Shown here: piece by piece, positions 1 to 64,000 of the stretch | Position numbering within the stretch: position 1 is the stretch's first letter | Layout of the letters: every line of letters starts with the position of its first letter | Assembly: GCA_021773355.1 (NCBI GenBank) | Contig: JAJFKE010000011.1 | Span: 62,001-126,000, forward strand | DNA: 64,000 nt | Direction of reading: 5' to 3' | Origin: Gammaproteobacteria bacterium | GTDB taxonomy: Bacteria > Pseudomonadota > Gammaproteobacteria > Pseudomonadales > Pseudohongiellaceae | The notes under the pieces: model-generated | Seen by the model: only the letters and a program-made list of their open reading frames with translations | Told to the model about the DNA's origin: nothing | Databases searched by the model: none | Translations under genes and position numbers: made by a program

Positions 1-323
1 ATTTTGGGTAATTGAGTCGTTTTACCAGACCCTGTATCACCGGCGACGATTAATACCTGATTACTCCGCAATAGACCTACGATTTCCGCGGCCCGAGAAC
101 TTACCGGCAGCTTATCTGGGTAGTTGAGAGTTGTTGGTATCGAGCTACGTCTGCGAGCACAGGCTTGCTGCGACTTGAGAATCGCTGATTCGAGGACACT
201 TAGAGAAGACTGAAAGCCTTTAGCAGGCTTATGCTGACGCTCTAGCGCAGTGATAGATTTTTTTAGCCGAGGAATATCTGCTAGCTGGCAACTAGTAAGT
301 TTCTGCTTTAGGGAATCTAACAC
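1..323 (-). CDS. hrpA: ATP-dependent RNA helicase HrpA, N-terminal part (truncated by window edge)
   Basis: Minus-strand translation from a GTG start gives ...LADIPRLKKSITALERQ...LPVSSRAAEIVGLLRSNQVLIVAGDTGSGKTTQLPK, with the DEAH helicase Walker A motif. Confidence 0.75.
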   Translation of the reverse strand, partial: MLDSLKQKLTSCQLADIPRLKKSITALERQHKPAKGFQSSLSVLESAILKSQQACARRRSSIPTTLNYPDKLPVSSRAAEIVGLLRSNQVLIVAGDTGSGKTTQLPK

Positions 324-393
324 GGTAATTTTCCACTGATCGGATCAGATCTTAGGTCGAACTCTTATTCTGTAGAAGCAATCCAAGAAAAGT

Positions 394-2025
394 TTATTCT
401 CGTAATTCCCGATGTAGAATCTTGCCTATATTAGACTTCGGAATATCGGAAACCAGTACGAATTCTCGGGGTATTTTATAGGCCGTTAAGCCGTCCTTAC
501 AATGGGCCTTTACAGAATCTATATCTAGGCCTTTTTCTTTAGGAACTATAAATAATTTAATCGTTTCACCCGTTTTTTCGGATGGAACACCAATGGCGGC
601 ACTCTCCATCACCCCAGGGTGTCGGTTAACCCAATCTTCGACTTCATTGGGAAATACATTAAAGCCAGACACGAGAATCATATCCTTCTTTCTATCAACT
701 ATGGATATATAGCCATCGTCATCTATCTGTACATAATCTCCAGTCTTCAACCAACCATCTTTAGTAAGGGCATCGGCTGTCTCCTGCTCTTGTTTCCAGT
801 AGCCCAGCATGACCTGAGGCCCTCTCACCCATAGCTCGCCTCTCTCGCCACTTGCCACTTCATGTCCGTTGTCATCGACCACCTTGGTTTCTGTATCCGG
901 CACCACGGTACCGACGGTGCCGGCTCGAAGCCTGCCGGGGATATTAACTGCCACCACCGGAGAACACTCAGTCAGACCATAACCTTCGTAAACTTCACAG
1001 CCAGTTACTGCTAGCCATTCCTCGCTGACTGAGGATGTCATGGCCATACCGCCAGCTCCACAGAACTTCATTTGGCTGAAATCGATGTTGGCGAAGTCTT
1101 TATGGCGAAGTAACGCCAGATACAAAGTATTAATTCCTACGAAGCCGTTGATCGGCCAGGATTTTAGCAACTTGATTAAGCCCGCAATGTCTCTAGGATT
1201 AGTGACCAATATGTTGTGATTGCCGGCAAACGGCATGGTCAGACAGTGCAGAAGGAAAGCATAACTGTGATAAAGAGGTAATGGGGCAACAATGTTCTCT
1301 ACCTTATCATTAATAACAACCAGGCAGCGGGAACGTAGTTGCATCAAGTTCGCGATCAAATTACGGTGGCTTAACATTGCACCCTTGGCAAAACCGGTTG
1401 TACCGCCGGTATACAAGATTAACGCAAGATCATCATCGCGGCCATTGCCAGGGTATTCAAATTTGGGAGTCGGAGTGTTTACCATCAGCTGAAAATCGAT
1501 TGCGCCGGGCAATGAATACCTTGGCACCATTTTCCTGATGTGCTTGGCGACAGAATTAATAAGCAGACGCTTTAAGGGTTTCTGCAAGTCACCCAACTGT
1601 GTCACGATTACCGTTTCGATATAGGTCTGGTCGATGATCTTTTCTAGCTTGTCGCAAAAACTGGACAAGATGACTATAGCTTTTACACCAGAATCTTTGA
1701 ATTGATGAGCCATTTCCGTAACGGTGTAAAGCGGATTAGTGTTAACTACAACCAATCCCGCTCTTGCAGCTCCATAAAAAACTATGGGGAACTGTAAAAT
1801 ATTCGGTAATTGAATAGCTATCTTGTCACCTGGTTTTAAATCGGTCCGGGAGATTAGGTAATGAGCAAAACGATCACTTAACTCATCGACCTCACGATAT
1901 GTCAAAGTGCATCCGAAACAGGTAAACGCAGGCAACTCTGCATGTTCTGTACAGAAATGCTTAATTAACTGAGGCAGGCTTGAAAATTCTTCGGGACGCA
2001 GGTCTTCTGCTAATTGCTCAATCAT
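394..2025 (-). CDS. fadD: Long-chain fatty acid-CoA ligase (AMP-binding)
   Basis: 543 aa; AMP-binding motif LILYTGGTTGFAKGAMLSHRN, YGLTECSPV, GWLKTGDYVQIDDDGYISIVDRKKDMILVSGFNVFPNEVE. Confidence 0.9.
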   Translation of the reverse strand: MIEQLAEDLRPEEFSSLPQLIKHFCTEHAELPAFTCFGCTLTYREVDELSDRFAHYLISRTDLKPGDKIAIQLPNILQFPIVFYGAARAGLVVVNTNPLYTVTEMAHQFKDSGVKAIVILSSFCDKLEKIIDQTYIETVIVTQLGDLQKPLKRLLINSVAKHIRKMVPRYSLPGAIDFQLMVNTPTPKFEYPGNGRDDDLALILYTGGTTGFAKGAMLSHRNLIANLMQLRSRCLVVINDKVENIVAPLPLYHSYAFLLHCLTMPFAGNHNILVTNPRDIAGLIKLLKSWPINGFVGINTLYLALLRHKDFANIDFSQMKFCGAGGMAMTSSVSEEWLAVTGCEVYEGYGLTECSPVVAVNIPGRLRAGTVGTVVPDTETKVVDDNGHEVASGERGELWVRGPQVMLGYWKQEQETADALTKDGWLKTGDYVQIDDDGYISIVDRKKDMILVSGFNVFPNEVEDWVNRHPGVMESAAIGVPSEKTGETIKLFIVPKEKGLDIDSVKAHCKDGLTAYKIPREFVLVSDIPKSNIGKILHRELRE

Positions 2026-2031
2026 ATAGGC

Positions 2032-3210
2032 TTACTTTGTTAGCAGGGTCATGGCTTGTTCCAGACCTTTTACAGACAAGGGGTACATTCGATTATCTAG
2101 AAGCTCTCTTACGATTTCAATGGAGTAGCTGTGCTCCCAAAAATCTTTCGGAGTAGGATTAATCCAAACCATGTGATCATATACTTCAGCCAAACGCTTT
2201 ATCCAGATTGCCCCTGGCTCTTCGTTATAATGCTCAATGCTGCCGCCCACATGAGTTACTTCGTAAGGCGCCATGGTTGCATCGCCGACAAAGATCACCT
2301 TATAGTCCTTGGAATACTTATTAAGTATTTCAAATGTTGAAGTGGTTTCAGCATGACGCCTATGGCTCTTGGTCCATACCGACTCGTAAATAAAATTATG
2401 AAAGTAATAGTACTTAAGATGCTTAAATTCAGATCTTGCCGCTGAGAACAATTCCTCACAGAGCTTCACATGAGGATCCATAGATCCTCCTACATCGAAA
2501 AATATTAATACTTTCACGGAATTGTGCCGCTCCGGCACCATTTTTATGTCTAACAAACCTGCATTCCTCGCCGTTGAGGAAATGGTGTCATTTATATCTA
2601 ATTCATCTTCAGCGCCGGTTCTTGCAAACTTCCTTAGGCGACGCAGTGCCATCTTGATATTTCTGGTACCTATCTCAACCGAGTCATCCAAGTCTCTATA
2701 ATTACGTCTGTCCCAAACTTTCACGGCACTCTGATTGCGGCCCTCTTGTTGACCGACTCGAATTCCTTCGGGGTTATAACCGTACGCTCCAAATGGAGAT
2801 GTGCCCCCGGTGCCAATCCATTTATTACCACCCTGATGTCTTTTCTGCTGCTCTTCCATGCGTTTTCGAAATTCTTCCATGAGTTTTTCTAAACCGCCAA
2901 GCGCTTCTATCTTCGCTTTTTCCTCATCGCTAAGCATCGACTCCATCTGCTTGCGCAGCCAATCCTCTGGAATTTGATACAGTGAAGGGTCGTTTATCAC
3001 ATCGACGTTTTCAAAGTATTTGCCGAACGCTATATCAAACTTGTCGAAGTTCTTCTCATCTTTCACGAAACACATACGAGACAAGTGATAGAAATCTTCG
3101 ACGCTGGCGAAGATAACATTCTGCTTTAGGCATTCAAGCAGCGAGAACAACTCGGTAAAGGAGACAGGCAACCGCTCTTCCTTGAGGGTCATGAAAAAAT
3201 TGATCAGCAT
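2032..3210 (-). CDS. VWA domain-containing (CoxE-like) protein
   Basis: 392 aa; KVLIFFDVGGSMDPHVKLCEELFSAA MIDAS-like motif; overlaps upstream MoxR gene. Confidence 0.8.
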   Translation of the reverse strand: MLINFFMTLKEERLPVSFTELFSLLECLKQNVIFASVEDFYHLSRMCFVKDEKNFDKFDIAFGKYFENVDVINDPSLYQIPEDWLRKQMESMLSDEEKAKIEALGGLEKLMEEFRKRMEEQQKRHQGGNKWIGTGGTSPFGAYGYNPEGIRVGQQEGRNQSAVKVWDRRNYRDLDDSVEIGTRNIKMALRRLRKFARTGAEDELDINDTISSTARNAGLLDIKMVPERHNSVKVLIFFDVGGSMDPHVKLCEELFSAARSEFKHLKYYYFHNFIYESVWTKSHRRHAETTSTFEILNKYSKDYKVIFVGDATMAPYEVTHVGGSIEHYNEEPGAIWIKRLAEVYDHMVWINPTPKDFWEHSYSIEIVRELLDNRMYPLSVKGLEQAMTLLTK

Positions 3211-4055
3211 TAGCTCTTGGCTCTATGCATAAACGCCAACTTCTCCAGCAAATGAACATCCTGCTCGTTTTTCAGCAGTGCTCCATAAAGTGGCGGAATA
3301 GCATTTTTGGCACTATGATTCTTTAGTACCTCTTCCGGTATGTCGTCGGCCATCAGTAACTTCAGCCAATCTATTAGTTCAGACGTGGAAGGCTTCTTCT
3401 TCAGGCCGGGAATTTTTCGTACATCGAAGAAAACATCCATGGCTTGCGTCAGTAACTGTTTCTTGATGTCCGGATAGTGCACATCGACGATTTTTTCCAT
3501 CGTCAGAGTATCTGGAAATTCGATGTAGTGAAAAAAGCAGCGACGCAAGAATGCATCGGGTAGCTCTTTCTCATTGTTACTGGTTATGATTACTATTGGT
3601 CGGGTTTCTGCTTTTATTAATTTCTTTGTCTCATAGACAAAGAATTCCATCTTGTCTAACTCGAGAAGCAAGTCATTGGGAAATTCAATATCTGCTTTGT
3701 CAATTTCATCAATCAGCAGTACTGATTTTTGATCTGACTCGAATGACTCCCAAATTTTCCCCTTAATTATGTAGTTTGATATATCGTGAACTTTATCATC
3801 GCCCAGCTGAGAATCTCGTAAGCGCGATACAGCGTCATATTCGTACAGGCCCTGTTGCGCCTTCGTGCTAGATTTTATATGCCATTGAATTAGTGGCAAT
3901 TCCAGGGACTTGGCGATTTGCTCTGCTAACATGGTCTTGCCTGTGCCCGGCTCTCCCTTAATTAACAAGGGCTTTTGTAATGCAATCGCTGCATTAACAG
4001 CCATTTGTAGCTCATTGGTTGCCACATATTCTTCGGTACCGGTAAAATTCATCAA
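3210..4055 (-). CDS. MoxR family AAA+ ATPase
   Basis: Walker A GEPGTGKTMLAEQIAKSL, Walker B SVLLIDEIDKAD, paired with VWA gene. Confidence 0.88.
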   Translation of the reverse strand: MMNFTGTEEYVATNELQMAVNAAIALQKPLLIKGEPGTGKTMLAEQIAKSLELPLIQWHIKSSTKAQQGLYEYDAVSRLRDSQLGDDKVHDISNYIIKGKIWESFESDQKSVLLIDEIDKADIEFPNDLLLELDKMEFFVYETKKLIKAETRPIVIITSNNEKELPDAFLRRCFFHYIEFPDTLTMEKIVDVHYPDIKKQLLTQAMDVFFDVRKIPGLKKKPSTSELIDWLKLLMADDIPEEVLKNHSAKNAIPPLYGALLKNEQDVHLLEKLAFMHRAKS

Positions 4056-4230
4056 TCTATTCCACTGCGTATTTTGGGTGCGCGTATTGTAAACATCAGG
4101 CTTTAATTAATACAGAAAAACCAAGCTCCAGCCCCGTATCGCTTTACTACGTTGAATACATGGGAATAGTTTAACTTGGCTATACTGGGTGCAGCATAGT
4201 CTGCCTTGCCAATGAATTAACTGATATTGC

Positions 4231-4905
4231 CTATACTCTTATTTCAATAAGTTTCCTGCCTCTTTCCGTTATGTACCAACGCACTCCTTTCCTACCGCCA
4301 ATTCGACCTGCCAGTGATTTAAGCGTGAGAAAACCCAAAGTCTTCACCATGGTCGATTCATCAGTATCCGCTTCTCGGCATAGCCCCTGCAGGGAACGGT
4401 AGATAAATCTCCCACAGCCCAGAGTCTTAAGCACTTTGGAAGAGGTAGTATCGAGCTCATTTGGATCAGGGTCATTGCCCATCGACATTTCCGTCAGATT
4501 GTCGTCCTCTGTTTCGGTATCGATCAGAGGCAGCAATTCCTCTTGTAATTGCTTGAGTTGATATTGCAGCATATCGACCTTAGTGCTTGTGACTCTGGTC
4601 TCTGATAAAACACTGTCTGATACATTGGCGAGAAAAAAACGTGGAGAGATGGCTATCGCAAGGCAAATAGCGACGTAATTCAACAAATTTGCCGGGCTAC
4701 CTTCGCTGTCCACTATCAAGGTACTGCCAAACACTGAGAGAACGAAAGGCACTAAAAATGTCATCAGCACACCGAGCATTATGCAGCGCGCAAGCAGCCC
4801 AGTATCGGATGTATGACGAGTTGAAAGGGTGAAATAGTTAATAACACCACCAGCTGCGCCTACTAAAAGCATGGTGAAAACCAGGGAAACAAAATGACCA
4901 GTCAT
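4231..4905 (-). CDS. Membrane protein with three N-terminal TM helices, coiled coil and C-terminal winged-helix-like region (possible YEATS-associated three-TM protein)
   Basis: 224 aa; three hydrophobic segments, central Q/E-rich helix, C-terminal TLGFLTLKSLAGRIGGRKGVRWYITERGRKLIEI. Confidence 0.5.
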   Translation of the reverse strand: MTGHFVSLVFTMLLVGAAGGVINYFTLSTRHTSDTGLLARCIMLGVLMTFLVPFVLSVFGSTLIVDSEGSPANLLNYVAICLAIAISPRFFLANVSDSVLSETRVTSTKVDMLQYQLKQLQEELLPLIDTETEDDNLTEMSMGNDPDPNELDTTSSKVLKTLGCGRFIYRSLQGLCREADTDESTMVKTLGFLTLKSLAGRIGGRKGVRWYITERGRKLIEIRV

Positions 4906-5052
4906 GGTAAACCTCTTCTTGCTAAGCTATTGTTTTAAATTAGTAAATTTAGTTAATACGGGTATCGGGAGGCAAATTCAAACAGAAAATCGAGCCTGGG
5001 GGAAGTCAAACCGTACGGGCCTTCGATAGAACACTTTATTTATCATCTATAA

Positions 5053-5406
5053 CTATTTGTTTTTATTTACAATAGTATTTCTTCTTTTCTTCAATAATGA
5101 CAGCAGCCCAGCTACTAATAAGGCGAACAACAGAGCCAGTATCAAGGGCACAAAGCTCCTGAAAGCCTCATCCACGCCCAGCGTAATTGCGTCCAGAGTC
5201 GCCACCATGAGAGCCGGAGCCATAAAACTGTCTTGTGGACTGCTATACCAGGGGGTAAATATCAGCGCTGCGGCTGCAGCACGCAGGCTGTACGAGGACC
5301 AAATCGCTTTCTGGAATTTTGTGAGCTTCCAGAATAGGCCAAAAAATACGCATGCAGCTACCAGGTAGAGGCTCCAGAATAGCCAATAGTTTGCAATCGA
5401 CTCCAT
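5053..5406 (-). CDS. Conserved small membrane protein of unknown function
   Basis: 117 aa, about three TM helices, translationally coupled to the YcgN-like gene. Confidence 0.6.
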   Translation of the reverse strand: MESIANYWLFWSLYLVAACVFFGLFWKLTKFQKAIWSSYSLRAAAAALIFTPWYSSPQDSFMAPALMVATLDAITLGVDEAFRSFVPLILALLFALLVAGLLSLLKKRRNTIVNKNK

Positions 5407-5873
5407 TAGGCGCTAACCCACCGAATTACGTGTTCCTCAAAGCCTTCGGGGTGAACATATTCCTCGGAAATCACCCTGCCGCTAATGGCTAAGCCAGCGA
5501 CCAACATGGCGTCCCGCGAACCTGCTAGGAGGGGATGCCAATCGAACAGAGGCTTATTCTCAAAACGAAGGCGATAGGCGCAAGTGTCGGGCATCCAACT
5601 TGCGGACTCTAAGTCCATGTTCTTTACATTCAGGCAATCAGATACCAGTTCCGCTCTCTCTCGATAACAACCACAACTGCTATTTTCCTGTTCAAAATAT
5701 CGACATACGACACGGGTATAAATTATTGCATTACTATCTGTATCGCTGAATTTTTTTAGACAGCAGCGGCCGCAACCGTCACAGAGCTTTTCCCATTCCT
5801 CGGCGTTCAACTCCGACAAAGGTTTTTCCCAAAACCTCTCCCTTAACAAACCTTGCGAATCGGCTACGCTCAT
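5406..5873 (-). CDS. YcgN family cysteine cluster protein
   Basis: CDGCGRCCLKKF cysteine cluster; overlaps rnd. Confidence 0.85.
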   Translation of the reverse strand: MSVADSQGLLRERFWEKPLSELNAEEWEKLCDGCGRCCLKKFSDTDSNAIIYTRVVCRYFEQENSSCGCYRERAELVSDCLNVKNMDLESASWMPDTCAYRLRFENKPLFDWHPLLAGSRDAMLVAGLAISGRVISEEYVHPEGFEEHVIRWVSA

Positions 5874-7060
5874 TGCGATGTGACTGAGTTAGTTCCATTC
5901 ATGATAACGGTGAGTTCCGGCTCTAGTATTTTTCGTCTCCAACCAGAAAGTTCACCACCCCACTGAATTTCGCCACTACGATCAAAACTTCGAATTAATT
6001 CCAACAAATACTTCTTTCTACCCAATAATTCCGGAGAGATTTCCAATTCATCTGCTTTCTCATTTGCAATCTGTTGGCAGAGCTTCAGCTTCTTTCTAAG
6101 TGGAGCACTTAACGGTTTGTTAAGCAATTCAGGATCAACTTCCTGCAAATTGGATTCAGCAGATAACAATGTCAATATCTCACTACCATTACGCGATAGA
6201 AAGCGGCGGTCGACCCCTTCCGCATTAAATATAACATCGAGGGAAAGCGTCTCATTGCGTAGGTGAATTGCAATAACATTGCACAAATTCATCAAGTCGC
6301 CGTCCTTAACGATCCAGCTTCTTGGCTTGTTACGCTCTCTGGCCTTTTGCTCTCGCCAATAGCAAAGAACTTGCAAGGCTTGTAAGCCCTCCGCATCGAG
6401 GCGCCAAGCATTACTAATTCCAACATAGAAAGATTCCCACAGGGATTCATCCTCAATCTTTTGTGCTGAGCGCAACTGTTGATCACACTCTGCTCGCAGC
6501 CAATCAGTTATTCCTCTCTGCTGAAGTTGGCGATTCAGCAAATCTCGGATCTGAAGCAAATAGCGCACATCGGTCGCGGCGTACAGAATTTGTTTCTCAG
6601 ACAACGGTCTCTTGATCCAGTCAGACCTCGTTTCATCTTTTGCCACTTCGATTCCCAAGAGGTTTTCAACCAGGGCTTGATAACTAATGCTAAATCCAAT
6701 GCCCAAAAAAGCAGCGGCCAGCTGTGTATCAAAAATGGATGCAGGAACACAGCCTAAAAATGTTTGCAGAAGATTTAGATCTTCACTACAGGAGTGCATT
6801 ACCAGAGTGCACTGTGGATTCCCTAACAGTTCAGAAAGCCCCGACCAATCATCGATCAACAATGGGTCAATTATATGACAGCTATTCCTATCGGCAATTT
6901 GCAATAAACCCACGCGCGCATAGAAAGTATTCGTTCGTTCGAATTCGGTATCGATGGCAAGGAAACTCTCTTTTTGCCATTGACGACAAAGTAAATTCAA
7001 TGTCGCCGAGTCACTTATGTACTCAATAGGCATGCCGTCGCTGAATCTATTTGTACTCAA
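5870..7060 (-). CDS. rnd: Ribonuclease D
   Basis: DEDD exonuclease [25 protein letters not shown] plus HRDC-like region. Confidence 0.9.
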
Positions 7061-7662
7061 GATCTATCCATGGACTTTCGTCCTGCGAAGGCGTGGGTGA
7101 GCGTGCTACCATCAACGTATTCCAGTTCACCGCCGACCGGGACTCCGTGCGCTATGCGCGAAACAATCGCCTTCGATGACTTCAGTTGTTCCGCAATATA
7201 ATAGGCCGTCGCATCTCCCTCTACATTGGGATTGCAGGCTATTATCACCTCCTCTATATTATTTTTTTCTACCTTCTCGAGTAATTGATTAATACCCAGC
7301 TGCTCTGGTCCAATCCCATCTATTGGGGACAGATGCCCCATTAATACAAAATAGACGCCTCGAAACGATCCCGATTGCTCTATTGCAAAAATATCGGCAG
7401 GAGATTCCACTACGCAACAAATATCGTGGTTACGAGACCTGCTTGCGCATATTCGGCAGGTTTCTTCCTCGGTGAGGGTGCGGCATTGAGAACAATTTCC
7501 AACCTCCTTCAGTGCAACAGCAAGAGATTCACTTAGCTTGTGACCTCCGGACCTATTCCTCTCCAATAGGTGCAAGGTCATGCGTTGCGCTGACTTGGGT
7601 CCTACTCCGGGAAGGCAGCGGAAAGCCTCAATGAGCTGATCGATTAATGGGCTTGAATTCAC
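7057..7662 (-). CDS. recR: Recombination protein RecR
   Basis: [17 protein letters not shown]; zinc-finger C-x2-C...C-x2-C; Toprim [38 protein letters not shown]. Confidence 0.95.
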
Positions 7663-7670
7663 TATTAGTC

Positions 7671-8003
7671 CTAAAAGGGGAACTTAAAGCCGTCCGGCAT
7701 TTTCATACCGCCAGCCATACCGCCAATGGCGTCTCTATTTTTTTCTTCGATCTTCCGAACCGCGTCGTTTACCGCCGCTGCAAGCAAATCTTCAATTACC
7801 GCTTTCTCTTCACTCAGCAAGCTGTCGTCTAAACTAATATTTATTACATCGTGTTTACCGTTCATGGTAACTCGGACCAGACCAGCCCCAGACTCACCTT
7901 CGGTATGTGTTTTTAATAGCTCTTCCTGAGTTTTTTGAAACTGCTCTTGCATCAGCTTCGCTTGTTTCATGATTTCGTTTAGATCGGTCATGCTATTTGT
8001 CAA
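7671..8003 (-). CDS. YbaB/EbfC family nucleoid-associated protein
   Basis: [18 protein letters not shown]...[21 protein letters not shown]; located between dnaX and recR. Confidence 0.93.
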
Positions 8004-9763
8004 TCCTTGGTTGGCGCAATTGATTCTTTTGCTAGAGTGCCGGAAAAATGCTTAAGTAATTCCTGAACATTTTTATCTTGTTCGAATTCGTTAACCATCT
8101 CTGTATGTCGTTCTTCCTTTAGCCTTTGACTTAATAAGGCTGGGGTTTCATTCTTTGTCTCGCCTATTTCTATGTGAGCCGTCAGCGCGGTACCGAAGAA
8201 ATCGCTGATAGCCTGAGATATTTTAGGCAGCAACTCTGCGCTATACACTGCACTCTGAGAATGGTCGAGGATAAAATATATATTCTGCGAATCGGCCTTA
8301 AGAAAATCTGAATTAGCCATAACATTGGCAGCAATTCCACTTATTGTTAGCTGCGGAAAGATGTTGAGCCAGCTTGCTCGATCAACAGAGGTGATATTAA
8401 TTGAATCCGAAGAAACTAACTTCTTCTCCTCATCCAGTGGGTCTATAGCTATCTGTTCGAGTTCTTCTGGCTGCCTCGCTGCGCGGTTTTCTTTGACCAC
8501 CGGACCTTGTGAAAGCTCTACTGCTGTCTTGGAAACGGGTGAGGTTTCTGTGCTGCTTTCAAGCTGCTCAATGTCGGTATCTAGGTTACTCTTTTTTTTT
8601 TCATCTTCAGGGCTTACCGTAGTCGTTTCTTCAAAATCTTCAACCTGGGTATCAACTTCGGGATCGATTGGCTCAACATAGCCTGGAGAAAAAACCAGCA
8701 TACGAATTAAAAGCATTTCGAAAGCGGTTCGTATCTCGGCCGATAGGCGTAGATCCTCTCTGCCTTTTAACCCCATCTGATAGTATAACTGTACATCTTC
8801 TGCGCTTAACAGTGAGGCAAGTTCTAGAATCTCGGCCATGTCGCCATAGCTATTATCTACAGCCTTCGGCTCAATCTGGGCTAGGGCGATTCTATGCAGA
8901 GCAGACAGCAAGCTATCGAGTGTGTGCCCATAGTCCGGAGTCTGCTCAGATATGTCGCGAATCAGATCAAGAATTACAGCTACAGATCTGGACGACATCC
9001 CTTTTAATAATTCATAAACCTGTTTTTGTGGAGGAATTCCCAACATCTCAATTACACCGCTGGCCACAACACTCCCTTCGCAATAGGAAATTGCCTGATC
9101 GACCAATGTGAGCGCATCGCGCATACTCCCCCCGGCGGCTGCAGCGATTTGCCAAAGTGCCTCCTGTTCGAATTTGATCTGTTCCTTCTGCAATACTGAT
9201 TGCAGATATTCTGTGATTAGCTGCGGACTCAGATTCTTCAAATTGAATTGCAGACATCTGGACAAAATCGTAATGGGCAGCTTTTGCGGATCGGTAGTGG
9301 CGAAAAGAAATTTCACGTGGGGTGGAGGTTCTTCCAGGGTCTTTAGCAGAGCATTGAAACTGTGGTTGGATAACATATGTACTTCGTCAATCAGATATAC
9401 CTTGAAGCGCCCTCTGGATGGTGCATATTGAACGTTGTCTAGTAACTCCCGAGTATCTTCGACTTTGGTACGTGATGCCGCGTCAACCTCAATTAAGTCG
9501 ATAAATCTACCTTCATTAATCTCCCTGCAGGAATCACAACTCTCACAGGGTACAGAGCTAATCCCCTCCTCGCAGTTAAGGCACTTTGCCAGTATCCGAG
9601 CCAAGGTCGTCTTTCCTACACCTCGTGTGCCAGTAAATAAATAGGCGTGGTGCAGTCGCTGATTATCCAGCGCATTAATGAGGGATTTGAGAACATGAGC
9701 TTGGCCCGCTACTTGAGAGAAATTACTGGGCCGCCACTTTCTGGCTAATACTTGATAGCTCAT
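8000..9763 (-). CDS. dnaX: DNA polymerase III subunits tau/gamma
   Basis: MSYQVLARKWRPSNFSQVAGQAHVLKSLINALDNQRLHHAYLFTGTRGVGKTTLARILAKCLNC; A10 tract in coding strand. Confidence 0.96.
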   Translation of the reverse strand: MSYQVLARKWRPSNFSQVAGQAHVLKSLINALDNQRLHHAYLFTGTRGVGKTTLARILAKCLNCEEGISSVPCESCDSCREINEGRFIDLIEVDAASRTKVEDTRELLDNVQYAPSRGRFKVYLIDEVHMLSNHSFNALLKTLEEPPPHVKFLFATTDPQKLPITILSRCLQFNLKNLSPQLITEYLQSVLQKEQIKFEQEALWQIAAAAGGSMRDALTLVDQAISYCEGSVVASGVIEMLGIPPQKQVYELLKGMSSRSVAVILDLIRDISEQTPDYGHTLDSLLSALHRIALAQIEPKAVDNSYGDMAEILELASLLSAEDVQLYYQMGLKGREDLRLSAEIRTAFEMLLIRMLVFSPGYVEPIDPEVDTQVEDFEETTTVSPEDEKKKSNLDTDIEQLESSTETSPVSKTAVELSQGPVVKENRAARQPEELEQIAIDPLDEEKKLVSSDSINITSVDRASWLNIFPQLTISGIAANVMANSDFLKADSQNIYFILDHSQSAVYSAELLPKISQAISDFFGTALTAHIEIGETKNETPALLSQRLKEERHTEMVNEFEQDKNVQELLKHFSGTLAKESIAPTKD

Positions 9764-9845
9764 TGGTTTATTTCGTCGACAAACTGCAAAGTAAGAATTT
9801 TCTTGTTAGAGATATCTGATTTCGTGGAGATTCGAATGGAGGCAG

Positions 9846-9947
9846 CTCTTGCCAGCCACACCACGGCACATGAGTCAGCTACTACCGTTGCTCCCTTCCG
9901 GGCCTGGCGGGGTTTATAACCTATCATTGCGCGGGGACCGACAAGAG
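9846..9947 (-). ncRNA. ffs: Bacterial signal recognition particle small RNA (4.5S RNA)
   Basis: Minus strand ...CCCGCCAGGCCCGGAAGGGAGCAACGGTAGTAGCTG... is the conserved SRP domain IV core; complementary ends CTCTTGTC/GGCAAGAG. Ends approximate. Confidence 0.92.
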
Positions 9948-10045
9948 TTACCAGAGGGCATAATAACATAGACAGAGCCCGAAACAGCGCCAGATTATCA
10001 GAAATTCTGACCTGTTTATCAAAAATCCAACGCTGCGGATGCCAG

Positions 10046-11947
10046 CTAATCCTTTGGCAATGACAGCGTAAGCACCCTCGCGTCTTGCCCACCACCCAAG
10101 GCCAGCGAAATGTATTGTTTGCCATCTACCGAGTAAGTCATGGGTGTGCCTTGAGGAGGTAGAGGTAGCTCCTCTTCGTGAACAATCTCTCCAGTCGCCT
10201 TGTCAAAGGCTCTAAGCAAATTTCGGTCACCATCTGTTTGAGCAATAAAAAGTAAAGTCTTGGTCAACAAAGGACCAGTTCTACTCTGGCTGCCCACTGG
10301 ACCTGGGTCGAGTATTCCCATATCGATTATCTGTTGACGAATCCCTTCACCATGAGGAACCATCCATTCATGCTCGCCAGTATTTAGATTTATCGCGGTA
10401 ATTCGACTATAGGGTGGTTTGGTGAGTGGCAAGCCCTGCGGACCACCTACTGACCTCGGACCACCTCTTACATAGCCCAGATCTGAACGTTGAGGGCTAG
10501 ACTCTCGCAGCTGAACTACAATTGGCGCGGAAGCTGACGGTATGTAATACAGTCCGGTATCCGGGTCGAATGCTGCACCATGCCACTCGCCTCCTCCGCC
10601 CCAGCCAGGAAATTGTATAGCTCCACGTAACGAGGGTGGAGTAAATAACGGACCATAGTCATAGATTTCTATATTTTGCAGCGCTTCTCGACGTAATTCT
10701 GGACTAAAATCAATAAGTGTTTCGTCAGATATCCCCTGTGGTTCGAATGCTGCCGGTTTGGTCGGGAATGGCTGTGTTAGAGATAGCGATTCACCAGGCA
10801 CACTGCTTTGAGGAACCGCTCTTTCTTCAATTGGCCAAACCGGTTCGCCAGTAATTCGATCGAATACATAGGTGAAGCCTTGTTTAGAAATTGCGGCAAC
10901 CGCTTTAATTGCCCTGCCATCGACAGTGATATCTACGAGCGTCGGCGCTGCAGGAAGGTCATAGTCCCAAACACCGTGATGAACCATCTGAAAATGCCAC
11001 AGCAACTCGCCATCTTCGGCTCGAACCGCGACCAAACTCTCAGCAAATAAATTGTCACCCTTGCGCAGGCCGCCATACCAATCATTGGTTGGGGTGCCTA
11101 TAGGAATGTAAACGATTCCGAGCTCATCATCGGAACTCATGATGGTCCAGGAATTGGTGTTACCTGAGTATTCCCATGACCCATCCTCCCAAGTCTCATT
11201 GCCAAATTCGCCCGCCTGCGGAATCGTCTTGAACATCCACTCAAGTTCGCCAGTGACAGGATTAAATGCTCTCACATGGCCCGGGGGCATCTCCTTAGTT
11301 CGGCCACCATCAAGAACAATGGAATTAACCACTACTCTGTTATTGGTAACCAGTGGAGGTGAAACAACGCCGTATTGTGTCTTGTCGATTTCCCGGCCCA
11401 ATCCCAACGACAAATCTATCCTGCCGTTGTTTCCAAAATCTGTATCAGGCTCTCCTGTTTCGGCATCGATTGACCATAACTTGGAATCATTCGTTGCAAA
11501 GAATATCCGTTGCTCACCATCTGCTTCCCAGTAAGCAACACCTCGCGTGTTATAACCCAGATTTGTCGGCCGCCCTGCTTCCCAGGCTCTAGTGTCAAAT
11601 ATCCACTTTTCATCACCGCTGGCCGCATCAAGAGCAGCGATTCTGCCAAAAGATGTCGGTATGTACATGGTGGTACCCACTACGATTGGCGTTGCTTTGT
11701 AGCCGGCAGGAGCGGCCCCGGCGTTATCATTAGCAACGTTATCTGCCACTGTCGCATTGTCGACACTCTCCCAAACCCAAGTACTCTCCAGACGATTAAC
11801 ATTGCTGGCATTAATTTGATCAAGCGTCGAATATTTTTGCGAACCGTTATCGCCACCATAGCTGGGCCAATCGGCCGCCTCACTACTGATGGAAACAAGG
11901 ATAGGTAAAGCGGAAAAGCTTAAAAATCGAGTAAATCGTGACAACAT
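10046..11947 (-). CDS. PQQ-dependent (quinoprotein) dehydrogenase, exported
   Basis: Start placed at internal ATG with signal peptide MLSRFTRFLSFSALPILVSISSEAADWPSYGGDNGSQKYSTLDQIN; repeated PQQ beta-propeller motifs (AALDAASGDEKWIFDT). Track ORF extends to 12049. Confidence 0.87.
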   Translation of the reverse strand: MLSRFTRFLSFSALPILVSISSEAADWPSYGGDNGSQKYSTLDQINASNVNRLESTWVWESVDNATVADNVANDNAGAAPAGYKATPIVVGTTMYIPTSFGRIAALDAASGDEKWIFDTRAWEAGRPTNLGYNTRGVAYWEADGEQRIFFATNDSKLWSIDAETGEPDTDFGNNGRIDLSLGLGREIDKTQYGVVSPPLVTNNRVVVNSIVLDGGRTKEMPPGHVRAFNPVTGELEWMFKTIPQAGEFGNETWEDGSWEYSGNTNSWTIMSSDDELGIVYIPIGTPTNDWYGGLRKGDNLFAESLVAVRAEDGELLWHFQMVHHGVWDYDLPAAPTLVDITVDGRAIKAVAAISKQGFTYVFDRITGEPVWPIEERAVPQSSVPGESLSLTQPFPTKPAAFEPQGISDETLIDFSPELRREALQNIEIYDYGPLFTPPSLRGAIQFPGWGGGGEWHGAAFDPDTGLYYIPSASAPIVVQLRESSPQRSDLGYVRGGPRSVGGPQGLPLTKPPYSRITAINLNTGEHEWMVPHGEGIRQQIIDMGILDPGPVGSQSRTGPLLTKTLLFIAQTDGDRNLLRAFDKATGEIVHEEELPLPPQGTPMTYSVDGKQYISLALGGGQDARVLTLSLPKD

Positions 11948-12087
11948 GATGCCTCCGCGGCAAAAGAATTTTCGTAGTACTGATACTACATTATGGTCGC
12001 CGATTGGCAATACCGAATAGCATTGAATGAGATATAAGGAGGGATTCACAGCGATCTATTGAAATCCTGTTATTAGCCGCACAAGCG

Positions 12088-12213
12088 TGGCGGTGAAGAT
12101 GGGATTGACTCAGAATTTATCTAAGATAAATTCTTCGCCCTGCGGGCGGCTTGCAGCCGTCTACGGAGCTTACGCTCCTTTCGAACCGCGAGGGATCTCA
12201 TACCTCCCTCACC
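12088..12213. repeat. Multi-hairpin module A1 embedded in tRNA-Ser-derived sequence
   Basis: ggcggtgaagatgggattGACTCAGAATTTATCTAAGATAAATTCTTCGCCCTGCGGGCGGCTTGCAGCCGTCTACGGAGCTTACGCTCC...; closely resembles 12278-12404. Confidence 0.8.
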
Positions 12214-12277
12214 TGAGCGTCATCGATCTTCAGTGTATTGAGAAGTAGATTCGTTGCATTAAGATCAGAGTAGAAAT

Positions 12278-12404
12278 TGGCGGTGAGGGAGGGATTGACT
12301 CAGAATTTATCCAAGATAAATTCTTCACCCCTACGGGGCGGCTTGCAGCCGTCTGCGGAGCTTACGCTCCTTTCGAACCGCGAGGGATCTCATACCTCCC
12401 TCAC
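12278..12404. repeat. Multi-hairpin module A2 embedded in tRNA-Ser-derived sequence
   Basis: Begins with ggcggtgagggagggatt, identical to the intact tRNA-Ser 3' end, then the hairpin module; flanking sequence also duplicated relative to the intact tRNA (about 190-bp offset). Confidence 0.82.
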
Positions 12405-12469
12405 TGGGACGTCATGTAAGTTCAGTGTACTAGGAAGTAGATTCGTCGTATTAAGATCAGAGTACAAAT

Positions 12470-12557
12470 TGGCGGTGAGGGAGGGATTCGAACCCTCGAA
12501 GCCTTACGACTTACACACTTTCCAGGCGTGCTCCTTCGGCCACTCGGACACCTCACC
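12470..12557 (-). tRNA. tRNA-Ser (GGA)
   Basis: Minus strand GGTGAGGTGTCCGAGTGGCCGAAGGAGCACGCCTGGAAAGTGTGTAAG...GGGTTCGAATCCCTCCCTCACCGCCA; anticodon loop CTGGAAA, acceptor GGTGAGG/CCTCACC, encoded CCA. Confidence 0.95.
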
Positions 12558-12618
12558 GTTATTCTTTTTGTATATTACCTGCATCTATATTGAGCCCGCT
12601 TCGCAATTTTGCAAAAGG

Positions 12619-12845
12619 GATTGACTCAGAATTTATCTCAGATAAATTCTTCGCCCTGCGGGCGGCTTTCAGCCGTCCTGCGCGCTTCGCGCTTGTGATT
12701 CAGATTTATCTCAGATAAATTCTTCGCCCTGCGGGCGGCTTTCAGCCGTCCTGCGCGCTTCGCGCTTGTGATTCAGATTTATCTCAGACAAATTCTTCGC
12801 CCTACGGGCGGCTTTCAGCCGTCTGCGGAGCTGACGCTCCTTTCG
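12619..12845. repeat. Three tandem copies (period 73-74 bp) of the multi-hairpin module
   Basis: (G)ATTCAGATTTATCTCAGATAAATTCTTCGCCCTGCGGGCGGCTTTCAGCCGTCCTGCGCGCTTCGCGCTTGT repeated; the third copy ends in the A-type GGAGCTGACGCTCC hairpin. Confidence 0.92.
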
Positions 12846-12942
12846 ATGTCGAAGCCTTACGACTTACACACTTTCCAGGCGTGCTCGTTACTCCGGGCGT
12901 CCTGCCCTCCGCCCTGCGGGTCGGCCACTCGGACACCTCACC
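12846..12942 (-). pseudogene. Disrupted tRNA-Ser(GGA) copy with insertion near the D-arm and missing 3' part
   Basis: tcgaagccttacgacttacacactttccaggcgtgctc then about 35 bp gttactccgggcgtcctgccctccgccctgcgggt then cggccactcggacacctcacc; both flanks match the intact tRNA at 12470-12557. Confidence 0.85.
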
Positions 12943-13031
12943 GTAATACTCTTTCGCAAAATAAACTTTCAAGCACCGCTCAAAAGCGGCGTAACCTTAG
13001 CTTACCATTTGTCTGAATTCAAGCTCGCCTT

Positions 13032-13850
13032 TTACTGCCTTACCGTTCGGCTACTTACTGAATCTGAAGTCACAGGGGTTGAGCTGCGGTAAACATTTAT
13101 ATCCAAGCCGCCACGGCGTAGAAAATTCATTCCGATTCTGAGCTCAGTAGGTTGACACTTCAGCATGATGTCACGAAATATGCGTTCCACGCATTCTTCG
13201 TGATAGGCCTGATGCCCTCTATAGGAAACAAGATATTGCAATAAGCCAAGCTCGTTGATCTTTTTACCGGTATAGCGCAGTTCCACGCTGGCCCAATCCG
13301 GCTGGCCGGTAACAGGGCAATTTGATTTGAATAAATCGGAATAGAGTTGTTCGTCATCGACATCGCTGCTCTCCACTGAGAGTAGCTCTGGATCAATCTG
13401 TAGCGATCCACATTCGATCTGCAAATTATCAAGTGACCTGCCTGCTCTCACTTGCGAGAATTGCATTTCTATCTCGTCGAGGAAATGAATATCCACCTTC
13501 ACCTCCGATCGACTAACACTGGATAGATCTTTTCCTACAATTTTTCGAATAGCTTCAACACTTTCATAACGTTCTTGATTCAATGAGTTCAGATAAAGCT
13601 TAACAGACTTGGACTCTACGATATTCTCTGACTCCGAATTAAAATAAAACTCGGCGATAGCGACCTGAGGCTTTCCCCTGCTATCCAGCCAGGACAATTC
13701 GTAGGCCTGCCAATGATCCAGCCCATACATAAGTACTTTCTTATCGATATCCAACAATGACCTACTAGCCCATCGCGGTATCGGATAGAGGATACCAGGT
13801 TGATATTGCTTTGGGTTCTCGGTTTGGTTTCCTAGAGGGCTTTCTGTCAT
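13032..13850 (-). CDS. queF: NADPH-dependent 7-cyano-7-deazaguanine reductase QueF
   Basis: 272 aa; SKSVKLYLNSLNQERYES, ...LFKSNCPVTGQPDWASVELRYTGKKINE, YHEECVERIF. Confidence 0.93.
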   Translation of the reverse strand: MTESPLGNQTENPKQYQPGILYPIPRWASRSLLDIDKKVLMYGLDHWQAYELSWLDSRGKPQVAIAEFYFNSESENIVESKSVKLYLNSLNQERYESVEAIRKIVGKDLSSVSRSEVKVDIHFLDEIEMQFSQVRAGRSLDNLQIECGSLQIDPELLSVESSDVDDEQLYSDLFKSNCPVTGQPDWASVELRYTGKKINELGLLQYLVSYRGHQAYHEECVERIFRDIMLKCQPTELRIGMNFLRRGGLDINVYRSSTPVTSDSVSSRTVRQ

Positions 13851-13866
13851 TTGTCTTGAATGATTA

Positions 13867-14640
13867 CTAGTTTCTTAAACCAGTTCCTTTCCTTAAGAGT
13901 ATGATGCAAGCACTGTACAAAATAACTATAAACACTCCGAGTATAAAAAATGCCCAGGTTATGTCTACGTCGGAACTCCCTAGAATACCGTATCGAAAAG
14001 TATTTACCATGTAGAAAATTGGATTCAGTGCAGATATGAATTTCCAAAAAGGAGGCAGCAACTCAACAGAGTAAAACACACCTCCGAGATAGATCAACGG
14101 AGTCAATACAAAGGTTGGGATGATCGATATATCGTCAAAGCTGTTAGCAAATAATGCATTAATGAAACCTGCAAGAGCGAAGACAATCGAAGTTAGCAGC
14201 ACCACAGCAATGGTAATGCTCAGATTTTGTATGCTTAGATCGGCGAAGAATAGCGACATAATTGTCACTATGGTACCCACTGCCAAACCTCTAGCCATCC
14301 CGCCCACAATAAACCCGGACAATATTATGTAATTGGGAACCGGTGATACCAATAACTCTTCAATACTGTGTTGGAATTTGTGGCTAAAAAAAGACGAGAC
14401 TACATTCGAATAGGAATTTTGTATGACAGACATCATTATCAGGCCCGGCACTATGAACTCCATGTATTGAAATCCACCCATTTCCCCTATGCGCCTACCT
14501 ACCAAATTTCCAAATATAACAAAGTACAACCCGATCGTTATCGCCGGAGGCACAAGCGTCTGCAACCAGATTCTAGCAAAGCGCCTTACCTCTTTGATTA
14601 CGATTGTCTCAAAAGCTATGTATTTATGATTTGCAAACAC
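13867..14640 (-). CDS. ABC transporter permease (ABC-2 / YadH type)
   Basis: 257 aa, six TM helices, GLIMMSVIQNSYSNVVSSFFSHKFQHSIEELLVSP. Confidence 0.9.
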   Translation of the reverse strand: MFANHKYIAFETIVIKEVRRFARIWLQTLVPPAITIGLYFVIFGNLVGRRIGEMGGFQYMEFIVPGLIMMSVIQNSYSNVVSSFFSHKFQHSIEELLVSPVPNYIILSGFIVGGMARGLAVGTIVTIMSLFFADLSIQNLSITIAVVLLTSIVFALAGFINALFANSFDDISIIPTFVLTPLIYLGGVFYSVELLPPFWKFISALNPIFYMVNTFRYGILGSSDVDITWAFFILGVFIVILYSACIILLRKGTGLRN

Positions 14641-14655
14641 GGCGTGGTCCTGTCT

Positions 14656-15576
14656 CTAATTCCCTTCAAGTTTGGAAAGAAATAGTTGTTCTAATCTGTT
14701 TGTCTTGTTTCTCATGCTGTCGATTTTGATTCCGCTATCGCTGAGTTTAGCAAACACATCGTTTATACTTAATCCTCCAGATACAGTCACTTCGATGCAG
14801 TTCTCATCGACGATACTATGGCTAGAGTTTTGCAGGCTAAAAACGAAACCTTTGGGTACTGGGGCGGATGTTTCTAATATATAAGTCTGAGAGTCAAGTT
14901 CCGCTAATAATTTACGCATGTTGGTATTCTCGACTATTTCCCCTTCGTCGATGATCGCTATATTTCGGCAAAGATGCTCGGCTTCTTCCAGATAATGTGT
15001 GGTAAGTATTATGGTAGTGCCGTTGTTATTTATTTCTGTCAAAAATTTCCACATAGAACGGCGCAACTCAATATCTACTCCGGCAGTGGGTTCATCAAGG
15101 ATTAATAAACGAGGTTCATGCACCAGAGCCCGCGCAATCATCAAGCGCCTTTTCATACCGCCGGAGAGGTTCCTCGATCTTTCTCCACGTTTTTCCCATA
15201 AACCCAATTTTCGCAAGTATTTTTCGCATCTTTCCCTAGCGATTCTTCGTGGCAAACCGTAATAGCCGGCTTGGGTCATTACAATATCCTGAACTTTTTC
15301 AAATTGGCTAAAATTTACTTCTTGAGGAACAATGCCGAAATCCAATTTTGTTTCAAACACATGGGTATCGACATTTTTTCCAAACACCTCTACTGAGCCG
15401 GAAGTCTTGTTTACCAAGGTGGAGATCACGCCGATGGTGGTGGACTTACCTGCGCCGTTAGGCCCCAATAAAGCAAAAAAATCACCCTGCTCTACTTCCA
15501 GTGAAATCCCCTTAAGCGCCTCGAATCCGTTGGCATAGGTTTTCGCCAGATTTTTAATGGAAATTGCTATTGTCAT
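14656..15576 (-). CDS. ABC transporter ATP-binding protein (YadG type)
   Basis: GPNGAGKSTTIG Walker A, LSGGMKRRLMIARALVHEPRLLILDEPTAGVD. Confidence 0.93.
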   Translation of the reverse strand: MTIAISIKNLAKTYANGFEALKGISLEVEQGDFFALLGPNGAGKSTTIGVISTLVNKTSGSVEVFGKNVDTHVFETKLDFGIVPQEVNFSQFEKVQDIVMTQAGYYGLPRRIARERCEKYLRKLGLWEKRGERSRNLSGGMKRRLMIARALVHEPRLLILDEPTAGVDIELRRSMWKFLTEINNNGTTIILTTHYLEEAEHLCRNIAIIDEGEIVENTNMRKLLAELDSQTYILETSAPVPKGFVFSLQNSSHSIVDENCIEVTVSGGLSINDVFAKLSDSGIKIDSMRNKTNRLEQLFLSKLEGN

Positions 15577-15742
15577 TGTGAATTGGTCTTCATGTATTAA
15601 GATTACTTGGCAATGCAGCGTAGTAACAACTAGCCTTGTAAGACAAACTGCATGGCAGCTGGAGTATGTCGATTGTCACTTCGATTAGCAACTTGATGAG
15701 CTTGTGGGCCAGCCTTGAGCCTCCGGTTTTTCCTGTCATAGA

Positions 15743-15772
15743 AATAAAAAAGCCCGGTGCTAACCGGGCTCT
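15743..15772 (-). terminator. Rho-independent terminator downstream of tRNA-Glu
   Basis: Minus strand GAGCCCGGTTAGCACCGGGCTTTTTTATT: GC-rich stem followed by T6. Confidence 0.85.
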
Positions 15773-15778
15773 CGTATT

Positions 15779-15854
<76 letters not shown>

Positions 15855-16246
15855 TTGGACTTTCTTCTGCTAATTCAAGCAGCGGGGGATTCTAAGAAGC
15901 TTGGCCTGCACAGTCAAGAGCAAAGCCTTAATATTCGGGGAATAACTTCGAATTATTAGCATATTCAAATCCAGACCGCTGATCAATGGTCATTTTAGTC
16001 AAAATTGGCCCCTGGCCAGTTCTTTGTCCCGAATTCGATGATTGAACGACGGCTCTGTTCCTGCCCTATCTTGACCCTCTATATTGTCTATGCCATCCTC
16101 AGCTTCTCGTCGTAGTCTAAGTAATAATAATTGCTAAAGAAGGTATTAGAATTTACAGACCTGAGCAAATCAGCCGATTAAATCAGGATCCTGCTAGGAA
16201 TAGAGCCTCACCATAAGGGGCTGATGAGGATACTAGGAAACCAACC

Positions 16247-16507
16247 ATGAACGAAAAGCATCAGACCAATGCCGATGATGGCAATAGCGTCAGCATTGAT
16301 CAGAAATTGATCGAAGAAGGCACGGCGCAATTGAATAGCGAGATTCAGGTGCTAGAGGCTTGGCTACTTGAGCTTGACTCATCTGATGAGGAAAACTCTG
16401 AAACCTTGGCAGCTCGAAAGTCCTATAAGGACATGCTTAGTAGCCGTAAGGAAATGCTGAGTACTTTGGCAAAACAAGCCAAACTGCAAGCCGTGAGCAG
16501 CGACTAG
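16247..16507 (+). CDS. Hypothetical small acidic helical protein
   Basis: 86 aa ORF with ATG, upstream of dUTPase. Confidence 0.55.
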   Translation: MNEKHQTNADDGNSVSIDQKLIEEGTAQLNSEIQVLEAWLLELDSSDEENSETLAARKSYKDMLSSRKEMLSTLAKQAKLQAVSSD

Positions 16508-16575
16508 GCCTCAACGCAAATCATTTACGCTGTATCACTGTTCGCCGTACCCCGTCCTCAACCACTAGAATAGAT

Positions 16576-17244
16576 GTGATCCCCATGTTGTCAGAGCAAC
16601 AGGCAAGAACCATGCTGGCTTTACAGGCAGCCATGAATACTAAAGTTGACCCAGACTGGGTTGACGCGTGCTATCCCTATTTGCGCGCAGTAGTCATTGA
16701 AGCCGCGGAAGCTATCGAGCACCACGGCTGGAAATGGTGGAAAAAGCAAGACAAGGATCTCGCTCAACTACAAATGGAGCTCATAGATATTTGGCATTTC
16801 ATTCTGTCAGAGCTGTTACTACAAAACAAAGGAGACGAGGCCGCTTGCCTAGCTGTATTACTTCAGCTGCTAGCCGAAGCTGAACAATCACCCAGCATTG
16901 AATTCGACACCAAAGTGCACGATCTGGATGCAATCGATTTACTGACACAGCTTGAACTTCTAATAGCACTTTCCGCAGGACGACGCATCCACTTGTCGGT
17001 TTTTGCCGCGATTATGAAGAACTGCGAAATGGATTGGACTGAGCTGTACTGCCAATACGTGGGCAAGAACGTACTCAATTTTTTTCGTCAGGATCACGGT
17101 TACAAACAAGGAAGCTATCAAAAAATATGGAATGGTCGCGAGGACAATGAGTACCTGGTAGATATTATGGCCCGGTTGGACGCTGAGGATGCTCAGTATC
17201 AGGACAAATTATACTCAGCTCTCGTCGCTCATTATCCTGATTGA
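16576..17244 (+). CDS. dUTP diphosphatase (dimeric, MazG/all-alpha type)
   Basis: 222 aa; EAAEAIEHHGWKWWKKQDKDLAQLQMELIDIWHFILSELL. Confidence 0.88.
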   Translation: MIPMLSEQQARTMLALQAAMNTKVDPDWVDACYPYLRAVVIEAAEAIEHHGWKWWKKQDKDLAQLQMELIDIWHFILSELLLQNKGDEAACLAVLLQLLAEAEQSPSIEFDTKVHDLDAIDLLTQLELLIALSAGRRIHLSVFAAIMKNCEMDWTELYCQYVGKNVLNFFRQDHGYKQGSYQKIWNGREDNEYLVDIMARLDAEDAQYQDKLYSALVAHYPD

Positions 17245-17264
17245 GGGAAATATCGAAGCAAGGT

Positions 17265-17846
17265 TCACTGGTAATAGGCGTTCTCTTTGACGGTATGATC
17301 TGTAACGTCCCGCACTTCTTTAAGCTGCGGAATTTGCTCTAGAAGAGTCTTCTCCACGCCGTCTTTGAGGGTCACATCGACCATACCGCAACCCTGACAT
17401 CCCCCGCCGAAGCGAAGCACCGCGACAGTTTCCTCAAACATCTCTTCGAGAGTGACATGGCCGCCATGTGCAGCAAGTCCGGGGTTAACTTCATTGTAGA
17501 GGATATAGTTCACGCGATCTTCAATTGGACTATCGTCAGAAATTTTGGGAAGGCGTGAATTTGGCGCCTTGATGGTCAGTTGACCACCCATGGAGTCCTT
17601 GGCAAAATCGACTACCGCCTCTTCTAAAAAAGGTATACTATGCTGCTCGATGAAGGCATTGAAGCCTTCATATTGTTTCACTTCGTCGTCTTCTTTTTCT
17701 TCTCCTGGCCGACAAAATGAAATGCAGGTTTCGGCTTTAGGTGTCCCTGCATCCAGAATGAAAATTCGCACTGCTATACCCTCGCAATCTTGCTTATTAA
17801 GCAGTTCTTTTAGGTATTCTTGTGCAGATTCTGTGATGTTAACCAT
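17265..17846 (-). CDS. nfuA: Fe-S biogenesis protein NfuA
   Basis: 193 aa; [16 protein letters not shown]...[25 protein letters not shown] NifU C-terminal CxxC. Confidence 0.95.
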
Positions 17847-18023
17847 ATGACTATCTCGCGCTTATGTTTGAGGCTCCGGTAATCATACTCTATTCAACGA
17901 GAAATTAGAATACCCGACTGAAACACTAGGTTATTTTAGCGATGCTCAAACAGGCAGTCTTTGCTAGAATTGACCGCTTTTTTAACCAGCTTCGGACGAG
18001 GTTTGCTAGACAGGTAAAAAGAT

Positions 18024-21000
18024 ATGAAGACGAAGGCATCAGAGCAACTCCTACGCAGTCTACTCGAGCAGCGAATTTTGTTACTCGACGGCGCCATGGG
18101 CACAATGATTCAGTCTTACAAGCTGTCTGATGCGCAATTTCGCAGCGAACGTTTCGCCAACTTCCCCCATGAGCTTGCTGGCAACAATGATTTACTAAGT
18201 TTGACCCAGCCAGAGGTTATCAAGCAGATACACCTGGCTTATCTGGCTGCGGGTGCAGATATCGTGGAAACTAATACCTTCAATTCCACCCGAAGTTCAC
18301 AATCTGATTATCATCTACAGGAGCTTAGTTATGAGCTGAATCTAGAGGCAGCAAAACTTGCCCGGCAGGCCTGTGATGAAACTACGGCACTTACCCCGGA
18401 CAGACCCCGCTTTGTGGCAGGTGTTCTCGGCCCCACCAGTAAGACTTGTTCGATATCGCCCAAGGTAAATGACCCTGGCTTTCGTAATATTAGCTTCGAT
18501 GATCTGGTCGCTGATTACAGCAACTGCACCAATGCCCTTATAGAGGGTGGTGCTGACATCATTATGGTAGAAACAGCCTTCGATACCCTCAATGCCAAAG
18601 CCGCTATTTTCGCCATCAACAGGTGTTTCGCAGCGCAGGGCCTGTCATTGCCCATCATGATTTCCGGCACTATTACCGATGCCAGCGGACGTACCTTGTC
18701 AGGACAAACGGTGGCCGCATTTTGTAATTCCGTTGCTCATGCGAACCCGCTCTCAATAGGATTCAATTGTGCGCTCGGAGCGGAACAACTACGCCCACAT
18801 ATCGAGGAAACTTCCTCCATAGCAAATTGCCTTGTATCCACACACCCGAATGCAGGGCTACCGAATGAGTTCGGTGAATACGATCAGTCAGCCGAGGATA
18901 TGGCGGCCATTATTGCCGAGTTCGCCACTAGTGGCTTCGTGAATATTGTTGGTGGCTGCTGTGGCACTACGCCAGCGCATATCGAGGCAATTTCTCAGGC
19001 TATACAGGGAATTGCCCCACGAAAAATACCGCAACGCAAAACCGCCTGCAGACTTAGTGGCTTGGAGGCATTCAATATTGATGAAACATCTCTGTTCGTC
19101 AATGTCGGCGAACGAACCAACGTAACCGGTTCCGCAAAATTTGCGCGCTTAATCATTGATGAGAATTTTGACGAAGCACTTGAAGTCGCTCTGCAGCAGG
19201 TCGAAGCCGGAGCGCAGATTATAGATATCAACATGGATGAAGGCATGCTCGATTCCCAAGCCGCCATGGAAAAATTCTTAAAGCTAGTCGCTTCCGAACC
19301 AGATATTAGCAGGGTTCCTCTAATGATCGATTCCTCGAAGTGGGAAATTATCGAAACCGGGCTTAAGTGTACTCAAGGCAAGGCTATTGTAAACTCGATT
19401 AGCCTGAAGGAAGGCGAGGAGGATTTCCTGGCCAAGGCTAAACTATGCATGGAATATGGTGCAGCGGTAATTATTATGGCCTTTGATGAAAATGGTCAGG
19501 CTGATTCTTTGGATAAAAAGAACGCTATCTGCAAACGTAGCTACGACCTGTTGACACAAAAACTGAAATTCCCTGCTGAAGATATAATTTTTGATCCGAA
19601 TATTTTTGCGGTGGCAACCGGCATTGAGGAGCACAATAATTATGCGGTGGACTTCATTGATGCCTGTCGCTATATCAAAGCAAATTTGCCCGGCGCCTTA
19701 ATTTCAGGTGGGGTTAGTAATGTTTCCTTTTCTTTCCGTGGAAACAACGCTGTACGCGAAGCGATACACTCCGTGTTCCTGTATCACGCGATAAAAGCTG
19801 GCCTTTCCATGGGTATCGTGAATGCGGGCCAACTGACTGTTTATGACGATATTCCCGCACAGCTTAAGAAGGCGGTAGAAGATGTAATTCTCAATCGCAG
19901 TGCTGACGCGACCGAAGGTCTAATGGAAGCCGCTATCCCCTACACCGGCAGCGGCGGCCAACAAACAGCAGAAGACCTGGCCTGGCGTGAGGCCAGCGTA
20001 GAACAACGTCTGTCCTATGCACTTGTAAAAGGCATTACCAAATTCATCGAAGAGGACACAGAAGCCGCCAGACAAAACGCCGACAAACCAATTCACGTTA
20101 TTGAAGGCCCTTTGATGAGGGGTATGGACGAAGTTGGCGACCTATTCGGTAGTGGTAAGATGTTTCTTCCGCAGGTGGTTAAGAGTGCCAGAGTTATGAA
20201 GCAGGCAGTTGCTTATCTGCTGCCCTATATAGAAGCAGAAAAAGGCGACACCATTCAAAGCAAAGGTAAAATTTTAATGGCCACGGTTAAAGGTGACGTG
20301 CATGACATCGGCAAGAATATTGTCGGCGTGGTACTCGGCTGCAATAACTATGACGTTATAGATCTGGGCGTAATGGTTTCCTGTGAAAAAATATTGCAGG
20401 TGGCGAAAGATGAGAATGTCGACGTGATCGGCCTAAGCGGGCTTATTACCCCTTCGCTGGATGAGATGGTGCATGTGGCGGGCGAAATGCAACGCCTGGG
20501 TTTTAATATTCCCTTATTGATAGGTGGAGCTACCACATCCAAGGCTCACACTGCGGTTAAAATCGAGCGACATTACAGGAATGACAGCACTGTGTATGTG
20601 CCCGATGCATCCAGGAGTGTGTCGGTGGTTAGCACCCTGTTAAACACTGAAAACAAGCCCGAGTATGCGCAATCTCTACGAACTGAATATGAGCAAATAC
20701 GAGTGAGGACTGCGAACCGCAGTAGCAGAAGAAAATTGCTCGCCTACGAAGCAGCTAACGCTAATGCCTTCGTCGCCGATTGGGAAAACTACCAGCCAAG
20801 CAAGCCCACATTTTTGGGAACCAGGGTATTTGAGGATTATCCTCTAGAGAAGCTGCTCGATTATATCGATTGGACCCCCTTCTTTATTACCTGGAGCTTA
20901 GCCGGTAAATATCCTGCAATCCTCACTGACGAAAAAGTTGGAGAGGCAGCTACAGATCTATTCGCTGACGCTCAATCTCTGTTGCGGAAAATTATTGACG

Positions 21001-21716
21001 AGAAATTGCTCACCGCAAAAGCTGTAGTCGGCTTCTGGCCGGCCAATAGAAAGGCGGATAATGACGTACAACTCTACAAAACCGATGATCCTGGTAGTCC
21101 ACTGCATACACTACACTTCCTGCGCCAGCAGATACCAAAGGACGAAGGTCTGGCGAATCTTTGCCTCGCGGACTTTGTTGCACCTTTTAATGACGGCTCC
21201 ACCGTTACCGACTACATGGGTGGGTTCGCTGTTACCACGGGAATTGGAGCAGACGAGCTGGCCTCCCGGTATCAGGCGCAGAACGACGACTATACCGCAC
21301 TCATGGTTAAGGCTCTGGCAGATCGGTTGGCGGAGGCCTTTGCCGAACATATGCACGAGCGCGTACGCAAAGAATTTTGGGCCTATCAACCGGCGGAAGA
21401 ATTATCTACGGAGGAACTCATTAAAGAAAAATACCGAGGCATTCGACCAGCACCAGGTTACCCAGCCTGCCCCGATCACTCAGAGAAAAGCACCCTCTTT
21501 TCTCTGCTGAATGCGGCTGAGGAAACAGGTATTGAGCTTACTGAGAGTTTCGCAATGAGCCCGGCGGCAAGTGTGAGCGGTTTCTATTTTGCGCATCCTG
21601 AAGCCAAGTATTTCTCTGTCGGTAAAATAACTCAGGAACAGGTGGATGATCTTGCCTTCAGAAATGGCAAAGATTGTGCAGAAATGACAAAATTGCTCAC
21701 ACCAAACTTGGAATGA
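18024..21716 (+). CDS. metH: Cobalamin-dependent methionine synthase
   Basis: 1230 aa; homocysteine-binding, pterin-binding ([15 protein letters not shown]-like), B12-binding [28 protein letters not shown], AdoMet activation [15 protein letters not shown]. Confidence 0.97.
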
Positions 21717-21760
21717 GTGTTATCCAGTATTGCAAATGAACAGCGAGGATAGAACTCACT

Positions 21761-23419
21761 ATGTATAGATACGATGCTTATGACCACCAGATGTTGGCAG
21801 ATCGCGTGGCGCAATTTCGCGATCAGACCAAACGCTTCATGGATGGGAAGCTAAGCGATACAGAGTTTCTACCTCTGCGATTACAGAATGGTCTTTACAT
21901 TCAACGCTTGGCACCGATGTTAAGAATCGCTGTGCCCTATGGCATGCTGTCATCGACACAGCTTCGAAAGCTCGCTTATATTGCCAATCACTATGACAAG
22001 GGCTATGCCCATTTCACTACAAGGCAAAACATCCAGTTCAATTGGCCGCATTTGGAGGACGTCCCCGAACTCCTTGCAGACTTGGCCGAAGTGGAGATGC
22101 ATGCGATTCAAACCAGTGGTAACTGTATTCGCAATACAACTACAGACCAGTTCGCCGGTGTCGCCGTTGATGAACTGGAAGATAGTCGATCCTATTGCGA
22201 AATCATTCGGCAATGGTCAACATTCCATCCAGAGTTCGCCTATTTACCACGCAAGTTTAAGATCGCTGTTTGTGGCACAGCCATCGATCAGGCTGCAACG
22301 CAGGTCCATGATATTGGCGTTTACCTGGTGGCAGGTCCCAATGCTGATGTGGGCTTCCGCATCCTGGCTGGAGGCGGTCTCGGTCGCACACCGGTAATCG
22401 GCCAAGAAATTTTTGATTATGTAGAGAAAAAACACTTACTCACTGCTTTGGAGGCAATACTTCGGGTGTATAACCGCGAAGGTCGCAGAGACAATAAGTA
22501 TAAAGCTAGAATTAAGATTCTGGTCAAGGAAACTGGCGTCGACGAATTTAGGAAAAAAGTCTTGCAAGAATGGGAACTAATCAAAGATTCAGCCCTGGCC
22601 TTAACTGAAGAAGAAATTCAGCGCTGCCAAAAATATTTTTATGCTCCTGACTACAAACAATTAAGCGACAATCCAGTGGAGTTGGCGAACCAACTACAAC
22701 AAGATTTATTATTTGCCGACTGGTATCAACAAAATGTGCGAAGACATAAGATTAAGGGCTACTCTATTGTCACTGTTTGCTTTAAGGAAACAGGTGTAGC
22801 ACCAGGCGATGTAACAGACCGGCAACTAGAACAATTAGCCGACCTCGCAGATCAATATAGTTTTCGCGAGATTCGCATCAGCCATCAACAAAACATAGTG
22901 TTGGCAGACGTTCGGCAAGATGAACTGTACGCCCTGTGGAAGCAGCTTAAGGCTGGCGCTATGGCAAGTAACAACCTCGGTCTTCTAACCGACATGATTT
23001 GCTGCCCAGGCGGAGATTTCTGCGCCTTAGCAAATGCCAAGTCCATACCCATCGCAGAGTCAATTCAGCGCCAGTTCGATAATCACGCAGAACTATTAGA
23101 CATAGGTGAAGTAAATATTAATATTTCAGGATGCATGAATGCTTGCGGTCATCACCATGTAGGCAATATTGGCATTCTCGGTGTTGACAAGAAAGGTGAA
23201 GAGTACTATCAGATATCATTGGGAGGCTCATCTAAAAATAATGCCAGCCTTGGCAAGATAATTGGCCCCTCGTTCGCGCAAGAAGAAATCCCCGATGTAA
23301 TTGAGAATATAGTCGGCGTCTATAAATCGAACCGCGCGAAAGACGAGAAATTCATCGACACATACAATCGTATTGGTCTGGAGCCTTTTAAGGAAAAAGT
23401 CTATGCAAAAGTTAATTAG
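21761..23419 (+). CDS. Nitrite/sulfite reductase (siroheme/4Fe-4S)
   Basis: 552 aa; FTTRQNIQFNWPHLEDVPELLADL, NVSGC-like motif NINISGCMNACGHHHVGNIGILGVDKKGEEYYQISLGG. Confidence 0.92.
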   Translation: MYRYDAYDHQMLADRVAQFRDQTKRFMDGKLSDTEFLPLRLQNGLYIQRLAPMLRIAVPYGMLSSTQLRKLAYIANHYDKGYAHFTTRQNIQFNWPHLEDVPELLADLAEVEMHAIQTSGNCIRNTTTDQFAGVAVDELEDSRSYCEIIRQWSTFHPEFAYLPRKFKIAVCGTAIDQAATQVHDIGVYLVAGPNADVGFRILAGGGLGRTPVIGQEIFDYVEKKHLLTALEAILRVYNREGRRDNKYKARIKILVKETGVDEFRKKVLQEWELIKDSALALTEEEIQRCQKYFYAPDYKQLSDNPVELANQLQQDLLFADWYQQNVRRHKIKGYSIVTVCFKETGVAPGDVTDRQLEQLADLADQYSFREIRISHQQNIVLADVRQDELYALWKQLKAGAMASNNLGLLTDMICCPGGDFCALANAKSIPIAESIQRQFDNHAELLDIGEVNINISGCMNACGHHHVGNIGILGVDKKGEEYYQISLGGSSKNNASLGKIIGPSFAQEEIPDVIENIVGVYKSNRAKDEKFIDTYNRIGLEPFKEKVYAKVN

Positions 23420-23903
23420 CAAAGATTCGCTTATGGACGATCGTTGGACCATTTTAAAAGTGGCGACAGGTCCAGAAATTCTCCAGGCTGTCCCAGGCAA
23501 GAATCTGATAGTACCCTTGAAGTTTTGGAAACAGTTTAGCGAAGAGTTGCTTGATTACGCAGGCGATGTTGCGATCTGGCTGGACTCAGATGAGCAGGCT
23601 GAGCAAATAGGCGAAAGATTACACGAGTTACCACTGATAGCATTGAACTTTCCCGTATTCTCAGACGGCCGCTCCTATAGCAATGCCAGAGAACTTCGAC
23701 AACGTTATGCCTACAAAGGTGAAATACGCGCTATAGGAGATGTTCTAAGAGATCAGCTGTATTATATGTCTCGCTGCGGTTTCGACAGTTTCGATTTACG
23801 ACAGGATCAAGACAGTGAACTTTGCTTGCAAGCATTCAATGATTTTAAAACTGGCTACCAAGCCACTATAGCCGAGCCAGTTCCCTTGTTCAGGCGGCGC
23901 TAA
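23403..23903 (+). CDS. DUF934-like protein coupled to the sulfite reductase gene
   Basis: MQKLISKDSLMDDRW...FSDGRSYSNARELRQRYAYKGEIRAIGDVLRDQLYYMSRCGFDSFDLR; overlaps preceding gene. Confidence 0.85.
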   Translation: MQKLISKDSLMDDRWTILKVATGPEILQAVPGKNLIVPLKFWKQFSEELLDYAGDVAIWLDSDEQAEQIGERLHELPLIALNFPVFSDGRSYSNARELRQRYAYKGEIRAIGDVLRDQLYYMSRCGFDSFDLRQDQDSELCLQAFNDFKTGYQATIAEPVPLFRRR

Positions 23904-23946
23904 CTCGTTATAGTCGAGACCAAACCGCTAACAACTGCCCATAATC

Positions 23947-25107
23947 ATGGAATCAGATTCCTTATTATTTTCTTTCTTCCTCATCTTCAGCGGTGCGGCA
24001 GTACTCTCGACGATCGCCCTCTTCCTTAGACAACCTCTGCTTGTAGCCTATATCTGTGTGGGGGCCGTGCTCGGGCCCTATGGTATGGCCTACATCTCCG
24101 ACGCGAGCCTGCTCACAGATATCGCTGAATTCGGCATTATATTTCTGCTCTTCTTACTCGGGCTTGATATGCAGCCGAAGAAGCTTCTTTCAACCTTGAG
24201 AAAGACCTTCCTGGTCACACTGGCCAGCTCTATAGTATTCGTACTGCTTGGCTACAGCACGGGTTTACTGTTTGGATTTAGCCAATTAGAGAGCCTGGTA
24301 ATCGGTTTCAGCCTGATCTTTTCCAGCACAATCATCGGTATCAAACTACTGCCGACTACCGTACTGCATCAGAAACACATGGGCGAATTGATGGTTGGAA
24401 TATTGCTGCTGCAAGACTTCATAGCGATATTTTTACTTACCTTTTTAGATGCAGGAAATCTACAACAATCAGGCGCACTAAGAGTATTGATCGCTTTCCC
24501 GCTGTTACTAGTGTTTGCCTATTTCACCACTGCACACATTTTGATCTGGCTGATTGCGCGTTTTGACCATTTCAAGGAATACATCTTTCTGCTGGCCATA
24601 GGATGGTGCTTAGGCTTGTCAGCTTTGGCCGCGGCGCTGGGTTTGTCTGCAGAAATTGGCGCTTTTGTTGCGGGAGTCGCCCTGGCCACCAGCCCTATCT
24701 CTGTTTACATCGCTGATAGACTAAAGCCGCTTAGAGATTTTTTCCTGATTTTGTTCTTTTTTACTTTGGGGGCACAATTTAATCTATCTTTATTACCGGA
24801 TATCATTGTTGCCACGGTCGTCTTGGCTGCAGTCGTGCTAACAATCAAACCGATAGTGTTCCGTTATTTATTGAAAAAATTCAGCGAGAGAGACCGTCTG
24901 GCCTGGGATGCCGGATTACGTCTGGGGCAAATTAGCGAATTCTCTCTATTGATAGCCTTCGTCGCGACTCAATCCGGGATGATTGGCGAGCTAGCATCGC
25001 TGACAATTCAAGGAGCGGCAATACTCACCTTTTTGATATCTTCCTATATCGTCGTATTGTTCTGCCCAACCCCGATAGCCATAAACCCCAAACTACGCAG
25101 AGACTGA
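23947..25107 (+). CDS. Cation:proton antiporter (CPA2/KefB-like membrane domain only)
   Basis: 386 aa; multiple TM helices, LLFLLGLDMQPKKL, ALGLSAEIGAFVAGVALATSP; no RCK domain follows. Confidence 0.85.
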   Translation: MESDSLLFSFFLIFSGAAVLSTIALFLRQPLLVAYICVGAVLGPYGMAYISDASLLTDIAEFGIIFLLFLLGLDMQPKKLLSTLRKTFLVTLASSIVFVLLGYSTGLLFGFSQLESLVIGFSLIFSSTIIGIKLLPTTVLHQKHMGELMVGILLLQDFIAIFLLTFLDAGNLQQSGALRVLIAFPLLLVFAYFTTAHILIWLIARFDHFKEYIFLLAIGWCLGLSALAAALGLSAEIGAFVAGVALATSPISVYIADRLKPLRDFFLILFFFTLGAQFNLSLLPDIIVATVVLAAVVLTIKPIVFRYLLKKFSERDRLAWDAGLRLGQISEFSLLIAFVATQSGMIGELASLTIQGAAILTFLISSYIVVLFCPTPIAINPKLRRD

Positions 25108-25116
25108 AGATTATTT

Positions 25117-25350
25117 ACTAATCCTGCATTAAGAGTTTAAATCGAGCACGAAACGACCATTCGCGCCACCGATCAACACTTGATTCAAACTAGATTCGAG
25201 ATCATCGAAACCAATTTCTGTACAAATTTCATCCAGATTATTTAGTTTCCACTCAACGGCGAGCTTGTTCCATAATGTGGACTTCATTGTAATAGGCAAC
25301 TGCACTGAATCAACTCCAAGCAAATTAACACCACGTAAAATAAAGGGTAA
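25117..25350 (-). pseudogene. Partial duplicate of the acuI 3' end
   Basis: 64-aa ORF MLGVDSVQLPITMKSTLWNKLAVEWKLNNLDEICTEIGFDDLESSLNQVLIGGANGRFVLDLNS nearly identical to the C-terminus of the adjacent acuI product; exact 240-bp offset. Confidence 0.88.
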
Positions 25351-25368
25351 ATGAGTAATAATCCTATC

Positions 25369-26364
25369 TCAAGAATTCAAATCGAGTACAAAACGACCAT
25401 TCGCGCCGCCGTTCAACACTTGATTCAAACTAGATTCGAGATCATCGAAACCAATTTCTGTACAAATTTCATCCAGATTATCTAATTTCCATTCTACGGC
25501 GAGCTTGTGCCATAAAGCGAACTTCACTGTAATAGGCAACTGCACTGAATCAACTCCAAGCAAATTAACACCACGCAAAATAAAGGGTAACACTGTCGCT
25601 TCAAATGCCGGCGACTGCACTAAGCCACAGGCAGCAACACTGCCTCCATAGCGAAGAGATTTAATCACATTACTCAAGGTGTGCCCGCCAACTACATCCA
25701 CCGCAGCTGCCCAGTCTTCTTTCAACATGGGGCGCGAGTTTTCCTCACTTAAACTTGAGCGATCTACAATTTCATCTGCTCCTAGCTGTTTAAGTATGGA
25801 ATGTGCCTGTTCTTTGCCGGTACTGGCGGACACGCTGTAACCAAGCTTGCTTAGTAAAGCAACAGCGACCATACCAACCCCACCGCTAGCGCCGGTTACC
25901 AACACCTTGCCATCGTCCGGCTTTGCGCCATTTATTATTAACTTTTCTATACACAGAGCGGCGGTAAAACCGGCGGTACCCAGCACCATACTTTCCTTTA
26001 GACTTAAGCCTTCGGGACGTTTCACCACCCATTCGGCTGGTACACGAATAGCTTGTCCGAAGCCGCCGCTGGTGTTCATACCAAGGTCATAGCCGATTAC
26101 AATAACCTCATCGCCAGCTTTGAAGTTAGAACTGTCTGAGCTAATTACTGTTCCCGCGGCATCGATTCCCGGCGTGTGAGGATACTGCCGTGTCACTCCC
26201 TTATTGCCACTAAAAGACAAGGCGTCTTTATAGTTCAGTGAAGAGTATCGAACCTTAATCAAGGTGTCGCCTTCAAGCAACTCGTTTACGCCGCGCTCAA
26301 CTATCGCCGCCTGAAATTTTCCGTCAGCCGATTCCGTTACTTGCATTGCTTTAAATTGTTGCAA
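25369..26364 (-). CDS. acuI: Acrylyl-CoA reductase (AcuI/YhdH family MDR oxidoreductase)
   Basis: 331 aa; YSSLNYKDALSFSGNKGVTRQYPHTPGIDAAGTV; VLVTGASGGVGMVAVALLSKLGY. Confidence 0.9.
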   Translation of the reverse strand: MQQFKAMQVTESADGKFQAAIVERGVNELLEGDTLIKVRYSSLNYKDALSFSGNKGVTRQYPHTPGIDAAGTVISSDSSNFKAGDEVIVIGYDLGMNTSGGFGQAIRVPAEWVVKRPEGLSLKESMVLGTAGFTAALCIEKLIINGAKPDDGKVLVTGASGGVGMVAVALLSKLGYSVSASTGKEQAHSILKQLGADEIVDRSSLSEENSRPMLKEDWAAAVDVVGGHTLSNVIKSLRYGGSVAACGLVQSPAFEATVLPFILRGVNLLGVDSVQLPITVKFALWHKLAVEWKLDNLDEICTEIGFDDLESSLNQVLNGGANGRFVLDLNS

Positions 26365-26448
26365 AATTATTCCTCACATCCGTATTTAGTACTCAACACT
26401 TCGAGCTCTTGTAAATGGAATTTGCCCTGAAGTCCGAACTGATTTTAC

Positions 26449-27546
26449 TTATTGATAGGTATTAGTTGTGGATTTTCCCAGCCAATTTGAGAAGAGCTTC
26501 TCAACTGTACCCTGGAAAACACTTCCTATCTTGTCCTGAATAGATTTTTGAATCTCGAATTCTACCTCAAACACGTCTGCGTTTTCGCAGGCAGAAACTA
26601 TGCACTCATCGCTGGTCTTGATTTCATCGACCATGTAACGCTCTTTAGCCTGGGTGCCGACCCAAGTTTCTCCGGTTGCAATCTTGTCTATATCAACGCT
26701 AGGTCTATGATCTTTAATCCATTTCTTAAAAATATCGTGCATTGTTTCAACTTCTTCCTGCACCTTGTCTTTGCCTTTTTGAGTAATTTCACCAAATTGG
26801 CTCAAAGTACGCTTGAATTCACCTGCACTGATAATTTCATAATCTATTTCATGCTTCTTCAATACCCTATAGAAATTTGGTATTTGCACTAATACACCTA
26901 TCGATCCGATAATGGAAAAAGGGGCAACTATTAAGCGATCCGCCAGACAGGCCATCATGTAACCACCGCTGGCAGCCACCTTGTCTACGCAAATTGTCAG
27001 TGGTATCTGCTTACTCTTAATTCTGAGAAGCTGCGAAGAAGCCAGTCCGTAAGCATGTACCATCCCACCCGGACTCTCCAAGCGCAGCAACACTTCATCA
27101 CTAGGTTCGGCTAGTGACAATACGGCTGTTATTTCTTCGCGCAGAGAACTTACCTCTTCAGCCGCTATGTCACCGGTAAAATTCAGCACATAAACCCGTT
27201 TTTTACGAATTGGCACATCTGATTCCTGTTCTGCAGGGGAATCAGTCTCAGTCTTCTTTAAGGCCTCTTTCTCTAATTTAGCTTGTTCTTTAGTTTCGAG
27301 TTTTGCCTGCTTCTTTTCACTCTTATGTACTTGTTTCAGCTGATCCTTAGCCAGAACAGTATGGCGTAGAGTATCCTTCATCTCGTCGAAATGTTCATTC
27401 AGATGGGTCACCTTGATATGGCCTTTCTTGCCACTTTTCCGTTGCCTGTTTCCACTAGCGGCGATGGCCCCGAATACGATAATGATAGCGATCACTATGG
27501 TGGCTGCCTTCGCTAGAAACATGCCGTATTGAATCAGATATTCCAA
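26449..27546 (-). CDS. sohB: Protease SohB
   Basis: 365 aa; N-terminal TM, S49 peptidase PGGMVHAYGLASSQLLRIK...VDKVAASGGYMMACLADRLIVAPFSIIGSIGV. Confidence 0.92.
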   Translation of the reverse strand: MEYLIQYGMFLAKAATIVIAIIIVFGAIAASGNRQRKSGKKGHIKVTHLNEHFDEMKDTLRHTVLAKDQLKQVHKSEKKQAKLETKEQAKLEKEALKKTETDSPAEQESDVPIRKKRVYVLNFTGDIAAEEVSSLREEITAVLSLAEPSDEVLLRLESPGGMVHAYGLASSQLLRIKSKQIPLTICVDKVAASGGYMMACLADRLIVAPFSIIGSIGVLVQIPNFYRVLKKHEIDYEIISAGEFKRTLSQFGEITQKGKDKVQEEVETMHDIFKKWIKDHRPSVDIDKIATGETWVGTQAKERYMVDEIKTSDECIVSACENADVFEVEFEIQKSIQDKIGSVFQGTVEKLFSNWLGKSTTNTYQ

Positions 27547-27604
27547 GTGACTATCTCCTGTGTGGCTGCTGAAAGCTGCATTTTGCCTTTAATAGATAAG
27601 GAAT

Positions 27605-28435
27605 TCAAAACTGTGCAATCTCCCCGCTTCTAACTTGAGCAGTGAAATATTGTATAAGCTCACCAGCAACGCTGATCTTCGACGATGGAATATTGGGGAG
27701 CGCGTCTACTTCGTACCAATTGGCTTCAGCAATTTCTGCTGCCTCTGGTTTTATTTCACCATCGCTGTAATCGGCCAAAAATCCAAGCATCAGCTGAGAT
27801 GGAAAGGGCCATGACTGACTTTTTACGTAACGAATATTGCATACATCTATATTCACTTCTTCCTTGACCTCTCGAATTACTGTTTCTTCAGGAGTTTCTC
27901 CAATTTCAATAAAACCGGCCAAACAGCTAAAGAAATCAGACTTAAATCTGGAGCTACGCGCAAGTAGTAACTGTCTGTCTTTCACAACTAACACGATGAC
28001 ACAGGGATTGATTCGAGGAAAATAGTGATGTGAGCATCCGACGCAAACAAGTGCGCGCTCTTCGGCATGGGGTTGTGTCGTGTTGCCACAGCGGCCGCAA
28101 AAACGATGTGTATTGTACCAATCCAGGAGTTGACTCGCCCTACCGGCCAAGGAAAATTCATCTTGATCCGAAAAAAACAGCAGGCTGCGCAATGGGCTAA
28201 TCTGTGCCTGTAGGTATTCGGAAAGGTCTGCCTGCATATTCACAGCAATGACTGCAGAATCTCCCCGCTGCTCTAGCAATACCATTTCAGATGCTTCCAA
28301 CAATGATTCGCTAAGCTGATGCCTGGGCCAGATGAATATTTCATCACGAACCAGTATTTGTGCATCAAAAAACAGGATAAATGTATCTGAATCACTCAGC
28401 TGTTCTATTTTAAGAAAGTGGTTCCGCTGAGGCAT
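27605..28435 (-). CDS. nudC: NAD+ diphosphatase NudC (Nudix)
   Basis: Zinc ribbon FCGRCGNTTQPHAEERALVCVGCSHHYFPRINPCVIVLV; Nudix GFIEIGETPEETVIREVKEEV. Confidence 0.93.
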   Translation of the reverse strand: MPQRNHFLKIEQLSDSDTFILFFDAQILVRDEIFIWPRHQLSESLLEASEMVLLEQRGDSAVIAVNMQADLSEYLQAQISPLRSLLFFSDQDEFSLAGRASQLLDWYNTHRFCGRCGNTTQPHAEERALVCVGCSHHYFPRINPCVIVLVVKDRQLLLARSSRFKSDFFSCLAGFIEIGETPEETVIREVKEEVNIDVCNIRYVKSQSWPFPSQLMLGFLADYSDGEIKPEAAEIAEANWYEVDALPNIPSSKISVAGELIQYFTAQVRSGEIAQF

Positions 28436-28510
28436 GCTTACTCGGTATTGATGAGGCTGACTTAAACCTCAATAGCGATAGTTAATGTTTTCGAAATTGC
28501 TTTGAGAAAA

Positions 28511-28545
28511 GAAAAGATGTTGCGCCAGAAGACGCAACACCTATC
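28511..28545 (-). terminator. Candidate Rho-independent terminator of the NhaD-like gene
   Basis: Minus strand TGTTGCGTCTTCTGGCGCAACATCTTTTCTTTTC. Confidence 0.65.
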
Positions 28546-28549
28546 TAGC

Positions 28550-29890
28550 TTAGCCTTGGTAGTGGAAGGCAAAAAAGTCAAAGAACGTAACCATAATAAT
28601 CGAACAAGTGACCAAGGTGATGAGCATTACAGGAAGGCCCTTCCGGAACCACAAGCCTGGCGTAATAGCGAGACTGGGATCACCTGCATCTTTGGCCATC
28701 TTCTCCGAAATCGTAACGATAAACACATTCGCGGTTGAGCCCAAATGTGTTCCATTGCCACCCATGCCCACACCAGCAGCCAAGCCCCACCAAAGGGGAG
28801 TGACGTTTATACCCTGAGTTTCCATGCCTAGAATGATCGGAATCATAGCAGCGGTAAAAGGTATGTTATCTATTGCGGCCGACAAAACTGCAGATACCCA
28901 CATCAACATAATTGTGGCCACCAATAAATCTCTCTCCACAAACGGAATGATGAACTGTCCAATATATTCCAGGAACTGACTGTGCTCTACACCACCGACA
29001 ATGATAAACAAGGAGATGAAAAACATCAGCAACGCGAGCTCGGTATGGGCGAATGCCTCCTCCATATCGATGTCTTTGCCAACAAATACTAGAGCGGTGA
29101 GACCGAGAGCCGTAACGAACCAGGGTTCCCAATGCAATCTGCCATGCAATATAAAACCGATCACCATGATGCCCAGAACTGCCAGAGCGCCATACCATGT
29201 CTTAGGATCGGATAGAGGTTCTCTATCTTCCAGGCTTAGTGGCTGCGGTGTAACGGACAATTCTTCTTTGAACAGATATCTAAGGAAAATCAGTATGACT
29301 ACCCAAGCAACGGCCACCATCGCGCCCATGTGAATAACGAAGTCATTGAAGCCGATTCCTGCAGCCGAACCAATCATAAGATTGGGTGGATCGCCAACGA
29401 GCGTCGCAACACCGCCGGTATCCGATAGCAAGGCTGCGGCTAACAGGAATGGTATGGCGCTAACTTTCAACGATTTACAGATCAATATAATCAGTGGGCC
29501 AAAAATAACCACCGTGGTGACATTATCAAGAAGTAGAGAAAGAACGGTGACCAGAGTACCCATCAGTGCCAATAGCAAGAAAAGCCGGCCCTTACTATAA
29601 TCAGCAATTGCATAGGCTAACTGCTGAAACCCGCCGGTGGGTATCATGATGGCTACTATTGTCATCATCCCACCCAGCAGAAATACAACATTCCAATCGA
29701 TGGCTTCAACCGCTTGTTCAGGGTGATAAAAGCCGAAAATCTGACCGGCCACGATCATGACGGCAGCGCCAGCCATGCCGCATTTTACTCGATGTATTCC
29801 ATGAATGCCTTCTGTGAATATCGCAATGAATGTCAGAGCTAGAATAATTCCGGATACCATCATTTCGGTATTCCAAACAAGCGTTTCCAT
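28550..29890 (-). CDS. ArsB/NhaD family (SLC13-like) ion transporter
   Basis: 446 aa; LLDNVTTVVIFGPLIILICKSL, DTGGVATLVGDPPNLMIGSAAGIGFNDFVIHMG. Confidence 0.9.
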   Translation of the reverse strand: METLVWNTEMMVSGIILALTFIAIFTEGIHGIHRVKCGMAGAAVMIVAGQIFGFYHPEQAVEAIDWNVVFLLGGMMTIVAIMIPTGGFQQLAYAIADYSKGRLFLLLALMGTLVTVLSLLLDNVTTVVIFGPLIILICKSLKVSAIPFLLAAALLSDTGGVATLVGDPPNLMIGSAAGIGFNDFVIHMGAMVAVAWVVILIFLRYLFKEELSVTPQPLSLEDREPLSDPKTWYGALAVLGIMVIGFILHGRLHWEPWFVTALGLTALVFVGKDIDMEEAFAHTELALLMFFISLFIIVGGVEHSQFLEYIGQFIIPFVERDLLVATIMLMWVSAVLSAAIDNIPFTAAMIPIILGMETQGINVTPLWWGLAAGVGMGGNGTHLGSTANVFIVTISEKMAKDAGDPSLAITPGLWFRKGLPVMLITLVTCSIIMVTFFDFFAFHYQG

Positions 29891-30107
29891 ATTTGTATTT
29901 CCTCATCGAGTTACTAATTATTTTTCTTCGTAACAGTACTACCAAGGATCGCCACAATCCGTTCGTACCATACTCTGATGTAATATGCCGATCTATACCA
30001 CAGTGCCTTGTATTTATTGCATATTTTAATTCATATTAATTGGCACAATGGCGCTAGATACTATAGCTTCTGGGTAGTCTATTCAAGATATATTGCTCCG
30101 GTATAGC

Positions 30108-30839
30108 CTACAGTGAACCCGAGTGCTCAGCCTCTAATTGCAGCCAAAGGCAACCTTCCTCACTGCTCTGTGCTATTTCTTCTAATCTTTGTTGATGAGC
30201 GTCCAGTTCATCCGGCTGGGCTTTGATGACAGCTATCCGCTCTCGCTTGGTATCGCGTTTTTTGGCTTCACGGCGACGGCTGGATTGTTCCGATTGTTCT
30301 TCTGCCAGCAGCAGGCTGGATTGCCCACTGGTCATGGTTAAATACACATCGGCGAGAATTTCCGCATCCAATAATGCGCCGTGGAGCTGTCTCTGGGTAT
30401 TATCCACCCCGTAGCGCTTGCACAGAGCATCCAGGCTATTGCGTTGACCTGGGTGTTTCTCGCGGGCTAACAGAAGGCTATCCAGTACACCACAAAAACT
30501 CGCTATATTTGTAGCCACGGACTTTGTATTGCGAAGTTCATTATCGAGAAAACCCACATCAAAGGGCGCATTATGAATGACCAGTTCTGAGCCTTTGATG
30601 AACTCCAAAAACTCAGACTCCACCTGATGAAAGCGAGGCTTATCCGCAAGAAAATGGGAGGTTAATCCATGCACTTCAATAGCGCCGGCATCAATTTCGC
30701 GATCTGGATTCAGATAACAGTGAAAGTGTTTCCCAGTGAGACGTCGGTTATCGATTTCAACGCAACCAATCTCGATAACTCGATGTCCTGCCGCCGGGTC
30801 CAAGCCGGTAGTTTCTGTATCTAGTACAACTTGCCGCAT
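30108..30839 (-). CDS. dnaQ: DNA polymerase III subunit epsilon
   Basis: 243 aa; MRQVVLDTETTGLDPAAGHRVIEIGCVEIDNRRLTG. Confidence 0.95.
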   Translation of the reverse strand: MRQVVLDTETTGLDPAAGHRVIEIGCVEIDNRRLTGKHFHCYLNPDREIDAGAIEVHGLTSHFLADKPRFHQVESEFLEFIKGSELVIHNAPFDVGFLDNELRNTKSVATNIASFCGVLDSLLLAREKHPGQRNSLDALCKRYGVDNTQRQLHGALLDAEILADVYLTMTSGQSSLLLAEEQSEQSSRRREAKKRDTKRERIAVIKAQPDELDAHQQRLEEIAQSSEEGCLWLQLEAEHSGSL

Positions 30840-30872
30840 ACATCCCTCTTAATGATCTATAAACGCCTTACT

Positions 30873-31310
30873 CTAAAGCAGTTCATCGATACCCAAATTC
30901 GCCAATTGATCGGCTATTTCATTTTCCGCGTGACCGCTATGACCCTTTACCCAGCACCACTCAATAGAGTGACTTGAGACCAATTCATCAAGCTGCTTCC
31001 ACAGCTCGACATTTAATACAGGTTTTTTGCTTGCTGTTCGCCAATTCCTTTGCTTCCAACTATCCATCCATTCAGTAATCCCTGTCAGTACGTATTTCGA
31101 ATCTGTAGTGATAATGAGCTTGCAGGGTTTAGTTAATGCTTCCAGGCCTTTTATGACTGCTGTAAGTTCCATGCGATTATTAGTCGTCATGGCTTCCCCG
31201 CCGTGCAGGGTTTTCTGCACATCACCGTAGCGCAGCAATACACCCCAGCCGCCCGGCCCGGGATTTCCACGGCAAGCTCCGTCAGTAAACATCTCAACTA
31301 ATTGCGACAC
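30873..31310 (-). CDS. rnhA: Ribonuclease HI
   Basis: 145 aa; [25 protein letters not shown]...[21 protein letters not shown]. Confidence 0.96.
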
Positions 31311-31343
31311 AGGAATTCCAAACAGGCAGGAGGGTTCATCGGC

Positions 31344-32141
31344 TCAGTGAATCTTGACCTTGGCCCGCACGTTTTCGGTGGCGGGCATAACAGAAGGTCT
31401 TGCACGCAAGGGCCTCCAACGTGGCAGCACCGGAGTCAATGGCACCACCTGCTTAATGCAGTGAATACAATATACGCCACCGAATGGACTGCGCATATTA
31501 TTACCAATTTTCTCAAGGCGATGTGCGTGCTTCAGTAATCTGGACCATGTTAATGGCATGAAGTGTAAACCATATGAAACTGAATCTATATGCAGATCCA
31601 AAAGCTTTAACCAATCTGAAACACGCCCCTTCGATATAAACCGTCCACGCCAGGGTATGTTCTTTTTACGTTTGAATAGTTTCCAAAAGCCCCAGGTGCT
31701 ATAGGGATTAAATCCAATAATCAACATATGACCACCAGGACGGAGCACGCGAGTGGCTTCACGCAATAAGCGGTGACTATCTGTTGTGAAGTCCAGTGCG
31801 TGATGAATTACTACAACATCAATGCTGTCGTTCATCAATGGTAGCTCTTCATTACTCGCCACCGGTTTTACTGATCCAGCCCTGTAACTTGGCGCGAATG
31901 CTATTTTGTGGCCGACTGGGCTATCGTTAACCAGTAAGTGCTCGTCGCTGAACCCAAGTTGCAATATATGGTAACCAAAGAGCTTCTCAAGGATGGGCTG
32001 AATTGCATCCGTCTCTGCCTTAAATACCGCTTCTCCCTGTGGTGACTGTAGCCATTGCGCAACCTGGCTACTAAGCAGATCCGCATCTGGTAGCCCACGT
32101 AGCAATCGACGGCGGGTCTCGTGTTTGGAGAGTAAGTTCAT
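31344..32141 (-). CDS. Class I SAM-dependent methyltransferase
   Basis: 265 aa; DVVVIHHALDFTTDSHRLLREATRVLRPGGHMLIIGFNP; beside rnhA/dnaQ/gloB as in related genomes. Confidence 0.87.
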   Translation of the reverse strand: MNLLSKHETRRRLLRGLPDADLLSSQVAQWLQSPQGEAVFKAETDAIQPILEKLFGYHILQLGFSDEHLLVNDSPVGHKIAFAPSYRAGSVKPVASNEELPLMNDSIDVVVIHHALDFTTDSHRLLREATRVLRPGGHMLIIGFNPYSTWGFWKLFKRKKNIPWRGRFISKGRVSDWLKLLDLHIDSVSYGLHFMPLTWSRLLKHAHRLEKIGNNMRSPFGGVYCIHCIKQVVPLTPVLPRWRPLRARPSVMPATENVRAKVKIH

Positions 32142-32313
32142 TACGACAATTCGGCTCTTCTATACATACAAGCTGTTTAAGGACTTAGTATTTTAAACAC
32201 ATTGTTGGTAAATTTTAAGCAATATGCTCATTCTGCCCGCAGCAGAGCCCGAAATGAGCTTGTAATACGTGAGTTTCCTTATATTATGTCGTTTTCAAAC
32301 GCGTAGCGACCCT

Positions 32314-33099
32314 ATGATTAGTACAATTCATCCAATACCGGCATTTTCGGATAATTACATATGGGCGGTCAGTGAAACAGGTAGCAATAATGTCTGCGTG
32401 GTTGACCCTGGAGATGCCACTCCAGTCATTCAGTATTTGAATGCCAACCACCTCGTTCTCTCCGATATCCTTATCACCCACCATCACCCCGATCACACCG
32501 GGGGCATTGCCGAGCTGACTAGGCGTTACCCTGCTAGAGTCACGGGTCCAAAACCGAGCGCTATCACAGGTATAACAGACTACGTAGCTGAGGGAAACCT
32601 GGTAGAGCTTTTTGGTCATTCATTTTCTGTAATCGAAGTGCCAGGTCACACTCTTGACCACATTGCTTTTTATTGTGCTGATACGGAATTAGATAAGCCC
32701 ATTCTTTTCTGTGGGGACACACTATTCGCTGCTGGTTGCGGTCGGTTGTTCGAAGGGACCCCGATCATGATGCAAGAATCCTTGTCTAAACTTGCCGCGC
32801 TTGACCCAAGTACAAATGTTTACTGTACTCACGAGTATACCTTGGCAAATTTAAAATTTGCCTTAGCGGCTGAACCCGACAACCTTGCCTTACAAAGACG
32901 AAATCAGGCTGAAGCTTCGAAAAGAGAAGCTAATTTACCAACTCTCCCATCCAGTGTGGAACTGGAGTTAGCGACTAACCCGTTCCTGCGTTGTACGCAG
33001 CAGACGGTGATCAGGAGTGCCTACGCACAACTTGGTAGAGATCCCAAAAACGAAGTGGAGGTTTTCTCTGCATTAAGAGCCTGGAAAGATACATTCTAG
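32314..33099 (+). CDS. gloB: Hydroxyacylglutathione hydrolase (glyoxalase II)
   Basis: MISTIHPIPAFSDNYIWAV...THHHPDHTGGIAEL; start chosen at internal ATG 32314. Confidence 0.94.
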   Translation: MISTIHPIPAFSDNYIWAVSETGSNNVCVVDPGDATPVIQYLNANHLVLSDILITHHHPDHTGGIAELTRRYPARVTGPKPSAITGITDYVAEGNLVELFGHSFSVIEVPGHTLDHIAFYCADTELDKPILFCGDTLFAAGCGRLFEGTPIMMQESLSKLAALDPSTNVYCTHEYTLANLKFALAAEPDNLALQRRNQAEASKREANLPTLPSSVELELATNPFLRCTQQTVIRSAYAQLGRDPKNEVEVFSALRAWKDTF

Positions 33100-33136
33100 C
33101 GTCTACCTAAATTCACACTACCCAGGTTTCGAAAAT

Positions 33137-34747
33137 TTGCAAAACCCAGCTAAAAACTTTTTTCTAGTTCTAATCTTTGGACTGCTTAGTGCTTGTCAAA
33201 ATATTAATTCGCCGACTCCCACGATTGAAAAGCCGCAGGCGGCTCTTGAATCGGCAAATGAAGCAGAATCATCAGTTTCAGAATCCTCCGCGTTAACTTC
33301 AAGTGACCTCTCGCTACAATCACGCGGCAGTATCATTCCCGAAGCCATAAGCCATGACGATCTATGGGCCAGAATACGAGACGGATTCCAATTGAATGAA
33401 TACTACTCCCGGAAAATTGTCGGGGACCAGATTGCGGTTTATGCGGAGCAACAACGATACTTTGACCTAATGCATGATAGGGCCGCCCCTTTTTTGTATT
33501 GGATAGTTGAGGAAATTGATAAACGCAAGCTTCCTCAGGAGTTTGCGTTGTTGCCTATGGTGGAAAGCACCTTTAACCCAAATGCCTATTCCAGAGAACA
33601 CGCTGTTGGGCTTTGGCAATTCCTGGGTGCCACTGGACAAAGCTTTGGTCTGCAGCAGGACTGGTGGTTCGATGGTCGGCGTGATCCTCGTGCCTCGACT
33701 ATAGCTGCGCTAGACTATATGGAGGAGCTCTATCAACAATTTAACCAAGACTGGTTGCTGGCAATTGCGGCCTACAATACCGGCGATGGCAATATGCGCC
33801 GCGCCATTCGTCGCAGCGGCCATGAGAAAGACGAAGTTGACTTTTGGACCCTCAATCTACCCAGTGAAACCGAAGCGCATATACCAAAACTACTGGCGTT
33901 AGCCGCCATTATTTCCGATAACGAAAAATGGGGAATACAACTGCAACCTCTCGCGAATAAAGCGGTGCTGAGATCGGTCAATGTAGGGACCCAAATCGAT
34001 ATTTCGCAAGCCGCAAGTTTAGCAAAGATAGATTACCAACTACTTAGGGCGTTAAATCCTGGTTATTTACAGTGGGCAACTCACCCTGAACAGCCGCAGG
34101 AGATACTGCTTCCCTTCGCAAATGCAGAAATATTCGAAGCAGCTCTCGTAGGTCTCGATGAAACAATGCTATTGACCTGGGATCGTTATGAAATACGGCC
34201 TGGCGACACCCTTGGAGCGATTGCAAGAAGACTCAACACCCGGGTTGATGTCTTGCAATCATTCAATTCATTGCCCGACAGCCGAATTGTGGCGGGTGAA
34301 TCATTATTGATTCCACGCACTAACGATGCTGCTTTGCTTGCGGCTGCACCCCGCATCGACAGAAACCCGGAACAACCACAGCAGAAAATCCCAAAGCAAT
34401 ATACGGTGCGAAAAGGCGACAACCTCTGGAGAATCGGCAGACGCTTCAACCTGAAATCGATAGAGATAGCAAGCTGGAATCAAATTCCGCTGGATCAAAT
34501 CTTGCAGCCCGGTCTGATTCTGGACCTGCAGTATGCGAGGCAGGACAAAGACGACACACCGAAGGTATTGCTCACCGACAACCCCGCTGTGTATATCATT
34601 CGCAGAGGAGACACCATGGACAGAATTGCCTCACGATTCAACATCGAACTGCATAATCTCTTACAATGGAACAAGCTAAATATCGGTGAGCTAATTTTTC
34701 CCGGTCAAATTCTTCAAATAGCAGCTCAAGAAGCGAGTCTTAATTAG
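33137..34747 (+). CDS. mltD: LysM-containing membrane-bound lytic transglycosylase (MltD-like)
   Basis: 536 aa from TTG; lipobox-like LLSACQ; SLT domain ALLPMVESTFNPNAYSREHAVGLWQFLGATGQSFGL; three LysM repeats. Confidence 0.9.
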   Translation: MQNPAKNFFLVLIFGLLSACQNINSPTPTIEKPQAALESANEAESSVSESSALTSSDLSLQSRGSIIPEAISHDDLWARIRDGFQLNEYYSRKIVGDQIAVYAEQQRYFDLMHDRAAPFLYWIVEEIDKRKLPQEFALLPMVESTFNPNAYSREHAVGLWQFLGATGQSFGLQQDWWFDGRRDPRASTIAALDYMEELYQQFNQDWLLAIAAYNTGDGNMRRAIRRSGHEKDEVDFWTLNLPSETEAHIPKLLALAAIISDNEKWGIQLQPLANKAVLRSVNVGTQIDISQAASLAKIDYQLLRALNPGYLQWATHPEQPQEILLPFANAEIFEAALVGLDETMLLTWDRYEIRPGDTLGAIARRLNTRVDVLQSFNSLPDSRIVAGESLLIPRTNDAALLAAAPRIDRNPEQPQQKIPKQYTVRKGDNLWRIGRRFNLKSIEIASWNQIPLDQILQPGLILDLQYARQDKDDTPKVLLTDNPAVYIIRRGDTMDRIASRFNIELHNLLQWNKLNIGELIFPGQILQIAAQEASLN

Positions 34748-34749
34748 CC

Positions 34750-36309
34750 ATGACTGACATTCTTAGTAGTACTGCACCAGCGAAAGAGTTTCTTGGCCAT
34801 CCGCAGGGGCTGGTGATTTGCTTTCTTACAGAGATGTGGGAGCGCTTTAGCTACTATGGTATGCGCGCTTTACTTATCTTCTATTTAACCCAGCACTTTC
34901 TGTTTTCTGATCAGTCTGCCTCCAGCATCTACGCCGCCTATATCTCACTCGTTTATATAACTCCCGTTATTGGTGGCGTTGTCGCCGATCGATATCTCGG
35001 ACCAGTCAAAGCAGTTATTCTGGGGGCGATATTGCTTGTGGCTGGACATTTAGGCATGGCAATCGAAGGTTCCCAGGCCGTGGAAATTACGGTTGCTGGA
35101 GAAACCTTTGTTGAGCGGGACCCATTCTATTTACAGATATTTTATTTTTCTTTGGCTCTGATAATAATGGGAGTCGGATTTCTGAAAGCCAATATCTCAA
35201 CCTTGGTCGGTTCAATGTATGAGCGGGAAGACCCTCGCCGAGATGGCGCGTTTACTCTGTTTTACATGGGCATCAATGCAGGCTCTTTCTTAGGTGCGAT
35301 AATCTGCGGTTTGCTTTTGCAGTACAAGGGTTTTAGCTGGGGCTTTGGTGCAGCGGGCATTGGCATGTTGTTTGGCCTACTGGTATTCATCAAAGGCCAT
35401 CACTTATTTGGTACTGCCGGAGCGCCTAAGAATCCGGTCGCGCTAAAGCAGAATATTCTTCCTGGCGTGAACCGTGAAGCGCTTATATATCTACTAGCTT
35501 TTGTTGGTGTTTTAGTCTGTTGGCAATTAATGCAATTTCCACCCGTGATTGGTGGATTAGTAGGCGTTACTTTGGTGGCAATGACACTTACCGTTGTCAT
35601 TTATGCCTTCACCCAATGCGAACCCCTGGATCGCAACAGAATGCTGGTTTGTCTATTCTTGATGAGCTATCAAATAATTTTCTGGTCACTGTGGGAACAA
35701 ACAGGTAGCTCCCTAAATTTAATGGCGGATAGAAATGTCGACCGGGTTATTCTTGGGATTGAGCTCCCCGCAGCCATGTTTCAATCGGTCAACGCGTTCT
35801 TCATTATCACACTGGCACCAGTTTTCAATATGTTATGGATTTACCTCTATCGCCGCGGTTGGGAACCGGCAACCCCAATGAAATTTGCACTAGCCCTGAT
35901 TCAATTAGGTTTAGGCTTCTTGTTTCTCGTATACGGAGCCTCCACTGCAACAGATCCAACTCAAATTGCACTCATTTGGTTGGTACTTTTATACCTATTA
36001 CACACCACCGCGGAGCTTTGTATTTCACCGGTAGGCTTGTCCATGACGACCAAGCTGTCAGTCCCTGGCGTAGTGGGAATGATGATGGGTTGTTGGTTTC
36101 TGGCTATGGCAGGTGGCAATTATATATCTGGCACCATTGCCGCTATGACCGGCTCAGATACCGTCGGCGGAGAGGTCGTCGACCCGGCCGCGGCGCTTGC
36201 AACTTACATGGACGTCTACTATACCGCTGGTATCTACAGCATAGGCATTGGCGTGTTAGCAATTTTCTTGGTGCCAGTGCTGACCCACTTTATGCACGGC
36301 ATTAAGTAG
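34750..36309 (+). CDS. POT family peptide MFS transporter
   Basis: 519 aa; MWERFSYYGMRALLIFYLTQHF, ADRYLGPVKAVILGAI, FTLFYMGINAGSFLG. Confidence 0.93.
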   Translation: MTDILSSTAPAKEFLGHPQGLVICFLTEMWERFSYYGMRALLIFYLTQHFLFSDQSASSIYAAYISLVYITPVIGGVVADRYLGPVKAVILGAILLVAGHLGMAIEGSQAVEITVAGETFVERDPFYLQIFYFSLALIIMGVGFLKANISTLVGSMYEREDPRRDGAFTLFYMGINAGSFLGAIICGLLLQYKGFSWGFGAAGIGMLFGLLVFIKGHHLFGTAGAPKNPVALKQNILPGVNREALIYLLAFVGVLVCWQLMQFPPVIGGLVGVTLVAMTLTVVIYAFTQCEPLDRNRMLVCLFLMSYQIIFWSLWEQTGSSLNLMADRNVDRVILGIELPAAMFQSVNAFFIITLAPVFNMLWIYLYRRGWEPATPMKFALALIQLGLGFLFLVYGASTATDPTQIALIWLVLLYLLHTTAELCISPVGLSMTTKLSVPGVVGMMMGCWFLAMAGGNYISGTIAAMTGSDTVGGEVVDPAAALATYMDVYYTAGIYSIGIGVLAIFLVPVLTHFMHGIK

Positions 36310-36576
36310 ACTACAGCAGTCAGAGTCTGAGATATCCCCAAAAAACAATGAGCCAGAGACTCGGCTGTTGTTCCCAGGAAACATCTCCGTTACAGCGGGC
36401 TTACTTCAGCGTTAAATTTTAAATAAAACAAAACCAGCGTTTCCAAGATTTCGTGGGAATATCTCAGAATCAGAGTCGCCCAGCCTTGAGAAGCAGTGGC
36501 AGATAACAGGCATGGGTAATCCCCACAAAATACAGTAAAATGCCCGGCAGCAGAGGCAAACTAACAGGATTGAGGT

Positions 36577-37383
36577 ATGGGTTACTTAACAGGAAAACGA
36601 ATATTAATTCTCGGAGTAGCAAGCAAGTTATCCATAGCTTCGGGCATTGCAGAGGCCATGCACCGCGAAGGCGCAGAACTCGCTTTTACGTATCAGAACG
36701 AAAGATTAAAAGAAAGGGTTCTAAAATTTGCAGGAACCTGGGATTCAAATTTAGTTTTCCCCTGTGATGTATGCAGCGATGAGGAAATATCTGATTTATT
36801 CACACAGCTCGCGAAATCCTGGGATGGACTGGATGGTATTGTACATTGCCTGGCATTTGCTCCCGGCAATGAGCTCGATGGCAATTATGTGGATGTAACC
36901 ACCAGACAGGGGTTTCTCACTGCGCATGAAATCAGCTCATACAGTTTTGTTGCCTTGGCTAAAGCGGCAAGAGCAATGATGCGGGGCAGAAATGGCTCAC
37001 TTCTTACTCTCAGCTATCTCGGCGCAATCCGCAGCCTGCCTAACTATAATGTTATGGGGTTGGCAAAAGCCAGTCTCGAAGCGAATGTACGTTATATGGC
37101 TGCCAGCCTCGGTCCGGAGGGTACACGCGTCAATGCCGTTTCGGCGGGGCCAATCAAGACTCTGGCTGCAGCCGGTATAAAAAGCTTTAGGAAAATGCTC
37201 GAGCACAACGCCAAGCAGACACCACTAAGACGTAACGTGACAATCGCGGAAGTTGGGAATGCGGCAAGCTTTCTCTGCTCAGACCTGGCATCAGGTATAA
37301 GTGGAGAAATCCTCTACGTAGACGGCGGCTTTAATACAACCGCCATGGGGTCGTTAAATGACCTGTCTTCGGAAACTAGCTAG
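36577..37383 (+). CDS. fabI: Enoyl-[acyl-carrier-protein] reductase FabI
   Basis: [42 protein letters not shown]...[19 protein letters not shown]. Confidence 0.95.
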
Positions 37384-37388
37384 GCCGC

Positions 37389-39278
37389 CTATAAAGACTG
37401 TTCCAAAATACGTGTCTCGATGTCCGCATTTTCTTGCAGGCTACTCATATAGGCCTGAAAGTCACTATTGCCAAGATCAGAAATGATTGAACTAATCATA
37501 CTCTCGCGCTCTGCTTGCGCCAGGGTTTCGATTGACCCGGCCGTTATTTTGTTAAGCTCAATTATTACCGCGGTATCGTTGCTCAGAGTAAGATTGCCGT
37601 ACACCGGCACATTGGGATCAGACAATGACATAGCGAATGCCCGCGTGAGGATTTCCCTGTTCACGCTGCCCTCAGCTCTACCGGCACCCTCTTCAGTCAA
37701 CCATTCCAGCTCATTATCTGCTAACAGCTGATCGACGGGCTCTTCATTTTCGATAGCCGTCACGATTTGATCACTAAGCAGCTGTACCGCTTCACGCTCC
37801 ATACGCGTGCGCAGCAATACGGCGATTTCTGGTTCAACCTCTTCCAAGGGCAGCACACTAGCTTCGATAAATTCTAAGACATTCAATACAACCGCTTGGG
37901 ACGGGTTAAGCTCTACTACTTCGCTATTGTTTCCTTCTACTAGTACTTCTTCGGAGAATGCGGCGGCGATAATTTCTGGATTCGAAAAAATACCGCTGGC
38001 TCCAGTTCGACCAAAGGCACCGCTTACTAGTATATCCATACCGAGTTCGTCTGAGATAGTGTCCAGATCGCCGGTTTCAAAAGCCAAATTAGACAAATTT
38101 TCGAGGCGTTCAGCATAGATAAGTTCCACTTCCGAGCTCTTCAATTCTCTTTCGATGCGTCCTGCCACTTCTTCGAAACCTTGAAAAACATTGTCAGAGT
38201 CTTCTGTCAATTTGACCACATGAACACCAAATTCGGATACTACGGGCTCTGAGACTTCGTTCAGAGACAAAGCCAGAAGCGCCGCTTCTATGGCTTCGGG
38301 AAAAGCCGTACCATCCGTGTATCCAATATCGCCACCCTCTTCAGCCGAAGCGGTGTCGGTTGACAGTTCCAGTGCGATAGCGGCGAAATCCTCGCCATCG
38401 TCAATACGTCGTTTCGCACTGGCGGCGAGTTCTAATGCCGCTTCTTCAGACAAATCATCGCCTACTTCGAATAAAATATGAGAGGCCCGTTTTTCTGCAG
38501 AGCCTTCGAAAGCGTTTCTTTCCGTTTCGTACTGTGCTCTTACTACTCCCTCATCCAACTCTAACTCTTCGGCTATTACGTTTTTATCCAACATGACATA
38601 CCGTACCATGACGGTTTCTTCTTCAGTGAAATCGTCTTGATTTGCCTCGTAGTAGGACTGAATTTCTTGGTCGCTTATTGCCGTGCCAAGTGTACGCGTG
38701 CCCATGGGAATTGATAAATATCGAAAATCTCTTGTTTGTGCGGCTAAACCAGCAATTCGATCAAGCTCAGTGTCAGTAACGAAGGCCGAGCTGGTATAGG
38801 CGTTGGCGGCTTGAGAGAGTAGCATTTGCTGCTGCAAGGTCTCTCTATACAGAGGAACACTGAAACCCTGGCTAGCCATTGTACGAACAGCCAAATCCGC
38901 GTCAAAAACGCCATTGATCTGAAATTGTGGGTTTTCTACAATTGACCTATCTATCCTATCACTGGATACAGAAAGTGCGGCATTTTGAGCGGATTGACGC
39001 AAAAGCACTTCCTCGATAATTTGCCCTAAGGCAATTTGTTCCAGTAAGCCTTGATCCAGCGCATCTGCACTGCCGCCTATGGAATTCAACAGATTTTGGG
39101 TGCTCGCCTGCAATTGGGCCTCTGAGATCTCCTCGCCGTTGATCTCGGCGACCGGTGGAGAAGTGCTGAATCCAGTCATGATCGAATCCACCCCGAACAG
39201 AGCAAAAATGGCAACGATAAATCCAATTATTACTTTGGCTATTACTCCCTGTGAATTGTCTCGTATATCTTGCAGCAT
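37389..39278 (-). CDS. ppiD: Peptidyl-prolyl isomerase PpiD (SurA N-terminal/parvulin)
   Basis: 629 aa; MLQDIRDNSQGVIAKVIIGFIVAIFALFGVDSI; parvulin KRASHILFEVGDDLSEEAALELAAS. Confidence 0.92.
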   Translation of the reverse strand: MLQDIRDNSQGVIAKVIIGFIVAIFALFGVDSIMTGFSTSPPVAEINGEEISEAQLQASTQNLLNSIGGSADALDQGLLEQIALGQIIEEVLLRQSAQNAALSVSSDRIDRSIVENPQFQINGVFDADLAVRTMASQGFSVPLYRETLQQQMLLSQAANAYTSSAFVTDTELDRIAGLAAQTRDFRYLSIPMGTRTLGTAISDQEIQSYYEANQDDFTEEETVMVRYVMLDKNVIAEELELDEGVVRAQYETERNAFEGSAEKRASHILFEVGDDLSEEAALELAASAKRRIDDGEDFAAIALELSTDTASAEEGGDIGYTDGTAFPEAIEAALLALSLNEVSEPVVSEFGVHVVKLTEDSDNVFQGFEEVAGRIERELKSSEVELIYAERLENLSNLAFETGDLDTISDELGMDILVSGAFGRTGASGIFSNPEIIAAAFSEEVLVEGNNSEVVELNPSQAVVLNVLEFIEASVLPLEEVEPEIAVLLRTRMEREAVQLLSDQIVTAIENEEPVDQLLADNELEWLTEEGAGRAEGSVNREILTRAFAMSLSDPNVPVYGNLTLSNDTAVIIELNKITAGSIETLAQAERESMISSIISDLGNSDFQAYMSSLQENADIETRILEQSL

Positions 39279-39356
39279 AGTTTTTCCTAAAATTCACAAT
39301 ATCATGAATCAATATAATCAACTCACTAGTGAGTTAAGTAGTGTTATTCGTAAACC

Positions 39357-39384
39357 AAAAAAGGCGCATCATAGATGCGCCCTA
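39357..39384 (-). terminator. Rho-independent terminator downstream of hup
   Basis: Minus strand GGCGCATCTATGATGCGCCTTTTTT. Confidence 0.85.
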
Positions 39385-39528
39385 CTAAACTATTGGGAAC
39401 TGCGTGGATAAGAAATGACATATCCGATCAATATCTGATTCACCAGAGCAATATCCATGCGGTGATCAGACCTACTACCGAAATAAAATTTCAGGCAATA
39501 TTATTGAACTCGCAGTCCAATCAACTTA

Positions 39529-39804
39529 TTAAGAGTTGACAGAATCCTTAAGTGCTTTACCCGCCTTGAAGCTGGGTACACGAGCTGCTTTAATTTGAAT
39601 TGGCTCACCAGTTTGGGGATTGCGACCAGTTCTAGCCGCTCTGTGTTTGGTTGCAAAAGTACCAAAACCTACCAACACAACTGGATCTTCTTTCTTCAAT
39701 GAATCCGTAATTGCATCAATCATTGCATCAATAGCACGACCAGCAGCAGCTTTAGGAAGGTCCGCACTTGCGGCAACAGCATCTATTAATTCTGATTTAT
39801 TCAC
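39529..39804 (-). CDS. hupB: DNA-binding protein HU
   Basis: 91 aa; [30 protein letters not shown]...[26 protein letters not shown]. Confidence 0.95.
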
Positions 39805-40017
39805 GTTATCCCCTTTTTCTTAATTGAAAGTGATTTTCTTATCATTGAATGCCTAAAAAATGCTGGTGTATGAGTGACAAATTACAGAGTCAAAATACAC
39901 TATTTCTAAGCTCTGGTTTAATCTAATTCTATTCCCAAAAATATGACGTAAACCTGCCGTATTACCTGGCCTTTATACCAATTGCCTGAAAGCCATGTCA
40001 ACAGAAAACACGCGGTA

Positions 40018-42447
40018 TCAGTGCGTATTTATGTGCTTTTCATCATTACTTTTATCAATATCCTCTTGCTTTGCTTCTTTTTCTGATGGCGGGTTTTTAT
40101 CATCACTCAAAGCCGTAGGTTGATACTGAAGAGCATGTTCCAAAACTTGATCAATCCAGCGCACAGGAATGATCTCCAAATCCGCCTTAATATTATCTGG
40201 AATTTCTTTCAAGTCTCTTTCGTTGTCGGCAGGAATTATCACAGTTTTAATATTTCCTCGATGCGCAGCAAGTAATTTTTCTTTAAGACCGCCTATCTTT
40301 AGTACTTGACCGCGCAAAGTTATTTCCCCGGTCATCGCAACATCGGAACGTACGGGTATTGAGGTAAGCACCGAAACCAAAGCCGTGCACATACCTACAC
40401 CTGCACTTGGTCCATCCTTTGGTGTGGCTCCTTCCGGAACGTGGATATGCAAGTCAAATTTTTCGTGAAAATTTGCAGCGAGTCCCAGTGATCTGGCGCG
40501 ACTTCTGACCACAGTTAAAGCGGCCTGAATTGATTCCTGCATGACATCGCCAAGCGATCCCGTTTTTGTAGTCTTACCCTTCCCTTCCACTGCCATCGCT
40601 TCAATGGTTAACAACTCCCCTCCGACTGATGTCCAGGCAAGCCCATTCACCTGTCCTATGAGGTTTTCTTCTTCCGCCTTGCCATAATCATACTTGCGTA
40701 CACCAGAAAACTGCTCCAATAGCTCAGAATTAAGATCTATAGTCTTCCCGTCTTTCTGCAAAGAATTCTCTTTTACTACTTTTCGGCAGATCTTCGCGAT
40801 TTCACGCTCCAAACCACGCACACCCGCTTCTCGGGTGTAGTACCGTACCAGATCCTGAATCGGCTCCTCATTAAAAAGCAATTCTGTATCCTTCACGCCA
40901 TTGTTCTTCTTTTGTTTGGGAATTAGATAACGCTCCGCAATATTGATCTTTTCTTCTTCGGTATAGCCTGGAATCCGAATTACTTCCATACGGTCTAAAA
41001 GTGGCTCAGGTATATTCATACTGTTTGAGGTACAAACAAACATGACTTCAGACAGGTCATAATCGACTTCGAGATAGTGGTCATTGAAGCTGTGGTTTTG
41101 CTCTGGATCCAGCACCTCCAATAATGCGGACGCAGGATCTCCACGATTATCCATGCCCATTTTGTCAATCTCATCTAGCAGGAATAGCGGGTTTTTGACG
41201 CCTATTTTTGATAGTTTCTGCAATAACTTACCCGGCAAAGAGCCTATATAAGTTTTTCGATGGCCACGAATTTCGGCTTCATCTCTTACGCCGCCCAAAG
41301 CCATACGTACAAACTTTCTATTTGTGGCTCTTGCAATAGATTCGCCAAGTGAAGTCTTGCCTACACCGGGAGGGCCAACCAAGCAGAGGATAGGAGCCTT
41401 AAGTTTCTTAACGCGTTTCTGTACCGCGAGGTACTCTAGAATTCGTTCCTTAACTTCTTTAAGACCATAGTGATCATTCTCTAGTATTTCTTCCGCTTTA
41501 ACTAAATCCATGCGGACTTTCGATCGCTTCTTCCACGGAATACTTACCATCCAATCCAGGTAGGTGCGCACCACTGATGCTTCCGATGACATCGGCGACA
41601 TGAGTTTTAGCTTGTTCAGCTCAGAAATTGCTTTTTCTTTCGCCTCCTTTGGCATACCCGCATCATCGATACGTAATTTCAGTTCTTCCGCTTCATTCGG
41701 TACATCATCCATTTCACCCATTTCTTTCTGGATGGCTTTCATCTGTTCGTTTAAATAGTACTCGCGCTGACTTTTCTCCATCTGCTTCTTAACGCGACCG
41801 CGGATGCGTTTTTCTACCTGAAACAGGTCGATTTCCGACTCAATTAACGCCATCAAATGTTCAATTCTGGCCTGAAGAGAAACCAGCTCCAACAGATTTT
41901 GCTTTTCCTGAAGCTGCAATGTCATGTGATTGGCTATCGTATCCACTAAGCGCCCCGGCTCATCGATACTGGAAATTGATGTCATAACCTCTGGTGGGAT
42001 CTTCTTGCTAAGCTGCACGTACTGCTCAAACTGAGAAAGTAGTGAACGAATTAAGAGTGCAGATTCTTTCTCGGGTACTTGCTCTGAATGTAGAACAATA
42101 GTTTCTGCTCGGAAATGATCCGCGTCGAAACTGACGTTTCGAAGCTGGGCTCTATCTAAGCCTTCAACCAGCACTTTAACTGTGCCATCCGGAAGGCGTA
42201 TTAATTGCAGAATGGTCGCGACAGTACCAATTTGATACAAGTCATTTGCTGCCGGCTCATCATCCGATGCATTTTTTTGCGCAACCAATAACACTTGCTT
42301 GTTACTGGTCATGGCCACTTCCAGAGCCTTTATGGATTTAGGCCTACCGACGAAAAGGGGCTGGACTATTTGTGGATATACCACCACATCACGCAAAGGC
42401 AGGAGTGGGAAAACTGTGTTGTTGGAATCGACCGCAGATATGCTCAT
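40018..42447 (-). CDS. lon: ATP-dependent endopeptidase La (Lon)
   Basis: 809 aa; [72 protein letters not shown]. Confidence 0.97.
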
Positions 42448-42582
42448 ATACTACTCTAAGAATTTATGGATACGCATACCAACTGCGCATTTAAGATGAA
42501 TCCGGCCGGTCCGTAAAGCCTGCTTCAAGAGATGGAGCCAACGCTAAAAATATCAAGGCGTTAACGGAACTTTATCAGCTCT

Positions 42583-43869
42583 TTATTCATCCCCAGCAGA
42601 TTTGCTCTGCTGCTCGATATTTTCATACATCAACAAGGGTTCGGACTCGCCTTCGATCACCGCCGCATCGATAACAACCTTGCTGACTCTATCCAGTGAA
42701 GGAATCTTGTACATAGAATCCAGTAGAACTGTTTCCATAATAGAACGCAAACCTCGAGCACCGGTTTTACGCTCCTGCGCCTTTCGCGCTATTGCTTTCA
42801 AGGCATCGTCGCGGAATTGAATTTCTACGCCTTCCATTTCAAACAGTTTCGAATACTGCTTAGTCAACGAATTTTTAGGCTCCTGGATTATGCGCATCAG
42901 CGCATCGAGATCCAATTCATCAAGGGTTGCTATCATCGGCAATCTGCCGACGAATTCAGGAATTAAGCCATATTTAACCAAATCTTCCGGTTCCACTGCG
43001 CGCAGAGTTTCACCTACCTTGCTCTCATCGTCTTTGGATCGAACCTCGGCCGAAAAACCTATTCCGCTCTTATCTGAGCGATCTCTTATAATCCTGTCTA
43101 AACCGGCGAATGCACCACCACAAATAAACAGGATATTTGCTGTATCTACCTGCAGGAACTCCTGCTGAGGGTGTTTCCTCCCTCCCTGCGGAGGTACGGA
43201 GGCAACAGTGCCCTCTATTAACTTCAATAATGCTTGCTGGACGCCCTCGCCGGACACGTCTCTGGTGATCGAGGGGTTGTCGGACTTGCGGGAAATTTTA
43301 TCGATTTCATCGATATAAACAATTCCTATTTGTGCTTTCTCAACATCGTAGTCACATTTCTGCAGCAGCTTCTGAATAATGTTTTCAACATCTTCACCTA
43401 CATAACCTGCTTCAGTTAAGGTAGTCGCATCAGCAATAGTGAAGGGAACGTCCAACAAACGAGCCAAAGTTTCTGCTAGCAGTGTCTTCCCCGTGCCTGT
43501 GGGGCCCACCATCAAGATATTGCTTTTGCTGAGCTCCACTTCACCTTTGGATTTGTCGTAATTCAGCCGTTTGTAGTGGTTATATACAGCAACCGAAAGA
43601 ACCTTTTTGGCGTTTTCCTGACCAATTACGTATTCGTCCAGGGTATTCTTGATTTCCTCAGGAATAGGTAGCTTGCGTGTGCTGGTTTCTGTGTCTTTTT
43701 CTTGAATCTCTTCTCGAATGATATCGTTGCATAGATCCACACATTCATCGCAGACGAATACGGATGGCCCGGCGATTAACTTACGAACCTCATGCTGGCT
43801 TTTGCCGCAGAAGGAGCAGTATAGCAATTTGCCGTTATCATCGCCTTTATTGAAATTATCGTCTGACAT
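42583..43869 (-). CDS. clpX: ATP-dependent Clp protease ATP-binding subunit ClpX
   Basis: 428 aa; zinc-finger [56 protein letters not shown]. Confidence 0.97.
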
Positions 43870-44028
43870 CTCAACTACAACCTAGCTCTATTAATCGAAA
43901 CCCCAATCTCACAGGGTATCTCTATACTGTTCAAGACCGCTATATACTACGGCCACCTCACTGAATTCCTGAAATCCAGATAATACCTAAAATGGAGCCG
44001 TTTAGACTGAATTGCAAGTCCAATTCTA

Positions 44029-44670
44029 CTAAGCACCTATGCTCTCTACACCCTTATTATCTACTCTTCGCTCAATTACTTTATCCACTAAGCCATAATC
44101 ACGGGCCTCTTCGGCGCTCATGAAATTATCTCGCTCCGTATCTTTTGCGATTGTTTCCTTCGATTGACCACTGTGTTCTGCAAGCAGAACATTAAGACTC
44201 TTGCGCATCTTTATGATTTCATTAGCTTGTATCTCAATATCTGATGCTTGTCCTTGGGCTCCTCCACTGGGTTGATGGATCATCATTCGAGCGTGAGGAA
44301 GGGCCAATCTTTTCCCTTTTTTGCCACCGGCCAACAACATTGCCCCCATACTCGCAGCCTGTCCGATACACATGGTACTCACATCTGGCTTGATATACTG
44401 CATGGTGTCATAAATGGAAAGCCCCGCCGTAACGGACCCTCCCGGAGAGTTTATATATAGATGTATGTCTTTGTCGGGGTTCTCAGACTCCAAGAATAGC
44501 ATCTGAGCAACAATCAGATTGGCCATATGGTCTTCAACCTGCCCGGTCATGAATATCACTCGGTCTTTCAGTAACCTGGAATAGATATCGTAGGAACGCT
44601 CACCGCGTGCGGTTTGCTCAACAACCATGGGCACCAGGGCGGCCGTGGTTTCAATGAAGGGGTTTGACAT
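44029..44670 (-). CDS. clpP: ATP-dependent Clp protease proteolytic subunit
   Basis: 213 aa; [44 protein letters not shown]...MIHQPSGG. Confidence 0.97.
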
Positions 44671-44750
44671 TAATTCATATTCCTCTGATATCCAAACAAA
44701 TACCCCTTATTTTCGGGGGCTCGACAAAACTAATTAATACTCTAGGACTA

Positions 44751-46091
44751 CTAGTCCTCTGACTCAGTCTCAGCGTCTGCAGCCGCTGGCTTTTCTTCCG
44801 GTTTAATTAACTCCTGATAATTCACCTGCTTTTCGGTGACCAATGACTCTTCAATAATATAGTCAAATACCTGATCTTCAAGGACTGACGACTCGATAGT
44901 GGCAAGCTGTTCCTTGTTCCCGTAGTACCAATTAACCACATCATCCGGCGATTCATAAGTTGAGGCCAATTCCTCAATGGCTTCGCGCACCTTAGTTGGG
45001 TCTGCTTTCAGTTCTCGCTGCTGGATAATTTCTCCTAGTAACAGACCTAACAGTACTCGCCGCGCCGCTTGAACCTTAAATAATTCATCGGGCAACATAT
45101 TCGCGTCGATGTTTTGCCCTCCGCCAAATTGTTGCAGTGCCTGCTGACGTAATTGCTCTATCTCGCCAGCAACCAATGCATCCGGTATCTCGACCTCGAC
45201 TGCGTCAACCAGGCTATCCATCACCTTGGTCTTCAATTTATTTCGACTCGCTGTTTTCAGTTCGCGTCGCATATTATTAGTGACTTCTTCACGGAAAGCT
45301 TCGTCACCACCCGCTTCAACTCCAAAACTTTTGTAAAACTCGTCATCAATCTTAGGAAGAACTTGTTCACTAACCGAATTTAGAGTTATTTCGAAGACAA
45401 CTTCTTTATCTGCAAAATCCTTATTGTGATATTTCTCGGGAAATTTAAGGTCGAGAGTAAATATGTCTCCAGCTGATCTCCCTTCTATACCAGCCTCAAA
45501 ACCTGGAATCATTTTCTCGGACCCCAACACCAGGTTTGTACCCTTGGCACTGCCACCTTCAAATTCTCCACCATCCAGACGGCCTACGAAGTCAATATTG
45601 ACCATATCCTTACTAACCGCGGCTCGCTCTGCTGTTTCCCAAGTCTGTCTCTGCTCCCTCAGGGTCTCAATCATCTCATCTACATCTGTGTCGGTAATTT
45701 CGGCTCCCAGACGTTCCAGCTCAATCTTGGAAAAATCCGGTAGGGTGATTTCAGGATAAACCTGAAAAGTTGCAACGAACTCAAGGTCTTCGCCTTCTTT
45801 CAGATTCTTAGGGTCAATGCTCGGTTGGCCAGCTGGCTTTAGGCTCTCTTGATCTATGGCCTGATAGAACGATTGACTCATCAGCTCACCCACTACTTCC
45901 TGTCTAACCCCCGCGCCAAATTTGCTCTTGATAACCTTGAAAGGTACTTTGCCCTGCCGAAAACCATTCAGCTTCACATTTCTAGCAGCTTCTTGCAGAC
46001 GGTTATTAACAGCAGAATCAACCTGATCGCTGGGAACAGCGATGGTCATTTTTCTTTCTAATCCCTGTGTAGTTTCGACGGAAACTTGCAT
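44751..46091 (-). CDS. tig: Trigger factor
   Basis: 446 aa; MQVSVETTQGLERKMTIAVP...GFRQGKVPFKVIKSKFG; FKBP domain DFVGRLDGGEFEGGSAKGTNLVLGSEKMIPGFE. Confidence 0.96.
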   Translation of the reverse strand: MQVSVETTQGLERKMTIAVPSDQVDSAVNNRLQEAARNVKLNGFRQGKVPFKVIKSKFGAGVRQEVVGELMSQSFYQAIDQESLKPAGQPSIDPKNLKEGEDLEFVATFQVYPEITLPDFSKIELERLGAEITDTDVDEMIETLREQRQTWETAERAAVSKDMVNIDFVGRLDGGEFEGGSAKGTNLVLGSEKMIPGFEAGIEGRSAGDIFTLDLKFPEKYHNKDFADKEVVFEITLNSVSEQVLPKIDDEFYKSFGVEAGGDEAFREEVTNNMRRELKTASRNKLKTKVMDSLVDAVEVEIPDALVAGEIEQLRQQALQQFGGGQNIDANMLPDELFKVQAARRVLLGLLLGEIIQQRELKADPTKVREAIEELASTYESPDDVVNWYYGNKEQLATIESSVLEDQVFDYIIEESLVTEKQVNYQELIKPEEKPAAADAETESED

Positions 46092-46403
46092 GTATGAACC
46101 TCTTCACTTCTGAGCATTAACTCAGAATTGTTAATATCGAGCAGTATCGAGATATTGTACTGAATAAATCTGGATATTGGTTAGCGACAGCTTGACTAAC
46201 TGATTGGGCAACTTATTGATTTTACAACTTTTCAACAAACTAACGGACTATCCGCTTGCCCGCAAAGTGCGCGATTTTCCCATATCGATATCGGAGTTTC
46301 AATCACAGATTAGGGTCATGATTAGTTGCTGAAACGCTGCGGAATTTATAATCGGCTCAAATCAGTGCATTATGCCTATCAGGTGAAAGGTGGTTTTCTG
46401 GTA

Positions 46404-47027
46404 ATGACTGATATTTCTCAAATAGGCGGCGTTATTCTAGCTGGTGGCAAGGCATCAAGAATGGGCTACCGCGATAAGGCACTGCTCCATTTGCACGGGA
46501 AAACTATCATTCAGCATGTCATAGATCGCGCTAAACCACAGGTCAGTTCTCTGCTTATTAGTGTTAATCGCAACCCACAGCGCTATAAAGAGCTTAATTT
46601 ACCGCTAGTTGCAGATGTCACTAATAGCTACGAAGGCCCCTTAGTGGGTATCTATAGCGCCATGTGTTGGTTCCAAAAACCAATGAATAATCAGGACATG
46701 AAATACCTTGCCTGCTTTGCAGGCGACGTCCCAGAATTTCCAATTGATTTTGTTAAGCTGTTAACTACACATCTTGATCGCGGCTCAGTAAAAATAGCTT
46801 ACTGCAGCATTCAGGATCATATTCAGCCACTGTTCTCTGTTTGGAACATGCAGCTTATTCCTGAAATCAAGGCGGCGATCGATCGCGGAATCTTCGGCCC
46901 CAAATTGCTTTTCGGTGACATAGAAAATGTTCAGGTAGATATACGCTCCAGTCGACCAGGCAGTTTTCTAAACATAAACTCGATTGCGGATCTCCATCAG
47001 GCAGAGCGAACGATTTTGGAAAAATAA
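46404..47027 (+). CDS. mobA: Molybdenum cofactor guanylyltransferase
   Basis: ISQIGGVILAGGKASRMGYRDKALLHLHGKTIIQHVIDR; start placed at ATG 46404. Confidence 0.88.
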   Translation: MTDISQIGGVILAGGKASRMGYRDKALLHLHGKTIIQHVIDRAKPQVSSLLISVNRNPQRYKELNLPLVADVTNSYEGPLVGIYSAMCWFQKPMNNQDMKYLACFAGDVPEFPIDFVKLLTTHLDRGSVKIAYCSIQDHIQPLFSVWNMQLIPEIKAAIDRGIFGPKLLFGDIENVQVDIRSSRPGSFLNINSIADLHQAERTILEK

Positions 47028-47273
47028 ATCCAATAGAAGTGCTCAATATTTGTTCAACTGGGAAAAATTTTACTCTTAGAAGAGAGGCGTATCTTATTGT
47101 TTAAGAACAAGAAAAGCAGAGGCCTAATTTTTCAAAAGAATCCGCATCCCGTTGTTTTCTATGGATTTTCAATACTTTTGAATTTGAAGCTAATTATTTT
47201 TAGCTAACGCATATGGCATATTTTTTGCGCTCTTCTAAAAATTTATAACTGGGATTATTGTGCACTTACTCGT

Positions 47274-47339
47274 CAGCTTAGGGTTACTCACCGACACTTG
47301 AGTTGGACTGACAAAACAATCAGCAGTAACCCTAGGCTG
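47274..47339. other. Long inverted repeat (15-bp arms, 36-nt loop)
   Basis: CAGCTTAGGGTTACT (47274-47288) versus AGTAACCCTAGGCTG (47325-47339), 14/15 complementary. Confidence 0.75.
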
Positions 47340-47422
47340 GCGGAGACCACAACTTACTCTTTTCATCTTTCTCGTGAGATGGGTATACTGAAAAAAATAA
47401 TTATAAGAGAAAAAACTGAGCA

Positions 47423-47623
47423 ATGTCTGATTCCCGACGCCAAGATTCCTCGAATGACTCTTCTGTAAATCGCAGTGAACGAATATTTAGTCAGCAAAAT
47501 TTGTGGTACTTCAAAATTCGTGAAGGTGACGAAGTTGGTCCCTTCCGATATCGCTCTGAAGCCCAAAGCAACCTGGAGCGATTCATGGAACAATTAGAAG
47601 AAAAATTGAAATCTTCTCAATAA
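47423..47623 (+). CDS. Small conserved protein (DUF6316-like)
   Basis: 66 aa; NLWYFKIREGDEVGPFRYRSEAQSNLERFMEQL; TATACT box upstream near 47385. Confidence 0.65.
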   Translation: MSDSRRQDSSNDSSVNRSERIFSQQNLWYFKIREGDEVGPFRYRSEAQSNLERFMEQLEEKLKSSQ

Positions 47624-47804
47624 GCTTTATTTACCCTTTTCAAAGTGAATATTCCCTAAGCTCGCATTCATCGCTCTTGCGAATTTTGCTTGTCGACTAA
47701 TAATTACTCCATGCAAGCATGCCCTGTCCTAGGCTATCCGAACCTGATTAGCGGCTATCGCATATCCAGCCGCTGTGCGTTAAACTCCCCAGCAGCATGT
47801 TTGT

Positions 47805-49808
47805 ATGGCAATAACTCCAATGAATTCATTCACTAATACGCAACGCACCATAACCATCGGTTATGGCCCTGGATATGCCAACAGCGAAGTCTGGAATGAT
47901 CTTAAATCCAAATTGATCATCCCCACTGAAATAGTCTCCATTACAGCTGCTCAGCGCTACAATCCGGCTCTAATTCTACTGGATCATCATTTAATTCGAG
48001 AAATGAACCATACGCAATGGGTAGAAGAATTTCCTGAGGCCATCTTTTTGTGCACTGAGTCGATGGATTTGGATGCCGATCTTATTCTCAGCAATAGTCT
48101 GCCTTATCGACAAACTTGCAAGCTACTGGAGATGGCATGCTATCAATGGGTTCTTAAGAGTGAGAAAACTGAGCGCGCTAAAATGCGCGATACCAGTTTT
48201 AGGTACTTAAACAAGCTTGCTGATATCAGCATCTCTCTTTCTTCTGAAGACGACCTAATGACTCTGTTGAGAAAGATTCTGAATGAAGGTCAAAACATAG
48301 CCTGTTGTGATGCCGCATCTTTGTTCCTCATTAACGAAATTAATGACCACGAGCGTGATCTCGTTTTCAAACTCACTCAGAACGATTCGATGGAGTTTCC
48401 GTTCGAAGAATTACGTTTCCCGTTAGATGATTCTTCTATTGCGGGCTATGTTGCGCACACTGATACTGAACTCAATATCCCTGATGCTTATCAATTATCA
48501 AAAGATGTTCCGTACAAATTTAACCAGTCATTCGATCAAAATACCGGCTACAGAACCAAATCAATATTTGCTATCCCACTTGCAAATAAACAAAAAGAAG
48601 TAATTGGGGTTCTTCAGTTTATTAACAGGAAAAAGGCCCGCTCATTAAAAGTAACTGATGAGAAGTCTGCACTAGCTTATACCCTACCGTTCGATAGCGA
48701 CATCAATGTCCTGCTACAGGCGCTTGCCAGCCAAGCCGGAATCGCAATCGAAAATACTATTTTGCAGAACGATATCAAAGCGCTATTTGAGGGTTTTGTA
48801 AACGCCTCGGTATCCGCGATTGAACAACGTGATCCAACCACTAGCGGCCACTCATTCAGAGTAGCCGACCTTTGTATAGGTCTCGCCAAATCCGTCTCAG
48901 CTTCGAACATTACACGATTACGTAATGTGCATTTTACCGACGCTGAAGTCAGGGAACTGAAGTATGCAGCTCTGCTTCATGATTTTGGCAAAGTTGGTGT
49001 TCGGGAATCTGTACTAGTAAAAGAGAAAAAATTAACCTCTGGAAGTTTGGAAAACATTCAATACCGAATTTGGCTTGCTCAAGAAAAGTTACGCACACTC
49101 GCCCTTGGCAAACAATTAGAAATGTATCGAAATGGCAGTGCCATAGAGTCCGAGTTACACTTAATCAATGCGCAGCTAGAAGCTGATATCAGAATGTTAA
49201 ATGAGTTCTATGCCACCATTGTTGAAGTCAATGAACCAAGCGTTTTAAAGGAAGACAACAAGGGAATGCTCGACAAAATCAACAACTATAACTTTGATAC
49301 CTTAGATGACGATTTATCAATAATAACAGAAGAAGAATTCAATCTACTTTCAATCAAGAAAGGCAGCTTGTCTCCCAGCGAAAGAAAGGAGATAGAATCA
49401 CATGTGGTACATACACAGAGCTTTCTGAACCACATTCCCTGGACCAAAGAGTTTCAGAATGTTCCTACAATCGCCGGCGCACACCATGAAAAACTTGACG
49501 GTAGCGGCTACCCCTACGGGATGACATCGGATCAAATACCCTTGCCTTCTAAAATTATGACTGTTTGTGACATCTATGATGCACTTACGGCCTCGGACAG
49601 ACCTTATAAACGGGCCATGGGTACTGAAAAAGCAATCGACATTTTACTATTGGAATCCAAGCAAGGTTATCTAGACAACGATCTTGTGCAGATATTTATA
49701 GATGCTAAAGTCTTCCACTGTATAGACACAAAAGAGAATTCAAGCTCTACCCCTTCAGCCAGCACCAGCAACCATCCCTGTGATCACGACTTACATCAGC
49801 ACGATTAA
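47805..49808 (+). CDS. GAF and HD-GYP domain phosphodiesterase-like protein
   Basis: 667 aa; GAF region, LLHDFGKVGV, AGAHHEKLDGSGYPYGMTSDQIPLPSKIMTVCDIYDALTASDRPYK. Confidence 0.88.
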   Translation: MAITPMNSFTNTQRTITIGYGPGYANSEVWNDLKSKLIIPTEIVSITAAQRYNPALILLDHHLIREMNHTQWVEEFPEAIFLCTESMDLDADLILSNSLPYRQTCKLLEMACYQWVLKSEKTERAKMRDTSFRYLNKLADISISLSSEDDLMTLLRKILNEGQNIACCDAASLFLINEINDHERDLVFKLTQNDSMEFPFEELRFPLDDSSIAGYVAHTDTELNIPDAYQLSKDVPYKFNQSFDQNTGYRTKSIFAIPLANKQKEVIGVLQFINRKKARSLKVTDEKSALAYTLPFDSDINVLLQALASQAGIAIENTILQNDIKALFEGFVNASVSAIEQRDPTTSGHSFRVADLCIGLAKSVSASNITRLRNVHFTDAEVRELKYAALLHDFGKVGVRESVLVKEKKLTSGSLENIQYRIWLAQEKLRTLALGKQLEMYRNGSAIESELHLINAQLEADIRMLNEFYATIVEVNEPSVLKEDNKGMLDKINNYNFDTLDDDLSIITEEEFNLLSIKKGSLSPSERKEIESHVVHTQSFLNHIPWTKEFQNVPTIAGAHHEKLDGSGYPYGMTSDQIPLPSKIMTVCDIYDALTASDRPYKRAMGTEKAIDILLLESKQGYLDNDLVQIFIDAKVFHCIDTKENSSSTPSASTSNHPCDHDLHQHD

Positions 49809-50123
49809 GGCGATCGAAAATTCTAGAGGATCTAATCACACCCCTGATTTTTGAGCTGGCGGCTTCAAACTCCCCTTCTTTGTCCTATTTCCATAAACTT
49901 GACTTGCATCCCAAAGTTGCGAGCTAACAACCGATACTATTGTTCAAGTAACTGCCACTTATTTCAGTCAATTAGATGGATTTTCGAAGCTGGTAAAAAT
50001 AAGTTTTCTGGATGTCGAATTGCCATTTAAACTTGCTATAGATCAACTCGTCAATGCTGGCTAAGCTGTAGCATGCGTATTAGAATTACAGGAAGTTTTT
50101 CTTAGTCGATATAGTTATTAACT

Positions 50124-50948
50124 ATGCAATTATTCAAACACACCGTCGCCTTGGAAGCATGTCCCGCTAAGACCGCTGAATCGGTTAGCTATGGCGCGAC
50201 CTTCTTCGTCCTCGGCTGGCTGTTGCTGACAAATTATTCTGGCTTTGGAAATGCGAGCGGTGCAGATGAGCCCCTCATCAGCGCTCGAGAAACCAACAGC
50301 GGTCCGCTGGTAACTGGAAATTCGGTTAATGAAAGTGAAGTTTTGTCCATTCCTGGCTTCAGTGAAATAGTCACTGCAGATTTGAACAGCCCCTCTGTTG
50401 AACCTGAGAAACCGTTGATTACTACGGAAAATGAGCAGCAAACGACCTCACCTGGGGAGCTTGAAACTGATCTTAACGTCGCTCCCACAGTCCTATTAGC
50501 TGACTTCGAGTTACCCGCAGTCGATGATAAGCTCTGGCTTCCAGAGTTTAAGAGACTACGGCTTCGAGAAAAATCTTTGGATAATTGGTTATTAGCCAAT
50601 AATGAGGCGAAGGTTTCAATTCCTACTACACTGATAAGAGAAAGTTTCGAGCTTAAACAGGACGTGGGCGCTGAAGACTTTACGACCTTCAAGCTCTTCG
50701 CTAGCGAGTTGGATGATTCAGTGCTTCTAGCGACTATTGCAGATTCAGAAATGCCCAACAAAATAACATCAACTGACCCTGCTTCAAAGCTCCCTATTCA
50801 TGAAATAGCCGTGAACGGTACTGAATCCGATAGACTTTTTAGCCGGCCCGATAAGATTCAGCGGCCTCAACTACCACGTCCTTACCGTGCACAGACAATT
50901 CAAAGAGCATTGATCCTCCCACCAAGAGTGCAAGCTCTGCGCCCCTGA
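50124..50948 (+). CDS. Hypothetical protein with one N-terminal TM segment
   Basis: 274-aa ORF; SYGATFFVLGWLLLTNYSGFG hydrophobic segment, then low-similarity acidic region; no family recognised. Confidence 0.5.
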   Translation: MQLFKHTVALEACPAKTAESVSYGATFFVLGWLLLTNYSGFGNASGADEPLISARETNSGPLVTGNSVNESEVLSIPGFSEIVTADLNSPSVEPEKPLITTENEQQTTSPGELETDLNVAPTVLLADFELPAVDDKLWLPEFKRLRLREKSLDNWLLANNEAKVSIPTTLIRESFELKQDVGAEDFTTFKLFASELDDSVLLATIADSEMPNKITSTDPASKLPIHEIAVNGTESDRLFSRPDKIQRPQLPRPYRAQTIQRALILPPRVQALRP

Positions 50949-50954
50949 AGGGCT

Positions 50955-51749
50955 TTACCAGCTATAGCTTAACTGTCCGAGAATAGCAGTGCCTGCACTA
51001 GCCTCGGTAAAACCGAAAGCAGCCAGCCCGGTAAATGACCAATTGCTTGCAATTTGCCAGCTAAAATAAGGCACAATTTCATGTATCTCGGGCGAAAAAG
51101 ACGATGCTGCCTCTCGATAGTCGTAAAATACGCCCAGATTCCACTGAGAATTTATTGGCCGTGCTAGCCCCAGTTGGACAAAGGCCGAATTCTGCAAACC
51201 TTCATAAAAGTCTGTTTTCCCGCGAAAGGTATATCCAATTGTGCTAAAAAGCACCGAACTCCCATAATTTTGTGAAATGTCCACCTGCGCACTAATGTCT
51301 GTTTCTCCCGTGCCCAGACCCTTTTTTCGATCGGCAGTGGGTATTTTCACGTCCAAACGAAAGTCTATAAATGGGCTGTTTTCTGAAACGGGGTCAGTTT
51401 GGTAGCTAAAGGAAACCACGGAATCACCTATGCCGCTATTTCGCTCCCGCTGTGTCCCTGCGACTGCGCGGCTAATACCCCCGATATTGACGAGCACATT
51501 GCCAATACCCTCAACCTGCAAATGCGGTACCGTAACTTGCAGCCCCCACTTCCCAAAGTTGGCCCCGTAGCTAAGAGGAAAGTAAAGAATATCTGTATCT
51601 GAATCCTCGCCGTAATCACCACTGCTGTAATAAGAAGCGACACTAAGAGTTTGTTTTATATCTCTATAATCTTGAGAAAGTACCTGAGTCGAGGATAGGG
51701 CAGCGATCACAGCGAGCTGGTGTGGCACGATTATATTTAATTTCTTCAT
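50955..51749 (-). CDS. Outer-membrane beta-barrel (MetA/phenol-degradation transporter-like)
   Basis: 264 aa; signal peptide, VASYYSSGDYGEDSDTDILYFPLSYGANFGKWGLQVTVPHLQVEG, C-terminal ILGQLSYSW. Confidence 0.7.
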   Translation of the reverse strand: MKKLNIIVPHQLAVIAALSSTQVLSQDYRDIKQTLSVASYYSSGDYGEDSDTDILYFPLSYGANFGKWGLQVTVPHLQVEGIGNVLVNIGGISRAVAGTQRERNSGIGDSVVSFSYQTDPVSENSPFIDFRLDVKIPTADRKKGLGTGETDISAQVDISQNYGSSVLFSTIGYTFRGKTDFYEGLQNSAFVQLGLARPINSQWNLGVFYDYREAASSFSPEIHEIVPYFSWQIASNWSFTGLAAFGFTEASAGTAILGQLSYSW

Positions 51750-51766
51750 CGGTCGTTGTCTTCAGA

Positions 51767-51849
51767 TTGTGGGTTGTGGGTTGTGGGTTGTGGGTTGTGG
51801 GTTGTGGGTTGTGGGTTGTGGGTTGTGGGTTGTGGGTTGTGGGTTGTGG
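51767..51849. repeat. Heptanucleotide tandem repeat (TTGTGGG), 11 perfect units plus a partial
   Basis: Direct reading; uninterrupted 7-bp periodicity. Confidence 0.99.
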
Positions 51850-52144
51850 CCGGATTCTAGTCTGTACGCGTTAAAAGTAAAACCGGTGAACTCCCACTCC
51901 CATCGCCTATTACCTGCACCCACCACAGCCGCATTATACAAGGTAAATTGTTACAGAGAATCTTGACGCAGTTCACAGAATCCACCCTGACCCGCAGGAA
52001 CCTACTTGTGTAGGACAAATCAGCGGGTAAAGTAAGACATCGGCAGGCTTTTTGGTACAATACTTGATGCTCCTAAGCGCCGTCAGCTCAAGTCTGAAGC
52101 AGCTTAGATTTCAAAATAACCGTTATTGCCAAAACGGAAAAAAA

Positions 52145-53503
52145 ATGAAAAAGCAGCATCTCTGCCTCACACCTATTGCCTTTGTTTTTATTTTATTAAC
52201 AAGTCAGAACCCAGTGTTCGCGGCAGAGGACGAATCACCGAGTCCCGAGATGGATAATTTTATTTCAAATCAGCAGTATGAAGAGGCATATGAACTTGGG
52301 AAAGAGTTCCTGGATGACTGGGAGGGTGATCCGCAATTCGACTTTCTATATGGCCTAGCGGCTTTGGAATTTGGAGAGACCAACGAATCGGTTTTCGCTT
52401 TAGAACGAGTGGCAGCCACATCTACCGATGCGGTTTTGCGCTCTAGAGCAAGACTAGAACTCGCGCGGGCCTATTTCGTAACCAACAACCTGACCGCGTC
52501 GGAAAATTTATTCAATGCAGTCCTAACCACCAATCCTCCGCCAAATGTGCAACAAAATGTCCAAGCGTTTCTGCAGCTAATCGAAACACGTCGAAACTCA
52601 CAGACGCCAACTATTAATTGGACCATATCTTCCGTCATAGGATCTGATAGTAATGCCAATAGCGCGACATCCAACGGGCTGATAGACACACCTTTAATCG
52701 GACAAATTGAGTTGGATCCGGCTGGGCAGGAAACCGAAGATAATTTTTCAAATACCACCATGGCGATGGCCTATAAATATCCATTTACCAGAGATAGATC
52801 GCTAAACTTTACGCTGAATCTCAGTCATCTCAATAATTTCGACACGGATCAGTTTGACCTCGATAATGCACGTGGTGAGCTTTCCTATAACTGGGGTAAC
52901 GAAGTCCATCGTTTCAGACACGGAGTTTCAAGTGGCAAGGTGAATTTAGATCAAAACGGCTTCCAAAAATCCTTAGCCCTAAATTCTTCCTGGCAAAGAG
53001 CTGGTGCTAACGGGTGGTATCAATCATTGTCTGCCTCTTACACGCAAGTCCGCTATGACACGAACAATGATGGCGATTTGAACGACTTAAGAGATGTTGA
53101 CCAGCTTCTTTTTACTGGTGGCATTACGAAAATAGCCGGTCCACTTACGCACACGCTAAGTGTGTATCGCGCCGATGAGTCTCCGGAAGCTTCCGGCGCC
53201 GGGGACCACAACGGGCGAGAATTTACCGGTTTGGCTTATAGTCTGTTGTACTCAATGAACTCGCAACATACGCCTTTCTTAAGAGCCTCATATCAAGAGG
53301 TAGATCATGACTCTGAGCACCCTGTTTTCTTCAACACTAAACGCAGTGGCGAAACTACTTCTTTAACTCTGGGCTGGTTCTGGTCAATCGCCAGAAATTT
53401 GATGGTAACTGGAGAAGCTGCGTACACAGATAACAACAGTAATATCACTCTGTTTGATTATTCAAGATTTAAATATCAGGCAGGCCTTAGATACCAATTT
53501 TGA
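52145..53503 (+). CDS. TPR plus outer-membrane beta-barrel protein, Slam/DUF560-like
   Basis: Signal peptide MKKQHLCLTPIAFVFILLTSQNPVFAAEDE; TPR-like RLELARAYFVTNNLTASENLFNAVLTTNPPPNVQQNVQAFLQLIETR; SVIGSDSNANSATS; C-terminal barrel ending FKYQAGLRYQF. Track ORF starts at 52052. Confidence 0.72.
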   Translation: MKKQHLCLTPIAFVFILLTSQNPVFAAEDESPSPEMDNFISNQQYEEAYELGKEFLDDWEGDPQFDFLYGLAALEFGETNESVFALERVAATSTDAVLRSRARLELARAYFVTNNLTASENLFNAVLTTNPPPNVQQNVQAFLQLIETRRNSQTPTINWTISSVIGSDSNANSATSNGLIDTPLIGQIELDPAGQETEDNFSNTTMAMAYKYPFTRDRSLNFTLNLSHLNNFDTDQFDLDNARGELSYNWGNEVHRFRHGVSSGKVNLDQNGFQKSLALNSSWQRAGANGWYQSLSASYTQVRYDTNNDGDLNDLRDVDQLLFTGGITKIAGPLTHTLSVYRADESPEASGAGDHNGREFTGLAYSLLYSMNSQHTPFLRASYQEVDHDSEHPVFFNTKRSGETTSLTLGWFWSIARNLMVTGEAAYTDNNSNITLFDYSRFKYQAGLRYQF

Positions 53504-53541
53504 CAAATTTTTATTAATCGATATTCAACTGAGCGACGAAT

Positions 53542-56500
53542 ATGAAAAATAAAACCCTAAATTTTTTTGAGAAGCTGTGCTTTAACTTTTTATTGCTGTG
53601 CATAAGCGTGTATTCACCAGCAAACTTCGCAGCCGAGCAAGAATTAGCCGGACGTGTGGTTGCCGTTAATGGCCAAGTTACGGCTGTTGACAGCACGGGA
53701 AGTTCGAGAGAACTAAGCCGTCGCTCACAAATTTTTATCGGAGAAACTATTGTTACTCAGCCTGCGTCTTTCGCTCAGATTCGCATGACTGACACCGCAA
53801 TTATCTCTCTTAAAGAATCCACACAATTCGAAATTATCGCTTATACCTATGAACAAGATCCCGAAACCGATGTATCAACGATGCGTCTAATAGAAGGTGG
53901 CTTTAGAACCATTACAGGTAATATAGGCACGCAGAACAGAGATGCATACACGGTAGAGACAGAATTCGCGACCATCGGTATTCGTGGTACCGACCACGAA
54001 GGAGTAATCACTGGTGGCATTCTTTATACGGGTGTCTACGATGGTGGTACCACTGTGGGTAATGACGGCGGTTCCCTGGACTTAGGTTTAGGTGCTGACT
54101 ACGACTTTGGTCGTGCGCTGGACAACACAACTCCTCCAGAAGGATTGATATTGCAACCCTCGGAGCTGGGTAATATTCCGGTTCTTGCGGTTGCCGATCT
54201 CGGAGAGGAAGAGGAAGAGGAAGACGACGGTGGTGCTGGTGGTGGAGACGACGATGGTGCTGGCGGTGGAGACGACGATGGTGCTGGCGGTGGAGAAGAC
54301 GATGGTGCTGGCGGTGGAGACGACGATGGTGCTGGCGGTGGAGACGACGATGGTGCTGGCGGTGGTGCTGGCGGTGGAGACGACGGTGGTGCTGGCGGTG
54401 GAGACGACGGTGGTGCTGGCGGCGGAAACGACGATGGCGGTACTGGAGTTGGTCAGAGCGCTCCCGTGCTTGACCTCGAGGACTTGGCAGCCACATTGGG
54501 AATTGACACAACAACGAACGCTTCCGGGCAGCAAACTGACGCGATTCAGGTAAACCCAAACGAGACAAGTGGGGATGGCACTCTAGACTGCACACTAAAT
54601 ACAAACAACCCAGTGTGCCGACCTGAGCCAGATGCAGAGCCAGAGCCTGAACCTGAACCCGAGCCTGAACCCGAGCCCGAGCCTGAGCCTGAACCTGAGC
54701 CTGAACCTGAACCCGAGCCTGAACCCGAACCCGAGCCAGAACCCGAGCCAGAACCCGAGCCAGAGCCAGAGCCAGAACCTGAGCCAGAGCCAGAACCCGA
54801 GCCCGTAGTTGTTCCTGAACCCGAGCCAGATAGATTTGGTTTAGATAGTTCTGAAATCAATTCGCTAAATAGGCTCGGTGTTGCTGCACTAGGCAATAGG
54901 AAATTCATTGGTGGCGTCTCTAATGGAGCTGACGCTATCAATCCTATTCTTCTCTCAACTAACAAAAATTCTCCGACCACTCTGTTTCTGTCTAGCCCAG
55001 CAGAAGTTTTAAGACTCGCTGGATTTACACCCACATCTACAGAGTCTGGTGTTGGTGAGTTCAATTTATCCTGGGGTCTATGGGAAGCGACTGACAGCGA
55101 TCGAGTTGCTGTTGCAAAGTACGCAAACAGTAGTGACACAAGTCCAGTATCCACCGGGTTTGGTGCCGGAAGTACTGTTTCGGACCCACATGGCATAATA
55201 CTTGTCACTGCTTTACCCACAAATATAAGCAGCCTGATTGGGCAAAAGCATTTCACCGCCGACAAAACCAATTCTGATTATCTATTCGCTTTAAGGGGTT
55301 TCGGTAGCGATACAGTTACCTCATTCGGCGCTGGTTTTTATGTCGACCTGGGCATCGGTTACATTTCTGATGCCTTCGTCAACATTTGCATTGGCGCGGG
55401 TACCTGCGATTCCAGTAATTTTGGCACAAACTACTGGCCGGTTCAGGGTGGTCTTGGTTCCCTGGTCCTACCAGGTTTCCAGAACCTGATTTTCGATCAA
55501 TCAGGTTTTAGCGTTCCAACAGGAGCCAACGATTTCTTAATTACCACTGCAAATGCTACCGGCTTCTTCTTAGGCAGCGCCGCTTCAGGCTTCGTGCTTA
55601 CTTTCGAGTCCAGTGGTTTCTTCTGGGATGACGACACTAATATCAATACAAGACACGCAGAAATTATTGGTGACTCCAGTATCGAACCGCTACGCTCTAT
55701 TGGTGGCTCAATTCTTTTTTCTGATCCCGCAGACACTAACTACGTCATCAGTGCCGATGAGCGCTCAACCTTGGCCAGAATCGGCTTTGCAATCAGCTCC
55801 GACTCTGTCGTTACATCTGGCGGGTTTATTTTTGGTGGAGCCACACAAGGCCTTGATGATGGAGACACAGACCTTGATGCTGAGGACAATTTAAGTTCCT
55901 TTATCACCTCTACAACCTCGACGTTAAACGATGGCCTAAGCCGCGGGAATTTTTCCGCCTTACGCCAAGGTGACTCAATGCTGGCGAGTTTCTACGACGG
56001 AAATGGTCTCCCATTTAGCTGGGGACTCTGGCAATCAGATTCATCATACCCGGCAGCATTCTATCCCAACGCCTACGAAGACAATTCTGCCAGTGATAGC
56101 ACTGTAGTGAATGACGATATAGTAGTTGCCAATTTCTTACCCAAGGCCAGGCAAAATTTAAGAGGGTCTCGACAATTTGAAGTAGAAGAGTTTCTTGTAA
56201 ACGCTGTAGCCGGCAGTGTGGTTACGGGCTCCTTCGATTTTGATTTTGAAAACGCCATGATCGATGATTTCGAATTGGAAGTGTGCGTGGGTGCAAGCGG
56301 CTGTACAAGCCCTACCGACCACTGGATCACCAATTTGATAGACGACATATCAGTAGCCAGCGATGGCATATTCTTCGCCAATAGTGTGCAAGGATCCTTA
56401 AACAGTGTACTCAACTCTTTTACAGCGGAAATAAATGGCGGTTTCATTTCCGGCACCAGTAATAATAGCTCTGTTGGCTTTGTGGAAGGCCTGGTTGCCG

Positions 56501-59500
56501 GCTTTCGTTTTGTTGAAAACACGCCCGGTACAAAATCAGTAAATGGTGCCGCTCTATTCACCACTACTACCGAACTGGGTGCCGCAGAATCCGCTGCCGC
56601 CACCCAAATTGGTTTCGGCATCCTTCCAGGCGACCCAGATTTTCAGGGCGGTTATAGGGGACTGTATGGCTCAGCTACCTATATCGATAGCAAGTATCCG
56701 GTAGTTATTGAAAACGTAAGTGATACCCCTAATTCACTAGTTGATACCAGTGATTCAGGCGACAATTATCACTTGCTTCGCGGTCGAAACGCCGACCTGC
56801 GCCAAGAGACTGATTGGCTGGATGTGGATGGACACGATGGACTAAATTGGGGTCTTTGGCTGTCCGTCGGTGAAAGTGGAAATACAGTTGAGAACCCCTT
56901 GTTTCTTCGAGACGCGGGCCAGGGTAGCGACGGCATCACCGAAAACTTAACATTCGATAATGCCTGGTTTTCCGTGGGCGGCGCTACCAACATAAGCTAC
57001 TTTACCGCACTTACCGGTCACAAGAGGTTCGAAGCAAGTCATACAAACAATCGATTTGAAATGGTATCCAATAACGGATGGACGCATTTTGAATTTACTG
57101 CAGATTTTGAAGTTAAGCTAGATGCTGGCTTTTTAAGTGGCGGCCTTGAAATATTTGTCTGCGATACTGATTGTACCGGGAGCAACTTTAAGCAGAAGTG
57201 GGATGCCACTATTGGATTAGTTGATTTCGCAAGCATTAGCACTCGGGGCTTTAGGGCAGATCTTAGCGGTACTCTTACCCAAGATCCCAATGGCTCACCC
57301 TCTACCCCTAGCTTCGATGGTATTTTCCAAGGATATTTCGTGGGAACTGACGGTGAAGCGATTTCCGCCGGATTCACCATTGGCGGCGAAGGCGCAGGCA
57401 CTAATGATTTCGTTTCTGGACTGATCCTGTTTGATGAGCTGGAGAACTTAAGCCAGGCCGACCTGGATGAAGTAACCGGCAATGACGCTTTCGGTTTCGC
57501 CATTAGCAAGAGTGTGTTCTTCGATTCAAGGTTTGCCGATGACCTGATCTGGGGTTGGAGCACAGCCGATGGAGATGAAACAGATGCCTTGTTCGTAACC
57601 AACGATATATCAGGTAAGTCTACTTTATTAAACGGTGCTGGAAATCTTGATCCAGCCGTAGGCGAAGGTGGCTTCGATGTTGCAATCGAGTACCTTGCAT
57701 CAAACAGCGAGAATAGCTCATTCGAATCCGATGTGAATGGTTTTGGCCTTCTTTGGGGTATATGGGACGGCGACAGTGATCAACAGAAGGTATTCGATGA
57801 AGCAAGCCTAATTAATGATGAGGACAACATCAATATAAGTGGCCTGCATCTTCTGGTCTCCGCCCCGCCCTCCTACACTTCGTCCGGAGGTTTATTAACA
57901 GGCTCGGCAACTTTCGACCTGGTTGCGGATTTCATCGGTGGACACGATGACGACGGCTCCTTTCAAGCTATCGATTTGGTGACTGGCGGCTTCGATCTGA
58001 ATTTTGGCACAGGCGCCCTCACCTTAAACTCCTTGGAAGTCTGCTATGGCGGTGAAGTAGGCTCTAGCTGCGCCGGTGCTGACTTTAACTGGGTGGTTGA
58101 TACGGGAGAAGGCGGGCCAGATTTCAGCTCAACCTCTATCGCCGGCAAGGGCATACTGGAATCCACCCCCGTGAGCGGATTCATAAATACGAGCGGTGAG
58201 GCTGGTTCGTTTACCGGATTAATCAACGGCTTTGTGACTGAAAAGGATAATGGGAAAAAAGGCTTCGTGCTGGGCTTCGATTTCGACGCCGGAGGCTCCG
58301 AGGTGACAGGAAGTCTGATTGGTGCTGCCCTCTTTACTGAGACACCAGTGTCCTTAACGGAGTCTTTTAATCAGGCAGATTTCAACGCAGTTGGGTTCTC
58401 GTTATTCCTGGATTCAGCAAGCAATCCACAGGCGATCTATGGCAATGCAATCTACAATGACAGCTATCCTCGCCAGGATTTAATAAGTTTTGCAGGGAGT
58501 GGGTCATTCAGCGGGTTTTTCGACGATGATCCGTCTTACTTCGTGCGCCCATACACTGGCTCAATTTCTACTGGACCGGAACACCCTGTTGGCGCAGCGG
58601 AATACGATGTCCACTGGGCGATCTATGACACGGACGGCAGCGGAAAACACCAATTCCATTCCGATTTTGAAGACGATTCTCTGTTCGATTCCATTAGTGA
58701 TGAACTGGTGACAGTAGCAGTTCTTCCACTGGACATTGCCAAGCTTACAGGATCAACCCGCACCTTCATTGGCGGATCAGGAAGCAATCTGGATGGATCG
58801 ATCATAGGCATTTCTAACGGGTCCTTCTCCAGCGGGGTGCATAGTTTTACAGGCTTCTTCGACACTACGCTCGATATGAACACCGGTGGCGCATTAAGCA
58901 ACGGCTATCTTGAAATCGCTTTCCAGGATGACAGCGTCAAACTGCAGGAATGGAAGGTTAACTTCACAGGCAATGCAAAGGTATTCGGCAACACGTCTAT
59001 GCCTGGTGAAAACTATACCTACCTGGACACTTTTACCATCGACTCCAGTAACAGCTCCATTAGCTATGATGGCTCCCCGATTGGCACTCCCACTGGCGAG
59101 CTCGTTGGTATCTTCTCATCTGAAAACACGACCACCGGGCCGAATGGATTTACTGGTGGATTTAACTTAAGAGACGTTTCGAACGCTTCAATCAATGCCC
59201 GAGGCGCCTTCCTGTTACAGGAAAACAGCTTCTTGAGTGCTGAAAATATCCAGTCTTTTAACTCAACAGGCATGTTCTTTACCGGTTCATCGCTATCTGG
59301 TTCGAATAATTCGCTGGCAGCCCGGTTTGGTGGAGTGGCTATTCCTTCCAGCAGCGGTCAGCCGGTATTTGCTGCAACCGCGTTTAGCACCTCAACTTTT
59401 GGAGACGATTACGATGTAGGGACTCAATCCATCATTGTTGCAGATGACGCCAATACCAGTAATTTCGAGACAGTTAATCTTCCGGGCGGCAGCACAAGTA

Positions 59501-60666
59501 TTCAGTGGGGTAGCTGGCTCGGCAGTAGCTCGACGTTCAGGCAGAAAAACGCATCTACCACGAATATAGTGTTTGACCAGAATGCATACTGGTTCCTGGC
59601 AGAGCCATCCAAAGCAAGCTTACCTACAACTGGAAAATTTACTTATAACAACGTTATAGATTTCCAGGGTGAAGCGAACCAGGATGCGGGCATCCTTTAT
59701 AAAGAAGGATCAATTAGCTCAATTGACATTTTTACTTTTGATCTGGATTTCGGTTCTGGAGCAATCACTGACGGCCATCTGGTAGCCAATGCGACGATTG
59801 CTGCTACCGGCAATATCGGTGCTCTAGACATCAAATGGGATGCTTACTTCAGCGGGACAGCAACAGGCGCTTTCCTGCAAGCAACTATTGACGCAATGGA
59901 CTCCACTAATACATTCAGCAGCAGTCTCAGCGATGTTACCGGCACGCCAACAGATTTAAATGGTGCAATCGGTGGAGATATCGATGGTTATCTCGTGGGA
60001 ACTTCGGCCATTGATGGAATTGTTTTAGGTTTTAACCTGGAAAACACCACTGCAGATGGAGGTGCTCAGGTCCTGGTCGGAACTGTTGCGCTTGACGACG
60101 ATGAATTAATCCCATTCTCACTGCCAGAATCTACAGTCGAGGAACACAACATCGACTGGGGTACATGGAATAATCCATTGGAAGACAACTGGGTAATTGT
60201 TTCACCCGCGGATGATGGTTTAACAGAGCTACAAACCAGTAACCATATAGCTATGCTTAACGCGACACCAGTAGCTAACCTTACTGGATCTGGAAGCTAT
60301 GGCAGCAGCGCCGCTTCTTCATATATCGGCAGTGGTAGCGCAGGTGACGTAACGCAGGTGGTTGCAGGCCTTGATGTCGACTTCAATACTGGTGTGATTT
60401 CAAACGGCAGTCTTCAAGTCGAGGTCGCGGGATCACAAGCCTGGGAAATCGACTTTGCAGGTTCCATCAATAACGGACTGGTCGATATTAATTCCATTGC
60501 TGGAACACTCTCTGATCCTGGTGGAATAATCAGCAACTCTATCGAAGCAAACCTCGGCGGCGTGTTCACCGGTACTGGTGCCGAGGCATTCGTAGGTGGC
60601 TTTGATTTGATCGATGAGCTCAATCAGTTTAATCAAGTCGACGGCCTTTATACGATAGAACGATGA
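53542..60666 (+). CDS. Giant FecR-domain protein with Gly/Asp and Pro-Glu repeats and about seven barrel-like repeat modules
   Basis: 2374 aa; signal peptide; FecR-like [17 protein letters not shown]...[38 protein letters not shown]; seven WGxW-type modules. Confidence 0.85.
54222..54447 (+). repeat. In-frame 24-bp tandem repeat encoding GAGGGDDD-type octapeptides
   Basis: ggtggagacgacgatggtgctggc units repeated. Confidence 0.95.
54622..54828 (+). repeat. In-frame 6-bp repeat encoding an extended (Pro-Glu)n tract
   Basis: gagcc(t/a/c)gaacc(t/c) repeats; translation PEPEPEPE... Confidence 0.97.
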
Positions 60667-60707
60667 TTGAATAGCCGCACTGTATGAGTAACAAGCTAGC
60701 AGGATAG

Positions 60708-60741
60708 AAAAGGGAGACGAGACGCTTTGTCTCTTTTTTAT
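60708..60741 (+). terminator. Candidate Rho-independent terminator after the giant gene
   Basis: GGAGACGAGACGCTTTGTCTCTTTTTTATC. Confidence 0.65.
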
Positions 60742-60825
60742 CTCGCATGGAAATGTCCATTGAAACTCCGCAAAGATTTAGAACATAGGAATTTAAATGT
60801 TTCCTGTTACTTACAATGCCTATGC

Positions 60826-61224
60826 TCACTCCTCTTTGTTTTCAAATGCGAGTGAGGCCGAATTAATACAATAACGCAAACCAGACTCGGGAGGGCCGTC
60901 GGGAAATACATGACCGAGGTGTGAATCGCATTTATTGCAGACCACTTCTGTTCGTATCATGCCGTGAGAAAGATCATCGTTTTCATTAACTACCTCTGGA
61001 CTGGCAGGTGCATAAAAGCTAGGCCAACCAGAACCGGAATCGTATTTGGTTTCTGAGGAAAACAGTGGCTCACCACAGACCGCACAGTTGTACACACCTT
61101 TGTCTTTTAAATCCCAATATTTACCCGTGAAAGCAGCTTCGGTGCCCCCTTCCCTGGTTACTCGATAAGTTTCACTATCGAGCTCCTGCTTCCATTGCTC
61201 ATTACTTTTCTCTGACTTACTCAC
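60826..61224 (-). CDS. msrB: Peptide-methionine (R)-S-oxide reductase
   Basis: 132 aa; [29 protein letters not shown]...[19 protein letters not shown]...RYCINSASL. Confidence 0.97.
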
Positions 61225-61441
61225 TGTCTGATGCTCCTAGTTCTGGAAGTAGCTTGTTTCCATACTCGAAATTGGTCTTCTCAGTTCTTTGCTGTAGAAT
61301 CCGGTTTTCTGCGCCAAGCTGCCTGCTTGGAACTTCATCTTATGCAGCATAGCCCCCTAGCAGGACCAGATAAAGTGGTTATTCTATTCATGAAACTGCC
61401 GACAATTGATTAGACAATATATTTACTCAGAGTATTCCTAA

Positions 61442-62653
61442 ATGAAGAAGGTTCTCCAATCAGACAAGCTTGGAAACGTGTGTTACGACATACGAGGCCC
61501 AGTTTTGGAAGAGGCAAAAAGACTAGAAGAAGAAGGCCATCAAATATTGAAACTGAATATCGGCAACCCTGCCCCCTTCGGCTTTAATGCCCCGGACGAA
61601 ATTCTGTACGATGTCATTCACAACTTATCAGCTGCGCAGGGTTATAGCGATTCCAAAGGCCTGTTCTCTGCCCGAAAAGCCATTATGCAGGAATGTCAGA
61701 GGCTAGATATTGCAAACGTCGAAATGGATGACATCTACCTGGGTAATGGTGTCAGCGAACTGATCACAATGGCAATGCAGGCCTTGTTAAACAATGGCGA
61801 CGAAGTACTTATCCCTGCCCCCGACTACCCGCTTTGGACTGCTGCCGTCAGTCTTAGTGGGGGTGTAGCTGTACATTATCTTTGCGATGAGCAGGCTGAC
61901 TGGTTTCCAGATATTGCGGATATGGAATCCAAGATAACTAGTAACACCCGCGCAATTGTAATTGTTAATCCGAATAATCCAACCGGTGCCGTTTATAGCA
62001 AAGAAATCTTATTACAAATACTACATCTGTGCCGAAAGCATGACCTGATTCTTTTTGCCGATGAAATATACAGCAAAATTATTTACGATGACGCCGTCCA
62101 TGTTCCCGTTGCATCGCTGTGTGAGGACGTATTCATAGTGAGTTTCAACGGCCTCTCTAAATCCTACCGTCTGGCAGGATTTCGTTCCGGGTGGATGATT
62201 CTCAGCGGCCCCAAAGAAAGAGCCAGCAGCTATATTGAAGGCTTGGAAATACTTACCAATATGCGCCTGTGCGCCAACGTTCCCGCACAGTTTGCAGTAC
62301 AGACTGCACTAGGTGGTTATCAGAGCATTAAGGAACTCATTTTACCGGGAGGACGTTTAAAGCAGCAAAGAGACACTGCCTGGGATTTGCTCACACAAAT
62401 ACCCGGCGTCAGCTGTGTAAAACCCAGCGGCGCGATTTATATGTTCCCACGCCTGGACCCGGCGGTTTACAAGATAAAAGATGATGTCGCACTAATATTG
62501 GATATTTTGCATCAGGAACAGATACTCCTTGTGCAAGGCAGCGCCTTCAACATCGATGATACGCAGCACCTACGCCTGGTATTTCTGCCTAGAGAAGATG
62601 AGCTTATTCCCGCTATGGCGAAAATATCCAAGGTACTTGAACAATATCGATAA
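61442..62653 (+). CDS. alaA: Pyridoxal phosphate-dependent aminotransferase (AlaA-like)
   Basis: 403 aa; LKLNIGNPAPFGFNAPDEI, NPNNPTGAVYSKE, SFNGLSKSYRLAGFRSGW. Confidence 0.9.
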   Translation: MKKVLQSDKLGNVCYDIRGPVLEEAKRLEEEGHQILKLNIGNPAPFGFNAPDEILYDVIHNLSAAQGYSDSKGLFSARKAIMQECQRLDIANVEMDDIYLGNGVSELITMAMQALLNNGDEVLIPAPDYPLWTAAVSLSGGVAVHYLCDEQADWFPDIADMESKITSNTRAIVIVNPNNPTGAVYSKEILLQILHLCRKHDLILFADEIYSKIIYDDAVHVPVASLCEDVFIVSFNGLSKSYRLAGFRSGWMILSGPKERASSYIEGLEILTNMRLCANVPAQFAVQTALGGYQSIKELILPGGRLKQQRDTAWDLLTQIPGVSCVKPSGAIYMFPRLDPAVYKIKDDVALILDILHQEQILLVQGSAFNIDDTQHLRLVFLPREDELIPAMAKISKVLEQYR

Positions 62654-62667
62654 TAATGGGTTTTTAG

Positions 62668-63819
62668 TTATTCCAGTTGAAAGCCTAAAATAGAAAGGAA
62701 TTCTGTTTGGGCTTGCGTGTAGTTACTTTTAAGTAGCAATCTGCTGCGAAATTCCTGTCTGCTCAAGAGTCTCTGCCGAAATGCATCGAAGGCCTCCTTG
62801 CCTAGACCAGCATTCAAGTCAATTTTAAACTCATCACTTAACTGAGGCAGTGGCAAGGCGGCCAGCAATGCGGTGAATTGCGACTCTTCGTTAGGCGTAT
62901 GCAAACTTGCCAAATCCACCGTTTGCTGTTGATGTTCTATGCCGCCGGGCTCTGGCTCTAGAGCGAAGTGTTGCTCGAATGCTGTAAGTAATTGTGCCGT
63001 GGCAGCCGACTTCGCTTCCCTGCTATACCCCGCTATGTGAGGAGTAGCTATATCCACAGCATTAGCCAGATCGAGATCGATCATCGGCTCACTTGCCCAC
63101 ACGTCAAAAATACAAACCAAATCATCTCGCTTCGAAAGAACTTGTTTCAACGCTGCTTCGTCAACCACTTCACCTCTGCATGCATTAATTAACAAGGCAT
63201 GCGCGGGTAGGAATGCCAACTCTCTGGCGCCAATCAGCTGATTCGTAGGATGCGGGCCGGTTTCGCTTAGAGGAACATGAAGGGACACCACATCGCTAGC
63301 TAGCGCCTCCTCAAGCGAGCAATACTGCATGCCGTCACTATTCTCGCCAGCTACTGCATTGTCGGCAAGAAACGGGTCGCAGAGTCGAACTGGCATTTTC
63401 ATTTCAACGAGTTTACGCGCGTAGAGCCCACCAACTTCACCACCACCAACAATTCCGACCGTGCAATTGCCAAACTCGAAGTCCTTATACAGCACCGCAT
63501 ACGCCATAGCCGCGAAGCAATAGTCCACTACCGCATTGGCATTGCTCCCTTTGGCGTCGGCAAAATTGATTCCTTTACGCTGCAAATAAGCAAGATCGAT
63601 ATGATCCGTGCCGCTGGTCGCGCTACCTACAAAACGGATATTTGTTCCAGACAGAACTGATTCATTAACTTGGGTTATAGAACGAACGAGCAGCGCATCG
63701 GCTTCGCTCAAATCAACTTGCCCTATGCTTCGACCATCGAAAAGATGAAGTTCTCCGTAGCGGCAGAAGCTGCTTTGAACTGCAAGAATATCCTTATCAG
63801 CGAAAATATGCAGAGTCAT
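62668..63819 (-). CDS. pdxB: 4-phosphoerythronate dehydrogenase
   Basis: 383 aa; MTLHIFADKDILAVQSSFCRYGELHLFDGRSI; VGIVGGGEVGGLYARKL; C-terminal PdxB dimerisation-like region. Confidence 0.93.
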   Translation of the reverse strand: MTLHIFADKDILAVQSSFCRYGELHLFDGRSIGQVDLSEADALLVRSITQVNESVLSGTNIRFVGSATSGTDHIDLAYLQRKGINFADAKGSNANAVVDYCFAAMAYAVLYKDFEFGNCTVGIVGGGEVGGLYARKLVEMKMPVRLCDPFLADNAVAGENSDGMQYCSLEEALASDVVSLHVPLSETGPHPTNQLIGARELAFLPAHALLINACRGEVVDEAALKQVLSKRDDLVCIFDVWASEPMIDLDLANAVDIATPHIAGYSREAKSAATAQLLTAFEQHFALEPEPGGIEHQQQTVDLASLHTPNEESQFTALLAALPLPQLSDEFKIDLNAGLGKEAFDAFRQRLLSRQEFRSRLLLKSNYTQAQTEFLSILGFQLE

Positions 63820-63822
63820 TGA

Positions 63823-64000
63823 CTAGTTATGCTCAAATCGTTCAGCAATAGATAGAAGATGCGAGCTATCGTCGAGTGTGAAATTGTACTTTCCAAGAAA
63901 TTTTTCGAAGGATTCAATGTCAAAGCTAGACAATTCAAGCGAACGCGGCGATGCATTGGCAAAACCTTCATGCCTATCTTGCGCATCACAAACAATGGTC
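63823..64000 (-). CDS. C-terminal fragment of an unidentified CDS (truncated by window edge)
   Basis: Open frame to the window end: TIVCDAQDRHEGFANASPRSLELSSFDIESFEKFLGKYNFTLDDSSHLLSIAERFEHN*. Confidence 0.5.
   Translation of the reverse strand, partial: TIVCDAQDRHEGFANASPRSLELSSFDIESFEKFLGKYNFTLDDSSHLLSIAERFEHN

Follow-up and report, generated by a model that had tools for sequence, protein, structure and literature searches.

Four-hairpin units in the T loop of tRNA genes: a probable amplified and divergent variant of the RtT/tRNA-linked repeat family at a tRNA-Ser(GGA) locus

What kind of element is represented by five short, hairpin-rich repeats that cluster around a single tRNA-Ser(GGA) gene, and by which route might such repeats have come to adjoin tRNA sequences? 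The window, i.e. the whole 64 000-nucleotide stretch of DNA that was analysed, carries at positions 12088-12942 five four-hairpin units of ~74-77 bp, together with one intact tRNA-Ser(GGA) gene and one tRNA-Ser pseudogene. An initial reading, made from the sequence alone, had described this region as a duplicated tRNA-Ser(GGA) locus with five copies of a repeat module, two of which are spaced at 190 bp and three of which form a 73-74-bp tandem array, and its coordinates, copy number and spacings were all found to be correct. The duplication was confirmed in so far as a second tRNA-Ser copy exists, but this copy is a pseudogene, and only one intact tRNA-Ser(GGA) gene was identified at the locus by ARAGORN.

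Organization of the locus and fold of the units

Read 5' to 3' on the minus strand, on which all features described here are located, the locus consists of the pseudogene body (12942-12844), a three-unit array designated B (12843-12623), the sequence AATCCC, the intact tRNA-Ser(GGA) gene (12557-12470; 52.7 bits with the Rfam tRNA model) and two further units, A2 and A1. The 5' flank of A2 (12374-12404), as delimited from the sequence, is an inverted copy of the T arm and acceptor 3' strand of the tRNA (GTGAGGGAGG-TATGAGAT-CCCTCGC-GGTTCG). It is followed by the four-hairpin unit itself (12297-12373; AAAGGAGC...TGAGTC) and by a repeat of the 3'-terminal 19 nt of the tRNA (12278-12296; AATCCCTCCCTCACCGCCA) that is identical to the intact gene. 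A1 is arranged in the same manner, with an inverted T-arm copy (12182-12213), a four-hairpin unit (12107-12181) and a diverged tRNA 3' end (12088-12106; AATCCCATCTTCACCGCCA) that is identical at 16 of 19 positions. Within the B array, the unit closest to the pseudogene body (12770-12843) occupies the T loop of the pseudogene, the middle unit (12697-12769) is an exact 73-bp repeat, and the last unit (12623-12696) precedes the T-stem remnant AATCCC (12617-12622). R1, a covariance model built from 13 copies of the own genome with no RtT sequence in its training set, scored A2 at 92.3 bits, A1 at 97.9 bits, and the first and last B units at 82.8 and 89.0 bits, respectively; the middle B unit was also matched in this search. 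Rfam sX4 and plastid matches in the window were rejected, the match being the tRNA itself, and the matches of a plasmid search, which comprised tRNA-Ser only, were not accepted as evidence.

On the tRNA strand, the insertion point lies within the T loop (TTCG^unit^AATC). The sequence-only reading had placed the start of the units inside the tRNA 3' end, which was not borne out, as the units sit between TTCG and AATC of the T loop; the plus-strand sequence ggcggtgagggagggatt, then taken as the unit start, is the tRNA 3' end located after the unit on the tRNA strand. Its plus-strand CCTCCCTCAC was rightly recognized as an inverted copy of the tRNA 3' end, but is located before the unit on that strand. 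Within the A units, the inverted copy and GGTTCG are followed by four hairpins (AGGAGC.GCTCC, CGGCT.AGCCG, CCCG.AGGG and GAATTTATCT.AGATAAATTC), by GAGTC and by the tRNA 3' end. The left target is a fixed 4-nt TTCG, and no clear target duplication was observed; in tandem arrays, the left flank is the preceding unit instead of TTCG, with joints of GAATC followed directly by AAAGG.

At the RNA level, the inverted copy is complementary to both flanks of the insert (GAACC to GGTTC, and GGAT to ATCC) and could thereby hold them. Long pairing of the inverted flank with the 3' end of its own tRNA (at least 11 of 13 pairs) was found for 20 of 105 units, compared with 2.9 % for swapped tRNAs, the tRNA sets for such comparisons being taken from the retrieved loci. 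The longer closing stem therefore matches tRNA identity in part only, and long acceptor-strand pairing was rejected as a universal rule; closing-stem pairing is claimed for the T-stem part, with longer stems in some units. In one genome (G020, locus L270), the tRNA-Ser 3' end, a terminator and the downstream flank, which is the inverted copy, together form a near-perfect inverted repeat with arms of ~35 bp.

The strings of hairpins described from the sequence alone were corroborated, since single units fold better than their dinucleotide shuffles (z scores of -3.5, -4.7 and -4.0). Covariation of the hairpins, which had been proposed as a check at the same time, was analysed in 100 distinct copies, uncorrected for relatedness, and all 22 of 22 base pairs exhibited changes on both sides (383 cells; 94.5 % paired). 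None of 500 shuffles scored as high, and slid controls reached at most 13 pairs. With one G-U-dominated pair set aside, G-U/U-G pairs outnumbered A-C/C-A mismatches (65 versus 33); this excess leans towards selection on the tRNA-carrying strand, which RNA and single-stranded DNA fit alike.

Relationship to RtT RNA and tRNA-linked repeats

tRNA-linked repeats (TLRs) were first described in Escherichia coli in 1978 and are reported to have no known function (PMC8144298). In E. coli, 22 copies are present at ten loci, and each copy terminates in 18-19 nt shared with the tRNA or 5S gene upstream of it (PMC8144298). The tyrT locus of this species combines tRNA-Tyr with RtT units at 178-bp spacing, in which GGTTCGA, the hairpins and ATCCTTCCCCCACCACCA succeed one another, and the RtT units carry the annotation 'processed from tyrT transcript'. 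Comparison of the window with the Rfam RtT model (RF00391) yielded matches to A2 (12278-12414; 27.8 bits, E=0.006) and A1 (12098-12220; 26.4 bits, E=0.013) in a 1.2 kb search, both over the full length of the model (positions 1-130) and both below its gathering score of 45 bits. In the reverse direction, R1 matched RtT units of other genera in register (for example, 37 bits for locus L145).

The units share with RtT, as represented by RF00391 and E. coli tyrT, their presence on the tRNA strand downstream of the tRNA, a 5' inverted T-arm flank, GGTTCGA, four hairpins of which the third is CCCG-AGGG, a copy of the tRNA 3' end and tandem units at ~180-190 bp. The shared 3' terminus of 18-19 nt seen in the E. 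coli TLRs recurs here, with 19 of 19 nt identical to the tRNA in A2 and 16 of 19 in A1, and both units follow the tRNA directly, on its strand and in tandem at 190-bp spacing. The B array retains the T stem only and, being located upstream, does not fit this arrangement. The window units differ from RtT in their hairpin sequences, with an A+T-rich fourth hairpin (AATTTATCT/AGATAAATT), in ending with GAATC or GAGTC before AATC, and in scoring below the cut-off; moreover, some form bare tandem arrays that interrupt whole tRNA pseudogenes at the T loop. These comparisons are best read as indicating that the window units represent an amplified, divergent variant of the RtT/TLR family.

The pseudogene itself, of which the 5' body is preserved as far as the T loop (12844-12942; direct repeats D5 and D6, without a tRNA call by ARAGORN), is interrupted in both the D loop and the T loop. 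Local alignment identified the D-loop insert (12888-12920; CCCGCAGGGCGGAGGGCAGGACGCCCGGAGTAA) as the 3' half (two hairpins) of an RtT unit belonging to the type found across the class, 32 of its 33 positions being identical to an RtT unit beside a tRNA-Pro gene in another organism (locus L152; local score of 61, compared with 37 for the best of 40 shuffles). As this insert is of the class-wide type and the T-loop units belong to another subtype, two kinds of element are present in one pseudogene.

Across the class, here the group as defined by the search tool, RF00391 was detected in 55 of 370 genomes from 48 genera, and R1 copies in 37 of 276 genomes, including the own genome. RF00391 also scored above its cut-off in two families of the own order, adjoining tRNA-Ser(GGA). 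The other-genera RtT loci that were examined are mostly small tandem arrays located 60-90 nt behind a tRNA. The consensus of 99 distinct class-wide units reads GGATGAGAACC..GGTTCGAc-H1-GAACG-H2-GGCCCGnAGGGcGAGG-H4-CCGAGT-AATCC, in which GGATGAGAACC is the reverse complement of the T arm with a changed loop, GGATTCGAACC being still intact in several units; the 5' flank of A2 occupies the same place as GGATGAGAACC..GGTTCGA. A DNA pattern comprising GTTCGA, the third hairpin and AATC, in which no tRNA was specified, was moreover applied to a collection with one genome per species. In 63 of the 91 matches listed, the sequence continues as the 3' end of an intact tRNA close by (11 or more of 14 nt), of the Lys, Ser (four anticodons), Tyr, Arg, Pro, Gln or Glu type. 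The named tRNA-linked matches among those listed are almost all from Gammaproteobacteria, the class to which the window, on this basis, probably belongs. Similarly, 28 of 30 RtT loci in three enterobacterial genomes resume with the 3' end of the neighbouring tRNA. At the level of sequence comparison, these data show a T-loop position common to the whole RtT/TLR family.

A single rule for the family, consisting of the T-loop position, the inverted T arm and four hairpins, thus emerges from the class-wide comparison, and the window represents an amplified TLR version whose unit has moved out of the 3' flank of the tRNA and into the T loop of entire tRNA genes. The description of TLRs includes the shared 3' end, but lacks the T-loop position, the inverted T arm and an amplification to 20-28 copies (PMC8144298); rRNA-linked TLRs repeat the end of 5S, which has no T loop. 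The accessible RtT/TLR literature, which covers older papers, including those of 1991 and 1994 on tyrT, only in part, yielded no mention of the T-loop position, of the inverted T arm or of units inserted in whole tRNA genes. Within this coverage, the amplified form specific to the genus, the interruption of whole tRNA genes by units and the T-loop rule for the class appear to be new, while the RtT/TLR kind as such is known. The rule renders an old curiosity testable, the question being whether the units are regulatory RNAs released by processing or parasitize tRNA genes, and the element accounts for a source of tRNA pseudogenes and of annotation errors in tRNA gene copies.

Distribution, gain and spread of the units

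In total, R1 identified 22 copies in the own genome and between 1 and 28 copies in each of 22 positive genomes among 38 relatives, copy number across the genus ranging from 0 to 28. Outside the window, copies in the own genome follow tRNA-Arg(TCT) and tRNA-Arg(ACG), interrupt a tRNA-Gly-like gene at its T loop, and are further located within the tRNA-Cys copies of a gly-cys-leu cluster and within fragments of tRNA-Arg and other tRNAs. All clear cases have the unit flanked by the T-loop sequences TTCG and A(A/G)TC. The 3' flank is in register with the tRNA T arm (at least 8 of 12 positions) in 52 % of copies, compared with 8.9 % of control sites, and some copies have no recognisable tRNA flank. 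At one locus of a relative (L069:14560-15090, on G013:C6), a head-to-tail array of units lies inside a 176-aa open frame with repeats (RRARVQRTEEFGLAEFRVKGAKL); this frame is probably spurious, though it could be translated.

The genome-wide search suggested along with the sequence-only reading therefore revealed a module that is far from confined to this locus, as it abuts tRNA genes, is widespread in the genome and the genus and recurs in other genera, and the proposal of an element propagating through tRNA gene copies came close. As a whole, that interpretation is partly supported; neither the RtT/TLR family nor the exact T-loop position had been named.

Presence and absence of units was observed at the same tRNA genes. 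At tRNA-Ser(GGA), units are present in seven genomes (G000, G008, G009, G011, G012, G013 and G020) and absent from six (G014, G016, G018, G021, G022 and G024). At the tRNA-Cys locus, G016 has a plain Gly-Cys spacer of 96 nt and G012 contains two T-loop-interrupted tRNA-Cys copies there. The corresponding spacer of another genome (G036, locus L307) holds a unit-less tRNA-Cys fragment between tRNA-Gly and tRNA-Cys, possibly the remnant of a lost copy.

Nearest neighbours were located at different loci of one genome in 32 cases, compared with 9.3 expected (0 of 5000 permutations, P<0.001), and this excess likeness of copies at different tRNAs within one genome points to spread or homogenization. 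At the Cys locus, the G000 and G012 copies belong to the same subtype, and that of G011 is similar to further copies in the same genome. Vertical descent is likewise evident from the sequences: G000 and G017 share 96 % identity in their tRNA-Gly copies, and many nearest neighbours occur in other genomes, so that part of the distribution is vertical. Judged by these relationships, the family appears to spread between tRNA genes.

Proposed mode of propagation and alternative explanations

The explanation that we consider probable is that the region is an amplified, divergent RtT/TLR member, whose ~75-nt four-hairpin core occupies the T loop (TTCG^A) either of a tRNA or of a tRNA 3' end present in duplicate, and which would be co-transcribed with the tRNA, be copied between T loops and live mainly as a parasite of tRNA genes. 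Its observed basis is the position of the units, their four covarying hairpins, the homology to RtT, the many tRNA species involved, the occurrence of filled and empty loci among close relatives, and the likeness within genomes. By analogy with E. coli and with Actinobacillus, in which RtT RNAs are seen on Northern blots (PMC4986893), copies would share a transcript with the tRNA of their strand and form an RNA with many arms. Pairing between the inverted T-arm/acceptor copy and the downstream tRNA 3' end would close this RNA, which might be released by tRNA-processing enzymes, as reported for E. coli rtT. T-loop sequences (GGTTCGA...ATCC) are present in every tRNA gene, and recombination or copying between them may give rise to new copies; the inverted copy may stem from fold-back copying at a terminator (compare the G020 inverted repeat). 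Insertion would usually occur beside a duplicated tRNA, leaving one gene intact; copying of this kind would make the element primarily a tRNA-gene parasite, and a role of the RNA for the host, if any, would be secondary. More tentatively, RtT/TLR elements might constitute a distinct class of gene-less mobile elements that home to the T loop (TTCG^A), duplicate the 3' end of the target tRNA so that the host keeps an intact gene, use the inverted T-arm copy, paired with both flanks, as a guide, and spread independently in many genera of one class.

Alternatively, the units could be RtT small RNAs that are kept by selection as processed by-products of tRNA transcripts and bind protein or RNA, their multiplication being incidental. 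The Actinobacillus RNAs agree with this explanation, as do the binding of Hfq and CsrA by three rRNA-linked TLRs in vitro (PMC8144298) and the class-wide conservation of both the tRNA strand and unpaired motifs (GGATGAGAACC, GAACG and GAGTA). However, close relatives are patchy at the same tRNA gene, copy number varies from 0 to 28 in one genus, decayed copies reside in tRNA pseudogenes, and the early tyrT phenotype was withdrawn, leaving TLRs described without a known function (PMC8144298). We regard this explanation as rather unlikely, and the parasite reading would tentatively be ranked above it.

It is less plausible still that the units are by-products of integrases, riding the attachment sites (tRNA 3' halves) of islands or prophages, with tandems formed by recombination between short direct tRNA repeats. 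On G000:C51, the distance between a tyrosine integrase gene (L062:9945-11012) and a copy at tRNA-Arg(ACG) is 36 bp, and units accompany 3' fragments of tRNA-Arg at 18.6 and 24.6 kb, suggesting islands that use a unit-bearing tRNA end as attachment site; a role of integrases for some copies is therefore possible. Tandem RtT units furthermore share 19-nt tRNA ends, and tRNA-integrating islands similarly display direct repeats of the tRNA 3' end and preserve an intact tRNA; the units differ from them in containing no integrase and in an inserted piece of ~75-190 bp. Conversely, the RtT loci of other genera are mostly the small arrays behind tRNAs described above, and the exact T-loop position is constant over many tRNA species and inside whole tRNA pseudogenes. 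The island on G000:C51 (9.8-24.7 kb) also contains a gene for a KAP-like P-loop NTPase beside the tyrosine integrase. An integron-like attC array was rejected, as the genes between copies (C51, C19, C29, G012 and G013) are ordinary chromosomal genes or belong to one integrase island.

The sequence-only reading had further suggested a REP/MITE-like element with a cognate RAYT, in which case a RAYT or IS200/IS605-type single-strand transposase would act in trans, recognize the hairpins and insert the DNA 3' of TTCG. REP/BIME elements resemble the units as short intergenic hairpin repeats with many copies per genome, and some BIME-containing attenuators resemble rtT (PMC2965389); they differ in that the units have four hairpins, a T-loop position and no need of a linked RAYT. 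The hairpins near both ends, the fixed 4-nt left target, the lack of a clear target duplication and the joints between tandem units would suit such a transposase, and Y1_Tnp genes are found in most copy-rich genomes. Nevertheless, the search for a cognate RAYT showed that Y1_Tnp presence does not track RtT: two genomes (G025 and G030) carry RtT above the cut-off without a Y1_Tnp protein, and a third (G031) has 49 Y1_Tnp matches without an R1 copy. A RAYT is therefore not required, and a RAYT/REP partnership was rejected. In addition, no examined copy adjoins a Y1_Tnp gene, no copy being matched beside the Y1_Tnp places of G000 and the two being more than 23 kb apart on G000:C21, and hardly any targets other than tRNAs are used despite the very common TTCG, which makes this explanation highly improbable. 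In one genome (G011; loci L101, L102, L103 and L274), a REP-like second repeat (GCCGGAATCGCTCC..GGCGATTC..CACGCCTACATCC.TGTAGGCGAG) is nested in the hairpins of RtT-type units.

Finally, an intron-like insert that is cut out of the tRNA transcript, either autonomously or by an enzyme, leaving the interrupted tRNAs functional, would suit the exact T-loop position, the capacity of the inverted copy to pair with both flanks and the recognisable tRNA-Gly obtained upon excision in G000:C21, but is scarcely credible and was rejected as a self-excising or spliced element, as interrupted genes usually lack the acceptor 3' strand and lie beside an intact gene, and excision restored a clean tRNA for just 1 of 98 copies.
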